Of a stretch of 64,000 nucleotides of DNA, positions 1-64,000 are shown one piece after another. The position numbers and the translations under genes were made by a program. Under the pieces are notes generated by a model, which saw only the letters and a program-made list of their open reading frames with translations, made no database searches and was not told the DNA's origin. Each line of letters begins with the position of its first letter. Positions within the stretch are counted from its first letter, which is position 1. The DNA lies in assembly GCA_001534745.1 (NCBI GenBank), contig CP013997.1, positions 2,914,001 to 2,978,000 on the forward strand. Reading direction: 5' to 3'. Source of the DNA: Pseudomonas monteilii. GTDB taxonomy: Bacteria; Pseudomonadota; Gammaproteobacteria; Pseudomonadales; Pseudomonadaceae.

Positions 1-68
1 CGGGCCCTGTGGGGGCTTGCCCGCGATGCAGACGGCGCATGACCGGCTTCTAGCTCGGCTGCACACCC
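1..68. repeat. REP-like fragment at window start
   Basis: Intergenic stretch downstream of the lolE stop. It contains GGGCTTGCCCGCGA, the core of the class A REP palindrome found repeatedly in this window (15.7, 45.9, 56.2, 56.3 and 58.8 kb). Only part of the element is visible before the window edge, and no coding sequence is supported here. Confidence 0.6.
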
Positions 69-1313
69 TCACTCATACCGCAGCGCATATGCCGGCTCGA
101 CCTGCGAGGCGCGGTACGCCGGGTACAGGGTCGCCAGGAAGCTCATCACCAGCCCGGCAAAGCAGATCAACCCGACATCCCCCCACTGCAGCTCCGAGGG
201 CAGGCTGCTGACGAAATACACGTCCGAGGTGAAGATGTGCTGCCCGGTGGCCCGCTCCAGCGCCCCGACGATCGCGCTGACGTTGAGCGCGGCAATCACC
301 CCGAGCACGCCACCGATCAACGTGCCCACGATGCCGATCAGGCTGCCCTGGACCATGAAGGTCCCCATGATCTGCGCAGGCGTGGCGCCGAGGGTGCGCA
401 GAATGGCGATGTCGGCGCCCTTGTCGTTCACCACCATCACCAGCGTGGCGATGATGTTGAACGCCGCCACGGCGATGATCATCAGCAGCAACAGGCCGAT
501 CATGGTCTTTTCCATCTTCATGGCGCTGAACAGGCTGCCCTGGGTGTGGGACCAGTCATCGGCATGGTAGCCCTCGCCCAACTGCGCGGCGATGGCCTTG
601 GAGACCTGGGGCGCGGCGTACAGGTCATGCAGCTTGAGGCGCACGCCCTGCACCTGGCCAGGCGCCCAGCGCTGCATTTCGCCCGCATCGGCAACATGGA
701 TGTAGGCCTGAGAACCGTCCAGCTCGGCGCCGACCTTGAACACGCCGACCACCGTCAGGCGCTGCATGCGTGGGGTGATGCCACCGGGTGCGCTGCTGAT
801 CTCGGGCACGATCAGGGTCAGCTTGTCGCCTCCGCGCAGGCCGAAGCGCCGCGCGGTCAGCTCGCCGACGATCACGCCGTACTCGCCGGGACGCAGGTCC
901 TGCAGACTGCCCCTGAGGATGTGCTGGCCGACGATGGACACCTTGCCCTCCTCGGCCGGGTCGATGCCGCTGACCTGGATCGGCTGCATGGCGCCCTTGT
1001 ACGACAGCATGCCGTCCAGCTCCGTCAGGGGCGCCGCCGCCATCACCGCCGGGTTCTTCAAGGCGGTATCGGCGACGTGGCGCCAATCGTCGAGCGGGCG
1101 CTCGCCCAGCAGGCTGGCATGGGGCACCAGCCCCAGAATGCGCGAGCTCATCTCGCGCTGGAAACCATTCATCACCGACAGCACGACGATCATGGCCAGC
1201 ACGCCCAGCGCCAGGCCGATCATCGAGGTCATGGAGATGAACGAGATGAAATGGTTGCGGCGCTTGGCCCGGGTGTAGCGGGCACCGATGAACAAGGGCA
1301 AGGGTCTGAACAT
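69..1313 (-). CDS. lolE: Lipoprotein-releasing ABC transporter permease LolE
   Basis: Inner-membrane permease of the LolCDE complex, which extracts mature lipoproteins from the inner membrane and passes them to LolA. The 414-aa product opens with [20 protein letters not shown], the conserved LolC/LolE start, followed by a first transmembrane segment (about residues 20-45), a large periplasmic MacB-type domain, and three C-terminal transmembrane segments with the FtsX-family core ([20 protein letters not shown]). An in-frame ATG 12 codons upstream (1349) exists; I chose 1313 because the family begins with MFRP. It is the third gene of lolC-lolD-lolE on the minus strand. Its sequence is paralogous to the gene at 2077-3327; the LolE name rests on operon position. 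Confidence 0.93.
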   Translation of the reverse strand: MFRPLPLFIGARYTRAKRRNHFISFISMTSMIGLALGVLAMIVVLSVMNGFQREMSSRILGLVPHASLLGERPLDDWRHVADTALKNPAVMAAAPLTELDGMLSYKGAMQPIQVSGIDPAEEGKVSIVGQHILRGSLQDLRPGEYGVIVGELTARRFGLRGGDKLTLIVPEISSAPGGITPRMQRLTVVGVFKVGAELDGSQAYIHVADAGEMQRWAPGQVQGVRLKLHDLYAAPQVSKAIAAQLGEGYHADDWSHTQGSLFSAMKMEKTMIGLLLLMIIAVAAFNIIATLVMVVNDKGADIAILRTLGATPAQIMGTFMVQGSLIGIVGTLIGGVLGVIAALNVSAIVGALERATGQHIFTSDVYFVSSLPSELQWGDVGLICFAGLVMSFLATLYPAYRASQVEPAYALRYE

Positions 1314-1385
1314 GTACGTGAACACCAGTTGAACGGGTAGACGGGCCACGCGGTGGCCCGTGAGGTCGACTCAGAGCGGAACCCT

Positions 1386-2084
1386 TCAGATCGGCACCAG
1401 GCGGCCATCTTCCAGGCGCAGCACGCGGTCCATCTGCCGGGCCAGGCTGAGGTCGTGGGTGACCACCAGGAACGCCGTGCGCGAAGCACCGGACAGCTCG
1501 CGCATCAGCTCCTGGATCCCCTGGGCGGTGTGATGGTCGAGGTTGCCGGTCGGCTCGTCGAGCATCACCAGCCCTGGCCGGTTGACCAGGGCACGGGCGA
1601 TCGCCACACGCTGACGTTCGCCACCCGACAGTTCGGCCGGCTTGTGGCTCAGGCGGTGACCGAGACCGACGCGCTCGAGCAGCGCCTGGGCCCGCTCACG
1701 CGCTTCGGGGATCGGCGTGCTGCCGATCAACAGCGGCATGCAGACGTTCTCCAGGGCGGTGAACTCCGGCAGCAGGTGGTGGAACTGGTAGACGAAGCCC
1801 AGCGCACGGTTGCGCAGCAGGCCACGGGCGCGCTCGCCGAGCGCCGACAGCTCTTCGCCGGCCAGCCAGACACTGCCCTCGGTGGGGGTGTCCAGGCCGC
1901 CCAGCAGGTTGAGCAAGGTACTCTTGCCCGAGCCGGAACTGCCGACGATGGCCACGCGCTCGCCCGGTTGGAGTTCCAGTTGCAGGCCGGACAGCACCTG
2001 CACCCGCTCCGGGCCTTCCTCGTAGGACTTGCCCAGGTTGCGGCAACTCAGTACGGCTTTATCACTCATGCGCGACTCACTCAT
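1386..2084 (-). CDS. lolD: Lipoprotein-releasing ABC transporter ATPase LolD
   Basis: Cytoplasmic ATPase of LolCDE. The 232-aa product has Walker [12 protein letters not shown], signature LSGGERQ, Walker [13 protein letters not shown] and a switch histidine in VVTHD. The ATG at 2084 overlaps the lolC stop by 8 nt; an internal ATG at 2069 lies 7 nt after that stop and is an equally plausible start, and neither has a strong ribosome-binding site. Position between the two permeases and family-typical length make the assignment secure. Confidence 0.95.
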
Positions 2085-3327
2085 AACGTAGCGCCTCTGC
2101 CGGTTGCGTGCGCGAGGCGCGCCAGGCCGGGTAGAGGGTGGCGAAGAAACTCAGGATCAGGGCGGCGCCGCAGACCATCCAGACGTCGCTGGCCAGGATC
2201 TGCGACGGCAGGTAATCGATGAAGTACACGTCGGCATTCAGGAACTTGTGGCCGATGAGCGTCTCCAGCCCGGCAATGGCGGCGCTGACGTTGAGCGCGG
2301 CGAGAATGCCCAGCACCCCGCCGATCAAGGTGCCGAGCACGCCGATGATGGTGCCCTGGACCATGAAGATGCCCATGATCTGCGCCGGCGTGGCGCCCAG
2401 GGTACGCAAGATGGCGATGTCGCCCTTCTTGTCGTTGACCACCATCACCAGGGTGGAAATGATGTTGAACGCCGCCACTGCGACGATCAGCAGCAACAGC
2501 AGCCCGATCATCGCCTTCTCCATGCGGATGGCCTGGTACAGGTTGCCGTGGGTCCGGGTCCAGTCGCGCGAGTAGTACTGGTCCTCGCCCAACTGCTGGG
2601 CGATCTGGTAGGCCACGCGTGGGGCCTGGAACAGGTCGTCGAACTTCAGGCGCAGGCCCTGGACCTGATCGGCCTTCCAGCGGTGCAGCCGGGAGAGGTC
2701 GGACAGGTTGGTCAGCCCCAGGTAGCCATCGATCTCGCCGGCCCCCACATGGAAGATGCCGACCACGGTGAAACGCTTCATGCGCGGGAACATGCCCGCC
2801 GGCGTCACGCTGACCTCCGGGGCGACGAAGGTGAGCTTGTCACCGACGCCCACGCCCAGCTTGGCGGCGGCCTTGTCGCCGATCATGATGCCCCAGCTGC
2901 CAGGCGCCAGCTGGTCCAGGCTGCCCTGGCGCACGAACTGGTCGATGATCGAGACCTGCCGCTCGCGGGCTGGATCGATGCCGTTGAGCAGCACCTTCTG
3001 CACCTTGCCGTCGCTGGTCAGCAGCCCCTGCATCTGGGTGAACGGCGCCACGGCCGTCACCTGCGGGTTCTGCTGGACCTGCTTGGCCAGCGCGGGCCAG
3101 TCGTCGATGGCCTGGCCGGTCTCCAGGGTGGCATGGGGCACCATGCCCAGGACGCGGGTGCGCATCTCGTGGTCGAAGCCGTTCATGACCGAGAGCACCA
3201 CGATCATCACCACCACGCCAAGGGCGAGGCCGATCATCGAGGTCAGGGAAATGAACGAGACGAAATGATTGCGACGCTTGGCACGGGTGTAGCGTGTGCC
3301 GATGAATACGAAAAGAGGTCTGAACAT
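2077..3327 (-). CDS. lolC: Lipoprotein-releasing ABC transporter permease LolC
   Basis: First gene of the lol operon; inner-membrane permease of the LolCDE release machine. The 416-aa product begins [20 protein letters not shown] and has an N-terminal membrane helix, a periplasmic MacB-like domain (about residues 50-260) and three C-terminal helices with [20 protein letters not shown]. An upstream ATG at 3378 would add 17 residues outside the family pattern, so 3327 is preferred. It is divergent from the PilZ gene, with about 95 bp between the two starts. Confidence 0.93.
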
Positions 3328-3421
3328 GAGGGGGCTTGTTCGGATGAAAGGGAACGTCCTTGGTGGCGAGGCGCCCAAGGCAGCTTTACACTCGGACCAT
3401 CATCGCCACCCTGGGTTCGCC

Positions 3422-4009
3422 ATGACGACAACAGACGAAGAAGATCGCCGCGAATACTACCGCATCGAAGATCACGTCGCACTGCAAATCAGCCCGTTGA
3501 GCGCCGCGCAGGCCGATCCGGCCACCGTGCTGCGCGATGCCTCGCCGCTGTTCAATCTGCTCGGCGAACTGCACGTGGCTGAATTCGAATCGCAGCACTT
3601 GCTGCGCCAGCTGAGCGACAAGGACCGCACGCTGGCGGCCTTTCTGCGCGCGCAGAACAAGCGCCTGGACCTGCTCGGCGCCGTCCTGGCCCAGACGCTG
3701 CTGGGCGAGCTGGGCGAGCCGCGTCGGGTGATCCTCTCCGAAGGCGGCATCGAATTCACCCAGGCCGAGCCTTTGCAGGCCCAGGCGCGGGTGGCGGTGC
3801 GCATGCTCCTGATGCCCCAGGGCCTGGGCCTGTTGCTGCGCGGCCGCGTGGTGCATTGCCAGACCAATGCCCAAGGCCTGCAGGACGCCGCCGTGGAGTT
3901 CGTCGACCTCAGCGATGCCCAGCGCCAACTGCTGGCGCGCCATGTCCTGCAACGCCAGCAACAGCAACGCCGAGAAGCGCTCGACCACTCCGCGGCCCAG
4001 GCCGACTGA
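3422..4009 (+). CDS. PilZ domain-containing protein
   Basis: 195-aa soluble protein. The N-terminal segment MTTTDEEDRREYYRIEDHVA carries the RRxxxR-type stretch seen at the start of PilZ c-di-GMP-binding domains. The C-terminal half (from about residue 110) has the beta-rich pattern of PilZ with a D-S-like element in VEFVDLSDAQRQ. The start was chosen at the ATG directly before the conserved segment; an in-frame ATG far upstream would run back toward lolC. Divergent from lolC, upstream of a GDPD gene. Binding of c-di-GMP is inferred from family and not guaranteed, because the second motif is weak. Confidence 0.75.
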   Translation: MTTTDEEDRREYYRIEDHVALQISPLSAAQADPATVLRDASPLFNLLGELHVAEFESQHLLRQLSDKDRTLAAFLRAQNKRLDLLGAVLAQTLLGELGEPRRVILSEGGIEFTQAEPLQAQARVAVRMLLMPQGLGLLLRGRVVHCQTNAQGLQDAAVEFVDLSDAQRQLLARHVLQRQQQQRREALDHSAAQAD

Positions 4010-4044
4010 GCCCTCCCCCCTTTTCATCGATTGAAGGAACGAAC

Positions 4045-4767
4045 GTGACCCTGATCTACGGCCATCGCGGCGCCAAGGGCGAAGCCCCCGAGAACACTCT
4101 GAGCAGCTTCCAGCAATGCCTGTCCCATGGCATCGACCGGTGCGAGCTCGACCTGCACCTGTCGGCCGACAACCAGTTGATGGTGATCCACGACACGACC
4201 CTCAAGCGCACCACCGGGCGTCGCGGCAAGGTGGTCGAGCACACCGCCGACGAACTGGTGGCCCTGGACGCGCGCGCAAGCGGCCCGCAGTGGCCCCGCC
4301 CCTGCCCCGTGCCACGGCTCGAAGAGCTGTTCGAGCGCTGCGCGTTCGCCCATTGGCAGCTGGAGGTCAAGAGCGCCTCGCGCACCCGGGCCGCCAGCAC
4401 GGTGCTGGCGATCCGCGACATGGCCGAGCGTCATGGCTTGCTGGACAAGGTCACGGTGACGTCCAGCTCACGGACGGTGCTGCGGGCGGCCCAGGAGCTG
4501 GTGCCGGACCTGGCGCGCGGCCTGGTGGCCGAATACGCCTGGCTCGACCCGCTCAAGGTCGCGCGCAACTACGGGTGTACGCTGCTGGCGCTGAACTGGA
4601 CGCTGTGCACGCCCGAGCGCCTGCTCAAGGCGCAGAAGCAAGGGCTGCATGTGTCGGTGTGGACGGTCAACGAACCGGCGCTGATGCGCCGGCTCGCTGA
4701 CTTTGGCGTGGACAGCCTGATCACAGACTTTCCCGGTTTGGCCAAAACCACCCTTGGGAAGGACTGA
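4045..4767 (+). CDS. Glycerophosphodiester phosphodiesterase (cytosolic, UgpQ-like)
   Basis: Hydrolyses glycerophosphodiesters to glycerol-3-phosphate and an alcohol. The 240-aa product starts at GTG 4045 behind a good AGGA box (TTGAAGGAACGAAC). GDPD motifs are clear: GHRGAKGEAPENTL at the N-terminus, then ELDLHLSADNQLMVIHD with the metal-binding E and D and the second catalytic H. There is no signal peptide, so it is probably cytoplasmic. Convergent with sthA; a GC-rich inverted repeat lies between their stops. Confidence 0.9.
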   Translation: MTLIYGHRGAKGEAPENTLSSFQQCLSHGIDRCELDLHLSADNQLMVIHDTTLKRTTGRRGKVVEHTADELVALDARASGPQWPRPCPVPRLEELFERCAFAHWQLEVKSASRTRAASTVLAIRDMAERHGLLDKVTVTSSSRTVLRAAQELVPDLARGLVAEYAWLDPLKVARNYGCTLLALNWTLCTPERLLKAQKQGLHVSVWTVNEPALMRRLADFGVDSLITDFPGLAKTTLGKD

Positions 4768-4778
4768 AGCCACTCTCC

Positions 4779-4799
4779 CCGGCCGGCTCAGGCGGCCGG
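4779..4799. terminator. GC inverted repeat between convergent genes
   Basis: CCGGCCG and CGGCCGG arms separated by 7 nt, located between the stops of the GDPD gene and sthA. There is no T-run, so intrinsic termination is only presumed from its convergent position. Confidence 0.4.
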
Positions 4800-4809
4800 C
4801 CGGAGCCGC

Positions 4810-6204
4810 TCAAAAAAGCCGGTTCAGGCCGTCGTAGGCCGCGACCCGGTAGGCCTCGGCCATGGTCGGGTAGTTGAAGGTGGTGTTGACGAAGTACTTG
4901 AGCGTGTTCAATTCGCCCGGCTGGTCCATGATCGCCTGGCCGATGTGCACGATTTCCGAGGCCTGGTAGCCGAAGCAGTGCACGCCGAGGATCTGCAGGG
5001 TCTCGCGGTGGAAGAGGATCTTCAGCATGCCCTGCGGCTCGCCGGCGATCTGCGCGCGGGCCATGGACTTGAAGAACGCCTTGCCGACCTCGTAGGGCAC
5101 CTTGGCCTGGGTCAGTTCCTGTTCGTTCTTGCCGATCGAGCTGATCTCGGGAATGGTGTAGATGCCGGTCGGCACGTCATTGACGAAGCGCCAGCTGCCA
5201 TTGTCGACGATGCTGCCAGCGGCCGAGCGACCCTGGTCGTGGGCGGCACTGGCCAGGCTCGGCCAGCCGATCACGTCACCGGCGCCGTAGACGTTGGCGA
5301 CCCCGGTGCTGTAGGTCTCGTCGACCTCGATCTGCCCACGGCTGTTGGGCTTGATGCCGATGTTCTCCAGCCCCAGGCGATCGGTGTTGCCGGTCCGGCC
5401 GTTGCACCACAGCAAGGCATCGGCCTTGATCTTCTTGCCGGACTTCAGGTGCAGGATCACCCCGTTGTCCAGGCCTTCGACCCGCTCGTACTCCTCGTTG
5501 TGGCGCACGGTGATGTGGTTGTTGCTGAAGTGGTAGCTCAGCGCCTGGGAGATCTCCGAGTCGAGGAAGCTCAACAGCTGGCTGCGGTTGTCGATCAACT
5601 CGATCAGGACGCCCAGGCCGCTGAAGATCGAGGCGTACTCGCAACCGATCACCCCGGCACCGTAGACGATCAGCTTGCGCGGCGTGTGGCCGAGGCTGAG
5701 GATGGTGTCGCTGTCGTAGATGCGCGGGTGGTTGAAGTCGATGTCCGCCGGGCGGTAGGGACGCGAGCCGGTGGCAATGATGATGTGCTTGGCCACCAGT
5801 TTCTCGACCACGCCATTGGGGCAGACCACTTCGATGGTCTGCTCGTCGGCGAAACTGCCGGTGCCGAAGAACACGTCCACCCGGTTGCGCGCGTAGTAGC
5901 TGGTGCGCGAGGCCACCTGCTTGGCGATGACCGTCTCGGCGCTCTTGAGCACGTCGGGAAAGGAGAACCAGCGCGGGTCGCCGATGGCGCGGAACATCGA
6001 GTTGGTGTTGAAGCGCATGATCTGCCGAACCGAATGGCGCAGCGCTTTGGACGGGATGGTGCCCAGGTGGGTGCAGTTGCCGCCGACCTGACGGCGGCTA
6101 TCGACCATCGCGACCTTGCGCCCTGCCTTGGCGGCGTTCATCGCCGCGCCTTCACCGGCCGGGCCGGAACCCAGCACCACCACGTCGTAGTTGTAGACAG
6201 CCAT
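4810..6204 (-). CDS. sthA: Si-specific NAD(P)(+) transhydrogenase (soluble)
   Basis: Soluble FAD enzyme that transfers hydride between NADPH and NAD+, balancing pyridine nucleotides. The 464-aa product has the FAD motif [17 protein letters not shown], the NAD-binding motif [19 protein letters not shown] and the C-terminal dimerisation domain of the disulfide reductase superfamily. The diagnostic feature is [18 protein letters not shown]: the second redox cysteine of dihydrolipoamide dehydrogenases is replaced by Thr, as in SthA, so it is not a disulfide reductase. Monocistronic, minus strand. Confidence 0.96.
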
Positions 6205-6392
6205 GCGTACTCCTTCAGAACTGGCCTGCGGTCACGGTGGCCGCAGGACTCGCTCATGCCGCCATCGGCGCCATGAAAAAAATTCGCGTACAGTCTACTC
6301 AAGACCGGACGACGTGCACATTAACCCTTGGTCGTGTCGTAGGCCATTTTCGGCGCCACTACATCGTCTTGGAGCCGTTGCCGCTCGCCCCA

Positions 6393-6428
6393 ACGAGAAA
6401 CGGGAGCCCATGGGCTCCCGTTTCTCGT
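6393..6428. terminator. 36-bp perfect palindrome downstream of gap
   Basis: Two perfect 18-nt arms (half-site ACGAGAAACGGGAGCCCA) with no spacer, 12 bp beyond the gap stop. Probably the gap transcription terminator, although no T-run follows on the minus strand. It also lies about 190 bp upstream of the sthA start. Confidence 0.6.
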
Positions 6429-6439
6429 GAACGCATCGC

Positions 6440-7903
6440 TTAGCGAGGGAACGCTGGCGGGTTGACCCCGGCCATGTCTTCCATCACGCGCACGACCTGG
6501 CAGCTGTAGCCGAACTCGTTGTCGTACCAGACGTAGAGCACGACACGGTTGTCATTGCTGATGGTGGCTTCGGCATCGACCACACCGGCGTAACGCGAGC
6601 CGACGAAGTCGGTGGAGACCACTTCCTGCGAGCTGACGTAGTCGATCTGCTTGTGCAGTTCCGAGTGCATGGCCGTCTGGCGCAGGTACTCGTTGATCTC
6701 TTCGCGGGTGGTGGCCTTCTCGAGATTCAGGTTGAGAATGGCCATCGAGACGTTCGGCGTAGGTACGCGGATGGCGTTGCCGGTCAGCTTGCCCTTGAGC
6801 ACCGGCAGTGCCTTGGCGGCGGCGGTGGCGGCACCGGTCTCGGTGATGACCATGTTCAGCGGCGCGGCGCGGCCACGGCGGCTGCCCTTGTGGAAGTTGT
6901 CGATCAGGTTCTGGTCGTTGGTGAACGAGTGAACGGTTTCGACGTGGCCGTTGACGATGCCGTACTGGTCGTTGACGGCCTTGAGCACCGGCACGATGGC
7001 GTTGGTGGTGCAGGAGGCGGCCGAGACGATCTTGTCGTCGGCGGTGATCTCGCCGTGGTTGATGCCATGCACGATGTTCTTCAGCGCGCCCTTGCCCGGT
7101 GCGGTGAGGATCACACGGTCGACACCCGGGCACTTGAGGTGCTGGCCCAGGCCTTCGGCGTCACGCCACTTGCCGGTGTTGTCCACCAGCAGGGCATTCT
7201 GGATGCCGTACTGGGTGTAGTCCACGGTGGTCGGGTCGTTGGAGTAGATCACCTGGATCAGGTTGCCGTTGGCGGTGATGGTGTTGTTGGCCTCGTCGAC
7301 CACGATGGTGCCGTCGAACGGACCGTGCACCGAGTCGCGGCGCAGCAGGCTGGCGCGCTTGACCAGGTCATTGTCGGCGCCCTTGCGCACGACGATCGCA
7401 CGCAGGCGCAGGCCGTCGCCACCGCCGGTCTTCTCGATCAGGATGCGCGCCAGCAGGCGGCCGATACGACCGAAGCCGTACAGCACCACGTCGGTGCCCT
7501 TGCTCGCCGCGGTGCTCTGCTGGCCCACGACATCGGCCAGCTCTTCGCGCACGAACTGCTCGGCGCTGCGGCCATTGCCTTCACGCTTGAACTTGTTGGC
7601 GAGCTTGCCCAGGTCGACCGAGGCGGCGCCCAGCTTCAGCTCGCTCATGGCCTTGAGCAGCGGGAACGTCTCGTGAACCGACAGCTCGGCTTCGTCGCTC
7701 TGGCGGTGACGGGCGAAGCGGTGGGCCTTGAGGATCGAGATCACCGAACGGTTGATCAGGCTGCGGCCATAGATCGAGCTCACCACGTTGTTGTTGCGGT
7801 AGAGCTGACCGATAAGCGGGATCATCGCTTCAGCCAGGGCTTCACGGTCGATCCATTCACCAAGACACTGGTCGGGCTTCTGATTCACGGTAACCTTCCA
7901 CAT
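6440..7903 (-). CDS. gap: Glyceraldehyde-3-phosphate dehydrogenase, long form
   Basis: Oxidative phosphorylation of glyceraldehyde-3-phosphate with NAD(P). Length is 487 aa from ATG 7903, compared with about 330-340 for ordinary GAPDH. The NAD fold starts only near residue 150 (VVLYGFGRIGRLLARIL); the catalytic Cys sits in SAASCTTNAIVPVL. The extra N-terminal region (NQKPDQCLGEWIDREAL onward) is helical and highly charged; I recall a similar extension on the Pseudomonas GAPDH encoded near mfd. An internal GTG five codons in (7888) is an alternative start. Divergent from mfd, with its own promoter-like boxes. Confidence 0.9.
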   Translation of the reverse strand: MWKVTVNQKPDQCLGEWIDREALAEAMIPLIGQLYRNNNVVSSIYGRSLINRSVISILKAHRFARHRQSDEAELSVHETFPLLKAMSELKLGAASVDLGKLANKFKREGNGRSAEQFVREELADVVGQQSTAASKGTDVVLYGFGRIGRLLARILIEKTGGGDGLRLRAIVVRKGADNDLVKRASLLRRDSVHGPFDGTIVVDEANNTITANGNLIQVIYSNDPTTVDYTQYGIQNALLVDNTGKWRDAEGLGQHLKCPGVDRVILTAPGKGALKNIVHGINHGEITADDKIVSAASCTTNAIVPVLKAVNDQYGIVNGHVETVHSFTNDQNLIDNFHKGSRRGRAAPLNMVITETGAATAAAKALPVLKGKLTGNAIRVPTPNVSMAILNLNLEKATTREEINEYLRQTAMHSELHKQIDYVSSQEVVSTDFVGSRYAGVVDAEATISNDNRVVLYVWYDNEFGYSCQVVRVMEDMAGVNPPAFPR

Positions 7904-7927
7904 GTAGGGACAGAAAAAAGGGGCTAC

Positions 7928-7956
7928 ATTATGACGCCCCGCGCTGCATCGGGCAA
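7928..7956 (-). promoter_or_regulatory. Putative sigma-70 promoter for gap
   Basis: On the minus strand, TTGCCC (7956-7951) and CATAAT (7933-7928) are separated by 17 nt, about 25 nt upstream of the gap start. Boxes assigned by eye. Confidence 0.5.
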
Positions 7957-8004
7957 TGCGTCCCTGCCAGGTGCGTGAAACCCGCGTCTCGGCCGCGCAC
8001 GAAC

Positions 8005-8033
8005 CTGACAGCAGGCCCGCGCACCGGTACAAT
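8005..8033 (+). promoter_or_regulatory. Putative sigma-70 promoter for mfd
   Basis: CTGACA (8005-8010) and TACAAT (8028-8033) with a 17-nt spacer, 38 nt upstream of the chosen mfd start. This supports the GTG at 8071, because the longer frame beginning at 7975 would start upstream of the promoter. Confidence 0.5.
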
Positions 8034-8070
8034 CGACCTCTTTGCCGAAACGCTGGGAGTCCGAGAGACC

Positions 8071-11000
8071 GTGTCAGTTCTGCGCCTACCGCACCTGTCG
8101 GCCACGGCCGGCAAACAAACCTGGGGCAACCTCCCCGGAGCCTCCCTCAGCCTGGCCATCGCCGAGGCCGCCAGCAGCGCCAAGCGCTTCACCTTGCTGC
8201 TGACCGCCGACAGCCAGAGCGCGGACCGCCTCGAACAGGAGCTGCGCTTCTTCGCGCCCGACCTGCCGGTGCTGCCGTTCCCCGACTGGGAGACCCTGCC
8301 CTACGATCTGTTCTCGCCGCACCAGGACATCATCTCCCAGCGCATCGCCAGCCTCTATCGGCTGCCCGAGCTGCAGCACGGCATCCTCGTGGTGCCGATC
8401 ACCACGGCCCTGCACCGCCTGGCGCCGACCAGTTTCCTGCTCGGCAGCAGCCTGGTGCTGGACGTCGGCCAGACCCTCGACGTCGAGCAGATGCGCAGCC
8501 GCCTGGAAGCGAGCGGCTACCGCTGCGTCGACACCGTCTACGAGCATGGCGAGTTCGCCGTGCGCGGCGCGCTGATCGACCTGTTCCCCATGGGCAGCCG
8601 CCAGCCCTACCGCATCGACCTGTTCGACGACGAGATCGAAACGCTGCGCACCTTCGACCCGGAGACCCAGCGCTCGATCGACAAGGTCGACTCGGTGCGC
8701 CTGCTGCCGGCCCGTGAATTCCCCTTGCAGAAGGAAGCCGTGACCCGCTTCAAGGCACGCTTTCGCGAACGCTTCGACGTCGACTTCCGGCGCAGCGCGA
8801 TCTTTCAGGACCTGGCCAGCGGCATCATCCCGGCCGGCATCGAATACTACCTGCCGCTGTTCTTCGAAGAGAGCTCGACGCTGTTCGACTACCTGCCGGC
8901 CGACACCCAGGTGTTTTCCCTGCCTGGGGTCGAGCAGGCCGCCGAGCACTTCTGGAACGACGTCCGCGGCCGTTACGAAGACCGTCGTGGCGACCTGAGC
9001 CGACCGTTGCTGCCACCGGCCGAGCTGTTCCTGCCGGTGGAAGACTGCTTCGCCCGGCTCAAGCAATGGCCACGGGTGGTGGTCAGCGCCGACGACCTCG
9101 ACAGCGGTGCCGGGCGCCAACGCTTCCCGGCGCGCGTGCTGCCCAACCTGGCGATCGAAGCCAAGGCCAGCCAGCCGCTCGCCGCGCTGGCGGGCTTCCT
9201 CGAAGGGTTCGACGGACGCGTGCTGTTCACGGCCGAATCGGCAGGCCGCCGCGAGGTGATGCTGGAGCTGCTCGAACGCCTCAAGCTACGCCCGCGCACC
9301 GTCGACGGCTGGATGGACTTCGTCACCGGTGACGAACGCCTGGCGATCACCATCGCGCCGCTGGAAGACGGCCTGCTGCTGGAGGACCCGGCCATCGCGC
9401 TGGTGGCCGAAAGCCCGCTGTTCGGTCAGCGCGTGATGCAGCGTCGCCGTCGCGAGAAGCGCGGCGAGGTGGCCAACGACGCGGTCATCAAGAACCTCAC
9501 CGAGCTGCGCGAAGGCGCACCGGTGGTGCACATCGACCACGGGGTCGGGCGCTACCTGGGCCTGGCCACCCTGGAGATCGACGGCCAGGCGGCAGAATTC
9601 CTCACCCTCGAATACGCCGAGAACGCCAAGCTGTACGTGCCGGTGGCCAACCTGCACCTGATCGCCCGCTACACCGGCAGCGACGATGCCCTGGCGCCAC
9701 TGCACCGCCTGGGCTCGGAGACCTGGCAGAAAGCCAAGCGCAAGGCCGCCGAGCAGGTGCGCGACGTGGCCGCCGAGCTGCTCGACATCTATGCCCGACG
9801 TGCGGCGCGCAAGGGCCATGCCTTCGCCGACCCGGCGGCCGACTACGCGACCTTCAGCGCCGGCTTCCCGTTCGAGGAGACCCCCGACCAGCAGAACGCC
9901 ATCGAGGCAGTGCGCCTGGACATGCTCGCCGGCAAGCCGATGGACCGCCTGGTCTGTGGCGACGTCGGCTTCGGCAAGACCGAAGTGGCCATGCGCGCAG
10001 CGTTCATCGCCGTGCACAGCGGGCGTCAGGTGGCCGTGCTGGTGCCCACCACCCTGCTCGCCCAGCAGCACTACAACAGCTTCCGCGACCGCTTCGCCGA
10101 CTGGCCGGTGACGGTCGAGGTGATGAGCCGCTTCAAGTCGGCCAAGGAAGTCTCGGCCGCCGCCGCGAGCCTGGCCGAAGGCAAGATCGACATCCTCATC
10201 GGCACCCACAAGCTGCTGCAGGACGACGTCACCTTCAAGGACCTGGGCCTGGTGATCATCGACGAGGAGCACCGCTTCGGCGTGCGCCAGAAGGAGCAGC
10301 TCAAAGCCCTGCGCAGCGAGGTGGACATCCTCACCCTGACCGCCACGCCGATCCCGCGGACCCTGAACATGGCCGTGGCCGGCATGCGCGACCTGTCGAT
10401 CATCGCCACGCCCCCGGCGCGGCGCCTGTCGGTGCGCACCTTCGTCATGGAGCAGAACAACAGCACGGTCAAGGAGGCGCTGCTGCGCGAACTGCTGCGC
10501 GGCGGCCAGGTGTACTACCTGCACAACGACGTCAAGACCATCGAGAAATGCGCCGCCGACCTGGCCGAACTGGTGCCCGAAGCGCGCATCGGCATCGGCC
10601 ATGGGCAGATGCGCGAGCGTGAGCTCGAACAGGTGATGAGCGACTTCTACCACAAGCGCTTCAACGTGCTGGTGGCCTCGACCATCATCGAGACCGGCAT
10701 CGACGTGCCCAGCGCCAACACCATCGTCATCGAGCGCGCCGACAAGTTCGGCCTGGCCCAGCTGCACCAGCTGCGTGGCCGCGTCGGGCGCAGTCACCAC
10801 CAGGCCTACGCCTATCTGCTGACGCCGGCCCGCCAGGGCATCAGCGCCGACGCCGAAAAGCGTCTGGAGGCGATCGCCAACACCCAGGACCTGGGGGCAG
10901 GCTTCGTCCTGGCCACCAACGACCTGGAAATCCGCGGCGCTGGCGAACTGCTCGGCGAAGGCCAGAGCGGGCAGATCCAGGCGGTGGGCTTCACCCTGTA

Positions 11001-11520
11001 CATGGAAATGCTCGAGCGTGCGGTCAAGGCCATCCGCAAGGGCACCCAGCCGAACCTGGAGCAACCGCTCGGCGGCGGCCCGGAGATCAACCTGCGTCTG
11101 CCCGCGCTGATCCCCGAAGACTACCTGCCCGACGTGCATGCCCGCCTGATCCTCTACAAGCGCATCGCCTCGGCCGCCGACGAAGAAGGCCTCAAGGACC
11201 TGCAAGTGGAGATGATCGACCGCTTCGGCCTGCTGCCCGAACCGACCAAGAACCTGATCCGCCTGACCGAGCTCAAGCTCAAGGCCGAAACGCTGGGCAT
11301 CAAGAAGGTCGACGCCGGCCCCAATGGCGGCAAGATCGAGTTCGAGCCCGACACGCCGGTGGAGCCGATCACGCTGATCAAGCTGATCCAGTCCCAACCC
11401 AAGCGGTACAAGCTCGAAGGCGCCACGCAGTTCCGCTTCATGGTCCCCATGGAGCGGCCGGACGAGCGCTTCAATACCCTGGAGGCGCTGTTCGAGCGCC
11501 TCGCCCCGCAGCCTGCCTAA
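8071..11520 (+). CDS. mfd: Transcription-repair coupling factor Mfd
   Basis: ATP-dependent translocase that displaces stalled RNA polymerase at lesions and recruits UvrA. The 1149-aa product matches the E. coli length. Order: N-terminal UvrB-like module (PFPDWETLPYDLFSPHQDII), RNA polymerase-interacting domain (EYAENAKLYVPVANLHLIAR), RecG-like motor with Walker A GDVGFGKTEVAMRAAF, DEEH in IIDEEHRFGVRQKE and TATPIPRTLNMA, then the C-terminal TRCF domain. GTG 8071 is chosen because the protein family begins M/V-S-V-L-R-L-P; a GGAG lies upstream at about 8055. Followed 9 bp later by the CsiV-like gene. Confidence 0.96.
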   Translation: MSVLRLPHLSATAGKQTWGNLPGASLSLAIAEAASSAKRFTLLLTADSQSADRLEQELRFFAPDLPVLPFPDWETLPYDLFSPHQDIISQRIASLYRLPELQHGILVVPITTALHRLAPTSFLLGSSLVLDVGQTLDVEQMRSRLEASGYRCVDTVYEHGEFAVRGALIDLFPMGSRQPYRIDLFDDEIETLRTFDPETQRSIDKVDSVRLLPAREFPLQKEAVTRFKARFRERFDVDFRRSAIFQDLASGIIPAGIEYYLPLFFEESSTLFDYLPADTQVFSLPGVEQAAEHFWNDVRGRYEDRRGDLSRPLLPPAELFLPVEDCFARLKQWPRVVVSADDLDSGAGRQRFPARVLPNLAIEAKASQPLAALAGFLEGFDGRVLFTAESAGRREVMLELLERLKLRPRTVDGWMDFVTGDERLAITIAPLEDGLLLEDPAIALVAESPLFGQRVMQRRRREKRGEVANDAVIKNLTELREGAPVVHIDHGVGRYLGLATLEIDGQAAEFLTLEYAENAKLYVPVANLHLIARYTGSDDALAPLHRLGSETWQKAKRKAAEQVRDVAAELLDIYARRAARKGHAFADPAADYATFSAGFPFEETPDQQNAIEAVRLDMLAGKPMDRLVCGDVGFGKTEVAMRAAFIAVHSGRQVAVLVPTTLLAQQHYNSFRDRFADWPVTVEVMSRFKSAKEVSAAAASLAEGKIDILIGTHKLLQDDVTFKDLGLVIIDEEHRFGVRQKEQLKALRSEVDILTLTATPIPRTLNMAVAGMRDLSIIATPPARRLSVRTFVMEQNNSTVKEALLRELLRGGQVYYLHNDVKTIEKCAADLAELVPEARIGIGHGQMRERELEQVMSDFYHKRFNVLVASTIIETGIDVPSANTIVIERADKFGLAQLHQLRGRVGRSHHQAYAYLLTPARQGISADAEKRLEAIANTQDLGAGFVLATNDLEIRGAGELLGEGQSGQIQAVGFTLYMEMLERAVKAIRKGTQPNLEQPLGGGPEINLRLPALIPEDYLPDVHARLILYKRIASAADEEGLKDLQVEMIDRFGLLPEPTKNLIRLTELKLKAETLGIKKVDAGPNGGKIEFEPDTPVEPITLIKLIQSQPKRYKLEGATQFRFMVPMERPDERFNTLEALFERLAPQPA

Positions 11521-11529
11521 GGACGAGTC

Positions 11530-12102
11530 ATGCGAACCTTGCGTCTTCTGATCCCGTTGCTGGCGCTCGTCGCCCCCGCCGCCTTCGGCGACACGCTGTA
11601 CCGTGTGGAGATGGTCCTGTTGCGCCAGAACGGCGTTCCGGCCGTCACCAGCCCCTATGCCGCGCCGCACTGGAGCGCCGATGTGCTGCGCCTGGGCGAG
11701 CGCGACAGCCGGCCTACCACGCTGGATGAACGTATCGAGCCATTGGCGACCAACACCGATTACAGCATCCTGCTGCACCGCGCCTGGCAACAGCCGGTGG
11801 GTGCCGAGCCGGTGACCGTGGCCGTCAGCGCCGGTGACGAACAGTTCGGACGCTTCCCCATCGAAGGTACCCTGTCGATCGCCCAGGCGCGCTTCGTCGA
11901 GGTGCAGGCGCGCGTGCGGGTCAACCAGCTGGACGGCAACGGCGGCGTGGTCCAGAGCGAGCTGTTCGAGCAGGACAACCGCACGGTCAAGCACAACCAG
12001 CTGATCTACCTCGACGGCGGGCACCTGGCCATGCTGCTGAAGATCGCCCCGGTCGGTGCCCGTACCGCACCCGCACCGGCCGAGCAGATGCTGGAGCCTT
12101 GA
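11530..12102 (+). CDS. CsiV-family periplasmic protein
   Basis: 190-aa exported protein with a Sec signal peptide (RLLIPLLALVAPAAFG, cleavage near residue 20). YRVEMVLLRQ just after cleavage and YLDGGHLAMLLKIAP near the C-terminus match the ends of the CsiV family (peptidoglycan-associated proteins first linked to LpoA function in Vibrio). It starts 9 bp after mfd and its TGA is 1 nt before the helicase GTG, so the three are probably co-transcribed. A role in the cell envelope is inferred from family only. Confidence 0.75.
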   Translation: MRTLRLLIPLLALVAPAAFGDTLYRVEMVLLRQNGVPAVTSPYAAPHWSADVLRLGERDSRPTTLDERIEPLATNTDYSILLHRAWQQPVGAEPVTVAVSAGDEQFGRFPIEGTLSIAQARFVEVQARVRVNQLDGNGGVVQSELFEQDNRTVKHNQLIYLDGGHLAMLLKIAPVGARTAPAPAEQMLEP

Positions 12103-12103
12103 G

Positions 12104-15100
12104 GTGAGCGAAACCGACCTGCCGCACCGCCTGTTGAAGCACGACACCTGGTTCAGATCCTTCGACCGCGCGACCCTGGGCCGCGCTCGCAACTATGCGT
12201 CACAAGGCCGGGTGAGGCTGATCCAGGTGCAGGCGCATCACGTCGAAGCCACCTGCGAGGGGTCCGCCGATCAGCGCTACAGGCAGTTCATCGAGATCTC
12301 GAGCGGCCGCGACTTCACCATCATGGGCGCCTGCTCATGCCCGGTCGCCCTCAACTGCAAACACTGCGCCGCCGTGCTCTTCACCTTGCGCCAGGATGCC
12401 TTCCAGGGCACGCCTGTCGAACACGCCCCGACGCAATTGTCACCGCGCCTGAATCACTGGCTGTCGACCTTCACCTCGGCCGATGCCGACCCGTCGGTGC
12501 GCGTCGACAAGAAAGGCCGCGCGCTGTTCTACCGTGTCGGGATGGACGAAGACGTGTGCGTGCTGCAGGTCTGCAAAGGGACGCGGACGAGTAACGGCGA
12601 GCTGCAACTGGCACGTCAGGGCTCACTGGTCGACCTGCTCTACTACCCGCCCAAGTTCGTCACCGAGGACGATGCGCGGCTGCTGCGGCTGATGGAAACC
12701 CAGCGGGTCGAGCACCGTCACGCCGATGGCATCGTCCTTGACGGCAAATCCGGCGCCGAATTGCTCGAATACGCATTGGCCACCGGACGCCTGCTGCATG
12801 ACGAGCAGATCCAGACGCTGCAGGCCGGCCAGGAGCAGTCGGCGGAGTTTCGCTGGGTGCGCCAGGACGACGGCAGCTACGCGGGCGCCTGGCACCCCAT
12901 CGACGGTGCGTTCGACCACGTGCTGCCGCTCAATCCGCTGTACTACATCGACAGCGCGACCTCTCGAGTGGGCAAGCTGCGTCACGACTTCGACCCATTC
13001 ATCGCCAGCCAGCTGGCCCGCGCGCCCCGGGTGCCCGAGCACCTGATCGTGCCACTGAGCCTGCGCCTGAACGAGCTGAACCGTCAGGTGCCGACCCCGA
13101 CCCAGGTCAAGACCGAACAGCTCGACGACATCAAGCCCACCCCCTACCTGGCGCTGGGCAGCGTCGAATTCAGCGCCTATGCGCCCAAGAGCGGGCGCAT
13201 GCAACGACAGATGCAGCACCGGGCCGCGCTGGCGTTTCTCTACGACGGCACGCGCGCCAGTGGCGACGCGAACCAGCCGCTGACGCGCATCAAAGGCGAC
13301 GTCAGCCAGCGTATCCAGCGCCAGCCCGCCGAAGAAAAACGCCTGCGCCAAGTCCTCAAGACCCTGGGCTTCACGCCGGCCACGCGGCAGAGCAAGGCCC
13401 TGCCCGCGCAGGCCGGCGAGATGCTGCAACTGCCCGACGACGAGGCGTGGCTGCGTTTCGTGCGCGACGACCTGCCGGCTTTGCGCGAGGCCGGCTGGGA
13501 GGTGCACGCCCAACGCGACTTCGCCTTCGACCTGCGTCAGGTGCAGGACTGGTATGCCGACATCGACGAAGGCCAGGGCCGCGAATGGTTCGACCTGGAG
13601 CTGGGGATCGTGGTCGATGGCGAACGCCACAGCCTGCTGCCGATCCTGCTGCACCTGCTGCGCAGCAACCCCGAACTGCTCCGCCCCCACGAGTTGGCCA
13701 GGCGCGGTGATGACGAGCACCTGCTGATCGACCTCAATCGCGCGCGCCACGACAGCCATCCGCCTTTGCGCGTCGCCCTGCCCTATGGGCGGATCAAGGC
13801 CGTGATGGGCACCCTGGCCGGGCTGTACATGGACGACCCTGGCCATGGCCCGAGCATCCGCCTGGACCGCGCGGACGCCTCGCGGCTCGATGCGCTCGAA
13901 GACGTGCCGTTGCTGTGGCAGGGCGGCGAAAAGACACGCGCGCTGGCCACCGGCCTGCGTCAGGCACGCGAACGGCAGGTACAGCCGCCGGACGGCCTGA
14001 ACGCCACTCTGCGCCCCTATCAGCTGGAAGGGCTCAACTGGCTGCAGGCCCTGCGCGAACTCCAGATCGGCGGCATCCTGGGCGACGACATGGGGCTGGG
14101 CAAGACCCTGCAGACGTTGGCGCACCTGTTGCTGGACAAGCAGGCCGGACGCCTGACCGCGCCGGCGCTGGTGGTCCTGCCCACCAGCCTGATTCCCAAC
14201 TGGCTGGACGAAGCACAGCGCTTCACGCCGCAGCTCAAGGTGCTGGCCGTGCACGGCTCGGCTCGAGCCAAGCTGTTCGACCAGTTGCGCGATCATGACA
14301 TCGTCCTGACCACCTATGCCCTGCTGCCTCGCGACCTTGAACACTTCAAACCGCTGACCTGGCACGCGCTGATCCTCGACGAAGCGCAGAACATCAAGAA
14401 TGCCCGCAGCAAGGCCGCCCTGGCCGCGCGCGAACTGCACGCCGGGCAGCGCCTCTGCCTGACCGGCACGCCGATGGAAAACAACCTGGGCGAGCTGTGG
14501 TCGATCTTCCACTTGCTCATGCCGGGCTGGCTGGGTGACCAGAAGCACTTCAACCAGGCCTATCGCAACCCGATCGAAAAGCATGGCGACAACGAGCGCC
14601 TGGCGCACCTGGTGGCCCGGCTACGCCCGTTCCTGCTGCGGCGCACCAAGGAACAGGTGGCCCGCGAACTGCCTCCCAAGACCGAGATGGTGCACTGGGT
14701 CGAACTCAGCGACGCCCAACGCGACACCTACGAAACCGTGCGCGTGGCCATGGACAAGAAAGTCCGCGACGAGGTCTCACGCAAAGGGGCGGCGCGCAGC
14801 CAGATCGTGATCCTCGACGCGCTGCTCAAGCTGCGCCAGGTGTGCTGCGACCTGCGCTTGGTCAAGGGCCTCGAGGCACCGGCCAACCAGGCCGACAAGG
14901 GCAAGCTGGGCAGCCTTTTGCAGGTGCTGGAGGAATTGCTGGGCGAAGGGCGACGGGTGCTGGTGTTTTCGCAGTTCACCTCGATGCTGGCGTTGATCGA
15001 GCAGGAGCTGATCGAGCGGCAGGTGCGCTACACCGTGCTGACGGGCGACACCCGGGATCGGCGCACGCCGGTACGCCTGTTCCAGGAGGGCGAGCGTGAC

Positions 15101-15418
15101 GTGTTCCTGATCAGCCTGAAAGCCGGCGGAACAGGCCTGAACCTGACGGCGGCCGACACGGTGATCCACTACGACCCCTGGTGGAACCCGGCCAGCGAGC
15201 ACCAGGCGACCGATCGTGCGTACAGGATCGGCCAGGACAAGCCGGTCTTCGTCTACAAGATGATCACGCGCGGTACCGTCGAAGAAAAGATCCATGCGCT
15301 CCAGCAGGAAAAGGCCGCCCTGGCCAACAGCCTGCTCGAGGGTGGCGAAGCCAACCAGTGGAAGCTGGGCGACGACGACATCGACGCCCTGTTCGCCCCG
15401 TTGCCCAAGGCACGCTAG
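12104..15418 (+). CDS. SWIM zinc-finger SNF2-family helicase
   Basis: 1104-aa SWI2/SNF2 ATPase, presumably a DNA translocase. An N-terminal SWIM zinc finger is visible as CSCPVALNCKHCAAVLF (CxC...CxH, about residues 75-90); the middle region (about 100-620) is family-specific. The motor comprises Walker A GDDMGLGKTLQT, DEAQ box LILDEAQNIKN, LTGTPMENNLGELWSIF, and the C-terminal helicase half with SLKAGGTGLNLTAADTVI and DRAYRIGQ. GTG start 1 nt after the CsiV TGA with GGAG about 7 nt upstream suggests translational coupling. The cellular role is not known from sequence. Confidence 0.9.
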   Translation: MSETDLPHRLLKHDTWFRSFDRATLGRARNYASQGRVRLIQVQAHHVEATCEGSADQRYRQFIEISSGRDFTIMGACSCPVALNCKHCAAVLFTLRQDAFQGTPVEHAPTQLSPRLNHWLSTFTSADADPSVRVDKKGRALFYRVGMDEDVCVLQVCKGTRTSNGELQLARQGSLVDLLYYPPKFVTEDDARLLRLMETQRVEHRHADGIVLDGKSGAELLEYALATGRLLHDEQIQTLQAGQEQSAEFRWVRQDDGSYAGAWHPIDGAFDHVLPLNPLYYIDSATSRVGKLRHDFDPFIASQLARAPRVPEHLIVPLSLRLNELNRQVPTPTQVKTEQLDDIKPTPYLALGSVEFSAYAPKSGRMQRQMQHRAALAFLYDGTRASGDANQPLTRIKGDVSQRIQRQPAEEKRLRQVLKTLGFTPATRQSKALPAQAGEMLQLPDDEAWLRFVRDDLPALREAGWEVHAQRDFAFDLRQVQDWYADIDEGQGREWFDLELGIVVDGERHSLLPILLHLLRSNPELLRPHELARRGDDEHLLIDLNRARHDSHPPLRVALPYGRIKAVMGTLAGLYMDDPGHGPSIRLDRADASRLDALEDVPLLWQGGEKTRALATGLRQARERQVQPPDGLNATLRPYQLEGLNWLQALRELQIGGILGDDMGLGKTLQTLAHLLLDKQAGRLTAPALVVLPTSLIPNWLDEAQRFTPQLKVLAVHGSARAKLFDQLRDHDIVLTTYALLPRDLEHFKPLTWHALILDEAQNIKNARSKAALAARELHAGQRLCLTGTPMENNLGELWSIFHLLMPGWLGDQKHFNQAYRNPIEKHGDNERLAHLVARLRPFLLRRTKEQVARELPPKTEMVHWVELSDAQRDTYETVRVAMDKKVRDEVSRKGAARSQIVILDALLKLRQVCCDLRLVKGLEAPANQADKGKLGSLLQVLEELLGEGRRVLVFSQFTSMLALIEQELIERQVRYTVLTGDTRDRRTPVRLFQEGERDVFLISLKAGGTGLNLTAADTVIHYDPWWNPASEHQATDRAYRIGQDKPVFVYKMITRGTVEEKIHALQQEKAALANSLLEGGEANQWKLGDDDIDALFAPLPKAR

Positions 15419-15460
15419 GCGTCGGACAACCATATCGGTTCGGCAAGGAATGCAGCCTGC

Positions 15461-15780
15461 GAGAGTGGGCTTGCCTGCGAGGTAGCCAGCGCCTGACAGG
15501 GCCCTATCGCTGGCAAGCCAGCTCCCACCCAGATCTCGGCAGCCTGCCGCTGTGGACATGGCTGCGCAAGTAGCCTGCGGAAGCAACTGTCTTTTTCTAC
15601 TGGGTACACGCCCGACCGCATGGGCTTATAGATGGGCCCTACGGGCCCAATCGCGGCACTGGGGCCGCTCCTACACCCGTAGTGACATCGCAGTGGTGCA
15701 GGCGATCGCGGTAGTGTGGGAGCGGGCTTGCCCGCGATGCAGGCGGCACCTGGCGGGGCCCTATCGCTGGCAAGCCAACC
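15461..15780. repeat. REP cluster (class A pairs plus one class B)
   Basis: Noncoding stretch between the helicase and the hydrolase. Class A REPs (core GGGCTTGCCCGCGA and its inverse TCGCTGGCAAGCCA) occur at 15461-15482 with 15506-15529, and at 15714-15740 with 15763-15780, each as head-to-head pairs. A different class B palindrome (CGGCACTGGGGCCGCTCCTA type) lies at 15633-15675. No gene supported. Confidence 0.85.
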
Positions 15781-15787
15781 ACCGGAC

Positions 15788-16513
15788 TCAGAGCGGGAAC
15801 ACTTCATCCAGCAGGTTGTACATGGCGCGGAACGCCCGTGCCGAGGTGCGGGGGTCGTACTGAGTCTTGCCGGGCACGTTGGCCTCTGGATCGGTGAACG
15901 AATGCACCGCGCCACCATAGCTGACCAGCTGCCAATCGACATGGGCGGCGCTCATTTCCTGCTCGAACGCCGGCAGCTGTTCCTTGGGAACCAGCGGATC
16001 GTCCGCCCCGTGCAGCACCAGCACAGAACCCTTGATGCGTCGGGCGTCGGCAGGATCTGGCGTGTCCAGCGTCCCGTGGAAGGATACCGCTGCCTTGAGC
16101 TCGGCACCGGCACGTGCCAGCTCCAATACACAGCAACCACCGAAGCAGAAGCCGAACGCGGCGACCTGCCCTGGCTCCAGCACGGCCTGGGACTGCCCGA
16201 GCAGTTGCGCCAGCGCAGCCTCCATGCGCGCGCGCAGCTCAGCGCGGTCGTCCTTCAAGGGCATCATGGCCGCGGCCGCCTCATCGGCATTCGAGGGCCG
16301 CACCGATTGCCCATACAGGTCGGCGATCAAGACCACATAGCCCTGCTCGGCGACCTCCCGGGCGATGCGTTCGGCGCCTTCGCCGATGCCCATCCAGTTC
16401 GGCGCCATGATCAGTGCCGGACGGGGCACGCCATCCTGCTCGTAGGCCAGACGGCTTTCGTAGGCCTGGCCGGCGACGTGGTACTTCAGCGATTCGACGA
16501 TTACCTTGCTCAT
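15788..16513 (-). CDS. Dienelactone hydrolase family protein
   Basis: 241-aa cytosolic alpha/beta hydrolase of the DLH family. The nucleophile is the Cys in FGFCFGGCCVLELARAG, with the acid in GADDPLVPKEQ and the histidine in GAVHSFTDPEAN. Start ATG 16513 follows a strong AGGAG; the longer frame would overlap the htpG terminator hairpin. The physiological substrate is unknown: the dienelactone hydrolase name is by family, and there are no aromatic-degradation genes nearby. Downstream of htpG on the same strand but separated from it by a terminator. Confidence 0.87.
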   Translation of the reverse strand: MSKVIVESLKYHVAGQAYESRLAYEQDGVPRPALIMAPNWMGIGEGAERIAREVAEQGYVVLIADLYGQSVRPSNADEAAAAMMPLKDDRAELRARMEAALAQLLGQSQAVLEPGQVAAFGFCFGGCCVLELARAGAELKAAVSFHGTLDTPDPADARRIKGSVLVLHGADDPLVPKEQLPAFEQEMSAAHVDWQLVSYGGAVHSFTDPEANVPGKTQYDPRTSARAFRAMYNLLDEVFPL

Positions 16514-16533
16514 TGCATTCTCCTGGTCCATGA

Positions 16534-16579
16534 AAAAGGCCCGCCGGGGCAACGCGCTACGCGTCACCCCAGCGGGCCT
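16534..16579 (-). terminator. Rho-independent terminator of htpG
   Basis: Read on the minus strand, GGCCCGCTGGGG pairs with CCCCGGCGGGCC across a GC-rich loop and is followed by TTTTT (16538-16534). Confidence 0.8.
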
Positions 16580-16599
16580 CTTGTACGTCAGACGTCAAT

Positions 16600-18507
16600 T
16601 CAAGCAGACAGCTCGACCAGCAGCTTGTTCAGACGGCGCACGTAAGCGGCCGGATCCTTCAGGCTGTCGCCCGCGGCCAGGGCAGCCTGGTCGAAGAGGA
16701 TGTGCGACAGCTCGGCGAAGCGGTCCTCGCTCTGCTCGTGATCGAGCTTCTCGATCAGCGGGTGAGTGGGGTTGAACTCGAAGATCGGCTTGGATTCCGG
16801 CACCTTCTGCCCGCTGGCCTCGAGGATCTGGCGCATCTGCAGGCCCAGGTCCTGTTCGCCGATGGCCAGGATCGCTGGCGAGTCGGTCAGGCGGTGCGAG
16901 ACGCGGACTTCGGCGACGCTGTCACCCAGTGCGCCCTTGAGACGCTCGACCAGCCCTTCCTTGTCCTTGGCGACTTCTTCCTGGGCTTTCTTGTCTTCCT
17001 CGGAGTCCAGCTGACCCAGGTCCAGGTCGCCACGGGCCACATCGACGAACGACTTGCCGTCGAACTCGCTCAGGTAGCTCATCAGCCACTCGTCGATACG
17101 GTCGGTCAGCAGCAGCACTTCGATGCCTTTCTTGCGGAAGACTTCCAGGTGCGGGCTGTTCTTGACCTGTGCGTAGGACTCGCCGGTGAGGTAGTAGAGC
17201 TTGTCCTGACCGTCCTTGGCACGGGCCAGGTAGTCGGCCAGGGAGACGCTCTGCTCGCCGCTGTCGTCGTGGGTCGAGGCGAAGCGCAGCAGGCCGGCGA
17301 TCTTCTCCTTGTTGGCGAAGTCCTCAGCAGGGCCTTCCTTGAGGACCTGACCGAAGTTCTTCCAGAAGCCCTTGTACTGCTCGGGTTCGTTCTTGGCCAG
17401 CTTTTCCAGCATGTCCAGCACGCGCTTGGTCAGCGCCGACTTCATCGAATCGATGATCGGGTCTTTCTGCAGGATTTCACGCGAAACGTTCAGCGACAGG
17501 TCGTTGGAGTCGACCACGCCCTTGATGAAGCGCAGGTACAGCGGCAGGAAGGACTCGGCCTGGTCCATGATGAACACACGCTGCACGTACAGCTTCAGGC
17601 CACGCGGCGCTTCACGCTGATACAGGTCGAACGGTGCACGGGCCGGTACGTAGAGCAGCGAGTTGTACTCGAGCTTGCCCTCGACCTTGTTGTGGCTCCA
17701 GGCCAGCGGGTTTTCGAAATCGTGGCCGATGTGCTTGTAGAACTCCTGGTATTCCTCGTCCTTGATCTCGGTACGCGGACGGGTCCACAGGGCGCTGGCA
17801 CGGTTGACGGTTTCCCATTCCTGGGCCGGCTGCTCCTCGCCTTCGGCTGCCTCGGCCTGCTCCTTGGGCAGCTCGATCGGCAGCGCGATGTGATCGGAGT
17901 ACTTCTTGATCACGTTGCGCAGACGCCAGCCATCGGCGAACTCCTGTTCGTCCTTCTTCAGGTGAAGGACGATGCGGGTGCCGCGCTCGGGCTTGTCGAT
18001 GGTAGCGACTTCGAACTCGCCCTCGCCCTTGGAGGACCAGTGCACGCCCTCGGAGGCCGACGTACCGGCGCGACGGGTGTAGACGTCGACCTGGTCGGCG
18101 ACGATGAACGCGGAGTAGAAGCCCACACCGAACTGACCGATCAGGTGCGAGTCCTTCTTCTGGTCACCGGTCAGGTTCTTCATGAAGTCGGCGGTGCCGG
18201 ACTTGGCGATGGTGCCCAGGTGCGCGATGACGTCATCGCGGTTCATGCCGATGCCATTGTCTTCCAGGGTGACCGTGCCGGCTTCCTTGTCGAAGCTGAC
18301 GCGGATCTTCAGTTCCGAGCCGCCTTCGAGCAGTTCCGGCTTGGCCAGGGCTTCGAAGCGCAGCTTGTCGGCGGCGTCCGAGGCGTTGGAGATCAGTTCC
18401 CGCAGGAAGATTTCCTTGTTCGAGTACAAGGAATGGATCATGAGGTGCAGCAGCTGCTTCACCTCGGTCTGGAAGCCCAGGGTTTCTTTTTGAGTATCCA
18501 CACTCAT
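16600..18507 (-). CDS. htpG: Molecular chaperone HtpG (Hsp90)
   Basis: ATP-dependent Hsp90 chaperone. The 635-aa product has the GHKL ATP site ([37 protein letters not shown]), the middle domain and the C-terminal dimerisation domain. Start at ATG 18507 ([20 protein letters not shown]), the family start, with a GGAG about 10 nt upstream; a longer reading from 18543 is not needed. A near-perfect sigma-32 promoter about 70 nt upstream predicts heat-shock control, and a strong terminator follows the stop. Confidence 0.97.
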
Positions 18508-18577
18508 GGTCTTCAAACTCCGATCAATGGCAGATGGCGCCACACGCTAAGGACGCGTGATGGGCGTGATGACTTCC

Positions 18578-18605
18578 AGATGGGGGCAGGCGAACGCTTT
18601 TCAAG
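18578..18605 (-). promoter_or_regulatory. Sigma-32 (RpoH) heat-shock promoter for htpG
   Basis: On the minus strand, CTTGAAA (18605-18599), a 13-nt spacer, then CCCCATCT (18585-18578), matching the sigma-32 consensus CTTGAAA-N13-15-CCCCATnT at nearly every position. Lies 71 nt upstream of the htpG start. Confidence 0.85.
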
Positions 18606-18779
18606 TGCCGGGGCTATCAAGGTGCGAAACCGGTCGACCTCACCCTGCGTCACAGGCCACACAGGCCGGGTCAAAAGGAACAGGAAACGGTCGATTAGAT
18701 ATCTTTCGACACCGTGGAACTAATGCCACAGGCCCAAGCTCGAAGGAACAACTCACTTATTCAACAAGGAGAAACACCC

Positions 18780-19055
18780 ATGCGTAAACCTTTTGCTTTT
18801 GCTCTGATGCTGGCTGCTGCCATGGGCCTGGCCGCGTGCGATAAGGCAAGCGAAAACAAGGCGCAGGACGCTCAAGAGCACCGTGAAAATGCTCAAGAGA
18901 AAATGAACGATGCCCAGGACAAAGTGAACGACGCTGCCGAAGAAAACGCCGAAGCCGCCAAAGACCAGGCCGAAGCTAACCGCAAGGCCGCTCAGGAAGC
19001 TTCGCCGAACACCACCGCTCCGGTGACTGCTCCGGCCGAGCCTGCTCGTCAGTAA
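18780..19055 (+). CDS. Small alanine-rich lipoprotein
   Basis: 91-aa predicted lipoprotein: signal peptide with lipobox GLAAC (Cys20), then a very hydrophilic, Ala/Glu/Lys/Asn-rich stretch without prolines until the last 20 residues, likely one long helix or coiled coil. ATG 18780 is preceded by AGGAG. A strong terminator follows, so it is monocistronic. It resembles small envelope lipoproteins in design but I do not recognise a named family, and it is not OprI. Confidence 0.8.
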   Translation: MRKPFAFALMLAAAMGLAACDKASENKAQDAQEHRENAQEKMNDAQDKVNDAAEENAEAAKDQAEANRKAAQEASPNTTAPVTAPAEPARQ

Positions 19056-19073
19056 GACGACACGCCGTTCAAG

Positions 19074-19099
19074 AAAACCCGACGCTGTCGGGTTTTTTT
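19074..19099 (+). terminator. Intrinsic terminator after small lipoprotein
   Basis: Stem AAAACCCGAC / GTCGGGTTTT with a 3-nt loop and a run of seven Ts; it could also serve the convergent DUF599 gene. Confidence 0.85.
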
Positions 19100-19129
19100 A
19101 TGGGCGCGTTTTACCCTCCCCTGTATCGC

Positions 19130-19873
19130 CTACGGCGCGCTCGGTTCTTTGCCAGGCTCTGAAAGACGCATCTCCGTCGGGGTGAACACCATTACCGACA
19201 GGACGTCCGAGTGGAACTCGCGTCGGTACAGGATGAAGACCACGCCCATGCTCATCGCCATGAACAACCAAGGGCTGATGAACCAGCTCAACATCACCAT
19301 GCCGAAGTAATACGAGCGCAGGCCAAAGTTGAACTGGTTGGCCGCCATCGACAACACGCGCGCGGCCCTTTTGGCAAACGCCTGGCGTTCGAGGTCGCTG
19401 ACATTGCGTTCGCTGATCATCGGCGCCGACCCGACCAGGGTGGCGGCGAAGTTGTACTGGCGCATGCACCAGCTGAAGGTGAAGAAGGCATAGACGAACA
19501 CCGTGGCCAGGCACAACAGCTTGAGCTCGGACACCCCTTGCGAGGTCGGCTGCACGAATGGCAGGTCGGCCAGTAGCGACAGCGCGCGATCGGACGCGCC
19601 AAGCACGGTCAGGATACCGGCCAGGATGATCAAAGTGCTGGAAGCGAAGAACGAGGCGTTGCGCTCCAGGTTGCCGATCACGCTGGCGTCGGCGATGCGG
19701 TTCTCGCGCAGCAGCATGCGGCGCATCCAGTCATGCCGGTACAGGTGCAGGACACTGGCCAGGCAGGCCGTGTCACGGGCTTTCCAGCTGGCATAGCGGG
19801 TATAGCCGGCCCAGCAGGCGATGAACCAGCAGGCGGCGAGCAGGTTGGCCAGATTGTTGTTCAGGTAGTCCAT
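19130..19873 (-). CDS. DUF599 membrane protein
   Basis: 247-aa inner-membrane protein of the DUF599 family. Four or so hydrophobic helices are visible: residues about 5-25, the ASSTLIILAGILTVLGA segment, the LCLATVFVYAFFTFSW segment and the MVMLSWFISPWLFMAMSMG segment. The conserved stretch RQYNFAATLVGSAPM lies between the last two. Function unknown. Convergent with the small lipoprotein gene; brnQ lies upstream with its own terminator. Confidence 0.83.
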   Translation of the reverse strand: MDYLNNNLANLLAACWFIACWAGYTRYASWKARDTACLASVLHLYRHDWMRRMLLRENRIADASVIGNLERNASFFASSTLIILAGILTVLGASDRALSLLADLPFVQPTSQGVSELKLLCLATVFVYAFFTFSWCMRQYNFAATLVGSAPMISERNVSDLERQAFAKRAARVLSMAANQFNFGLRSYYFGMVMLSWFISPWLFMAMSMGVVFILYRREFHSDVLSVMVFTPTEMRLSEPGKEPSAP

Positions 19874-19956
19874 GGCGTTCTCGTGCGTGTTCGGTGCAGG
19901 GGAATGACGTCGGCATTCGACAGCGTGAAGGGCGTGAACGACACCCCGATGGGCAT

Positions 19957-19988
19957 AAAAAAACCCCGCCTCTGCACGAGACGGGGTT
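19957..19988 (-). terminator. Intrinsic terminator of brnQ
   Basis: On the minus strand, a stem AACCCCGtCTCG / GAGgCGGGGTT with a short loop is followed by a run of seven Ts. Confidence 0.85.
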
Positions 19989-20046
19989 GGATCGGCTTAC
20001 CGAAGGGCGCGATAGGGCTTGTGGCCAGCGCCATTCGGGTTACCCA

Positions 20047-21360
20047 TCAGGCCAGCACGTGGCGGGGCTTGCCAAGCATCAGGTCGATGACGAACACCAC
20101 GGCGAGCGTCGCCACCGACGGCACGAGCCAGGCCAGGTTCTGTTCGCTCAGCGGCAGCTGGTTCACGACCTCCGGCAGGTAGGCCTTCAGGCCGGTGCCC
20201 TTGAGCGCATCGATCAGGCCGAAGATCAGCGAGACCAGCATGACCGGGCCGAAGATGCGCGCCGGCGACTTGAACAGGCCTTTGCAGAAGCTCAACGCCA
20301 CCACCACGATGCACGGCGGGTAGATGGCCGTCAGCACCGGGACCGAGAACAGGATCAGCTTGGTCAGGCCCAGGTTCGACACCAGCAGCGAGAAGCCTGC
20401 CAGGATCACCACCAGGGCGCGGTAGGACAACGGCAGGACCTGGCTGAAGTACTCGGCGCAGGCACAGGTCAGACCTACGGCCGTGACCAGGCACGCCAGG
20501 GCGATCAGCACTGCCAGGAAACCACTGCCCAGCGACCCGAAGGTGTGCTGCACATAGGCATGCAGGACGGCTGCGCCGTTGCTGGCACCGGCGGCAATCG
20601 CGTGGCTGTCCGAGCCTAGGCGGAACAGGCTGACATAGACCAGCGCCAGACCGACGCCGGCGATCAGGCCGGCGATGATGGCGTAGCGCGTGATCAGCTT
20701 GGGCGACTCGACACCGCGCGAGCGAATCGCGTTGACGATGACGATACCGAAGACCAACGCACCCAGGGTGTCCATGGTCAGGTAGCCGTTGATGAAGCCG
20801 TTGGAGAACGGCGCCGCCACGTATTCCGGCTGGGCCTCGCCGACGCTGCCTGCCGGCAGCATGAAGGCCGCGATGCCCAGAGCCGCCAGGGCGACGATCT
20901 TCAGGGGCGCGAGGAAGCGGCCCACGGTATCGAGCAGCTTGCCCGGGTACATGGACACGGCCAGCACGATCAGGAAGTAGACCAGGCTGTAGATGAACAA
21001 CGCCGTCGGGCTTTCACCGGTCAGCGGCGCGATGCCCACTTCGAAGGACACGGTCGCGGTGCGCGGGGTAGCGAACAGCGGCCCGACCGACAGGTAGCAC
21101 ACGGCCGCCAGCAGTCCACCGAAGAACTTGCCGATCGGGCTGCTCAGGGCATCCATGCCACCACCGACCTTGGCCAGGGCGATGACCGTGACGACCGGCA
21201 GGCCGACAGCGGTGACCAGGAAGCCAAGCGCCGCCATCCACACGTTCGGACCGGCCTGCAGGCCGACGATGGGCGGAAAGATGATGTTGCCCGCACCGAC
21301 GAAAAGCGCGAACGTCATGAAACCAAGTGCCAGGATGTCCTGGCCTTTTAAGACTTTCAT
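20047..21360 (-). CDS. brnQ: Branched-chain amino acid transporter BrnQ (LIVCS family)
   Basis: Cation-coupled uptake of Leu/Ile/Val across the inner membrane. The 437-aa product has about 12 hydrophobic segments. The family N-terminus [20 protein letters not shown] with [15 protein letters not shown] fixes the start at ATG 21360; the longer frame from 21528 has no hydrophobic or conserved sequence. Monocistronic, bounded by its own terminator; the upstream region also holds the sucD terminator. Confidence 0.93.
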
Positions 21361-21723
21361 CGAAAGAAGTACCACACTGCTGAAATCGGGGTTCGAGAGG
21401 GGAATTCCCATGGGATAGCGGGAATGCTGCCCGGCTTGGTTGAGCCAGACCCGTTTAGCGTGTCGCCCCCTTTTGGGAGACGGGCACAGAGTGGCGCGTA
21501 GGGTACCGAATTTACCGGCTGAACGCACTGAAACAGTGACGGGAAGCGCGGTTTGGGGAGCCTTTGCCTTCTGTGCAGATGACGATGGGCACCATTATCG
21601 GGCGTTTGTCGGCGGTGTCTGTCGGAAAATTCCTATCATGGCGATAGAGGTGGGCTTACAGGCTCGCCCAAACGCAAAAGGCCACCCGAAGGTGGCCTCT
21701 CGACTGCGTGGGGGTGCTGTTTA
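21361..21723. other. Intergenic region brnQ-sucD
   Basis: About 360 bp between the brnQ start and the sucD stop. It holds the sucD terminator at 21677-21700; otherwise no gene or clear repeat was found. A promoter for brnQ must lie here but I could not place it with confidence. Confidence 0.6.
21677..21700 (-). terminator. Intrinsic terminator of the suc operon
   Basis: Stem GGCCACC / GGTGGCC with a TTCG loop on the minus strand followed by TTTT, 25 nt beyond the sucD stop. Confidence 0.85.
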
Positions 21724-22604
<881 letters not shown>

Positions 22605-22605
<1 letters not shown>

Positions 22606-23771
22606 TACTTGCCCTCCGCAGCTTTGACAACTTGTTGAGCAGCGTCGGTCAGGCTGGTTGCAGCAATGATGTTCAAACCGCTTTCTGCCAGTACTTTAGC
22701 GCCCAGTTCGGCGTTGTTGCCTTCCAGACGGACGACAACCGGTACCTTGACGCCGACTTCTTTCACGGCGCCGATGATGCCTTCGGCAATCATGTCGCAG
22801 CGAACGATGCCGCCGAAGATGTTGACCAGCACGGCCGCGACATTGCTGTCGGACAGGATGATCTTGAAGGCTTCGGTCACGCGTTCCTTGGTGGCGCCAC
22901 CGCCGACGTCCAGGAAGTTGGCCGGCTTGCCGCCGTGCAGGTTGACGATGTCCATGGTACCCATGGCCAGGCCAGCACCGTTGACCATGCAGCCGATGTT
23001 GCCTTCGAGGGCGACGTAGTTCAGTTCGAACTTGGCAGCGTGGGCTTCACGGGCGTCGTCCTGGGACGGGTCGTGGAAGGTCTTCAGCTTGGGCTGACGG
23101 TACATGGCGTTGGCGTCGATGTTGATCTTGGCATCGAGGCAGTGCAGGTCGCCATCGGCCTTGATCACCAGCGGGTTCACTTCCAGCAGGGCCAGGTCGT
23201 GATCCTTGAACAGCTTGGCCAGACCGACGAAGATCTTGGCGAACTGGGTGACTTGCTTGCCTTCCAGACCCAGCTGGAACGCCAGCTCACGGCCCTGGAA
23301 CGGCTGAGCGCCGACCAGCGGATCGATGGTGGCCTTGAGGATCTTCTCGGGGGTGTCGTGCGCGACTTTCTCGATGTCCACGCCACCTTCGGTGGAGGCC
23401 ATGAACACGATGCGACGGCTCGAACGGTCGACGACGGCGCCCAGGTACAGCTCCTTGGCGATGTCGGTGCAGGATTCGACCAGAATCTTAGATACCGGTT
23501 GGCCGTTGGCGTCGGTCTGGTAGGTCACCAGGTTCTTGCCCAGCCACTGTGCAGCGAACGCCTTGGCGTCTTCCTTGCTACGGACCAGCTTGACGCCGCC
23601 CGCCTTGCCGCGACCACCGGCGTGGACCTGGGCCTTGACGACCCACTCGTTGCCGCCGATCTTGTCGCAGGCTTCTGCGGCTTCTTCAGGGGTGTCGACC
23701 GCGAAACCCTTGGAAACTGGCAGGCCGTATTCAGCGAACAGCTGCTTACCCTGATACTCGTGAAGATTCAT
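22605..23771 (-). CDS. sucC: Succinyl-CoA synthetase (ADP-forming) subunit beta
   Basis: Beta subunit with ATP-grasp fold; 388 aa, starting [20 protein letters not shown] at ATG 23771. Nucleotide-grasp region ([19 protein letters not shown]) and the C-terminal CoA-ligase domain with [13 protein letters not shown] and [12 protein letters not shown] are present. Downstream of lpdG by about 170 bp with no gene between; the TAATG junction couples it to sucD. Confidence 0.97.
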
Positions 23772-23942
23772 GCTTTTTACCGTCTTCGTTAGTACTGCGC
23801 TTCGGCGCTGCCCCATCGCTGGGGCCGCACCACCTGTGACCGTTAGCTCTCGGCCAGTGCCTCGGGCCCGATCCGGCGGACATTCCGCGGTGAGTCATGC
23901 ACGCAAGACTCACGACGGGCAGACCGCCGTGGTTTCTTATGA

Positions 23943-25403
<1,461 letters not shown>

Positions 25404-25408
25404 CTACA

Positions 25409-25482
25409 AGCTGTGAGCGACAGGCTGAAAGGCGATTCGCTTCGACTCGAAGCGTGGCGCCTGGGGCTTGCCACTCACAGCT
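25409..25482. repeat. Nested inverted repeat between sucB and lpdG
   Basis: Outer 9-bp arms AGCTGTGAG (25409-25417) and CTCACAGCT (25474-25482) enclose a 7-bp hairpin CGCTTCG-act-CGAAGCG (25438-25454). No T-run. Possible mRNA processing or stability element within the suc operon. Confidence 0.55.
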
Positions 25483-25488
25483 GTGTGA

Positions 25489-26709
25489 TTAGATGTCCAG
25501 CAGCAGGCGGGACGGATCTTCCAGCAGGTTCTTGATGGTCACCAGGAAGGTCACGGCCTCTTTACCGTCGATCAGGCGGTGATCGTAGGACAGGGCCAGG
25601 TACATCATCGGACGGATGACCACCTGGCCATTGACCGCCATCGGACGCTGGATGATGTTGTGCATGCCCAGGATCGCCGCCTGAGGTGGGTTGACGATCG
25701 GCGTGGACATCATCGAGCCGAATGTACCACCGTTGGTGATGGTGAAGGTACCACCGGTCATTTCTTCGATGGCCAGCTTGCCGTCACGGGCCTTCTTGCC
25801 GAAGGTGGCGATGCCGTTCTCGATCTCGGCCAGGCTCATCTGCTCGGCGTTGCGCAGCACCGGTACCACCAGGCCACGGTCGCTGGACACGGCCACGCCG
25901 ACGTCGGCATAACCGTGGTAGACGATGTCGTTGCCGTCGATCGAGGCATTGACCGCCGGGAAGCGCTTGAGCGCCTCGGTGGCCGCCTTGACGAAGAACG
26001 ACATGAAGCCCAGGCGTACGCCGTTGTGGGTCTTCTCGAACAGGTCCTTGTACTTCGAACGCAGGGCCATGACTTCGGTCATGTCGACTTCGTTGAAGGT
26101 GGTCAGCATGGCCATGTTCGACTGGGCTTCGACCAGACGCTCGGCGATCTTGGCGCGCAGACGGGTCATCGGCACGCGCTTCTCGGTGCGGTCGCCACCA
26201 CTGGTGACCACCGGTGCCGCGGCAGGCGCAGCCGGCTTGGCGGCAGGCGCCGGCGCCGACTTCTTGTTGGCGATGGCGGCGACCATGTCTTCCTTGGTCA
26301 CGCGGCCACCCTTGCCGGTCCCGCTCACGGTCGCCAGGTCGATGCCGTTCTCTTCGGCCAGCTTGCGCGCGGCAGGTGCCGCGATCGGGTCGTCTTCGCC
26401 TGCATCGGCAGCAGCGCTCGGCGCGGCCGCAGGCGCAGCGGCCGGTGCAGCCGAAGGCGCGGCGGCAGCGCCGCCCTCCACGATCGAGCCCAGGACTTCG
26501 TCGGACAGGACGGTGTCGCCCTCGCCCTTGACGATGTCACCCAGCACGCCATCGGCGGTTGCCAGGACTTCCAGCACCACCTTGTCGGTCTCGATGTCGA
26601 CGATCAGTTCGTCGCGCTTGACCGCTTCGCCCGGCTGCTTGTGCCAGGTGGCAACGGTGCCGTCGGCGACCGATTCCGGGAAGGTTGGGGCTTTGATCTC
26701 GATAGCCAT
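25489..26709 (-). CDS. sucB: 2-oxoglutarate dehydrogenase E2, dihydrolipoyl succinyltransferase
   Basis: E2 core of the 2-oxoglutarate dehydrogenase complex. 406 aa: one lipoyl domain (Lys43 in [13 protein letters not shown]), an Ala/Pro-rich linker, a peripheral-subunit-binding domain (about 108-145, [20 protein letters not shown]), a second linker, and the catalytic domain ending in [17 protein letters not shown] with the active His and Asp. Downstream of sucA by 38 bp in the suc operon. Confidence 0.97.
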
Positions 26710-26747
26710 TCTCAGGTTTCCTTAAATACGGTTTCTTGTGCGAAGCA

Positions 26748-29579
26748 TCAGACAGTGAAGGCGGCTTGCAGCAGGCGTTCCTGCTGCTCGGCGTGCATCG
26801 AAGCGTAACCACAGGCAGGCGCGGCGGACGCGTCGCGGCCGGCGTACTCCAGAACCAGCGACGGATCGAGGCGGTTCAGGATACGGCGCATGTGGTGCTG
26901 GCTGCTGTACCAGGCGCCCTGGTTCATCGGTTCTTCCTGGCACCACACCGCATGCTTGAGCTGGGTGTAGGCGGCAAGGATCTCGACCAGATCGTCCTCG
27001 GGGAACGGATACAGCTGTTCGATGCGCAGAATGACCGTGTCTTCACGACCTTCGGCACGGCGTTTTTCCAGCAGGTCGTAGTAGACCTTGCCGCTGCACA
27101 GCACCAGGCGCTCCACCTTGGCCGGGTCGATCGCATCGACTTCCGGGATCACCGTCTGGAACGAGCCTTCGGCGAGGTCTTCGAGGGTCGAGACCGCCAG
27201 CTTGTGACGCAGCAGCGATTTGGGCGTGAGCACCACCAGCGGCTTGCGCAGCGGGCGGATGACCTGACGACGCAGCAGGTGGTAGATCTGCGCGGGCGTG
27301 GTCGGGACGCAGACCTGGATGTTGTGCTCGGCGCACAGCTGCAGGTAACGCTCCAGACGCGCGGAGGAGTGCTCCGGCCCCTGCCCTTCGTAGCCATGTG
27401 GCAGCAGCATGGTCAGGCCGCACAGACGACCCCACTTGTGCTCGCCGCTGGTGATGAACTGGTCGATCACCACCTGGGCGCCGTTGGCGAAGTCACCGAA
27501 CTGCGCTTCCCAGATCACCAGCGCGTTCGGCGTGGTGGTCGAGTAGCCGTATTCGAAGGCCAGGACCGCTTCTTCGGACAGGAACGAGTCGTACAGCTCG
27601 AAGCTCGGCTGGCCCGGGAAGAGGTTCTGCAGCGGCAGGTAGGTGCTGGCGTCCTTCTGGTTGTGCAGCGCGGCATGGCGGTGCGAGAAGGTGCCACGGC
27701 CGACGTCCTGGCCGGTGATGCGCACTTGGTGACCTTCGAACAGCAAGGTCGCGTAGGCCATGGTCTCGGCGTAGCCCCAGTTGATCGACAGGCCACCGGC
27801 CTGCATCTTCTGGCGGTCTTCGTAGATCTTCGAGACCTGGCGCTGGACGACGAAGCCGTCGGGCAGCGTCAGCAGCTTGCCGGACAGGTCCTGCAAGGTC
27901 TTGAGGTCGAAGCGCGTGTCATGGCGGGCGGTCCAGGTGTGACCCAGGTACGGGCGCCAGTCGACGAACAGCTCGCGGTTCGGCTCCTTGACCAGGCTCT
28001 TGACCACGTGCAGGCCATTGTCCAACGCATTGCGGTAGTCGTCGATCTTGGCCTGGGCGCGCTCGGCTTCGATGCGACCGGCGTTGATCAGCGCCTCGGC
28101 GTACAGCTCGCGCGTGGTGCGCTGCTTGCCGATCTGCTGGTACATCAGAGGCTGCGTGCCATTGGGCTCGTCGGCCTCGTTGTGGCCGCGACGACGGTAG
28201 CAGACCAGGTCGATGACCACGTCACGCTTGAACTGCATGCGGTAGTCGATGGCCAGCTGGGTGACGAACAGCACCGCTTCCGGGTCATCGCCGTTCACGT
28301 GCAGGATCGGCGCCTGGATCATCTTGGCGACGTCGGTGCAGTACTCGGTGGAGCGCGAGTCCAACGGGTTGCTGATGGTGAAACCGACCTGGTTGTTGAT
28401 CACGATGCGCACGGTGCCGCCGGTCTTGAAACCGCGGGTCTGCGACATCTGGAAGGTTTCCATCACCACGCCCTGCCCGGCCACCGCGGCATCGCCGTGG
28501 ATGGTGATCGGCAGTACCTTGTCGCCGACGCGGTCGTTGCGGCGGTCCTGGCGGGCACGCACCGAACCCTCGACCACCGGGGAGACGATCTCCAGGTGCG
28601 ACGGGTTGAAGGCCATGGCCAGGTGGACTTCGCCACCGGTGGTCATCACGTTGGAGGAGAAGCCCTGGTGGTATTTCACGTCACCGGAGCCCAGCTCGTT
28701 CATCTTCTTGCCTTCGAACTCGTCGAACAGCTCGCGAGGACTCTTGCCGAAGGTGTTGACCAGCACGTTGAGGCGGCCACGGTGGGCCATGCCGATGACC
28801 ACTTCCTTGGTGCCGTAGGAACCGGAACGCTGGATCATCTCGTCAAGCATCGGGATCAGGCTTTCGCCGCCCTCGAGGCCGAAACGCTTGGTGCCTGGGT
28901 ACTTGGTGCCCAGGTACTTTTCCAGACCCTCGGCGGCGGTCACGCGCTCGAGCAGGTGGCTTTGCACCTCGGCGGAGTAGTCAGGACGGCCACGGACGCT
29001 TTCCAGACGCTGCTGGAACCAGCTGCGCTGCTCGGAATCGACGATGTGGGCGAACTCGGCACCGATGGTGCGACAATATGTCTTCTCGAGGGCCTCGAGG
29101 ATTTCGCGTAGGCTCGCCTCCTCTTTGCCGATGTACAGGTCGCCGGCACGGAAGGTCGTATCAAGGTCGGCATTGGTCAAGCCGTAGTGATTGATCGACA
29201 GGTCAACAGGCGCAGGACGCTGCCACAACCCCAGCGGGTCGAGTTTTGCAGCCTGATGGCCGCGCATGCGGAAGGCCTGGATCAGTCGCAGTACCTCGAC
29301 CTGCTTCTTCTCGTGTTCACTGCTCACGCTCCCGGCAGACACCGGCTGGGCGCGGCGCTGGTTCTTCGCCAGCAGCACGAAATGGTCACGGATCGCGGAG
29401 TGCGGAACATCGGTAGCGGTGCTGCCTTCGGCGGGCAACTTCTGGAAGTAAGTGCGCCACTCTTCTGGCACGGCGTTAGGGTCGTGCAGGTAAAGCTCGT
29501 AGAGCTCTTCCACATATGCAGCGTTACCACCTGAAAGGTGGGCGCTTTCCCACATGCGCTGCATCACGCTTTCTTGCAT
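26748..29579 (-). CDS. sucA: 2-oxoglutarate dehydrogenase E1 component
   Basis: Thiamine-diphosphate E1 subunit that decarboxylates 2-oxoglutarate. 943 aa. Recognisable segments include VVIGMAHRGRLNVLVNTFGK, IHGDAAVAGQGVVMET (ThDP/metal GDxx...N type), the central histidine-containing region, and CQEEPMNQGAWY near the C-terminus. First of the suc genes and downstream of sdhB across a 240-bp gap. Confidence 0.97.
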   Translation of the reverse strand: MQESVMQRMWESAHLSGGNAAYVEELYELYLHDPNAVPEEWRTYFQKLPAEGSTATDVPHSAIRDHFVLLAKNQRRAQPVSAGSVSSEHEKKQVEVLRLIQAFRMRGHQAAKLDPLGLWQRPAPVDLSINHYGLTNADLDTTFRAGDLYIGKEEASLREILEALEKTYCRTIGAEFAHIVDSEQRSWFQQRLESVRGRPDYSAEVQSHLLERVTAAEGLEKYLGTKYPGTKRFGLEGGESLIPMLDEMIQRSGSYGTKEVVIGMAHRGRLNVLVNTFGKSPRELFDEFEGKKMNELGSGDVKYHQGFSSNVMTTGGEVHLAMAFNPSHLEIVSPVVEGSVRARQDRRNDRVGDKVLPITIHGDAAVAGQGVVMETFQMSQTRGFKTGGTVRIVINNQVGFTISNPLDSRSTEYCTDVAKMIQAPILHVNGDDPEAVLFVTQLAIDYRMQFKRDVVIDLVCYRRRGHNEADEPNGTQPLMYQQIGKQRTTRELYAEALINAGRIEAERAQAKIDDYRNALDNGLHVVKSLVKEPNRELFVDWRPYLGHTWTARHDTRFDLKTLQDLSGKLLTLPDGFVVQRQVSKIYEDRQKMQAGGLSINWGYAETMAYATLLFEGHQVRITGQDVGRGTFSHRHAALHNQKDASTYLPLQNLFPGQPSFELYDSFLSEEAVLAFEYGYSTTTPNALVIWEAQFGDFANGAQVVIDQFITSGEHKWGRLCGLTMLLPHGYEGQGPEHSSARLERYLQLCAEHNIQVCVPTTPAQIYHLLRRQVIRPLRKPLVVLTPKSLLRHKLAVSTLEDLAEGSFQTVIPEVDAIDPAKVERLVLCSGKVYYDLLEKRRAEGREDTVILRIEQLYPFPEDDLVEILAAYTQLKHAVWCQEEPMNQGAWYSSQHHMRRILNRLDPSLVLEYAGRDASAAPACGYASMHAEQQERLLQAAFTV

Positions 29580-29764
29580 GCTTGGTCACCCTCGGTTAGG
29601 GGACGATCGACAAGAGCCAGGGAACGCCTGAAAAAGCCCGAATACAGCGGCTCAATCGCGCCACCGAGGATCCTGCAGATTTCCGGGTACCAGCCCGGAA
29701 GCCCCTGCTGGTCTCATAGCTTCATGGGTAATGAGCGGGGCCTTATGAGCCCATGCCCGGGTTT

Positions 29765-29799
29765 CACCTCGGCGTGGGTTCATGCCCCACGCCTCGGTG
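29765..29799 (-). terminator. Hairpin between sdhB and sucA
   Basis: Imperfect 14-bp stem CACCTCGGCGTGGG / CCCACGCCTCGGTG with a 7-nt loop, about 25 nt past the sdhB stop. No T-run. It may attenuate read-through from sdh into suc or protect the sdh 3' end. Confidence 0.5.
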
Positions 29800-29821
29800 T
29801 CTTGCAGGTACTGCGGATCGA

Positions 29822-30526
29822 TCAGGTACCGCTTTGCAGCAGCATGTTACGTACGTGGCCGATTGCCTTGGTCGGGTTCAGACCCTTGGGGCAGACGTTC
29901 ACGCAGTTCATGATGCCGCGGCAACGGAACACGCTGAAGGGGTCGTCGAGCGAAGCCAGACGCTCCTGGGTCTTGGTGTCACGGCTGTCGGCCAGGAAGC
30001 GGTAGGCTTGCAGCAGCGCGGCAGGACCGAGGAACTTGTCGGGGTTCCACCAGAACGACGGGCACGAGGTCGAGCAGCAGGCGCACAGGATGCACTCGTA
30101 CAGACCGTCCAGCTTCTCGCGCTCTTCGGGCGACTGGAGACGCTCGATGGCCGGGGCTGGCGTGTCGTTCTGCAGGAACGGCTTCACCTTCTCGTACTGC
30201 TTGTAGAAGATGCTCATGTCCACGACCAGGTCGCGGATCACCGGCAGGCCCGGCAGCGGACGCAGCACGAGCTTGTTGCCCTTGACCACGGCCGACAGCG
30301 GCGTGATGCAGGCCAGGCCGTTCTTGCCGTTGATGTTCATGCCGTCGGAGCCACAGACGCCCTCACGGCAGGAACGACGGTAGGAGAAGCCCTCGTCCTG
30401 TTCCTTGATCAGCGCCAGCACGTCCAACACCATCAGGTCCTTGCCGCCAGTGTCGACGTCGAACACCTGCGTCTTGGGCGCGGTGTCGGTATCCGGGTTG
30501 TAACGATAAACTTCGACTTTCAACAT
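29822..30526 (-). CDS. sdhB: Succinate dehydrogenase iron-sulfur subunit
   Basis: Complex II iron-sulfur subunit, 234 aa from ATG 30526 (MLKVEVYRYNPD, the family start); a GTG three codons earlier at 30535 is less likely. [2Fe-2S] ligands in SCREGVCGSDG; [4Fe-4S] and [3Fe-4S] ligands in CILCACCSTSCPSFWW and CRGIMNCVNVCPKGLNP. The AAGGGTGG ahead of the ATG serves as ribosome-binding site. Follows sdhA by 11 bp. Confidence 0.97.
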   Translation of the reverse strand: MLKVEVYRYNPDTDTAPKTQVFDVDTGGKDLMVLDVLALIKEQDEGFSYRRSCREGVCGSDGMNINGKNGLACITPLSAVVKGNKLVLRPLPGLPVIRDLVVDMSIFYKQYEKVKPFLQNDTPAPAIERLQSPEEREKLDGLYECILCACCSTSCPSFWWNPDKFLGPAALLQAYRFLADSRDTKTQERLASLDDPFSVFRCRGIMNCVNVCPKGLNPTKAIGHVRNMLLQSGT

Positions 30527-30537
30527 GGTAGCCACCC

Positions 30538-32310
30538 TTAGTAAGTCCGGACTTTAGGTTCGAAGGCCGGAACGGTCTTCGGCGCAAAGTTGACTGCACG
30601 CTTGGCAACCCGCTTCTCCCCGGGGAAGTACAGGGTATGGCACAGCCAGTTTTCGTCGTCACGGTCTTCGAAGTCTTCACGGGCGTGAGCGCCGCGGGAC
30701 TCCTTACGGGTTTCGGCCGCGATGGCGGTAGCTTCTGCGACTTCCAGAAGGTTCTGCAGTTCCAACGCTTCGATGCGGGCGGTATTGAATGCCTGCGACT
30801 TGTCGTTGATCTTGACGTTCGAGATACGCTCGCGCAGGCCTTGCAGCTGGGCGATGCCCTTCTGCATGTACTCGCCGGTACGGAACACGCCGAAGTAGTT
30901 CTGCATGCAGCTCTGCAGCTCGCGCTTGAGGCTGGCGACGTCTTCGCCGGTGGTGCGCTCGTTCAGCTTGGCCAGACGGTTCAGCGCCACGTCGACGTCG
31001 GTGTCGCTGGCGTCACGGTACTGCACGCCTTCGCTCAGGGCTTTTTCCAGGTGCAGACCCGCGGCACGGCCGAAGACCACCAGGTCGAGCAGCGAGTTGC
31101 CGCCCAGACGGTTGGCACCGTGGACCGACACGCACGCCACTTCGCCGACGGCGAACAGGCCCGGGATGATCTGGTCGACGCCATTGGCGTCCATGGTGAT
31201 CGCCTGGCCATGGATGTTGGTGGCTACGCCGCCCATCATGTAGTGGCAGGTCGGAACGACCGGGACCGGCGCGACGACAGGGTCGACGTGGGCGAAGGTC
31301 TTGGACAGCTCGCAGATACCAGGCAGGCGGCTGTGCAGCACTTCCTCGCCCAGGTGGTCGAGCTTGAGCATGACGTGGTCGCCATCCGGGCCACAGCCGT
31401 TGCCGGCGATGATTTCCTTGACCATCGAGCGGGCCACGACGTCGCGACCGGCGAGGTCTTTGGCGTTCGGCGCGTAACGCTCCATGAAGCGTTCGCCGTG
31501 CTTGTTGATCAGGTAACCGCCTTCACCACGGCAGCCTTCGGTGACCAGTACACCGGCGCCGGCGATGCCGGTCGGGTGGAACTGCCACATCTCGATGTCC
31601 TGCACCGGCACGCCAGCGCGCAGCGCCATGCCGACACCGTCGCCGGTGTTGATCAGGGCGTTGGTGGTCGAGGCGTAGATACGACCGGCACCGCCGGTGG
31701 CCAGTACGGTGGCCTTGGCCTTGATGTACATGGTTTCGCCGGTTTCGATGCAGATCGCGATCACACCGACGAACGCGCCGTCCTGGTTCTTCACCAGATC
31801 GACCGCGTAGTATTCGTTCAGGAAGGTGGTGCCGGCCTTCAGGTTGCCCTGGTACAGGGTGTGCAGCAGCGCGTGACCGGTACGGTCGGAGGCTGCGCAG
31901 GTCCGTGCGGCCTGGCCGCCCTTGCCGAAGTCCTTGGACTGGCCACCGAACGGACGCTGGTAGATGCGACCGGTCTCGGTGCGCGAGAACGGCAGGCCCA
32001 TGTGGTCCAGCTCGAAGACCGCAGCCGGGCCTTCCTGGCACATGTATTCGATGGCGTCTTGGTCACCGATGTAGTCGGAACCCTTGACGGTGTCGTACAT
32101 GTGCCAGCGCCAGTCGTCGTTCGGGTCGGCCGAGGCGATCGCGCAGGTGATGCCGCCCTGGGCGGACACGGTGTGCGAACGGGTCGGGAAGACCTTGGTG
32201 ACCACGGCGGTCTTGTGGCCGCCCTGAGCCAGTTGCAGCGCCGCGCGCATGCCGGCGCCGCCGCCACCGATGATGATGGCGTCGAAGGAAATGGTTGGAA
32301 GACTAGCCAT
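30538..32310 (-). CDS. sdhA: Succinate dehydrogenase flavoprotein subunit
   Basis: Complex II catalytic flavoprotein, 590 aa. FAD motif [18 protein letters not shown], the covalent-FAD histidine region in [13 protein letters not shown], the substrate-site segment [20 protein letters not shown], and [17 protein letters not shown]. Three bases separate it from the sdhD stop, so it is translated from the sdhCDAB message. Confidence 0.97.
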
Positions 32311-32313
32311 GAA

Positions 32314-32682
32314 TCAGATACCCCAGAGAATCTGTACGCCCCAGACGAAGTACGCGAACATCGCGATACCACAGATGGCCTGGGCCAGGAAACGCACCGC
32401 CGTCGCCGACTTGCCCATCGCCATCGGCGTCAGGTAGTCGGTGGTGATGGTCCACATGCCGACCCAGGCGTGCGCGCCCAGGGCCACGAAGGCAAGCAGA
32501 CTGAAGATGCGCATCAGGTTGCCCGAGAACAGCGCATGCCATTGGGCGTATTCGAGCCCAGGGTGCGCGACCAGGTAGCCGAACAGAAAAATGAAGTAAG
32601 CCGCGAGAACGACCGCCGAAACACGTTGCGCCATCCAGTCATAGAGGCCCGAACGCGACAGGTTGGTGACGTTGGTTACCAT
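32314..32682 (-). CDS. sdhD: Succinate dehydrogenase membrane anchor SdhD
   Basis: 122-aa membrane anchor of complex II with three transmembrane helices (about residues 22-42, 60-85 and 95-115). SGLYDWMAQRVSAVVLAAYF and the heme-ligand histidine region AFVALGAHAWVGMWTI are typical. ATG 32682 overlaps the sdhC end by 7 nt, so the two anchors are probably translationally coupled. Confidence 0.94.
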   Translation of the reverse strand: MVTNVTNLSRSGLYDWMAQRVSAVVLAAYFIFLFGYLVAHPGLEYAQWHALFSGNLMRIFSLLAFVALGAHAWVGMWTITTDYLTPMAMGKSATAVRFLAQAICGIAMFAYFVWGVQILWGI

Positions 32683-33062
32683 ATCCAGACTCCCGCCAAT
32701 ACGCACAATACCAGGGAGATGGCGACGATGAGCTTCGAGCCCAGTCGGCCACCCTCGAGCGTTTCACCCACGCCCATGTCCATGATCAGGTGGCGAATGC
32801 CGGCCACCAGGTGATACAGCAAGGCGGACAGCAGGCCCCATGCGATGAACTTGGCCAGAGGGCTGCTCAGGTAACCCTTCACCTCGGCAAAGCCTTCTTC
32901 CGACTGCAGCGACGTGCTCAATGCGAACAGCATGAAGCCGAGGCCCAGGAAGACGATGATGCCGGATACGCGGTGAAGAAATGAGGTTACAGCAGTGATC
33001 GGGACTGTGATGGTCCTTAGGTCTAGGTTTACAGGTCGTTGGCTTTTCACGGCTTTTTTCAC
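32676..33062 (-). CDS. sdhC: Succinate dehydrogenase cytochrome b556 subunit SdhC
   Basis: Heme-binding membrane anchor, 128 aa from GTG 33062. QRPVNLDLRTITVPITAVTS and SFLHRVSGIIVFLGLGFML (first helix) are family hallmarks; heme-ligand histidine in YHLVAGIRHLIMDMG. A second GTG at 33050 (124 aa) is an alternative start. First gene of sdhCDAB, divergent from gltA with a 350-bp shared regulatory region. Confidence 0.94.
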   Translation of the reverse strand: MKKAVKSQRPVNLDLRTITVPITAVTSFLHRVSGIIVFLGLGFMLFALSTSLQSEEGFAEVKGYLSSPLAKFIAWGLLSALLYHLVAGIRHLIMDMGVGETLEGGRLGSKLIVAISLVLCVLAGVWIW

Positions 33063-33184
33063 ACTGAAGAGCCCCTAGCGAACAGGGCAAGGTTGTTGGT
33101 AAGTGTACTGGTCAGGTACCCACCACCCAGAGAACGGCGACCCCCAGCGGAACGGGCTTGCTAGCCCCTGGCGGTCGGCTGTCG

Positions 33185-33213
33185 ATTATAGACAGTTAGG
33201 CTACTAATGACAA
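33185..33213 (-). promoter_or_regulatory. Putative sigma-70 promoter for sdhCDAB
   Basis: On the minus strand, TTGTCA (33213-33208), a 17-nt spacer and TATAAT (33190-33185), about 120 nt upstream of sdhC; this predicts a long 5' leader that could be a target for post-transcriptional control. Confidence 0.65.
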
Positions 33214-33327
33214 CGTGGCGCCCTAGCCCGAAGAGCGCATTGCCTTTACCGGATAAATGGCGTAAATGGCTGGCAATTTCGTGAAAAAACCTTGCCGCAC
33301 AAGGGTTTCAACCTGTCTTTAGGCAAA

Positions 33328-33355
33328 TTGACAATCGGATTTATCCCTCTATAGT
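33328..33355 (+). promoter_or_regulatory. Putative sigma-70 promoter for gltA
   Basis: TTGACA (33328-33333), a 16-nt spacer, TATAGT (33350-33355), about 55 nt upstream of the gltA start, oriented away from the sdh promoter. Confidence 0.75.
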
Positions 33356-33413
33356 GATGCGGGCCCTGCGTGGGGGGCTGTCTGATGATTTCAAGCATTG
33401 AATAGGAGGCCGC

Positions 33414-34700
33414 ATGGCTGACAAAAAAGCGCAGTTGGTCATCGAGGGCGCAGCCCCCGTCGAACTGCCCATTTTAACCGGCACCGTTGGTCCCGATGTC
33501 ATCGACGTCCGCGGGTTGGGGGCGACGGGTCACTTCACGTTCGACCCAGGCTTCATGGCGACGGCATCGTGCGAATCGAAGATCACCTACATCGACGGTG
33601 ACAAGGGCATCCTGCTGCACCGCGGCTACCCGATCGAGCAACTGGCCGAAAAATCCGACTACCTCGAGACCTGCTACCTGCTGCTCAACGGCGAACTGCC
33701 GAACGCCGAGCAGAAGGCCCAGTTCGTCAGCACGGTGAAGAACCACACCATGGTGCACGAGCAGTTGAAGACCTTCTTCAACGGCTTCCGTCGCGACGCC
33801 CACCCGATGGCGGTGATGTGCGGCGTGGTCGGCGCCCTGTCGGCGTTCTACCATGACTCGCTGGACATCAATAATCCGCAGCACCGCGAGATTTCCGCAG
33901 TGCGCCTGGTCGCCAAGATGCCGACCCTGGCAGCGATGGTCTACAAGTACTCCATGGGCCAGCCCATGATGTACCCGCGCAACGACCTGACCTACGCGGA
34001 AAACTTCCTGCACATGATGTTCAACACCCCGTGCGAGATCAAACCGATCAGCCCGGTGCTGGCCAAGGCGATGGACCGGATCTTCATCCTCCATGCCGAC
34101 CACGAGCAGAACGCCTCCACTTCCACGGTCCGCCTGGCCGGCTCGTCCGGTGCCAACCCGTTCGCCTGTATCGCCGCCGGCATTGCCGCGCTGTGGGGCC
34201 CGGCGCACGGCGGGGCCAACGAAGCGGTACTGACCATGCTCGATGAGATCGGCGATGTCTCGAACATCGACACCTTCATCGCCAAGGCCAAGGACAAGAA
34301 CGATCCGTTCAAGCTGATGGGCTTCGGCCACCGGGTCTACAAGAACCGCGACCCGCGCGCCACCGTGATGAAGCAGACCTGCGACGAAGTCCTGGGCGAG
34401 CTGGGCATCAAGAACGACCCGCAGCTGGAACTGGCGATGCGCCTGGAAGAGATCGCCCTGACCGATCCGTACTTCATCGAGCGCTCGCTGTACCCGAACG
34501 TCGACTTCTACTCCGGCATCATCCTCAAGGCGATCGGCATTCCGACCAGCATGTTCACGGTGATCTTCGCCCTGGCACGCACCGTCGGCTGGATCTCGCA
34601 CTGGAAGGAAATGCTCTCGAGCCCCTACAAGATCGGGCGTCCGCGCCAGCTCTACACGGGCGAAGCGCAGCGTGACATCGCTGACCTGAAGGATCGTTGA
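33414..34700 (+). CDS. gltA: Citrate synthase (type II)
   Basis: Condenses oxaloacetate and acetyl-CoA. The 428-aa product has the large-subunit form of Gram-negative citrate synthases, with catalytic residues in [39 protein letters not shown] and [14 protein letters not shown] (Asp). ATG follows GGAG. Divergent from sdh with its own promoter; ends in a strong bidirectional terminator. The type II form is usually hexameric and NADH-inhibited; this is family knowledge, not shown by the sequence itself. Confidence 0.97.
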
Positions 34701-34729
34701 TCGGCTTCGCCGCTCACCCAGCGTGATCG

Positions 34730-34756
34730 AAAAAGGCTGCCTTGTGCAGCCTTTTT
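34730..34756. terminator. Bidirectional terminator gltA / START-domain gene
   Basis: AAAAAGGCTGC / GCAGCCTTTTT with a 5-nt loop, flanked by A- and T-runs, between convergent genes. Confidence 0.9.
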
Positions 34757-34793
34757 CACAGGTGCCGAACGCCGCTCAGCCCCTGCGCATCGC

Positions 34794-35399
34794 CTAGCGT
34801 GCCTCGGCGCGCGTACGCAGCCCCTTGAGGGTATTGAACGGCGCTTCGACCACGAACTTGTTCGCCAGCCACGATGGCACGCTACCGCCTGGCTCGGTGT
34901 GCACCTGGTAGGTGACTTCGGTCGCATCGCCCTTGGGCACCAGCTTCCAGAAGCCCTTGACCTCGGCCACGCGCACGAAGCCCTTCTCCTCCGGCACATA
35001 GGTCGGCTCACCCGTCAGGGTGCGCGTCAGGCTGCCGTCGGCCCCTTGGGTGGTGACCACATGCACCACCGAATCACGCGGCGTCACCGGCCACGGGGTA
35101 TTGAAGCGGCTGTAGGTCCAGCTCTGGTCGCCTTCGTGCTTGAGCAGCTTCTGCGACTGGCATTCATGGATCCAGGCGCAGGCACCCGCCACGTCTTCCT
35201 GCAGCGCACGCACCTTGGCCAGGGGCGCCTTGATCAGGGCCACGCCACGGTAGGCCTTGTACTTGGACCCCGGCACCTCGCTCAGCGACACCTGGATGCC
35301 CTCCTCGTCCTTGGCCACTTTCCAGTCTTCGGCCCAGACCGCGGGCGCCATCGACAACCCCAGGGCAACCACCAGCGCGACTCGCGTGAAAGATCTCAT
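34794..35399 (-). CDS. Exported START domain-containing protein
   Basis: 201-aa periplasmic protein with a signal peptide (cleavage after APAVWA, residue 23) followed by a START/SRPBCC lipid-binding-like fold. The stretch WPVTPRDSVVHVVTTQ and the C-terminal FKNLKGLR-like APFNTLKGLRTRAE are typical of the bacterial START proteins. Start ATG 35399 gives the correct signal peptide; the upstream ATG at 35435 would bury it. Ligand unknown. Convergent with gltA. Confidence 0.82.
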   Translation of the reverse strand: MRSFTRVALVVALGLSMAPAVWAEDWKVAKDEEGIQVSLSEVPGSKYKAYRGVALIKAPLAKVRALQEDVAGACAWIHECQSQKLLKHEGDQSWTYSRFNTPWPVTPRDSVVHVVTTQGADGSLTRTLTGEPTYVPEEKGFVRVAEVKGFWKLVPKGDATEVTYQVHTEPGGSVPSWLANKFVVEAPFNTLKGLRTRAEAR

Positions 35400-35431
35400 C
35401 GTGTTGTTCCTTTTATCGAAGATCCAAAGGT

Positions 35432-35686
35432 TCACGCCGCCGTCATGCGCTCCAACCAGCTGATGATCCTGATCGCCTCGTCACGGTCGCTGCCGCACAC
35501 CTCGGCCTCGGCCTTGAACCCGCCGCACACCGCCGGCCGCTCGGGCTGACCGAACAGGCCACAGAGGTTCTCAGGCGACAGGTGCAGGCAACGTTCGCCC
35601 GCCGGTTTGCCCTGTGGCATACCGGGGATGGGCGAACTGATGGAGGGCGCGATGCAACACGCACCACAGCCTTGACGGCAGATCAT
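35432..35686 (-). CDS. YkgJ-family cysteine cluster protein
   Basis: 84-aa small protein with the CxxxCxxCC pattern CRQGCGACC at its N-terminus and further cysteines in GERCLHL, NLCGLFG, AVCGGF and EVCG, consistent with a zinc or iron-sulfur site of the YkgJ family. ATG 35686 is preceded by AGGAG (9-nt spacing). The longer frame from 35842 lacks family resemblance. Function unknown. Confidence 0.82.
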   Translation of the reverse strand: MICRQGCGACCIAPSISSPIPGMPQGKPAGERCLHLSPENLCGLFGQPERPAVCGGFKAEAEVCGSDRDEAIRIISWLERMTAA

Positions 35687-35798
35687 GGAACACGACTCCT
35701 GGAACAGGACGGGACGTCCTGGGATAGTAACCGGCGAAACGGGCGTTTGACATTGCCCGTACCGGGAAAAGGGGAATGACCGAGCAGTCAGTGGCCGC

Positions 35799-36299
35799 TT
35801 ACTGGCGGAACTGGAATTCGATGGCCGCGCCTTCGACGTCACGCTGACTGTCGTTGCGCAATTGTAGCTGCATTTCGTTGCTGATCAGCCGCCCATTGAG
35901 CTGGAATGCGCTGTCCTGAGTGGGATTTTCCGGGAACATCGCGGGCAGCAAAGCCTTACGCTTGGGCGTGTTGTTGCCCACGGCCGGCTCGAGTTCGCTG
36001 ACCATTTCCTTGGGAATGCTCAAATCCAGGGGTGCCTTGGCCACCGGGGTGGCGACCGCCTTGCTTTGCACCGCTTTCTTGCGCTTGGCCTTTTTCGCCT
36101 GCGCCTTCTCTGCCGCTGCCTTGGTCTTGCTGGGCTTGGTTGCCTGCCGGGACGATTTGGCAGCAGGGGCCGTCTGTGCCTGGCTCTGCTTGCCTTCGGC
36201 GCCAGACACAGCGCCGACCTGTGCAGCCTGGATCACACCCACCGCGCCCAGCCCGCAGGTCAACCCCATCACCAGCGCAAACAACCGAATACGTTTCAT
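35799..36299 (-). CDS. Exported Lys/Ala-rich protein of unknown function
   Basis: 166-aa secreted or periplasmic protein: signal peptide (MKRIRLFALVMGLTCGL, cleavage near VIQA-A), a strongly basic, low-complexity Ala/Lys/Gln linker (about residues 35-90, AAEKAQAKKAKRKKA), then a more structured C-terminal domain ending RNDSQRDVEGAAIEFQF. I recall such proteins being labelled translation initiation factor 2 in Pseudomonas genomes; nothing in the sequence supports that, as no GTPase motif is present. Start ATG 36299 places the signal peptide at the N-terminus. Confidence 0.7.
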   Translation of the reverse strand: MKRIRLFALVMGLTCGLGAVGVIQAAQVGAVSGAEGKQSQAQTAPAAKSSRQATKPSKTKAAAEKAQAKKAKRKKAVQSKAVATPVAKAPLDLSIPKEMVSELEPAVGNNTPKRKALLPAMFPENPTQDSAFQLNGRLISNEMQLQLRNDSQRDVEGAAIEFQFRQ

Positions 36300-36360
36300 G
36301 GGCACCACAACGTCTTTGTCCAAATCTGGATGCTGGCCGTTTGCCGCACGCCTGGCAAGA

Positions 36361-37803
36361 CTAAACCGCCAATGCCATGGACTCTGTACACAGTTGCCGG
36401 GCCAGCATCCCCAATGTCACGAGCGCACGTTCGGCCTCGCGGTTCCAGGGAATACCGCAGTTCAGACGGATGCAGTGATTGAATTGTTCAGTATTACTGA
36501 AGATCAAGCCGGGGGCGATACTGATGCCCTGCTCCAGCGCCCGCACGTGCAGCTCCTGGGTGTTGACTCGCCCCGGCAGGCTCACCCACAAAATGAACCC
36601 GCCCGTGGGCCGGGTCATCTGTGTGCCCTCCGGAAAATACTGCTGGACGGCCAGCTGATAGGCGCTGAGGTTCTTGCGGTACTCCTGCCGGATGTAGCGC
36701 AGGTGCCGGTCGTATCCTCCGTTCTCCAGATAGGCCGCCACGCCCATCTGCGTCACGCTGCAGGCCGAATGGGTGGTGAAGGTCTGCAAGCGCTGGATGT
36801 CCTCCTGGTAGCGGCCAGGCACCATCCAGCCCACGCGCACGCCGGGCGACAGCGTCTTGGAGAAGCTCGAGCAGTAGATGACCCGGTCGAGCCGATCGTA
36901 GGCCTTGAGCGCCTTGCTGCGCCCCTGCTCGAACATCAGCTCGCCATAGATATCGTCCTCGACGATCTGGATGTCGAAGTCCGAGGCCAGGCGCAGCAGC
37001 TGCTTCTGCCGCTCCTCCGGAATGGTGCCGCCCAAGGGATTGCTCAACCGAGCGGTCAGCACCAGGGCCTTGATCGACCATTGGTTGGCCGCCAGCTGCA
37101 AGGCTTCGAGGCTGATGCCGGTGGACGGGTCGCTGGGGATCTCGATGACCTTCAGGCCCAGCAGGTCGGCCAGCTGCAACAGGCCGTAGTAGGTCGGCGA
37201 CTCGGCTGCGATCAGGTCACCCGGCTTGGTCAACACCCGCAGCGACATCTGCAGGGCATCGACGCAGCCGTGGGTCACCACGATCTCCCGCGGATCGACC
37301 AGGACGCCGGCATCGCGCATGCGAATGGCGATCTGCCGGCGCAGCGGCTCGTAGCCGGGGCTGAACATGTAGCTGAACGCACGGGGGCTGTGGAACCGCG
37401 TGACCTTGGCCAACTGCTGATGAAGGGCCCGCACGGGCAGGTAGTCCACATGGGGCACGGCGGCGCCGAAGGCGAAGACACCATCGCGCCGGGCTTCGGC
37501 CAGGACCTGCTGGATGATGCTGGCGCGCGTCACCAGCCCAGGGCGCTCGACCCGGGCGATGTCCGGGGTCGGCGCGGTCAGCGCAGGGGTCTGGTGCACG
37601 TAGTAGCCCGATTGCGGGCGGGCGCGGATCAACCCCTGGTCTTCGAGGTTGGCATATGCCTGGAGCACCGTGGCATGGCTGACGTTGAGCTGCGCGCTCA
37701 TCTTGCGCACCGAGGGCACCCGCTCCCCTGGGCGATAGACACCACGGCGGATGTCGTCCGCCAGTTGCTGGGCGATGCGCTGGTAGAGCAACAGGTTGGT
37801 CAT
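36361..37803 (-). CDS. MocR-type regulator (GntR HTH fused to aminotransferase)
   Basis: 480-aa PLP-dependent transcription factor. The N-terminal GntR winged helix (about residues 5-72; GERVPSVRKMSAQLNVSHAT) is joined by a linker to a fold-type I aminotransferase domain; the PLP lysine is Lys316 in SSFSKTLSPGVRVGW, with the Asp/Tyr of the cofactor site in VEDDIYGELMF. Start ATG 37803 (MTNLLLYQRIAQQL). The target operon cannot be read from sequence; MocR genes often regulate a neighbour, here the small exported-protein gene downstream or the OmpA pair upstream. Confidence 0.88.
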   Translation of the reverse strand: MTNLLLYQRIAQQLADDIRRGVYRPGERVPSVRKMSAQLNVSHATVLQAYANLEDQGLIRARPQSGYYVHQTPALTAPTPDIARVERPGLVTRASIIQQVLAEARRDGVFAFGAAVPHVDYLPVRALHQQLAKVTRFHSPRAFSYMFSPGYEPLRRQIAIRMRDAGVLVDPREIVVTHGCVDALQMSLRVLTKPGDLIAAESPTYYGLLQLADLLGLKVIEIPSDPSTGISLEALQLAANQWSIKALVLTARLSNPLGGTIPEERQKQLLRLASDFDIQIVEDDIYGELMFEQGRSKALKAYDRLDRVIYCSSFSKTLSPGVRVGWMVPGRYQEDIQRLQTFTTHSACSVTQMGVAAYLENGGYDRHLRYIRQEYRKNLSAYQLAVQQYFPEGTQMTRPTGGFILWVSLPGRVNTQELHVRALEQGISIAPGLIFSNTEQFNHCIRLNCGIPWNREAERALVTLGMLARQLCTESMALAV

Positions 37804-37971
37804 GGCAATGTCTCGATGCGCAGGCTTCGTTATTCTTATGGAGCTCACAGACGCAGAATACCGTAACAGTCGCAAAGTGTACTGATACAGATCGTCGATT
37901 CATCGACCGTACAGCCTCGCTTCCCAGGGCGACGCACGACCTGGCGGCGCCCTGGGCCTCTCGTGCGCCGG

Positions 37972-38787
37972 TCAGCGCAGCGGTGCCAACCGGCCCTTGT
38001 CGTCCGAGAACACCACTTCCACACGACGGTTCTTGGCCCTGCCCCGTTCGGACGCGTTGGCTTCCACCGGGTACTGGTCGCCATAGCCCATGACCTGGAC
38101 ACGTTTTTCCTCGACGCCCAGGTCGATCAGCATGTCGGCCACCGACTGCGCGCGATCGCGCGACAGCTGCAGGTTGTCTTCGGTCGAGCCGGTGCTGTCG
38201 GTGTAGCCTTCGATGCGGATCACTCGCCGGGGGTTGAGCTGAAGGAACTGCACCAGCTTGAGCACGGTGCGGCTGGCCGAGTTCTTCAGCTCGGCCCGAC
38301 CCGTGTCGAACAGCACGTCACCCAAGGTCAGGACCAGGCCACGGTCGCTGTCTTCGGAGGCCAGGGCGGCGATTTCCGCCTCCAGCCATTTGCCCTGCTG
38401 CTGAACGCTGGCCAGCTTGGCCTCGCGCAGGGCCAGTTGCAGCCGCTGGCGCTTGAGGTCGAGTTTGACCAGTTGCTCTTCGCTCAGGGCCAGGCGCATG
38501 TGCTCGCGCGCGATCTCGCTGTAGCGCTGACTGAGGTAGGCGTACTGGCGCACGTCGCTGCCGCTGCCGACGTAGGTGGCCAGGCGTTCGGCGCGGCCCA
38601 GGGACTCCCCGGCGCGGATCACGTCACGTGGCGCGCTGCGCAGCACGTCGGCATCGTCCTTGATCTGCTGGAACGTGGCAGAAGCCTGCTCGAGCGCCAC
38701 TTCGCTGCGTTGACTGGCGCAGCCGTGCAGGCCACCGACCGAGGCCAGCAGAATAGCCATTGCCCAACGGTTCGACAGTCGGGTCAT
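37972..38787 (-). CDS. OmpA-family lipoprotein
   Basis: 271-aa predicted lipoprotein (lipobox GLHGC, Cys23). A helical region (about 30-140) rich in charged residues precedes a C-terminal OmpA/MotB peptidoglycan-binding domain: GDVLFDTGRAELKNSA, IRIEGYTDSTGSTEDNLQLS, RAQSVADMLIDLG, and NRRVEVVF. Its start overlaps the stop of the DUF4398 gene by 4 nt (ATGA), so they form a coupled pair, probably one envelope complex anchoring outer membrane to the cell wall. Confidence 0.88.
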   Translation of the reverse strand: MTRLSNRWAMAILLASVGGLHGCASQRSEVALEQASATFQQIKDDADVLRSAPRDVIRAGESLGRAERLATYVGSGSDVRQYAYLSQRYSEIAREHMRLALSEEQLVKLDLKRQRLQLALREAKLASVQQQGKWLEAEIAALASEDSDRGLVLTLGDVLFDTGRAELKNSASRTVLKLVQFLQLNPRRVIRIEGYTDSTGSTEDNLQLSRDRAQSVADMLIDLGVEEKRVQVMGYGDQYPVEANASERGRAKNRRVEVVFSDDKGRLAPLR

Positions 38788-39218
38788 GGTCGCGCCTCCA
38801 GTTGCTGGCGCAAGCGCTGGATACGTGCCTGCAATGCCTGCACCTGCTCATCGCGCTTTTGCGTCAGCACCTGGGCCTCGGCCAGGCGTGCGTCCAGCTC
38901 GGCCTGCTCGGCACGCATCCGCGCTTCGCGATTCTGATCGGCGGCCAGGTCCGTACGGGCACGGGTGAGTTTTTCCTCGGCCAGCGCGAGCGTTTCCTGC
39001 TGGTCGGTCGCGCCGACCGACTTGGCCTGCTCGAGGGCCTGTTCGGCCAGGCGCATCTGCTCATGGGGTGCGGGGTCGGTGGCGCAGCCGGCCATGACGC
39101 CGAGTACCAGGGCCAGGCTCAGTGCACGCACAGGACCGCGCGTCACGTTCCGGGCCACAGTCAAATCCAATCTGTTCAAAACGGCTTCAGCTCCTGACGG
39201 ATAAGCGATGAGCGACAT
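38784..39218 (-). CDS. DUF4398-family lipoprotein
   Basis: Short lipoprotein (lipobox GVMAGC) with an Ala/Glu/Gln-rich helical, coiled-coil-like body (EQALEQAKS, RARTDLAADQNREARMRAEQ). The start is uncertain: ATG 39218 has no clear ribosome-binding site and gives a long n-region, whereas TTG 39179 sits about 11 nt after AGGAG (39195-39191) and gives a more normal signal peptide. Upstream of and coupled to the OmpA-like gene; the pairing of DUF4398 with OmpA lipoproteins is common in Pseudomonas as I recall. Confidence 0.75.
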   Translation of the reverse strand: MSLIAYPSGAEAVLNRLDLTVARNVTRGPVRALSLALVLGVMAGCATDPAPHEQMRLAEQALEQAKSVGATDQQETLALAEEKLTRARTDLAADQNREARMRAEQAELDARLAEAQVLTQKRDEQVQALQARIQRLRQQLEARP

Positions 39219-39297
39219 GCGGTCGCGAGGCGGCGACGCAGCGCGGGTCGCGCATGATAACCCGCTTTGCGCACTGACGAGCACGGGCGTCGGCGGA

Positions 39298-40128
39298 TCA
39301 TTCGGCCGTGTCATGGGGACCGGCCACCGCCGCCTGCTGCGCCTGCCAGCGTTGCAGGTTGCGCTGCAAGGCGTGCTGTCGGGCCGGCTCGAACGCACCG
39401 TCGAGCAGGCGTCGCGACAGCTCGCCGCGCAACCAGGCATCGTTGCAGGCCGAATTGTGCGAGAGGGCCAGGTAGCGTTCGACCCGCTGCGCCGGAACGC
39501 CACTGGCGATCACGGCAGCGCTCAGCCCCAGTCGCTGCACGGTCGCCATGCCGACGAAGCGCGGGGCGATGACGTAGTCCAGCTGCCCCAGCGTCAGGCG
39601 CTGGAAAGCCTCTGTCGGTGTCTGGGCACGTTCGAGTTCGAGCCCCGCCTCGAGCAGCCCCTGCATCGCTTCGGGCGCACGGGCGGCATCGACCAGGCTG
39701 CCCTGCAAGGGCTGCAACTGCTCGAGCGACGCATAGGCGATGGCCGCATCGTGGCGTGTCCAAACTTGGTAGTCGTCGACGTGCACGGCCGGATGCAGGT
39801 AGTCGAACGCGGTCAGGCGCGCCGCCTCCAGGGGCAGGTCCAGCAACAGGTCCAGCCGCCCGCTGCGTGCCTCTTCTACGGCCTGCTCGCGGGTTCCGGC
39901 CGAGAGCACCTGGACCGTCACGCCCAGATCCCGGGCGATCTGCTCCAGCAGGTCGACGTCGGCGCCGATCAACCGGTCAGGGTGACGAGGGTCCTGCCAC
40001 ACGTAAGGCGGGTTGTCGGGGCTGCCCGTGGCCACCAGACGTTCGCAGCGACCGGCTGCCTCTGCCAGGGGCGACAGCGACAGCCCCCATAAGGCAGTCG
40101 CGATCATGATTCGGCCCAACCCCACCAT
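39298..40128 (-). CDS. Periplasmic solute-binding protein (family 3 type)
   Basis: 276-aa exported protein, signal peptide to about residue 24 (LSLSPLAEA-AG), followed by the amino-acid-binding fold: VATGSPDNPPYVWQDPRHPDRLIGADVDLLEQIA, a central hinge and the second lobe. The gene is solitary, with no ABC permease or sensor kinase beside it, so it may act as an orphan binding protein or feed a distant transporter. Ligand unknown. Confidence 0.82.
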   Translation of the reverse strand: MVGLGRIMIATALWGLSLSPLAEAAGRCERLVATGSPDNPPYVWQDPRHPDRLIGADVDLLEQIARDLGVTVQVLSAGTREQAVEEARSGRLDLLLDLPLEAARLTAFDYLHPAVHVDDYQVWTRHDAAIAYASLEQLQPLQGSLVDAARAPEAMQGLLEAGLELERAQTPTEAFQRLTLGQLDYVIAPRFVGMATVQRLGLSAAVIASGVPAQRVERYLALSHNSACNDAWLRGELSRRLLDGAFEPARQHALQRNLQRWQAQQAAVAGPHDTAE

Positions 40129-40149
40129 CCCTGTCTCCTTCGCGCTGAC

Positions 40150-40181
40150 AAAAAAGCCCGACGTTCGTGGGAACGCCGGGC
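40150..40181 (-). terminator. Intrinsic terminator of etfBA
   Basis: On the minus strand, stem GCCCGGCGTTC / GAACGTCGGGC with a 4-nt loop followed by TTTTTT. Confidence 0.88.
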
Positions 40182-40205
40182 CTCTTTATAAGTGACGCGA
40201 ACGAA

Positions 40206-41135
40206 TCAGACCAGCTTTTCCAGCGCCGGTACCGCTTCGAACAGGTCAGCGACCAGGCCGTAGTCGGCGACCTGGAAGATCGGCGCCTCTTCGTCCTTGT
40301 TGATCGCGACGATCACCTTGGAGTCCTTCATGCCTGCCAGGTGCTGGATCGCGCCGGAAATGCCGACGGCGATGTACAGCTGCGGCGCGACGATCTTGCC
40401 GGTCTGACCAACCTGCATGTCGTTGGGCACGAAACCGGCATCGACCGCGGCGCGCGATGCACCGACGGCGGCGCCGAGCTTGTCGGCCAGGCTGTACAGG
40501 TGGCTGAAGTTGTCGCCGTTGCCCATACCGCGGCCACCGGAGATCACCACCTTGGCAGCGGTCAGCTCGGGACGGTCGGACTTGGCCAGTTCTTCGCCGA
40601 CGAAGGACGAAAGCCCGGCGTCATGCGCAGCGCCAACGGCTTCGATGGCGGCCGAACCGCCCTCGGCGGCCACGGCATCGAAGCCGGTGGCACGCACGGT
40701 GATGACCTTCACCGCAGCGCTGGACTGCACGGTGGCGATGGCGTTGCCGGCGTAGATCGGACGCTTGAAGGTATCGGCGGACTCGACCGAGATGATCTCG
40801 GAGATCTGGTCGACGTCCAGCAGCGCGGCGACGCGCGGAAGGATGTTCTTGCCATTGGTGGTGGCAGGCGCGAGCACGTGGCTGTAGCTGGCGGCCAGCT
40901 CCTTGACCAGCGGCGCGACGTTTTCCGGCAGGGCATGGCCATAGGCAGCGTTGTCGGCGACCAGCACCTTGGCGACACCGGCGATCTTGGCAGCGGCCTC
41001 GGCCACGGCGCCGACGTTCTGGCCGGCGACCAGCACGTGTGCCTCGCCCCCGATCTTGGCAGCAGCAGCCACGGTGTTGAGCGTGGACGGCGCGAGCGCG
41101 CCGTTTTCGTGTTCAGCGATGATCAGGACTGTCAT
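40206..41135 (-). CDS. etfA: Electron transfer flavoprotein subunit alpha
   Basis: Alpha (FAD-binding) subunit of ETF, which carries electrons from acyl-CoA and other dehydrogenases to ETF:quinone oxidoreductase. 309 aa; the C-terminal FAD domain carries [40 protein letters not shown] and [18 protein letters not shown]. One base separates its start from the etfB stop. Confidence 0.96.
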
Positions 41136-41136
41136 T

Positions 41137-41886
41137 TCAGATTACCTTCGCCTCGTTCTTCAGTTTCTCGACCAGCTCTTCCACCGACTTGACCATGATG
41201 CCGGCGCCACGAGCGGCCGGGGCTTCGACCTTGAGGGTCTGGGTGGTCGAGGCGATGGACACGCCGAGCGCATCCGGGGTGACGGTTTCCAGCGGCTTCT
41301 TCTTGGCCTTCATGATGTTCGGCAACGACGCGTAGCGCGGCTCGTTCAGGCGAAGGTCGGTGGTGACGACGGCCGGAAGCTTCAGCGCGACGGTCTGCAG
41401 GCCACCGTCGATCTCGCGGGTGACGTTCAGGGTGTCGCCCGCCTGTTCGACCTTGGAGGCGAAGGTGCCCTGGGCGAAGCCGGTCAGCGCGGCGAGCATC
41501 TGGCCGGTCTGGTTATTGTCGCTGTCGATGGCCTGCTTGCCGAGGATGACCAGTTGCGGTTGCTCCTTGTCGACCACGGCCTTGAGCAGCTTGGCCACGG
41601 CCAGCGAGCCGAGTTCGTCGGCGGCCTCGACCAGGATGGCGCGGTCGGCGCCCAGCGCCAGCGCGGTGCGCAGTTGCTCCTGGGCAGCGGTCGGGCCGAC
41701 GCTGACGGCGATGATCTCGGTGGCGACGCCCTTTTCCTTGAGGCGTACGGCTTCTTCCACGGCGATCTCGCAGAAGGGGTTCATGGACATCTTGACGTTG
41801 GCGAGGTCGACGCCGGAGTGATCCGCCTTGACGCGAACCTTGACGTTGTAGTCGACCACTCGTTTGACAGCTACAAGAACCTTCAT
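41137..41886 (-). CDS. etfB: Electron transfer flavoprotein subunit beta
   Basis: Beta subunit of ETF, 249 aa from ATG 41886 ([20 protein letters not shown]); the longer frame from 42024 is not supported. Contains the AMP-binding-type loop and the ETF-beta signature ([40 protein letters not shown]). Forms etfBA, divergent from the ETF:quinone oxidoreductase gene across 530 bp. Confidence 0.96.
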
Positions 41887-42253
41887 GGATTCCTCGTTAC
41901 TCTCCGGTGAATAGATAGTCGCCTGGGCATGCCCGGCGATGCGCGTGGGTCTGGACACCCCTGGAAACGGATGGCGGCGGGCGGATTTACCATGGACCGA
42001 CCGGCCCGGTCCGCGCCAGGGCAAAACCTGCGGGTGATTTGCTGTCGCGACGTGTAAACTGCACTACAACGCGGGTCCTGGCGGGAATCCCCTGCTTTTC
42101 ACCTGGGTTTCCAGGGTGCTCACTTGCCCAACGGTCAGCCTACGGCGAGCGTAAAACTGCTCGTATCTTGACCGCATCACCCCATCGGGTCAATACGGCA
42201 AATCGGCCAGCGTCCAGCCGTGTCCTGGCGTTTTTACGGGCTTCCCGCACATT

Positions 42254-42267
42254 CAAACAAACGTTTG
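42254..42267. promoter_or_regulatory. PsrA-like operator CAAAC-N4-GTTTG
   Basis: CAAAC (42254-42258), 4 nt, GTTTG (42263-42267), containing the perfect palindrome ACAAACGTTTGT (42257-42268). This agrees with the consensus I recall for Pseudomonas PsrA, a fatty-acid-responsive TetR repressor: (G/C)AAAC-N2-4-GTTTG(G/C). It abuts the -35 box of the ETF:quinone oxidoreductase promoter. Confidence 0.65.
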
Positions 42268-42269
42268 TA

Positions 42270-42298
42270 TTGGACCCTTCCCCTGGTGTAGATATAAT
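42270..42298 (+). promoter_or_regulatory. Putative sigma-70 promoter for ETF:quinone oxidoreductase
   Basis: TTGGAC (42270-42275), a 17-nt spacer and TATAAT (42293-42298), leaving a leader of roughly 115 nt before the GTG start. Confidence 0.75.
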
Positions 42299-42419
42299 GC
42301 TCGCCACGACAAAGCGGTGCAGTGCGGCGTTGGAGAAAGCCACGGCCCAGGCGCCGTGCACCCAGAGTTGCGCCCACCCGACAAGCAACCGCTGATGAGC
42401 CTTGAGTAGGAGAGAACCT

Positions 42420-44084
42420 GTGGAACGCGAATACATGGAATTCGACGTGGTCATCGTCGGCGCAGGCCCTGCCGGGCTGTCGGCGGCCTGCCGCCTGAAG
42501 CAGAGAGCCGCCGAGACGGGCGCCGAGATCAGCGTCTGCGTGGTCGAGAAAGGCTCCGAGGTCGGCGCCCACATTCTCTCCGGCGCCGTGTTCGAATCCC
42601 GCGCCCTCGACGAGCTGTTCCCTGACTGGAAGGCCATGGGCGCGCCGTTGAACACCGAGGTCAAGCGCGACGACATCTATGTGCTCAAGGACGCGGCCGG
42701 TTCGGTCAAGGTGCCGGACCTGTTCGTGCCCCGCACCATGCACAACCAGGGCAACTACATCATCTCCCTGGGCAACCTGTGCCGCTGGCTGGCCCAGCAG
42801 GCCGAGAACCTCGGCGTGGAGGTCTACCCCGGCTTTGCCGCCCAGGAAGCGCTGATCGACGAGGCCGGCATCGTTCGCGGCATCGTCACCGGCGACCTGG
42901 GCGTGGACCGCGAAGGTCAGCCCAAGGACGGCCTCTACACCCCCGGCATGGAACTGCGCGCCAAGTACACGCTGTTCGCCGAAGGCTGCCGTGGCCACAT
43001 CGGCAAGCAGCTGATCCGCCGCTTCGGCCTCGACAGCGAGGCCGACCCGCAGCACTACGGCATCGGCCTGAAGGAAATCTGGGAAGTCGACCCGGCACGC
43101 CATGAGCAGGGCCTGGTGGTGCACACGGCCGGCTGGCCGCTGGACGTGGTCAATGCCGACAACACCGGCGGCTCGTTCCTCTATCACCTGGAGAACAACC
43201 AGGTGGTGGTCGGTCTGATCGTCGATCTGGCCTACAGCAACCCGTACCTGTCGCCGTTCGATGAGTTCCAGCGCCTCAAGCACCACCCGGTGATCAGCCA
43301 GTACCTCGAAGGTGGCAAGCGCATCAGCTACGGCGCGCGAGCCATCTGCAAGGGCGGCCTGAACTCGTTGCCGAAGATGGTCTTCGACGGCGGCGCGCTG
43401 ATCGGCTGCGACCTGGGCACGCTGAACTTCGCCAAGATCAAGGGCAGCCACACGGCCATGAAGTCCGGCATGCTCGCCGCCGACGCCGTGGTCGAGGCCC
43501 TGGCCGCCGGCCGCGAGGGCGGTGACCGACTGGAGGGCTACACCCAGGACTTCAAGGCCAGCTGGGTCTACGAAGAACTGCACGCCAGCCGCAACTTCGG
43601 CCCGGCCATGCACCAGTTCGGTCCGCTGTTCGGCGCGGCCTTCAACTACATCGACCAGAACTGGTTCAAGGGCAAGCTGCCGTTCACCCTGCGCAACAAG
43701 AAGCCGGACTACGCCTGCCTCAAGCTGGCGGCCGATTCCAAGAAGATCGACTACCCCAAGCCCGACGGCAAGCTCAGTTTCGACAAGCTGAGCTCGGTGT
43801 TCCTCTCCAGCACCAACCATGAAGAAGAGCAGCCGTGCCACCTGAAGCTGATCGACCCGAATGTTCCGATCGCCAGCAACCTGCCGTTGTACGACGAGCC
43901 GGCCCAGCGCTACTGCCCTGCCGGTGTCTATGAAGTGGTCAGCCAGGAAGATGGCAGCAAGCGCTTCCAGATCAACGCGCAGAACTGCGTGCACTGCAAG
44001 ACCTGCGACATCAAGGACCCGGCGCAGAACATCGTCTGGGTGACCCCGGAAGGCGCGGGTGGCCCGAACTACCCCAACATGTGA
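42420..44084 (+). CDS. Electron transfer flavoprotein:ubiquinone oxidoreductase
   Basis: Membrane-associated flavoprotein/iron-sulfur enzyme passing ETF electrons to ubiquinone; partner of the divergent etfBA. 554 aa from GTG 42420 with AGGAG 7 nt upstream. FAD motif VVIVGAGPAGLSAACRLKQ near residue 10; GAHILSGAVFE; the C-terminal 4Fe-4S segment QNCVHCKTCDIKDPAQNIVW closes the protein. Same length as other Pseudomonas ETF-QO. Followed by a strong terminator. Confidence 0.96.
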   Translation: MEREYMEFDVVIVGAGPAGLSAACRLKQRAAETGAEISVCVVEKGSEVGAHILSGAVFESRALDELFPDWKAMGAPLNTEVKRDDIYVLKDAAGSVKVPDLFVPRTMHNQGNYIISLGNLCRWLAQQAENLGVEVYPGFAAQEALIDEAGIVRGIVTGDLGVDREGQPKDGLYTPGMELRAKYTLFAEGCRGHIGKQLIRRFGLDSEADPQHYGIGLKEIWEVDPARHEQGLVVHTAGWPLDVVNADNTGGSFLYHLENNQVVVGLIVDLAYSNPYLSPFDEFQRLKHHPVISQYLEGGKRISYGARAICKGGLNSLPKMVFDGGALIGCDLGTLNFAKIKGSHTAMKSGMLAADAVVEALAAGREGGDRLEGYTQDFKASWVYEELHASRNFGPAMHQFGPLFGAAFNYIDQNWFKGKLPFTLRNKKPDYACLKLAADSKKIDYPKPDGKLSFDKLSSVFLSSTNHEEEQPCHLKLIDPNVPIASNLPLYDEPAQRYCPAGVYEVVSQEDGSKRFQINAQNCVHCKTCDIKDPAQNIVWVTPEGAGGPNYPNM

Positions 44085-44102
44085 TCGGCGACGCCGCCCA
44101 TG

Positions 44103-44134
44103 AAAAAGCCCAGGTCCTGCGACCTGGGCTTTTT
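44103..44134. terminator. Bidirectional terminator ETF-QO / MFS gene
   Basis: Perfect 14-bp stem AAAAAGCCCAGGTC / GACCTGGGCTTTTT with a 4-nt loop between convergent genes. Confidence 0.92.
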
Positions 44135-44164
44135 CGTTCGTGGGCCTGCGCTAGGCTGCGGCGC

Positions 44165-45481
44165 CTAGTCCTTGGCGTACGCCGCATCCTGGGCCAACGG
44201 CGTCGTCGGCGACGTGTGCCGTGCGAAGCGCCAGGCCGTCAAGGCACCCACCAGCCCCATGATCGCGCAGAACCCCACGCAGACCCAGGGGCTCCACGGC
44301 ATCAGCGCGATCAGCGCCAAGGGCGTCGTGCTGGCCCACACCGCATAGGCCAGGTTGTAGGTGAAGGAGATACCCGACACCCGCACGGGCGCCGGGAACA
44401 ACCCCACCATGATCGACGGCACCACGCCGACCACGCCGCACGACAACCCGGCCAGCGCATAGGCCACGCCGGTCCAGCCCCCGCCCCCGACCAGGCTGGC
44501 GTACAAGGTCCCGATGCCCAGCGGCAGGAGCAGGCTGTAGCCCATCAAGGCACGCCACGCACCGAAGCGGTCGACCAACAGCCCGGCGATCACACACCCC
44601 AGGTTCAGAAACACGATCCCCAGGGCGCTCAAGGCGAACGTCCGGCCCGCGTCCAGGCCAAAGCGCTGCTGCATCACGGTCGGTGTGATCACCACCAGCA
44701 CCACCACCGCCGAGGTCAGCACACAGGTCAGCAGCGCTGCCGGGATCAGCGCGTGACGGTGTTCGGTCAGCACCTGGCGCAGGGGAAACGCCACAGGACG
44801 CTCACGCCGCTCGCGCAGGGCCAGGAACACCGGCGTCTCGCTGAGCCACCGGCGCAGCCACACCCCGACCAGGCCGAAGACACCGCCCAGCAGGAAAGGA
44901 TAGCGCCAGGCATGGTCGAGGATTTCCTGCGGGCTGTAGACATGCGCCAGGGCGGTCGCGGTCAGTGCGCCGAGCAGGTAGCCGAAGGTCAGCCCGGCCT
45001 GCAGGAAGCCCAGGGCATAGCCGCGCCGCCCCGGGGGCGTGTGCTCGGCGACGAAGGCCCAGGCGCTCGGCACCTCGCCCCCGACCGCTGCGCCCTGCAG
45101 GATGCGCAGGGCCAGCAGGATCAACGGGGCGGCATAGCCGATGTCGGCGTAGGTCGGCATCACCCCGATCAGCAGGCACGGCAAGGCCATCATCAGGATG
45201 CTCAGGCCGAACACCCGCTTGCGCCCCAGGTGATCGGCGAAATGCGCCATCACCAGTCCGCCCAGGGGGCGTGCCAGGTAGCCGGTGACGAAGATGCCGA
45301 AGCTTTGCAGCAGGCGCAGCCATTCGGGCATCTGCGGCGGAAAGAACAACTGGCTCAGGGTCAGCGCGAAGAACACGAAGATGATGAAATCGTAGATCTC
45401 CAGCGCTCCGCCCAGTGCCGCCAGGCCCAGGGTCCGGTGGTCGGCGCGCCCGAGCTGGCGCGTGTGGTCGAAAGCAGCCAT
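44165..45481 (-). CDS. MFS transporter, metabolite:H+ symporter type
   Basis: 438-aa inner-membrane permease with 12 predicted helices. LGGALEIYDFIIFVFFALTL at the N-terminus and ARPLGGLVMAHFADHLGRKRVF between helices 2 and 3 are typical of the MHS subfamily (ProP, citrate and aromatic-acid carriers). Start ATG 45481 has GGAG about 6 nt upstream; the longer frame to 45988 runs through REP sequence and is rejected. Substrate not predictable. Confidence 0.87.
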   Translation of the reverse strand: MAAFDHTRQLGRADHRTLGLAALGGALEIYDFIIFVFFALTLSQLFFPPQMPEWLRLLQSFGIFVTGYLARPLGGLVMAHFADHLGRKRVFGLSILMMALPCLLIGVMPTYADIGYAAPLILLALRILQGAAVGGEVPSAWAFVAEHTPPGRRGYALGFLQAGLTFGYLLGALTATALAHVYSPQEILDHAWRYPFLLGGVFGLVGVWLRRWLSETPVFLALRERRERPVAFPLRQVLTEHRHALIPAALLTCVLTSAVVVLVVITPTVMQQRFGLDAGRTFALSALGIVFLNLGCVIAGLLVDRFGAWRALMGYSLLLPLGIGTLYASLVGGGGWTGVAYALAGLSCGVVGVVPSIMVGLFPAPVRVSGISFTYNLAYAVWASTTPLALIALMPWSPWVCVGFCAIMGLVGALTAWRFARHTSPTTPLAQDAAYAKD

Positions 45482-46010
45482 GACAGCTCCGCTCTGAAAA
45501 AAGGAGCAGAGCATAACAAACCGGTGCGTAAGACGTGTCTGCAACTCGGTGAACGGTGAGGCGCCCTGGCCTATAAGGCTGTCCGGCCTGGACTGAACCT
45601 GTCGGATCGCCACGTGTTTGAACGGCATTGCAGGCCTGGCGGGCCGACGCAATCCTTTGTAGCGGGCTGCCCGCCAGGCAGGTGGTGACGAAACGGACGC
45701 CATCGCGGGCAAGCCCGCTCCCACAAGCTGCTTGCGCAGCCATGCCTCCATTGACGGCTGCAGAGGTCGGGGTGGGAGCTGGCTTGCCAGCGAGAAGGCC
45801 CTGCCAGGCGCCGCATGCGGTTGGACATGTACCGAGTAGAGCATCCCACAAGATCCCTGATAGCCGCTCTGACTGCGTGGCGCTGCTGCTTCAGGACAGT
45901 GTGGGAGCGGGCTTGCCCGCGATGAGGCCGGGGCCGACACCCCTGTTCGCCAGGCCCGCTGATAAAGCGCAAGCCTTCCCGGTAGCACCCCGACACCTGC
46001 ATTTTTCAGC
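45482..46010. repeat. Noncoding region with class A REPs
   Basis: About 600 bp between the MFS gene and pvdR. Class A REPs lie at 45701-45725 (inverse orientation), 45771-45798 (degenerate partner, GGGAGCTGGCTTGCCAGCGA) and 45901-45925. No supported gene. The pvdR promoter region follows at 46016-46040. Confidence 0.82.
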
Positions 46011-46015
46011 TCACG

Positions 46016-46040
46016 CTAAATTAGCCAACCGCCCCCTCGT
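46016..46040 (+). promoter_or_regulatory. Iron-starvation (PvdS-type) box before pvdRT-opmQ
   Basis: CTAAAT (46016-46021), 16 nt, CGT (46038-46040). This matches the iron-starvation sigma factor site, TAAAT-N16/17-CGT, recognised by PvdS or its P. putida equivalent PfrI. It lies 57 nt upstream of the pvdR ATG. Confidence 0.8.
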
Positions 46041-46097
46041 CTAACTGGAAGTTTCTTGGGCCAGCCCCAAGCCCCCTCCCTGTCGGCCGGAATCTGC

Positions 46098-47267
46098 ATG
46101 AGTCGTCCCCCGCGTACACGTCGGCTGTTGAGCGTCACCCTTGGCCTGCTGGTCATCGGCGCACTGACCGCCTGGAAGCTGCTGCCCGATCCCACCGCCT
46201 CGCTCGCCACCGTCGCGGTCAGCCGCGGCGACATCGAAAGCAGCGTCACCGCGCTCGGCACCCTGCAGCCGCGTCGTTACGTGGACGTCGGCGCCCAGGC
46301 CAGCGGCCAGATCCGCACGCTGCACGTCGAGGTCGGCGATCGTGTCGAGCAGGGTCAACTGCTGGTCGAGATCGACCCTTCCACCCAGCGCGCCCGCCTG
46401 GACGCCGCCCGCTATTCGATCGAGAACCTCAAGGCCCAGCTGGACGAACAGCGGGCCCAGCAACGCCTGGCCAAGACCCAGTACCAGCGCCAGCAGCACC
46501 TGGCCAAGGGCGGCGCCACGCGGGACGAGGACGTGCAGACCGCCCTGGCCCAGCTCGAGACGACCCAGGCACGCATCGCCATGTACCAGGCGCAGATCCG
46601 CCAGGCCCAGGCCAGCCTGCGCAGCGACGAGGCCGAGCTGGGCTACACGCGCATCTACGCGCCGATGTCCGGCACCGTGGTCGCCGTGGACGCACGCGAA
46701 GGCCAGACCCTCAACGCCCAGCAACAGACGCCGCTGATCCTGCGCATCGCGCGGCTGTCACCGATGACGGTGTGGGCCGAAGTGTCCGAGGCCGACATCG
46801 GCAAGGTGCGCCCGGGCATGCAGGCCTACTTCACCACCCTGGCCGGCGGCAAGCGCCGCTGGAGCACCACCGTGCGGCAGATCCTGCCGATCCCGCCCAA
46901 GCCGCTGGACCAGTCCAGCCAGGGCGGCGGCGCGCCCAACGCCTCCGGCGACAGCAGTGGCAAGGTGGTGCTGTACACCGTGCTGCTGGACATCGACAAC
47001 GCCGACGACGCGCTGATGGCCGAGATGACCGCGCAGGTATTCTTCGTCGCCGGCCAGGCGGACGGCGTGCTGACCGCCCCGGTGGCTGCGCTCGAAGAGG
47101 ACGCTGCGGCCGAAGACCGGCGCATCGCCCGGGTGCTCACGGCCAAGGGCAAGGTCGAACGCCGCGAGGTGCGTGTCGGCTTGAGCGATCGCCTGCGCGT
47201 GCAGGTGCTCGACGGCCTGGCCGACGGCGACCGCCTGGTGATCGGTGGCGCGACCGATGGAGGCTGA
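46098..47267 (+). CDS. pvdR: Pyoverdine export periplasmic adaptor PvdR
   Basis: Membrane-fusion protein of the PvdRT-OpmQ tripartite pump, which exports newly made and recycled pyoverdine. 389 aa: N-terminal membrane anchor (about residues 9-29), a lipoyl-like half ([24 protein letters not shown]), a long Gln/Ala-rich coiled-coil hairpin (about 90-170), the second lipoyl half ([20 protein letters not shown]) and beta-barrel domains. ATG 46098 chosen; the upstream TTG at 46056 is unlikely. Its stop is 1 nt before the pvdT start. Confidence 0.92.
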
Positions 47268-47268
47268 A

Positions 47269-49236
47269 ATGAGCGTGCCGCTGATCGAGTTGCGTGACAT
47301 CCGCAAGCGCTACGGGGGTGTCGACACGCCCACGGTCGAGGTGGTGCGTGGCATCAGCCTGAGCATCCACCCTGGCGAGTTCGTCGCCATCGTCGGCGCG
47401 TCGGGCTCGGGCAAGTCGACGATGATGAACATCCTCGGCTGCCTGGATCGCCCCACCAGCGGCCAGTACCTGTTCGCCGGCCGCGACGTCGCCGAGCTGG
47501 ACAGTGATGAGCTGGCCTGGCTGCGCCGCGAGGCGTTCGGCTTCGTGTTCCAGGGCTATCACCTGATCGCCTCCGGCTCGGCTCAGGAAAACGTCGAGAT
47601 GCCGGCGATCTACGCCGGCACCGCACCGGCGCAGCGCCATGCAAGAGCCCGCGCCCTGCTCGAGCGCCCGGGCCTGGGCACGCGCACCGGTAATCGCCCG
47701 CACCAGCTCTCCGGGGGCCAGCAACAGCGCGTGTCGATCGCCCGGGCCTTGATGAACGGCGGCCACATCATCCTCGCCGACGAACCCACCGGTGCGCTGG
47801 ACAGCCACAGCGGCGCCGAGGTAATGGCCCTGCTCGACGAACTGGCGGCCCAGGGCCACGTGGTGATCCTGATCACCCATGACCGCGACGTCGCGGCCCG
47901 CGCCCAGCGGGTGATCGAGATCCGCGATGGCCTGGTGGTCAGCGATTCGGCCAACGAGCAGGCGCCCACGCGCCCTGCCGTGCAGAGCCTGGACGCCACG
48001 GCACTGCGCCAGCGCCTGGACGAGGGCGCCACCGCCCGCGGTGCCTGGCGCGGCGAGCTGGTCGAGTCCTTGCAGGCCGCCTGGCGGATCATGTGGATCA
48101 ACCGGTTCCGCACCGCCCTCACCTTGCTCGGCATCGTCATCGGCGTCGCCTCGGTGGTGGTGATGCTGGCAGTGGGCGAAGGCAGCAAGCGCCAGGTGGT
48201 GGCGCAGATGGCGGCATTCGGCTCGAACATCCTGTACCTGGGCGGCGATGCCGCCACGCCCCACTCCAAGGTCGGCATCGTGAGCCTGGACGATGTCGCC
48301 GCCATCGCCCAGCTCCCCGAAGTGCAGCGGATCATGCCGGTCAACGGCAAGGACCTGACCGTGCGCTACGGCAATGCCGCCGAGCAGTTTTACGTCGGCG
48401 GGAACAACACGGCGTTCACCCACATCTTCAACTGGCCGGTGGTCGAAGGCAGCTACTTCACCGAGGCCGACGAGCGCAACGCCTCGGCGGTGGCGGTGAT
48501 CGGGCACAAGGTGCGCACCAAGCTGATGGCCGGCGTCGCCCACCCGATCGGCCAGTACATCCTGATCGGCAACGTGCCGTTCCAGGTGATCGGCGTACTC
48601 CAGGAGAAAGGCTCCAGTTCCGGCGACACCGACAGCGACGGGCGCATCGCAGTGCCCTACTCCGCCGCGTCCATCCGCCTGTTCGGCAGCCGTGACCCCG
48701 AGTACATCGCCATCGCGGCCGCTGACTCGGCCCGCGTGAAGGAAACCGAGCACGCCATCGACCGGCTGATGCTGCGCTTGCACCATGGCACGCGCGACTA
48801 CTCGCTGACCAACGCGGCGGCCATGATCCAGGCCGAGGCGCGCACCCAGAACACCCTGTCGCTGATGCTCGGCGCCATCGCGGCCATCTCGCTGCTGGTC
48901 GGCGGTATCGGGGTGATGAACATCATGCTCATGACCGTGCGCGAGCGGACCCGGGAAATCGGCATCCGCATGGCCACCGGCGCGCGGCAGCGCGACATCC
49001 TGCGCCAGTTCCTGACCGAGGCGGTGCTGCTGTCGATGGTCGGCGGCGTCACCGGGCTGGTGCTGGCCCTGGCGACCGGCGCATTGCTGACGCTGTTCGA
49101 CATCGCCGTCGCCTTTTCGGCCGGTGCCCTGTGCGGCGCCTTCGCCTGCGCGGTGGCCACCGGCGTTCTCTTCGGCTTCATGCCGGCGCGCAAGGCGGCC
49201 AGCCTTGACCCGGTCACCGCCCTGACCAGTGAATAA
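47269..49236 (+). CDS. pvdT: Pyoverdine export MacB-type ABC transporter PvdT
   Basis: Inner-membrane ATPase/permease of PvdRT-OpmQ. The 655-aa product fuses an N-terminal ABC ATPase (Walker [18 protein letters not shown], signature [10 protein letters not shown], Walker [13 protein letters not shown]) to a four-helix MacB permease: helix 1 near residue 290 ([20 protein letters not shown]), a periplasmic domain, and three C-terminal helices ([20 protein letters not shown]). ATG 47269 follows the pvdR stop by 1 nt. Next gene is opmQ. Confidence 0.95.
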
Positions 49237-49239
49237 CCC

Positions 49240-50697
49240 ATGACCCTGCCCAGCCGCCTCGGCCCCTTGACCCTGAGCCTGTGCCTGAGCGCGTGCGCCA
49301 CCGCCCCGGCGCCGCAGACCGACGTCACCGTGCCGCGCGCCTGGCAAGGCCAGGTCGACACCCGCGCCGAACGCCCGGACGCAGCCTGGTGGCGCGCCTT
49401 CGGCAGCCCCGAACTGGAACGGCTGGTCACCCGCGCCCTGGCCAACAGCCAGGACCTGGCGGCGGCCGTGGCACGGGTGCGTCAGGCCCAGGCACGCACC
49501 ACCATCGCCGGGGCGCCCTTGCTGCCCGAGGTGCAACTGGGCGTGGACGCCAGCCGCCAGCGCCTGCTCCGGGGCGAGGGCTACGATCAGCTCGACGTGG
49601 ACCGTGCCGAGCGCACCAGCACGGCCTTCACCACGCGCCTGAGCGCCCGTTACGAAGTGGATTTCTGGGGCGGCCTGCGCGCGGCCCAGACCCGTGCGGT
49701 GCGTGACCTGGAGGCCACCCGGTTCGACCGCCAGACCGTCGAGCTGACCCTGCTCGCTGCCGTGGCCGACGGCTACCTGCAATGCCTGGCGCTGAACGAG
49801 CAGGCGCGCATCGCCCAGCTCAACCTGGACAACGCCCGCGACGTGCTGAACTGGGTGCAGACGCGCCAGCAGGCCGGCTCGGCCACCGCACTGGAGGTGG
49901 CCCAGCAGCACAGCCTGGTCGCGGCCCAGGCGCGTCAGTTGGCGCGGCTCGACCAGCGCCTGCACGAGGCGCGGATCGTCCTGGCCACGCTGCTGGGCGA
50001 CCCGGTCCAGGCGCTGCCACCGTTCGACGAAACCCTCGCCACGCTGCACTGGCCACGCATCGATGCCGGTCTGCCCAGCGACCTGCTCGTCCGCCGCCCG
50101 GACATCGCCGCGGCCGAGGCACGCCTGGCCGCTGCCAGCGCCAACGTCCAGGTCGCCCGGGCGGCCATGCTGCCGCAGCTGGTGCTGGGCGCTGAACTGG
50201 GCAGTGGCGCGCGCACCTTCGCCGATGTGATGGACAGCCCCTACTACACGCTGACCGCAGGCCTGCTCGCCCCGGTCTTCGACCGCGGCCGCCTGCGCGC
50301 CGGGCACACCCTGGCCAAGGCCGAACAGGAAGAACTGCTGCACGCCTACGGCGCTAGCCTGCTCGCCGGTTTCGCCGATGTCGAGCAAGCGCTCAACGCC
50401 ATCGACGGGGTCGAGCACCAGCGTCGCTGGCAGGACGAGCAGGCACGCCAGGCGCAGATCGCCTCCGATCTGGCCCAGCAGCGCTATGCCGCGGGCGCCG
50501 AGACCCTGCTCACCGTGCTCGACACCCAGCGCACGCTCTACCAGGCCCAGGACGAACAGGTGCAACTGCGTCTGGCCCGCCTGCAAGGGGCCGCCTCGCT
50601 GTACAAGGCCCTGGGCGGCGGCTGGTCGGCCGCCCCATCGCCCAGCCCCTCCGCTCGATCACCGGCGGTCGACGCCGCCGCGCCCCCGCTCCCTTGA
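49240..50697 (+). CDS. opmQ: Outer-membrane efflux lipoprotein OpmQ
   Basis: TolC-like outer-membrane channel of the pyoverdine pump; 485 aa. Lipobox LSLCLSAC (Cys19) predicts lipidation. Two repeated OEP domains with long coiled helices: TRALANSQDLAAAVARVRQA and YEVDFWGGLRAAQTRAVRDL, later LLVRRPDIAAAEARLAAASA and RYAAGAETLLTVLDTQRTLY. Three bases after pvdT, so part of pvdRT-opmQ. Confidence 0.93.
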   Translation: MTLPSRLGPLTLSLCLSACATAPAPQTDVTVPRAWQGQVDTRAERPDAAWWRAFGSPELERLVTRALANSQDLAAAVARVRQAQARTTIAGAPLLPEVQLGVDASRQRLLRGEGYDQLDVDRAERTSTAFTTRLSARYEVDFWGGLRAAQTRAVRDLEATRFDRQTVELTLLAAVADGYLQCLALNEQARIAQLNLDNARDVLNWVQTRQQAGSATALEVAQQHSLVAAQARQLARLDQRLHEARIVLATLLGDPVQALPPFDETLATLHWPRIDAGLPSDLLVRRPDIAAAEARLAAASANVQVARAAMLPQLVLGAELGSGARTFADVMDSPYYTLTAGLLAPVFDRGRLRAGHTLAKAEQEELLHAYGASLLAGFADVEQALNAIDGVEHQRRWQDEQARQAQIASDLAQQRYAAGAETLLTVLDTQRTLYQAQDEQVQLRLARLQGAASLYKALGGGWSAAPSPSPSARSPAVDAAAPPLP

Positions 50698-50710
50698 ACG
50701 AGGCTTCGCC

Positions 50711-51571
50711 ATGACCCCGCCGCTCCAGACCTTCACCCTCGCCGCCCTGCTCGCCGCCTGCAGCCTGCCGCTTCAGGCCGCCGAGCCCGCCCAACGTCCC
50801 GGCACGGTGTTTCGCGACTGCGACACGCTCTGCCCGGAGATGGTGGTGCTGCCCGCCGGCACCTTCACCATGGGCACGCCGGACAACGAGATGGGCCGCC
50901 AGGAAGACGAAAGCCCGCAACACCCGGTGACCTTCACCCAGCCCTTCGCCATCAGCCGCTTCCAGGTCACCGCCGGTGAGTGGGCGGCCTACCAGAAAGA
51001 CGCCGGTGTGGTCATCGCCGATGGCGACGATCGCCCCGGCCGACGCTGCACCAACAGCCAGCCCAGCTACGCACAAGGCCCACGCCAGCCTGCCGTGTGC
51101 ATGAGCTATGCCGATGTCGAGGCCTACGTCGCCTGGCTGTCGAAGAAGACCGGCCAGCCCTACCGCATGGTCAGCGAAGCCCAGCGCGAATACGCCGCCC
51201 GTGGCGGGACCGAAGGGGCCTTCCCGTTCCAGCCCGATGCCAACTACGAGATCAGCAAGAACGCCAACGTCTACGGCCCCAAGGACGGCTACAGCTACAC
51301 CTCGCCGGTCGGCAGCTTCCCGCCCAACGCCTACGGCGTGTACGACATGCACGGCAACGTCTACGAGTGGGTCGCCGACTGCTACCACGACCATTACCGC
51401 GGCGCCCCCAGTGACGGCAGCGCCTGGAAGGACGGCGCGTGCAAACTGGTCAGCATTCGCGGCAACGACTGGGGCGAGGCGCCGATCTTCTCGCGCTCGG
51501 GCAACCGCAACAACGCCTACGCCACCGACCGTGGCGACTGGATCGGCTTTCGCGTCATGCGCCCGCTCTGA
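50711..51571 (+). CDS. pvdO: Pyoverdine maturation protein PvdO (FGE-sulfatase fold)
   Basis: Periplasmic protein with the formylglycine-generating-enzyme (SUMF1) fold, needed to complete the pyoverdine chromophore from dihydropyoverdine. 286 aa; signal peptide about residues 1-24 (LLAACSLPLQAA-EP; the LLAAC could instead act as a lipobox). Core: EMVVLPAGTFTMGTPDNEMG, ISRFQVTAGEWAAYQK, YDMHGNVYEWVADCYHDHYR and the closing WIGFRVMRPL. It lies 13 bp after opmQ, whereas in the Pseudomonas loci I recall pvdP, pvdM and pvdN come between. Confidence 0.9.
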   Translation: MTPPLQTFTLAALLAACSLPLQAAEPAQRPGTVFRDCDTLCPEMVVLPAGTFTMGTPDNEMGRQEDESPQHPVTFTQPFAISRFQVTAGEWAAYQKDAGVVIADGDDRPGRRCTNSQPSYAQGPRQPAVCMSYADVEAYVAWLSKKTGQPYRMVSEAQREYAARGGTEGAFPFQPDANYEISKNANVYGPKDGYSYTSPVGSFPPNAYGVYDMHGNVYEWVADCYHDHYRGAPSDGSAWKDGACKLVSIRGNDWGEAPIFSRSGNRNNAYATDRGDWIGFRVMRPL

Positions 51572-51585
51572 CCCGGCGCCGACGG

Positions 51586-51609
51586 TAAATTAGGCCGCTC
51601 CTGGCTCGT
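51586..51609 (+). promoter_or_regulatory. Iron-starvation (PvdS-type) box before pvdE
   Basis: TAAAT (51586-51590), 16 nt, CGT (51607-51609), just after the pvdO stop. Same spacing as the pvdR box. Confidence 0.8.
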
Positions 51610-51684
51610 TCCTTCCGGTGTACGCGCCGCAGGACAAGGGGCACTTCCTGCGCGCGCCCCTTCACTGCCCCAGGAACCGTCACC

Positions 51685-51762
51685 ATGAGCCAGACCCCCG
51701 TGTCCACGCCGCGCCCTGCCCGCGTCGTTCATCCACGCCCGACCCTGGACCCTATCCGATGA
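51685..51762 (+). CDS. Candidate 25-residue leader peptide upstream of pvdE
   Basis: Short reading frame MSQTPVSTPRPARVVHPRP... of 25 codons, preceded by an AGGA-like site, whose TGA overlaps the pvdE ATG (ATGA). It lies between the iron-starvation box and pvdE, so it would be in the pvdE leader. The composition (Pro, Arg, Val, Thr) shows no membrane or secretion character. It could couple translation into pvdE or be chance; no homologue is known to me. Confidence 0.35.
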   Translation: MSQTPVSTPRPARVVHPRPTLDPIR

Positions 51763-53408
51763 GCGCCGCCACTCCGGGCGCCCTGCGTGAGCTGATGGTC
51801 CTGCTCAAGCCCTTCAGGCTGATCGTCGGCGTGTCCATCGTCCTGGGGATGCTCGGCGGCCTGAGCGTCACCGTCCTGCTGGCCACCATCAACACGGCGC
51901 TGCACGCCGACAGCGAACTGGGCCGTGGGCTCGCGCTGGGCTTCGTCGGCCTCTGCGTGCTGGCCCTGGTCAGCACCATCCTGTCGGACATCGGCACCAA
52001 CTACGTGGGCCAGCACATCATCGCCACGCTGCGCAAGACGCTGGGCGAGAAGGTGCTGGCGGCGCCCATCGAGCAGATCGAGCGCTTTCGCAGCCATCGG
52101 CTGATCCCGGTGCTGACCCACGACGTGGACACCATCAGCGACTTCGCCTTCGCCTTCGCGCCGCTGGCGATCTCGCTCACCGTCACCCTGGGCTGCCTGG
52201 GCTACCTGGCCCTGCTGTCGTGGCCGATGTTCCTGCTGATGCTGGTGGCCATCGCCGTCGGGGTCACGGCCCAGTACGTGGCGCAGTCGGTCGGCGTGCA
52301 GGGCTTCATGGCCGCGCGCGACGCCGAAGACGAACTGCAGCGCCAGTACAACGCGGTGGCCGGCGGCGCCAAGGAGCTGCGCATCCACCGTCCCCGTCGC
52401 CATCGGATGTTCACCCATGGCATCCAGGCGACCGCCGAGTTCATCTGCAAGACCCAGATCCGCGCGATCAACACCTTCGTCATCGCCAAGACCTTCGGCT
52501 CCATGCTGTTCTTCGTGGTCATCGGCATCGCGCTGTGGATGCACGGCACCGGACCTGGCCAGGACAAGGCGGTGATCAGCGGCTTCGTGCTGGTGCTGCT
52601 GTACATGAAAGGCCCGCTCGAACACCTGATCGGCACCCTGCCCATCGTCAGCCGTGCCGGCATCGCCTTCCAGCGCATTGCCGAGCTGTCGCGCCAGTTC
52701 TCCTCGCCCGAGCCGCACCTGCTGCTGACCGATGCCCCGGCGGCACGCGCCTCGATCGATACGCTGGAACTGAACGACGTCACCTACGCCTTCCCGCCGG
52801 TAGGTGATGCGCCGCCCTTCCGTCTGGGCCCGGTCAACCTGCGTATCGAGCAGGGCGAGATCGTCTTCATCGTCGGCGAGAACGGCTGCGGCAAGACCAC
52901 GCTGATCAAGCTGCTGCTGGGTCTGTACGCCCCCCAGCAAGGCCAGGTGGTGCTCGATGGCAAGGTGGTGGAGGCCGCCGACCGTGACCGCTACCGCCAG
53001 TTGTTCACCACCATCTTCGCTGACTACTACCTGTTCGACGAGGTCATCCAGGGCGATCAGGCCATCCCCGACGAGGCCCATCAGTACCTGGAGCGGCTGG
53101 AGATCGCGCACAAGGTCAGCATCCAGGACGGCAAGTTCACCACCACCGACCTGTCCACCGGCCAGCGCAAGCGCCTGGCACTGGTCAACGCCTGGCTGGA
53201 GCAGCGGCCCGTGCTGGTGTTCGACGAATGGGCGGCGGACCAGGACCCGACCTTCCGCCGCATCTTCTACACCGAGCTGCTGCCGGACCTCAAGCGGATG
53301 GGCAAGACCATCATCGTGATCTCCCATGACGACCGCTACTTCGACATCGCCGATCAATGCGTGCGCATGGAAGCTGGTCGCGTCGTCAGCGACTACGCCA
53401 CGGCCTGA
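51759..53408 (+). CDS. pvdE: Pyoverdine precursor ABC exporter PvdE
   Basis: Inner-membrane ABC exporter moving the acylated ferribactin precursor to the periplasm. 549 aa, the family length: six-helix transmembrane domain (about residues 1-320) and an ATPase with Walker A VGENGCGKTTLIKLLLG, signature LSTGQRKRLALV and Walker B VLVFDEWAADQDPTF, the form typical of cyclic-peptide/siderophore export transporters. Start at ATG 51759, overlapping the stop of a 25-codon upstream frame. The iron-starvation box at 51586 predicts induction under iron limitation. fpvA follows after 210 bp. Confidence 0.94.
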   Translation: MSAATPGALRELMVLLKPFRLIVGVSIVLGMLGGLSVTVLLATINTALHADSELGRGLALGFVGLCVLALVSTILSDIGTNYVGQHIIATLRKTLGEKVLAAPIEQIERFRSHRLIPVLTHDVDTISDFAFAFAPLAISLTVTLGCLGYLALLSWPMFLLMLVAIAVGVTAQYVAQSVGVQGFMAARDAEDELQRQYNAVAGGAKELRIHRPRRHRMFTHGIQATAEFICKTQIRAINTFVIAKTFGSMLFFVVIGIALWMHGTGPGQDKAVISGFVLVLLYMKGPLEHLIGTLPIVSRAGIAFQRIAELSRQFSSPEPHLLLTDAPAARASIDTLELNDVTYAFPPVGDAPPFRLGPVNLRIEQGEIVFIVGENGCGKTTLIKLLLGLYAPQQGQVVLDGKVVEAADRDRYRQLFTTIFADYYLFDEVIQGDQAIPDEAHQYLERLEIAHKVSIQDGKFTTTDLSTGQRKRLALVNAWLEQRPVLVFDEWAADQDPTFRRIFYTELLPDLKRMGKTIIVISHDDRYFDIADQCVRMEAGRVVSDYATA

Positions 53409-53413
53409 GGCAG

Positions 53414-53455
53414 GTGCGTCAAGGGCCCGACGAAACGTGTCGGCCTCTTGACGCA
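53414..53455. terminator. Hairpin after pvdE
   Basis: Inverted repeat GTGCGTCAAG / CTTGACGCAC (53414-53423, 53446-53455) with further internal pairing; no T-run. Probable pvdE terminator. Confidence 0.55.
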
Positions 53456-53521
53456 CGAGTGGCCTTATCTGCCTTGCAACAGCGGATCTGTACCTCAGCG
53501 ATCTTTTTTTGGCGCAGCGGC

Positions 53522-53545
53522 TAAAGATCGCGCTTCGCATTTCGT
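53522..53545 (+). promoter_or_regulatory. Iron-starvation-like box before fpvA (TAAAG variant)
   Basis: TAAAG (53522-53526), 16 nt, CGT (53543-53545), 75 nt upstream of the fpvA ATG. The last base of the -35 element differs from the usual TAAAT. Confidence 0.6.
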
Positions 53546-53619
53546 TGGTGAGAGGTCGAGACCTTCTCATCGGACCCCTAAAAAAATAACTGCCCGCTTC
53601 ATTCAGGAGCCTTGTCACC

Positions 53620-56046
53620 ATGCGCCACCCGACACTTCGCCCCACTCCGCTGACCCATGCCGTGCGCGCCTTGCTCACGCGCCGATCCGTACTGCCTGGC
53701 GCCCTGCTGGCACTGACGCTGCTGGGGAGCAGCGCCGTGCACGCCGATCAGGTGTCGGTCGACATCGCCGCGCAGCCCTTGGCCAGTGCCTTGCAGCAAC
53801 TGGGTCAGCAGACCGACATGCAGATCCTGTACAGCCCGGAGCTGGTCCAGGGGCTCAACGCCCGCGCCGTGTCCGGTTCGGTGTCGACCCAGGAAGCGCT
53901 GCAGCGCCTGCTGAGCGGCAGCGGCCTGTCGTACCGCGTGGAAGGCAACACCGTGCTGCTGATGGCGCCGCCGTCGGCCGACAGTGGCGCGCTGGAACTG
54001 GGCATGACCTCGATCTCCGGCATGGCACCGGGCTCGGTGACCGAAGGCAGTGGTTCGTACACCACCTACATGTCCAGCAGCTCGACGCGGCTGAACCTGA
54101 CCCAAAAGGAAACGCCGCAGTCGGTCACCGTGGTCACCCGCCAGCGCCTGGACGACCAGAAGCTGACCAACCTCACCGAAGTGCTCGAGGCCACTCCCGG
54201 CATCACCGTGCTGCGCACCGGCATCGGCGCCGAGAACGACACGTACTGGTCGCGGGGCTTCCAGATCAACAACTTCGAGATCGACGGGGTGCCGACCTCG
54301 CCGCGCCTGGACAACACCACCCAGAACACCGCCATGTACGACCGTGTCGAAGTCGTGCGCGGCGCCACCGGCCTGATCAGCGGCACCGGCACTCCGTCGG
54401 CCACCATCAACCTGATCCGCAAGCGCCCGACCGCCACCTTCCAGGGCAGCGTGACCGCCGAAGCCGGCAATTGGGACCGCTACGGCACCGGTTTCGACGT
54501 GTCGGGTCCGCTGACCGACAGCGGTAACGTGCGCGGTCGCCTGGTGGTGGACTACAAGACCCAGCATTCCTACGTCGACCGCCTCAAGCAGGAGACCCAG
54601 CTGGTCTACGGCATCACCGAGTTCGACCTGAGCGATGCGACCATGCTCACCGCCGGCTTCAGCTACATCAATGCCCAGGCCGACGACCCGCTGCGCACGG
54701 GCTTCCAGGTCCGCTTCGCCGATGGCAGCAAGAGCGATTTCGGCCGCTCGAAGAACAGCGCCCCGACCTGGTCGTACAACGACCGCAAGACCACCAACGT
54801 CTTCAGTTCCCTGGAGCATCAGTTCGGCGATGGCTGGAGCGGCAAGATCGAAGTCAGCCACAGCGTCATGGAGTTCGACGAGCTGATCAACTACATGAAC
54901 GGGGAAATCAACGCCGCCGACGGTTCGGGGGCCTATATGTACCCCAACCGCTGGTCGGGCAGCCCGCGCCAGAACAACCTCGATGCCTACGTCACCGGCC
55001 CCTTCAGCCTGTTCGGGCGCGAGCATGAGCTGATCGCCGGCGTGACCCTGTCGCGCTACACCGAGAACACGCCGAGCCATGGCGGCTGGTTCGGGCCGTG
55101 GACCGGGTACGACGGCACCATCGACAACATCTTCGCCTGGGACGGCCAAGGCCCGCGCCCTGACACGACGACGGTCGGCAAGACCTACATCGAGGAAAAC
55201 CAGTACGCCGCCTACCTCACCGGCCGCTTCCACCTCACCGACGACCTGTCCGTCATCCTCGGCAGCCGGGTCACCGACTGGAAGCGCACCAACGACTATC
55301 AGGACTGGGTCGACTCGTCCAACAGCAACAAGAGCGTGGAGGACCGTCATGGTGTCTTCCTGCCTTACGCCGGGGTGGTCTACGACCTGGACGACACCTG
55401 GTCGGTGTACGGCAGCTACACCAAGATCTTCAACCCCCAGCCCTATGGCGTGCGTGACGCCAACTACAAGCCGCTCGATCCCCAGGAAGGCACTGGCTAC
55501 GAGCTGGGCGTGAAAGGCAGCTTCAACGACGACAAGCTCAACGCCAGCCTGGCGCTGTTCCGCATCGAGCAGGACAACCTGGCGGTCTACGTGCGCTCGC
55601 CGGACATCTACCGCGCCGAGCAAGGCACCACCACCAAGGGCGTGGAGCTGGAGTTCAACGGCGAACTGGCCGAGGGCTGGCAGGCGTTCGCCGGTTACGC
55701 CTACAGCGTCAGCACCGACTCGGACGACAACCGCATCGTCACCAACACCCCGCGCCACAGCGCGAAGACCTTCACCACCTACCGCATACCCGGCTTCCTG
55801 GACGACAAGCTGACCGTCGGCGGCGGCGTGAACTGGCAGAGCAAGACCGGCCAGGACCTGCGCACCTACACCCAGGGCAGCTACGCCCTGACCAACCTGA
55901 TGGCCCGCTACGACATCACCGACAACCTCAGCGCCTCGGTGAACGTCAACAACGTGTTCGACCGCAAGTACTTCTCCTACGTCGACGCCTGGGGCGTGTA
56001 TGGCGCCCCGCGCAACCTCATGACCACCGTGAAGTACACGTTCTGA
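53620..56046 (+). CDS. fpvA: Ferripyoverdine TonB-dependent receptor FpvA
   Basis: Outer-membrane receptor and signal transducer for ferripyoverdine. 808 aa: signal peptide to residue 42 (SSAVHA-DQ), an STN signalling domain (about 43-115; DIAAQPLASALQQLGQQTDM), the plug (TPQSVTVVTRQRLDDQKLTN; VEVVRGATGLISGTGTPSAT) and a 22-strand barrel ending in FGAPRNL-type MTTVKYTF. AGGAG precedes the ATG. The STN domain implies cell-surface signalling to an anti-sigma factor (FpvR type), which is not in this window. Pyoverdine specificity is inferred from location beside pvdE and the NRPS. Confidence 0.93.
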   Translation: MRHPTLRPTPLTHAVRALLTRRSVLPGALLALTLLGSSAVHADQVSVDIAAQPLASALQQLGQQTDMQILYSPELVQGLNARAVSGSVSTQEALQRLLSGSGLSYRVEGNTVLLMAPPSADSGALELGMTSISGMAPGSVTEGSGSYTTYMSSSSTRLNLTQKETPQSVTVVTRQRLDDQKLTNLTEVLEATPGITVLRTGIGAENDTYWSRGFQINNFEIDGVPTSPRLDNTTQNTAMYDRVEVVRGATGLISGTGTPSATINLIRKRPTATFQGSVTAEAGNWDRYGTGFDVSGPLTDSGNVRGRLVVDYKTQHSYVDRLKQETQLVYGITEFDLSDATMLTAGFSYINAQADDPLRTGFQVRFADGSKSDFGRSKNSAPTWSYNDRKTTNVFSSLEHQFGDGWSGKIEVSHSVMEFDELINYMNGEINAADGSGAYMYPNRWSGSPRQNNLDAYVTGPFSLFGREHELIAGVTLSRYTENTPSHGGWFGPWTGYDGTIDNIFAWDGQGPRPDTTTVGKTYIEENQYAAYLTGRFHLTDDLSVILGSRVTDWKRTNDYQDWVDSSNSNKSVEDRHGVFLPYAGVVYDLDDTWSVYGSYTKIFNPQPYGVRDANYKPLDPQEGTGYELGVKGSFNDDKLNASLALFRIEQDNLAVYVRSPDIYRAEQGTTTKGVELEFNGELAEGWQAFAGYAYSVSTDSDDNRIVTNTPRHSAKTFTTYRIPGFLDDKLTVGGGVNWQSKTGQDLRTYTQGSYALTNLMARYDITDNLSASVNVNNVFDRKYFSYVDAWGVYGAPRNLMTTVKYTF

Positions 56047-56067
56047 CCTGACCGCACGTGCCATGAC

Positions 56068-56113
56068 ACGCCCGCGCCTGCGTCCTCGAACGAGGACGAG
56101 GTCGCGGGCGTTT
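56068..56113 (+). terminator. Hairpin terminator after fpvA
   Basis: ACGCCCGCG / CGCGGGCGT outer arms enclose GTCCTCG / CGAGGAC inner arms, followed by TTT. Shortly downstream of the fpvA stop. Confidence 0.7.
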
Positions 56114-56163
56114 GCGTTCAGGGGTCGGGCCAGATGAGGAATGCATTCGCCCGAACACCTCCT

Positions 56164-56405
56164 GTGTGGGAGCGGGCTTGCCCGCGATGGCATCGGCGGC
56201 CTCGCTGCATCGCCAACAGACAGAGCGCCGGACTATCCACCCTGCAGTGGCTGCACAGGCCCAATCGCTGGCAAGCCAGCTCCCACCCAGCCCGCATGAA
56301 ACCTGCCGGCATGCATCCGTTCGGACATCCCCCTGTGGGAGCGGGCTTGCCCGCGATGGCGGCGGCAGCCTCGCCGCATCGCCGACAGACAGAGCGCCGG
56401 CCTAC
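56164..56405. repeat. REP array and first 40-bp direct repeat
   Basis: Class A REPs at 56164-56190, 56262-56287 (inverse) and 56335-56360, separated by short spacers. The spacer CAGCCTCGCCGCATCGCCGA... at 56366-56405 recurs at 57181-57220 (38 of 40 identical) on the other side of the GAD-like gene; a more diverged copy is at about 56195-56234. Confidence 0.85.
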
Positions 56406-56544
56406 CTGACAATCAACAGGTACTCGATTATCACGTTGATGAATTAAAATCAGCTACCAAACAGGTATCGGGTACTGGGTACCGAGCGTGAGCGCACGTT
56501 CGCCACTATCAGGGTGCACAAGTAGTAGCCCAGGAGGGGGCTGC

Positions 56545-57153
56545 ATGGACAAGGTGTATGCCAGGTTCATAGAAAAGTTAGGCCAACCTATCAGCCATCA
56601 GCGGGTGCCCGAAGCGAGCATCAAACGGTATGAGGGCAAATTACCCAAGAACTTGCTGGAATACTGGGCTGAGCATGGCTGGTGTGGCTATGGGAAAGGC
56701 ATTTTTTGGCTAGTGGATCCGCACGCTTATGAAGCTGTGGTCAATGCCTGGCTCGAACCTACAAGCTTCCAGCGCACCGACACTTACCATGTGATCGGAC
56801 GGAGCGCATTTGGAGACCTTTATCTTTGGGGTGAAAAAACAGGGTTTTCGTTGAAGATCATTAGTGTTCTCTCTCAATGTGTTGTCGATGATTTCGTTCC
56901 CACACCAGAACAAATGGATCGTAAGCTGCAAGATTTTTTGCTTTCGCTGGATCGTGAGTCCAATGACTATGCGTCACTCTTCGATGCCGCGCAGAAGAAA
57001 TTGGGGACCTTGAAGCACGATGAAATGTATGGATTCGTTCCCGCCTTGATGCTGGGAGGATCCAGTGCGCTGGAACATCTCGAGAAAGTAAAAGCGGTCG
57101 AACATCTTGTCTTTCTCTCGCAGCTTGCAGCACTTCGGCCTATGGCATTTTGA
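56545..57153 (+). CDS. GAD-like/DUF1851 protein, T6SS immunity type (orphan)
   Basis: 202-aa cytosolic protein with the GAD-like N-terminus (residues about 5-100: FIEKLGQPISHQRVPEASIK, ILEYWAEHGWCGYGKGIFWL-like segment) and DUF1851 C-terminus (about 130-195: DAAQKKLGTLKHDEMYGFVP). This two-domain layout is that of immunity proteins paired with type VI secretion DNase effectors (Tdi1 type). A strong AGGAGG lies before ATG 56545. No effector, Rhs or VgrG gene is adjacent. Its composition is visibly less GC-rich than its neighbours, and it is bracketed by REPs and 40-bp direct repeats, suggesting acquisition. Confidence 0.75.
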   Translation: MDKVYARFIEKLGQPISHQRVPEASIKRYEGKLPKNLLEYWAEHGWCGYGKGIFWLVDPHAYEAVVNAWLEPTSFQRTDTYHVIGRSAFGDLYLWGEKTGFSLKIISVLSQCVVDDFVPTPEQMDRKLQDFLLSLDRESNDYASLFDAAQKKLGTLKHDEMYGFVPALMLGGSSALEHLEKVKAVEHLVFLSQLAALRPMAF

Positions 57154-57180
57154 TTGAGCGAAGGGGCTGACAAGCGTGGT

Positions 57181-57270
57181 CAGCCTCGCTGCATCGCCGA
57201 CAGACAGAGCGCCGGCCTATTCACCTTGCAGGGCTGCACAGGCCCAATCGCTGGCAAGCCCGCTCCTATA
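57181..57270. repeat. Second 40-bp direct repeat plus class A REP half
   Basis: 57181-57220 duplicates 56366-56405 and is followed by TCGCTGGCAAGCCCGCTCC (about 57248-57266), the inverse class A REP. Marks the right boundary of the segment carrying the GAD-like gene. Confidence 0.8.
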
Positions 57271-57319
57271 GAACAAAAAATAGCTTGTTGATTTCAAAGG
57301 AAATAATTTTAGAATTTTG

Positions 57320-57440
57320 TGGGCCCTGCGGGCCCAATCGCGGCACAGGGGCCGCTCCTACAGGTGACCGTGATAGCCTGCAACCCCGCGGTGGGGCTAC
57401 GGGTGTAGGAGCGGCCCCTGTGCCGCGATGGGCCGCAAAG
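57320..57440. repeat. Inverted pair of class B REPs
   Basis: GGGCCCAATCGCGGCACAGG at about 57330 and its inverse TAGGAGCGGCCCCTGTGCCG at about 57406 face each other across a 45-nt spacer, a different palindrome family from class A. A short AT-rich stretch (57270-57315) precedes it; no gene is supported between 57154 and 57596. Confidence 0.75.
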
Positions 57441-57597
57441 CGGCCCTAAAATCGATTAGCAATGAAGCTTCGAATTTTGCCAGCTATCGGCCATGTTCTC
57501 TGCGCGACAGCGCGGCACCAAGGCGGCGGGCGGACTCCTACCCAGCCCGCATGAAACCTGTCGGCATGCATCCGCTAAGACACCACCCTGTGGGAGA

Positions 57598-57607
57598 TTC
57601 TATGGTA
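57598..57607 (+). repeat. Left terminal inverted repeat of the IS110 element
   Basis: TTCTATGGTA; pairs with the complement of 58761-58770 with one mismatch. Confidence 0.75.
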
Positions 57608-57619
57608 ATTGCCAAGCGC

Positions 57620-58567
57620 TTAAGCGGCTTTGGGGCGATATTCCTCTCCGCTTCTGATCAGGGCAAAGACCACTCGAGCCAGCTTGCGGGCCAGCATGAC
57701 CAGGACTTGAGTCTTTTTAAAACCGCGGCTCTGCTTGTCTTCGTAAAACGTTTTCCAAGCAGCTGTCCTGCCTGCTGACATCGCCGCGTTGTGCAGCAAA
57801 CGACGGACCTCTGGATCGCCTCGTTTGGTCAACGTCGAGCGTTCTTTTTTCTTGCCCGACTGAGCCACTCGCAGGTCCATTCCTAAAAAGGCGATGAAGG
57901 CATCGGCACTCTTGAACTCGCCTCGCTGGTAGGTGGCGACCAAACGCGCAGCGGTAAGAAAACCAATACCTTCAACTTTCATACACTGCTTTACTAACGG
58001 CATCAGTCCTGCCTGGTCGAGCAGCTTCTTGATCATGTTTTCAATGAGGTCTTCAAGGCGCTTCATCGAGGTGAGCTGGGACTTCAAAAGGTTCTTGAGC
58101 AGCGGCTCACCCTCCCAGCTCAGTCTCAGCGCTGTACGCGTCTGGACGAGCATCGCGCGCCTGCGAAACAGGCTGACAAGGTCGCGATAGAGTGTCGAAG
58201 GGGGGATCCAGGGGGTAAGATTAGCGCCTTCGTTCTTGAGGTACCGGGCCAGTACCCTTGCATCGATCGGGTCGGTCTTGGCGCGTGAGCCAATACCTTT
58301 TCGGTAGTGACTCAGGGCATAACCATCCATCAAGTAAAGGGTATGTCCTGCTTCATGGACCATATCGGTAAACAGCAGGTGATAGACATTGGTGGCCTCG
58401 ATTGCAATCGAGACCTTGCCGTGCAATGCCTTGATCCATTGTTTAATAGCCGTCTTGTTGTTGGCAATAGTGCTCAACTGTCCGGAGCTGTCTTCGTAAA
58501 TGACGAGCTCAGCCTTAGCAACGTCGACGCCTATGATCGTGCTGTGTTCGGATGATGGCATTGCCAT
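57620..58567 (-). CDS. IS110-family transposase (DEDD recombinase)
   Basis: 315-aa recombinase. N-terminal RuvC-like DEDD domain with Asp15 in IIGVDVAKAE, Glu57 in VSIAIEATNVYH, and Asp99 and Asp102 in KTDPIDARVLARYL. C-terminal Transposase_20 domain with GIGFLTAARLVATYQRGEF, AFLGMDLRVAQSGKK (candidate catalytic Ser237) and KRGDPEVRRLLHNAAM. All key residues are present and the frame is intact, so it is probably active. Similar in length and residue spacing to IS621. ATG 58567 and 58561 are both possible starts. Confidence 0.93.
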   Translation of the reverse strand: MAMPSSEHSTIIGVDVAKAELVIYEDSSGQLSTIANNKTAIKQWIKALHGKVSIAIEATNVYHLLFTDMVHEAGHTLYLMDGYALSHYRKGIGSRAKTDPIDARVLARYLKNEGANLTPWIPPSTLYRDLVSLFRRRAMLVQTRTALRLSWEGEPLLKNLLKSQLTSMKRLEDLIENMIKKLLDQAGLMPLVKQCMKVEGIGFLTAARLVATYQRGEFKSADAFIAFLGMDLRVAQSGKKKERSTLTKRGDPEVRRLLHNAAMSAGRTAAWKTFYEDKQSRGFKKTQVLVMLARKLARVVFALIRSGEEYRPKAA

Positions 58568-58604
58568 GAGCGCGTCTCCGCAGGTAAGGTCTAAGGGCTT
58601 GAAG

Positions 58605-58760
58605 GGCCACCCAGAGGCGCAGGCTTGTACTTTCGTCGGTCAAAACCGGAAGCATTCCTTATCGGCGCTTGGGTGAAGGGAGGAGGGGCGAAATCTCCCA
58701 CGGTCTGTACTGCGCGAACAGTCAGAAGCGGATCTAGTCCCTCCTCCTCCCTTCAAGTCC
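58605..58760 (-). ncRNA. Candidate bridge RNA of the IS110 element
   Basis: Read on the minus strand, the 5' noncoding region folds by eye into two large hairpins with internal loops. Hairpin 1: 13-bp stem TGAAGGGAGGAGG (58755-58743) with CCTCCTCCCTTCA (58686-58674), inner stem CTGACTG/CAGTaCAG; its loop sides hold CCGCT (58731-58727) and GTGGGAG (58701-58695), which match the two halves of the REP target CAAGCCCGCTCCCAC on opposite strands and share the CT core. Hairpin 2: ACCCA/TGGGT plus GCGC/GCGC stem, inner CGGT/ACCG stem; loop sides hold GAATGCT (58657-58651) and TACAAG (58629-58624), the latter complementary to CTTGTA at the element's own left end. This is the target-loop/donor-loop layout of IS621 bridge RNA. 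Confidence 0.7.
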
Positions 58761-58770
58761 TACCATACAA
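58761..58770 (-). repeat. Right terminal inverted repeat of the IS110 element
   Basis: Minus-strand TTGTATGGTA, matching the left end at 9 of 10 positions. Confidence 0.75.
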
Positions 58771-58841
58771 GCGGGCTTGCCCGCGATGGCGGCGGCAGCC
58801 TCGCTGCACATTCACAGGCTTTGCGAGCCCTGCGCTGGCGC
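58771..58841. repeat. Interrupted class A REP, right part
   Basis: GCGGGCTTGCCCGCGATGG resumes directly at the IS right end and continues with the spacer GGCGGCAGCCTCGC seen after the intact REP at 56335. Its left part is at about 57586-57596. Confidence 0.88.
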
Positions 58842-59795
58842 TCAGCGCAACGCCTCTCGCAGCACCTGGGACAAGGTCGCGTAGACCCCGTCGATCTCGG
58901 CCGTCACCAAGCGCATGCGCAGGAAATCGTGCACCAGCCCGTCGAAGGTCTCGCAGCGCACCTCGACCCCCGCCCCCGCCAACCGCGCCGCGTATGCCTG
59001 GCCTTCGTCGAGCAACGGATCGAAGCCCGCCAGCGCCAGGTAGGCCGGCGCCACGCCTTCGAGCCGCTCGGCGAGCAACGGTGAGAAGCGCCAGTCCGCG
59101 CGATCCTCGGCCTGCCGGGCATAGTGGTCGTAGAACCACTCCAGTGTCTGGCTCTCGAGCAGGTAGCCCTCGCTGAACAAGGTGCGCGACTCGGCGGCGG
59201 TCGAGGCGTCGGTCACCGGGTAGCACAGCAGTTGCAGCCGTGGCTGGATCGGGCCGTTGCCATGTGCGGCGTCGATCGCCAGAACGGTGGCCAGGGTGGC
59301 ACCGACGCTGTCCCCACCGAATGCCACGCGCTCCAGGTCCAGGCCCCAGTCCTGCGCGTTGGCCGCCAGCCAGGCCAGCGCATCGGCTCCGTCGTGCAGC
59401 GCCGTCGGGAACCGATGCTCCGGGGCGCGGCGGTAGTCGACGGTCAGCACGGCGCAGGGCGTGCGGGCACAGAACTCACGGCAGACCCCGTCATGGGAGG
59501 CGATGCTGCCGACCACGAATCCGCCCCCGTGCAGGTAGACCAGCACCGGCAGCGGCTGGTCGGCCTGCCCAGGGGGCAGGTAAAGGCGCAAGGCCAAGGT
59601 CGCGCCGTCCCGTGCCAGGCACGTCACGTCCTCGCTGTGCACCTGCGGCCAGGGCCACTGCATGCGCTGCGAGGCTTGTTCGAACGCCTCCCGCGCTGCC
59701 ACTGGCGTCAACTGGTGCAAGGCCTGGGCGCGAGCCTGCTCGGGATGGCTGTCGATCACGTCGAGAAAGTCGGCGATCTCGGGGTTCAAAGGCAT
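58842..59795 (-). CDS. Alpha/beta hydrolase, HSL (GDXG) family
   Basis: 317-aa serine hydrolase of the hormone-sensitive-lipase group: oxyanion motif LHGGGFVVGS (about residues 89-97), nucleophile Ser163 in GGDSVGATLA, acid in GFDPLLDEG (about 259-263) and His289 in DGLVHDFL. Its ATG lies inside the 3' end of the NRPS gene (10-nt overlap), so it is coupled to siderophore synthesis. It is not a standard type II thioesterase (no GHSMG). Possible roles: acyl-chain or ester hydrolysis of ferribactin or pyoverdine side groups; this is inference from position. Confidence 0.88.
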   Translation of the reverse strand: MPLNPEIADFLDVIDSHPEQARAQALHQLTPVAAREAFEQASQRMQWPWPQVHSEDVTCLARDGATLALRLYLPPGQADQPLPVLVYLHGGGFVVGSIASHDGVCREFCARTPCAVLTVDYRRAPEHRFPTALHDGADALAWLAANAQDWGLDLERVAFGGDSVGATLATVLAIDAAHGNGPIQPRLQLLCYPVTDASTAAESRTLFSEGYLLESQTLEWFYDHYARQAEDRADWRFSPLLAERLEGVAPAYLALAGFDPLLDEGQAYAARLAGAGVEVRCETFDGLVHDFLRMRLVTAEIDGVYATLSQVLREALR

Positions 59796-62700
59796 GATTC
59801 GGCTCCCAGGTCAGAGGCGACCCTGTGCGAGGTCTCGGAAGAAGCAGCCAGGCGCTCGGCCTGCACCTGTACGCAGTGCTCGGTCAGGCACGTCAACTGC
59901 GCCTGGAACGCCGCCATGAGTGCATCGATGGTGCCTCGGCGGAAACGCCTGTGGCTGTAGATGCAGCGGAACGACAGCTGACCGCCGAACACCTGGCCGA
60001 CTACCTCCAGCGTGTTGGCCAGGCGCGCCTGCTGCGAGAAGCTGTCGCCGACGCTTTCCGGCGCCGGCAGGAACAGCGCGTCCTCGGCGTCGAAGCTCTG
60101 GTCGAGCTGCCCCAGGTAGTTGAAGGTCACCGGCGCCTGCGGCAGCGCCGCCAGCCGTGCCTGGGTGTCGGGGTCGGCCATGTGCCGCAGCACGCCGTAA
60201 CCGATACCCTTGTCCGGCACTTCGCTCAATTGCTGGCGAATGCGCTGGAGCGACGCGCCCGGCGCGTCGAGAGGGGTCAGGCGCACCGGGTACATGCTGG
60301 TGAACCAGCCCTGGGTGCGGCTCAGGTCCAGGGTGTCGAACAGGTCTTCACGGCCATGGCCTTCGAGCAGCACCACGGCCGCGTCCGTGTCGCCCCACTG
60401 GCACAAGGCCTGGCTCAGGGCGGTCAGCAACAGGTCGTTGATCTGCGTCTGGTAGGCAGCCGGCGCCTGCTTGAGCAGTTGCTCGGTCAGCTCGGGCGTC
60501 AGGCTGAAGGCGGCCTCCTCGCGATGGCACATCAGGTTGGCGCCACGCGGGTTGTCGCAGCGCAGCGCCGTGCCTGGGCGATCGAGCTGGGCCACCCAGT
60601 AGTCCAGTTCGCGCTCGCGCACGGTCGGCGCATGGGCCGCTAGGTTTGCGGCCCATTCACCGAAGCTGCTGGTGCGCTGCGGCAAGGTCGGTTCGCGCCC
60701 GTCCCGGTAGGCCTGGTAGGCCACCGGCAAGTCCTGCAGCAGCACCCGCCAGGACACCCCATCGACCACCAGGTGATGGATCACCAGCAGCAAGCGCTCC
60801 TGACCATCGCCCAGGGTCGCCAGCAGCCCACGGATCAGCGGCCCCTGGGCCAGGTCAAGGCTGCGTTGCAGGTCGTTGGCCAGGTCTTCCAGCGCCGCTT
60901 CGTCGGCCACGTCGCAGACCCACAGCAAAGGGTCCTGTTCCAGGTGTTTCAGGCAGGTCGACAGCGGTTGATAACGCTGCACCCATTGGCCCTCCTCCTG
61001 GGTGAAGCGCAGCCGCAGCGCATCGTGCTGTCCGAGCATGCAGGTCAAGGTCTGCGCCAGCGCCTGGGCGTCGAGGGGATGGCGGGCGCGCAGGATCAAG
61101 GCCTGGTTGAAGTGTTCCGGCGTGTGCGTCTGCGTCTCGAGGAACCAGGCCTGGATCGGAATCAGCGGGAACGCGCCGTCCAGAGCCACGGCACGCGGCG
61201 CGGCGCTGGCACGCGAGACCGCCTGCTGGTCGAACAGGTTGGCGATGGTCTGGCAGCGCATCAGGTCGCGCAGCTTCAGCTCACGTGCGAGGTGCGGGTG
61301 GTTGCGCACGCGCGAGACCACCTGCAGGCTCAGGATCGAGTCGCCCCCCAGCTCGAAGAAGTTGTCGGTGATGCCGACCCGCTCGAGCTGCAGCACATCA
61401 GCCCAGATCTCGGCCATCCACTGCTCCTCGGCCGTGCGCGGCGGCACGTGGCTGGCCAAATCGAAGGTCGGCTCGGGCAGCGCTTTGCGGTCGAGCTTGC
61501 CATTGGCCGACACGGGCAGCTGCGCCAGGCAGATCACCTGCGTCGGCACCATGTAGGCGGGCAAGGTCTCGGCCAGACGGGCCTTGAGCTGCTCGCCACT
61601 GACCGCATGCGCGGCCACGTAGCCGATCAGTTGCTTGCCGGACACACCGTCCCGGGCGACCACCAGCGCCTCGCTGACACCCGGCTGCTGGCGCAGGCAG
61701 GCCTCGATCTCGCCCAGCTCGATACGGAAGCCGCGCACCTTCACCTGGTGGTCCAGGCGCCCGACGTAGTCCAGCACGCCACTGCCGCGCAGCCGCACCA
61801 GATCACCCGAGCGGTACAGCCGCGCCCCCGGCGCCCCGAACGGATCGGGCACGAAACGTTCGGCGGTCAGGCCGGGGCGCTGGTGATAGCCGCGCGCCAG
61901 GCCCTGGCCACCGATGAACAGCTGCCCGGCGAACCCGGCAGGCAGCGGGTTGAGGTCGTCGTCCAGCACGTGCAGCGAGCGCTGGCCCACGACCCGGCCG
62001 ATGGGCGCGTAGGCCGCCCCGCAGGGTTCGTCGGGCGCGGCTTTCCACAGCATCGGCGTGACCACGGTTTCGGTCGGGCCATAGCCATTGACGATGTGTT
62101 GCGGGTGCAGCGCCTCGCGCACCTGAGCCAGGGTCTGCTCGGACACGGCATCGCCGCCCAGGCAGTAGATGCGCACCGCCGGTGCCTGAACGCCGCTGCG
62201 CTGCACGTACTCGGCCACCTGCTTGAGGTAAGCCGGCGGGAAACAGGCGACGTCGATGCGTGACCGGTCCAGGGCCTCGCAGGTCTGCTGCGGCGTCCAC
62301 AGCTCGTCGTCGCGCACCACCAGGGTGCCGCCCACCGACAGCGTGGTCAGCCAGCGCTCATGGGCGCCGTCGAAGGCGAACGACATGAAGTGCAGCTCGC
62401 GGGTGCCGACCGTCATCTGGTACAGCTCGGCGATGGCCTGACAGTGCATGCTCAAGGGGCCATGACTCACCGCGACACCCTTGGGCACGCCGGTCGAGCC
62501 TGAGGTGTAGATCAGGTAGGCCAGGCTGTCCTCATGCAGCGCTGGCGTCACGGCGATCTGAACATCCTCCGGATACTCGCCGTCGGCCGGATCGACCAAA
62601 TCGAGACCGTCCGGCAACGCCAGGCGCTGGCCCAGGTCGGCGCGGCCGATCAACTGGCGCATGCCGGAATCCTGAATCATGAAGGCCAGGCGTTCGGCCG

Positions 62701-64000
62701 GGTAGTCCAGGTCCAGCGGCACGTAGGCCGCACCGCTCTTGAACACCGCCAGCAAGGCCACCACCAGGTCCACCGAGCGCGCCAGCGCCACGCCCACCGT
62801 TACCTCGGGGCCGACGCCACGGGCTCGCAGACGGTGCGCCAGCCGGTTGGCGCGCACCTCCAGCTCCCCGTAGCTCAGCGTCTGCCCGGCGCATTCGACG
62901 GCGATGGCTTCCGGGCGCTGCGCCGCGTGCCGGGCGATCAGCGCCGGCACGTGCAGGGGCTGATGGCTGGCAGGCGCCGGAGCGCTCCACTGGGCCAACG
63001 CCTGGCGCTGAGGCGCGGTCAGACGCTGCAGGTTGCCCAGCCGTTCGCGTGGGCTGTCGAGCATCGCCTGCAGCACGGTCTCCATCAGTTCGCGGATGCC
63101 TTCCACCGCCGCCGTGCTGAAGTGGCTGCGCAGGAACAGGTATTCGATCGCCAGGGTCTGGCCGAGGGTCACCGCCAGGTCCATGGGCACGTTGGTGACA
63201 TCGTGGCTGTTCGAGGCGCCGAAGCGCAGGCCGCCCTGGGCCTGTTCCAGGCGTTGGTCGATCGGGTAGTTCTCGAACACGATGATGCTGTCGAACAACG
63301 CCTGCCCGCCCTGCCCCGACCAACGCTGAATGTCGGCCAGCGGCGCGTGGGCATGCTCGCGCAGGTCTAGGTTGTCGCTCTGCAGCTGCTGCAGCCACTG
63401 ATCCAGGGGCTGGGTCGGCTCGACGGTCTGGATGACCGGCAGGGTGTTGATGAACAGGCCCAGCATCTGCTGAGCCTGGGGCAGGTTTTCGGGCCGACCG
63501 GCCACGGTGGCGCCGAACGCCACGCAGCGCTGGCCCGTGTAACGCTGCAACACCAGCAGCCAGGCACCCTGGATCAGGGTATTGGCCGTGATCCCGTGCT
63601 GACGGCAGTACTGCTGCAGGGCAGCCGTGCGCGCAGCGTCCCACCGGGTGTACAGCGCCTGGTGCCCTGGCAGGTCACCGGTCTGCCGAGGGTGCACCGC
63701 CTGGCTCAGCCGGGTCGGCGCGTCCAGTGGTTGCAGACGGGTCTGCCAGTAGGCCTGCAACCGCTGCGGATCCTGGGCCTGGAGCCAGCCGATGAAGTCG
63801 CGGTAACGGCCGCTGTCGCCGCTGATGCGACCGTGGGCGTAATGCTCCAGCACCTCGCCGAACAGCTGCGAACTGCTCCAGCCATCCATGAGGATGTGGT
63901 GACTGGTCCAGATCAAGTGATGGGCCTGGTCAGCCGTGCGCACCAGGGTGAGCCGTTGCAGGGGCACCTGGTCGAGGGCGAAGCCCTGCTCACGGATCTC
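59786..64000 (-). CDS. Pyoverdine-type non-ribosomal peptide synthetase, 3' part (C-A-T-E)
   Basis: C-terminal part of a large NRPS whose 5' end lies beyond the window. Domains in order: condensation (HHILMDGWS, near the edge), adenylation (about 62.95-61.46 kb; LAYLIYTSGSTGVPKGVAV, NGYGPTETVV, YRSGDLVRLR, NGKLDRKALPEP), carrier (LGGDSI, phosphopantetheine Ser at about 61338) and epimerization (about 61.2-59.85 kb; HHLVVDGVSW, EGHGRE, RTQGWFTSMYPV). GGDSI is typical of carriers preceding E domains. By my alignment to GrsA the adenylation pocket reads D-G-E-C-C-G-G-V-T-K; the Glu suggests a basic substrate such as Lys, so the module probably adds a D-configured basic residue. There is no thioesterase, so this is an internal subunit. 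The product is judged to be pyoverdine from fpvA/pvdE proximity. Confidence 0.9.
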   Translation of the reverse strand, partial: EIREQGFALDQVPLQRLTLVRTADQAHHLIWTSHHILMDGWSSSQLFGEVLEHYAHGRISGDSGRYRDFIGWLQAQDPQRLQAYWQTRLQPLDAPTRLSQAVHPRQTGDLPGHQALYTRWDAARTAALQQYCRQHGITANTLIQGAWLLVLQRYTGQRCVAFGATVAGRPENLPQAQQMLGLFINTLPVIQTVEPTQPLDQWLQQLQSDNLDLREHAHAPLADIQRWSGQGGQALFDSIIVFENYPIDQRLEQAQGGLRFGASNSHDVTNVPMDLAVTLGQTLAIEYLFLRSHFSTAAVEGIRELMETVLQAMLDSPRERLGNLQRLTAPQRQALAQWSAPAPASHQPLHVPALIARHAAQRPEAIAVECAGQTLSYGELEVRANRLAHRLRARGVGPEVTVGVALARSVDLVVALLAVFKSGAAYVPLDLDYPAERLAFMIQDSGMRQLIGRADLGQRLALPDGLDLVDPADGEYPEDVQIAVTPALHEDSLAYLIYTSGSTGVPKGVAVSHGPLSMHCQAIAELYQMTVGTRELHFMSFAFDGAHERWLTTLSVGGTLVVRDDELWTPQQTCEALDRSRIDVACFPPAYLKQVAEYVQRSGVQAPAVRIYCLGGDAVSEQTLAQVREALHPQHIVNGYGPTETVVTPMLWKAAPDEPCGAAYAPIGRVVGQRSLHVLDDDLNPLPAGFAGQLFIGGQGLARGYHQRPGLTAERFVPDPFGAPGARLYRSGDLVRLRGSGVLDYVGRLDHQVKVRGFRIELGEIEACLRQQPGVSEALVVARDGVSGKQLIGYVAAHAVSGEQLKARLAETLPAYMVPTQVICLAQLPVSANGKLDRKALPEPTFDLASHVPPRTAEEQWMAEIWADVLQLERVGITDNFFELGGDSILSLQVVSRVRNHPHLARELKLRDLMRCQTIANLFDQQAVSRASAAPRAVALDGAFPLIPIQAWFLETQTHTPEHFNQALILRARHPLDAQALAQTLTCMLGQHDALRLRFTQEEGQWVQRYQPLSTCLKHLEQDPLLWVCDVADEAALEDLANDLQRSLDLAQGPLIRGLLATLGDGQERLLLVIHHLVVDGVSWRVLLQDLPVAYQAYRDGREPTLPQRTSSFGEWAANLAAHAPTVRERELDYWVAQLDRPGTALRCDNPRGANLMCHREEAAFSLTPELTEQLLKQAPAAYQTQINDLLLTALSQALCQWGDTDAAVVLLEGHGREDLFDTLDLSRTQGWFTSMYPVRLTPLDAPGASLQRIRQQLSEVPDKGIGYGVLRHMADPDTQARLAALPQAPVTFNYLGQLDQSFDAEDALFLPAPESVGDSFSQQARLANTLEVVGQVFGGQLSFRCIYSHRRFRRGTIDALMAAFQAQLTCLTEHCVQVQAERLAASSETSHRVASDLGAESCL

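Follow-up and report, generated by a model that had tools for sequence, protein, structure and literature searches.

A predicted bridge RNA gene in a REP-inserted IS110-group element of Pseudomonas monteilii

Main finding

In silico analysis of a 64,000-nucleotide stretch of the Pseudomonas monteilii genome (the window) indicates that a non-coding region on its minus strand (58568..58771) very probably encodes the bridge RNA of an IS110-group insertion sequence that seems to be intact and is inserted in REPs. The RNA of this element very probably guides insertion into a common DNA repeat. The sequence basis consists of an intact recombinase, ends running from CT to CT, insertion at one point of the REP and covariation of guide and target. 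The bridge RNA mechanism was described in 2024, and bridge RNAs, the insertion of IS110 elements into REPs and the concordance of guide and target have already been published; the window element is a new example of the mechanism, accompanied by related elements with matching changes of guide and target. An earlier sequence-only reading of the window had proposed that a bridge RNA, with one loop for the target and one for the donor, is encoded at this place. This proposal is strongly supported by the covariation, compensatory base pairs, handshake letters and an IS621-like recombinase, and the interpretation of that reading as a whole is partly supported.

Organization of the element and its insertion site

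The complete element, from core CT to core CT, covers 1177 bp of the minus strand (57595..58771). Nine copies have been identified in the 4.71-Mb genome, all of 1177 bp, with identical ends and 98-100% identity; the extent given here is supported by all nine and by an intact paralogue of the target repeat. The left core CT is located at 58770..58771 and the right core CT at 57595..57596, flanked by the left target, a REP half with the sequence AAGCCCG (58772..58778), and the right target CCCAC (57590..57594), all on the minus strand. The CT dinucleotide at both ends and a fixed target site have been found in 9/9 copies. Alignment of the copies with their insertion sites, which had been proposed as a check, places the insertion point at CCG|CT|CCCACA in every case. 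The uninterrupted paralogue lies about 1.2 kb away (56280..56378, plus strand; repeat families D2 and D4) and represents an empty site with a single AG/CT, its positions 56280-56378 corresponding to 57535-57596 and 58770-58808. Since this paralogue is intact and has one core, the ends of the element and the 2-bp duplication are a direct reading. The sequences quoted in the sequence-only reading are all present on the minus strand, with CAAGCCCG-CT at 58779-58770 and CT-CCCAC at 57596-57590.

Between the cores and the transposase frame there are 202 bp at the left end (LE) and 23 bp at the right end (RE), i.e. a long non-coding LE upstream of tnp and a short RE; with its 23 bp, the RE does not contain an RNA gene of the IS1111 type. 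A subterminal pair TATGGTA/TACCATA of 7 bp was spotted by eye in the window element, and subterminal inverted repeats of 7-17 bp have been described for the IS1111 group (PMC11208160).

The tnp gene (57620..58567, minus strand) encodes a DEDD/RuvC-Tnp recombinase of 315 amino acids, identified by matches above the cut-off to PF01548 (E 1.1e-21) and PF02371 (E 5.7e-20) and by alignment to PDB structures. Residues D15, E57, D99, D102 and S237 align with D11, E60, D102, D105 and S241 of IS621, the catalytic residues as given in the text of PMC11208158; the tnp residues were assigned by manual counting in an alignment to the PDB entries of IS621 and ISCro4, where the numbering of the PDB chain runs two ahead. 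The recombinase is intact, and the frame is open, without stops, in 9/9 copies. A protein search returned 625 proteins at E <= 1e-60, and the best 120 of the 625 are named “transposase” or “IS110 family transposase”. The closest named copies of the element belong to Pseudomonas entomophila, and a tblastn search of plasmids gave 3404 records, each of them below 60% identity. Among the related transposase genes, those of L217, L218 and L219 (genome G125) carry one in-frame stop each.

Predicted fold of the LE non-coding region

The 205-nt strand of the LE folds with a minimum free energy (MFE) of -82.9 kcal/mol, compared to -68.8 +/- 4.5 for shuffled sequences (z -3.13; 2/200 shuffles as good), and the region is conserved in relatives. 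The two internal-loop hairpins that had been folded by eye are the main features of this MFE fold, in which the target loop is in addition partly self-paired. The predicted RNA contains two stem-loops with internal loops, the target loop first. In the first hairpin the outer stem is formed by GAAGGGAGGAGG/CCUCCUCCCUUC, and the left and right target guides are opposed between this stem and an inner hairpin, UCUG.ACUG/CAGU-A-CAGA with a bulged A (58704..58726, minus strand).

Support for the fold comes from compensatory changes. RNAalifold on a MAFFT alignment of 27 different 5' regions gave 28 pairs, seven of them with both sides changed, and recovered the inner hairpins, the donor stem and the closing stem; on this alignment the target loop lacked its outer stem, the right guide being paired with the 3' arm instead. 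Within the 27 aligned regions the changes of the inner hairpin are U-A to C-G in three, C-G to U-A in one, and U-A to C-G or G-C in two. The inner hairpin could be read in 63 of 67 distinct regions, and its three free pairs are standard in 63/63, with 2-3 pair types each; pairs 2, 4 and 5 are forced by the search pattern, so mainly pairs 3, 6 and 7 are informative. The donor stem changes from GCGC/GCGC to GCAC/GUGC in 5/63 regions, and a fifth tested pair forms in just 9/63. The outer stem is backed by the pairing of its arms in two lineages (31 arm pairs): pairing within the lineages reaches -27.4 and -25.3 kcal/mol, compared to -20 kcal/mol between them. When 3' arms from other elements are put in place of the original one, a mean of 32% of them match or exceed its pairing.

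A covariance search with the Rfam models, suggested together with the sequence-only reading, gave no match to a bridge RNA family, either at the gathering threshold or at E values up to 1. Two weak matches of Rfam miRNA models to a GC-rich hairpin are far below the gathering scores and were taken as chance. Elsewhere in the window there are matches to the Rfam models of the sucA-II and sucC regulatory RNAs (29583-29797 and 23773-23840, both minus strand). Among the relatives, L113 (2355-2554, minus strand) is a copy of 1095 bp whose bridge RNA region has no donor loop.

Left target guide and its covariation with the target

The relatives analysed are elements with the same ends, CTTG(T/G)ATG and CATAGAAT(C/T)T being required, collected from 80 loci of named genomes and from 41 matching genomes among 298 of the genus. 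Eight fragmentary matches were excluded, and after removal of 21 duplicates, recognised by their flanks, and of 19 loci in which the element is incomplete or absent, 179 unique insertions were retained, of which 177 were used for left-guide matching (two with N in the left target were dropped). A FastTree tree was built from 112 elements with the first 230 bases left out; L113 and rows with N were dropped.

The predicted left target guide of the window element is AGATCCG followed by the core CT (58727..58735, minus strand). As the sequence-only reading had noted, it contains CCGCT (58731-58727), which is identical to the top strand of the target at CCGCT. Among the 177 insertions, the seven letters before the core agree between guide and target at 7/7 positions in 89, at 6/7 in 56, at 5/7 in 15, at 4/7 in 13 and at fewer in four. 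The left-guide letters at the core are CT in just 19/179 insertions.

That changes in the loop covary with the targets of related elements was examined by comparing each distinct left guide with its commonest target. For 20 guides, counted after the groups L201-L206 and AGCTCGT had been re-read by eye with the targets in view, 117/140 letters match, compared to 85.6 +/- 4.0 expected (0/20,000 shuffles); in the uncorrected set of 21 guides the values are 112/147 and 85.0 +/- 4.1 (0/20,000 shuffles). Guide AAGCCGG is found with target AAGCCGG (1/1), AAGCCAG with AAGCCAG (10/12), AGCCGCC with AGCCGCC (6/6), CAATTCG with xxATTCG (6/6) and TAGTTCG with AAGTTCG (7/7), and in L201-L206 (genome G080) the left guide AAGCCGCC equals the target.

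The left guide has changed at least 26 times on the tree. At its position 5, eight tree-independent pairs gave 7.0 changes in the same direction and none in the opposite one (median p 0.016, range 0.008-0.125), and at position 2, nine pairs gave 6.0 and 0.2, respectively (median p 0.031, range 0.016-0.69). Positions 3, 4 and 6, with 5, 4 and 4 pairs that are mostly same-way or unchanged, offer too few for a test. Two genomes rich in both kinds of site allow a direct comparison. Genome G217 contains 359 AAGCCAG and 576 xxRCCCG sites, and genome G296 contains 295 and 427; insertions into AAGCCAG are 0/7 in G217, where the guide is ATGCCCG, vs 5/6 in G296, where the guide is AAGCCAG (Fisher p 0.005). 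A case against the rule is the pair L105 and L163, in which the remaining 5' regions are identical and one guide letter differs, yet the target is shared.

These results bear on two other explanations. According to the first, the loop matches are due to chance or are remnants of REPs caught in the element, and the transposase protein alone picks the target. REPs are indeed abundant and GC-rich, with 327 empty CCGCTCCCACA sites in the genome, and the guide of the window element is itself a weak match. However, guide and target change jointly between elements whose 5' regions are otherwise 97-98% alike (L016 vs L094; L025 vs L050), and do so on independent branches. Moreover, relative to the target one of the guides has the sense and the other the antisense orientation, a combination that a single captured REP would not yield. 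This explanation is accordingly regarded as very improbable.

According to the second, the structured 5' region is mainly a leader controlling the translation of tnp, and pairing with the target is secondary. A precedent exists in ISPpu9, whose structured 5'-UTR of 244 nt regulates tnp and which has an antisense RNA, as reported in PMC8450116, and both roles could coexist. A leader, however, has no need of a sequence that changes with the target's REP class, and as the main role of the region we give it only a slight chance. The preferred reading, that of a bridge RNA, goes beyond chance because guide and target covary in the relatives, and not by virtue of the single sequence by itself.

Right target guide

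The right target guide GTGGGAG (58701-58695, minus strand), as the sequence-only reading had seen, is complementary to CT-CCCAC. The two guides would address opposite strands of the target, as had been supposed, the left one pairing with the bottom and the right one with the top strand, and both covary with it. In the window element the right guide together with the handshake, GTGGGAG-ATT, is complementary at every position to the right junction AATCTCCCAC.

Among the relatives, GTGGGAG occurs with CTCCCAC in 162/165 insertions, and GTAGGAG with CTCCTAC in 8/8 insertions of two lineages (the L100 group and L071), with 2/2 independent tree pairs. A misfit is seen in the L201 type, where GTGAGAG occurs with CTCCCAC (6/6), giving one mismatch. 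Genome G018, with the right guide GTGGGAG, has 6/6 insertions at CCCAC; among the first 100 of its 274 ATTCGCTCCYAC sites 44 are CCTAC (hand count), and the chance of 6/6 CCCAC is about 0.03. Genome G094, with GTAGGAG, has 7/7 insertions at AAGTTCG-CTCCTAC, a sequence present at 49 of the first 100 among its 344 HNNNYCGCTCCYACR sites (hand count).

Donor guides and handshake letters

The left donor guide is located at 58651..58657 (minus strand). The sequence-only reading had compared this GAATGCT with the right end GAAT-CT, noting one extra base; the first part stands, as GAAT pairs with the right end and is kept in 173/174 insertions read (five of the 179 being unread), and the extra base is needless, GCT not being required. 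The two letters after GAAT vary (GC in 137, TC in 29, CC in six and CT in one), so the supposed extra base would rather be a position of the core that is left unpaired. The right donor guide TACAAG (58629-58624, minus strand) is complementary to CT-TGTA at the left end, as had been proposed. Its CAAG, pairing with CTTG, is invariant in 27/27 aligned regions; this unforced alignment is cited because the insertion-wide count forces CAAG by its pattern. As the relatives were chosen for ends that are near-invariant, the donor guides show complementarity and not covariation.

The handshake of IS621 involves position 7 of both DNAs: that of the donor is paired by the letter following the right target guide, and that of the target by the letter following the right donor guide (both as given in the text of PMC11208158). 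The window element has a corresponding target-loop handshake guide AT (58693..58694, minus strand), complementary to donor positions 6-7 (AT). Its A, set against donor T7, is invariant in 27/27 aligned regions and also occurs in 179/179 insertions, a count whose pattern excluded only T. The donor-loop handshake guide is CC (58622..58623, minus strand), the first C pairing with left-target position 7 (G). At this place, among 174 insertions, C with G7 is found in 163 and G with C7 in six (the L201 group); the exceptions are U with G7 in one, a wobble, and U with C7 in four, which is unpaired. The relatives form a small set of natural variants with joint changes of REP class, guide letters and insertion site, among them changes of the right guide and of the handshake. 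Owing to these joint changes, the pairing rules of IS621 can be checked in another lineage.

REP classes targeted by the window element

The sequence-only reading had concluded that the RNA would be programmed to target every class A REP of the genome. This is too strong, because 7/9 copies are inserted in REPs of the GGGGCCG type and 2/9 in those of the AAGCCCG type, to which the window copy belongs, and because the left guide is common to both classes only at CCG. The guide AGATCCG and AAGCCCG have in common only CCG and the first A, and with each of the two classes the guide agrees at CCG and one further letter. At 4/7, the match of this guide to its targets is the second lowest among the 20 guides, and the guide is identical in the nine copies.

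The 327 empty sites mentioned above include 74 of GGGGCCG and 246 of AAGCCCG, and against this background the 7:2 distribution of insertions gives an odds ratio of 11.6 (Fisher p 0.001). This excess of GGGGCCG is unpredicted by pairing of the left guide. CCG is present at 9/9 copies vs 327 of at most 583 empty CTCCCACA sites (Fisher p 0.006), the upper limit being 592 sites minus the nine right junctions of the copies themselves; at least one more of these is the right-end-like junction beside L004. In effect, the specificity of the window element amounts to CCG-CT-CCCAC, a sequence present in two REP classes. Its insertions are not explained by the left guide alone, and this constitutes a testable gap.

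In P. entomophila one left junction lies in GGGGCCG (L010), and the 5/5 right junctions seen in strain 4A7 are similar to the right flanks found at the GGGGCCG copies; since L004, a copy in AAGCCCG, also has a somewhat similar right flank, this is no more than a hint. The guide is the same in L011 (around 1796), a relative at 94%, whose left junction lies outside a recognisable REP. A tentative explanation, which we consider possible if rather doubtful, is that REP-targeting IS110 elements of Pseudomonas track the REP dialects of their hosts through short changes of the bridge RNA, and that the left guide of the window element has relaxed by drift until only CCG is read; a single RNA would then serve two REP classes, with a preference set outside guide pairing.

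Putative promoter and proposed mechanism

A possible -10 box, TATGGT, lies in the LE (58762..58767, minus strand), and a possible, weakly conserved -35 box, TTGGCA, lies at 57610..57615 (minus strand), 17 nt from it across the RE-LE junction of a circle. TTG is found at the -35 place of the junction in 17/55 distinct ends, and the best -35 score is at least 3/6 at spacings 16-18 in 53/55 ends vs 22/55 at the control spacings 12-14. These counts are no more than suggestive of a sigma-70-like promoter across the junction.

By analogy with IS621, the right and left ends would join in a circle upon excision, and a promoter spanning the junction would then transcribe an RNA of about 180 nt from the LE. 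The first loop of this RNA would pair with both REP strands through CCGCT and GTGGGAG, the second loop would do so with GAAT-CT-TGTA at the junction of the circle, and strands would be exchanged at CT by the recombinase.

Comparison with known elements

The closest model is IS621, an IS110-group element of E. coli described in PMC11208160 and PMC11208158. The descriptions there agree with the window element in an RNA encoded in the LE with the target loop before the donor loop, left and right guides of each loop directed to opposite strands, a CT core, handshake letters and insertion into REPs. There are also differences. The recombinase of the window element is distantly related (phmmer E 2e-21), the right target guide with the core comprises 7 nt compared to 4 nt in the published account of IS621, and in the window group the left-guide letters opposite the core are, as counted above, seldom CT.

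Two IS110-family elements of P. putida have comparable targets according to the text of PMC1525189: ISPpu10 is inserted in REPs in 7/7 cases, at one point and with a 2-bp repeat, and ISPpu9 in 7/7 cases with an AG (CT) repeat. For ISPpu10 a predicted bridge RNA has been drawn by Durrant et al.; its comparison with the window element is one of description and not of sequence. A search of literature titles on IS110 bridge RNA with REP or Pseudomonas, on ISPpu9 and on ISPpu10 found no further title dealing with a bridge RNA of a Pseudomonas REP element, figures, supplements and most subscription papers being beyond its reach.

ISPpu9 resembles the window element also in its structured 5' region of tnp and in the expression of RNAs from the element (PMC8450116). 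In contrast to the window element, ISPpu9 carries asr9, an antisense gene, and ssr9 downstream of tnp in 5/7 copies; with about 23 bp from tnp to the right core, the window element has no room for ssr9. In P. putida KT2440, Ssr9 starts after a “B-AG-A” junction (PMC8450116), a layout that corresponds to right end, core and left end. Ssr9 may be a bridge RNA or a derivative of one. The same source reports in KT2440 orphan A-ssr9-B copies apparently outside REPs; together with the B-AG-A junction, these suggest a bridge RNA mini-element with a different target.

The seekRNA of IS1111 elements such as ISPa11 is a further non-coding RNA that directs a DEDD transposase, in the case of ISPa11 into REPs; the RNA-guided mechanism is shown in the text of PMC11187229 for IS1111 elements and one IS110 type. 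The RNA is located downstream of tnp in IS1111 elements, as described there, and upstream in the window element.

Additional features of the element surroundings

At 57314-57452 there is an inverted repeat of 49 nt with 82% complementarity, each arm of which carries CGCTCCTACA, in the form GGGGCCG-CT-CCTACA on the plus arm; it represents a paired REP of the other class adjoining the element. In L004 (minus strand) a second right-end-like sequence, AAACCATAGAATCT-CCCACA, is present about 1311 bp past the left core, outside the copy and some 130 bp from its right end, perhaps the remnant of another element. L048 (around 1795) and L095 have CTCCCACATTTGGTAG on both sides of the element and a left flank unlike the guide; these flanks could be a 16-bp passenger from misplaced excision. 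Finally, L054 and L108 contain two full copies of a related element in succession, each with its own REP-like flanks.
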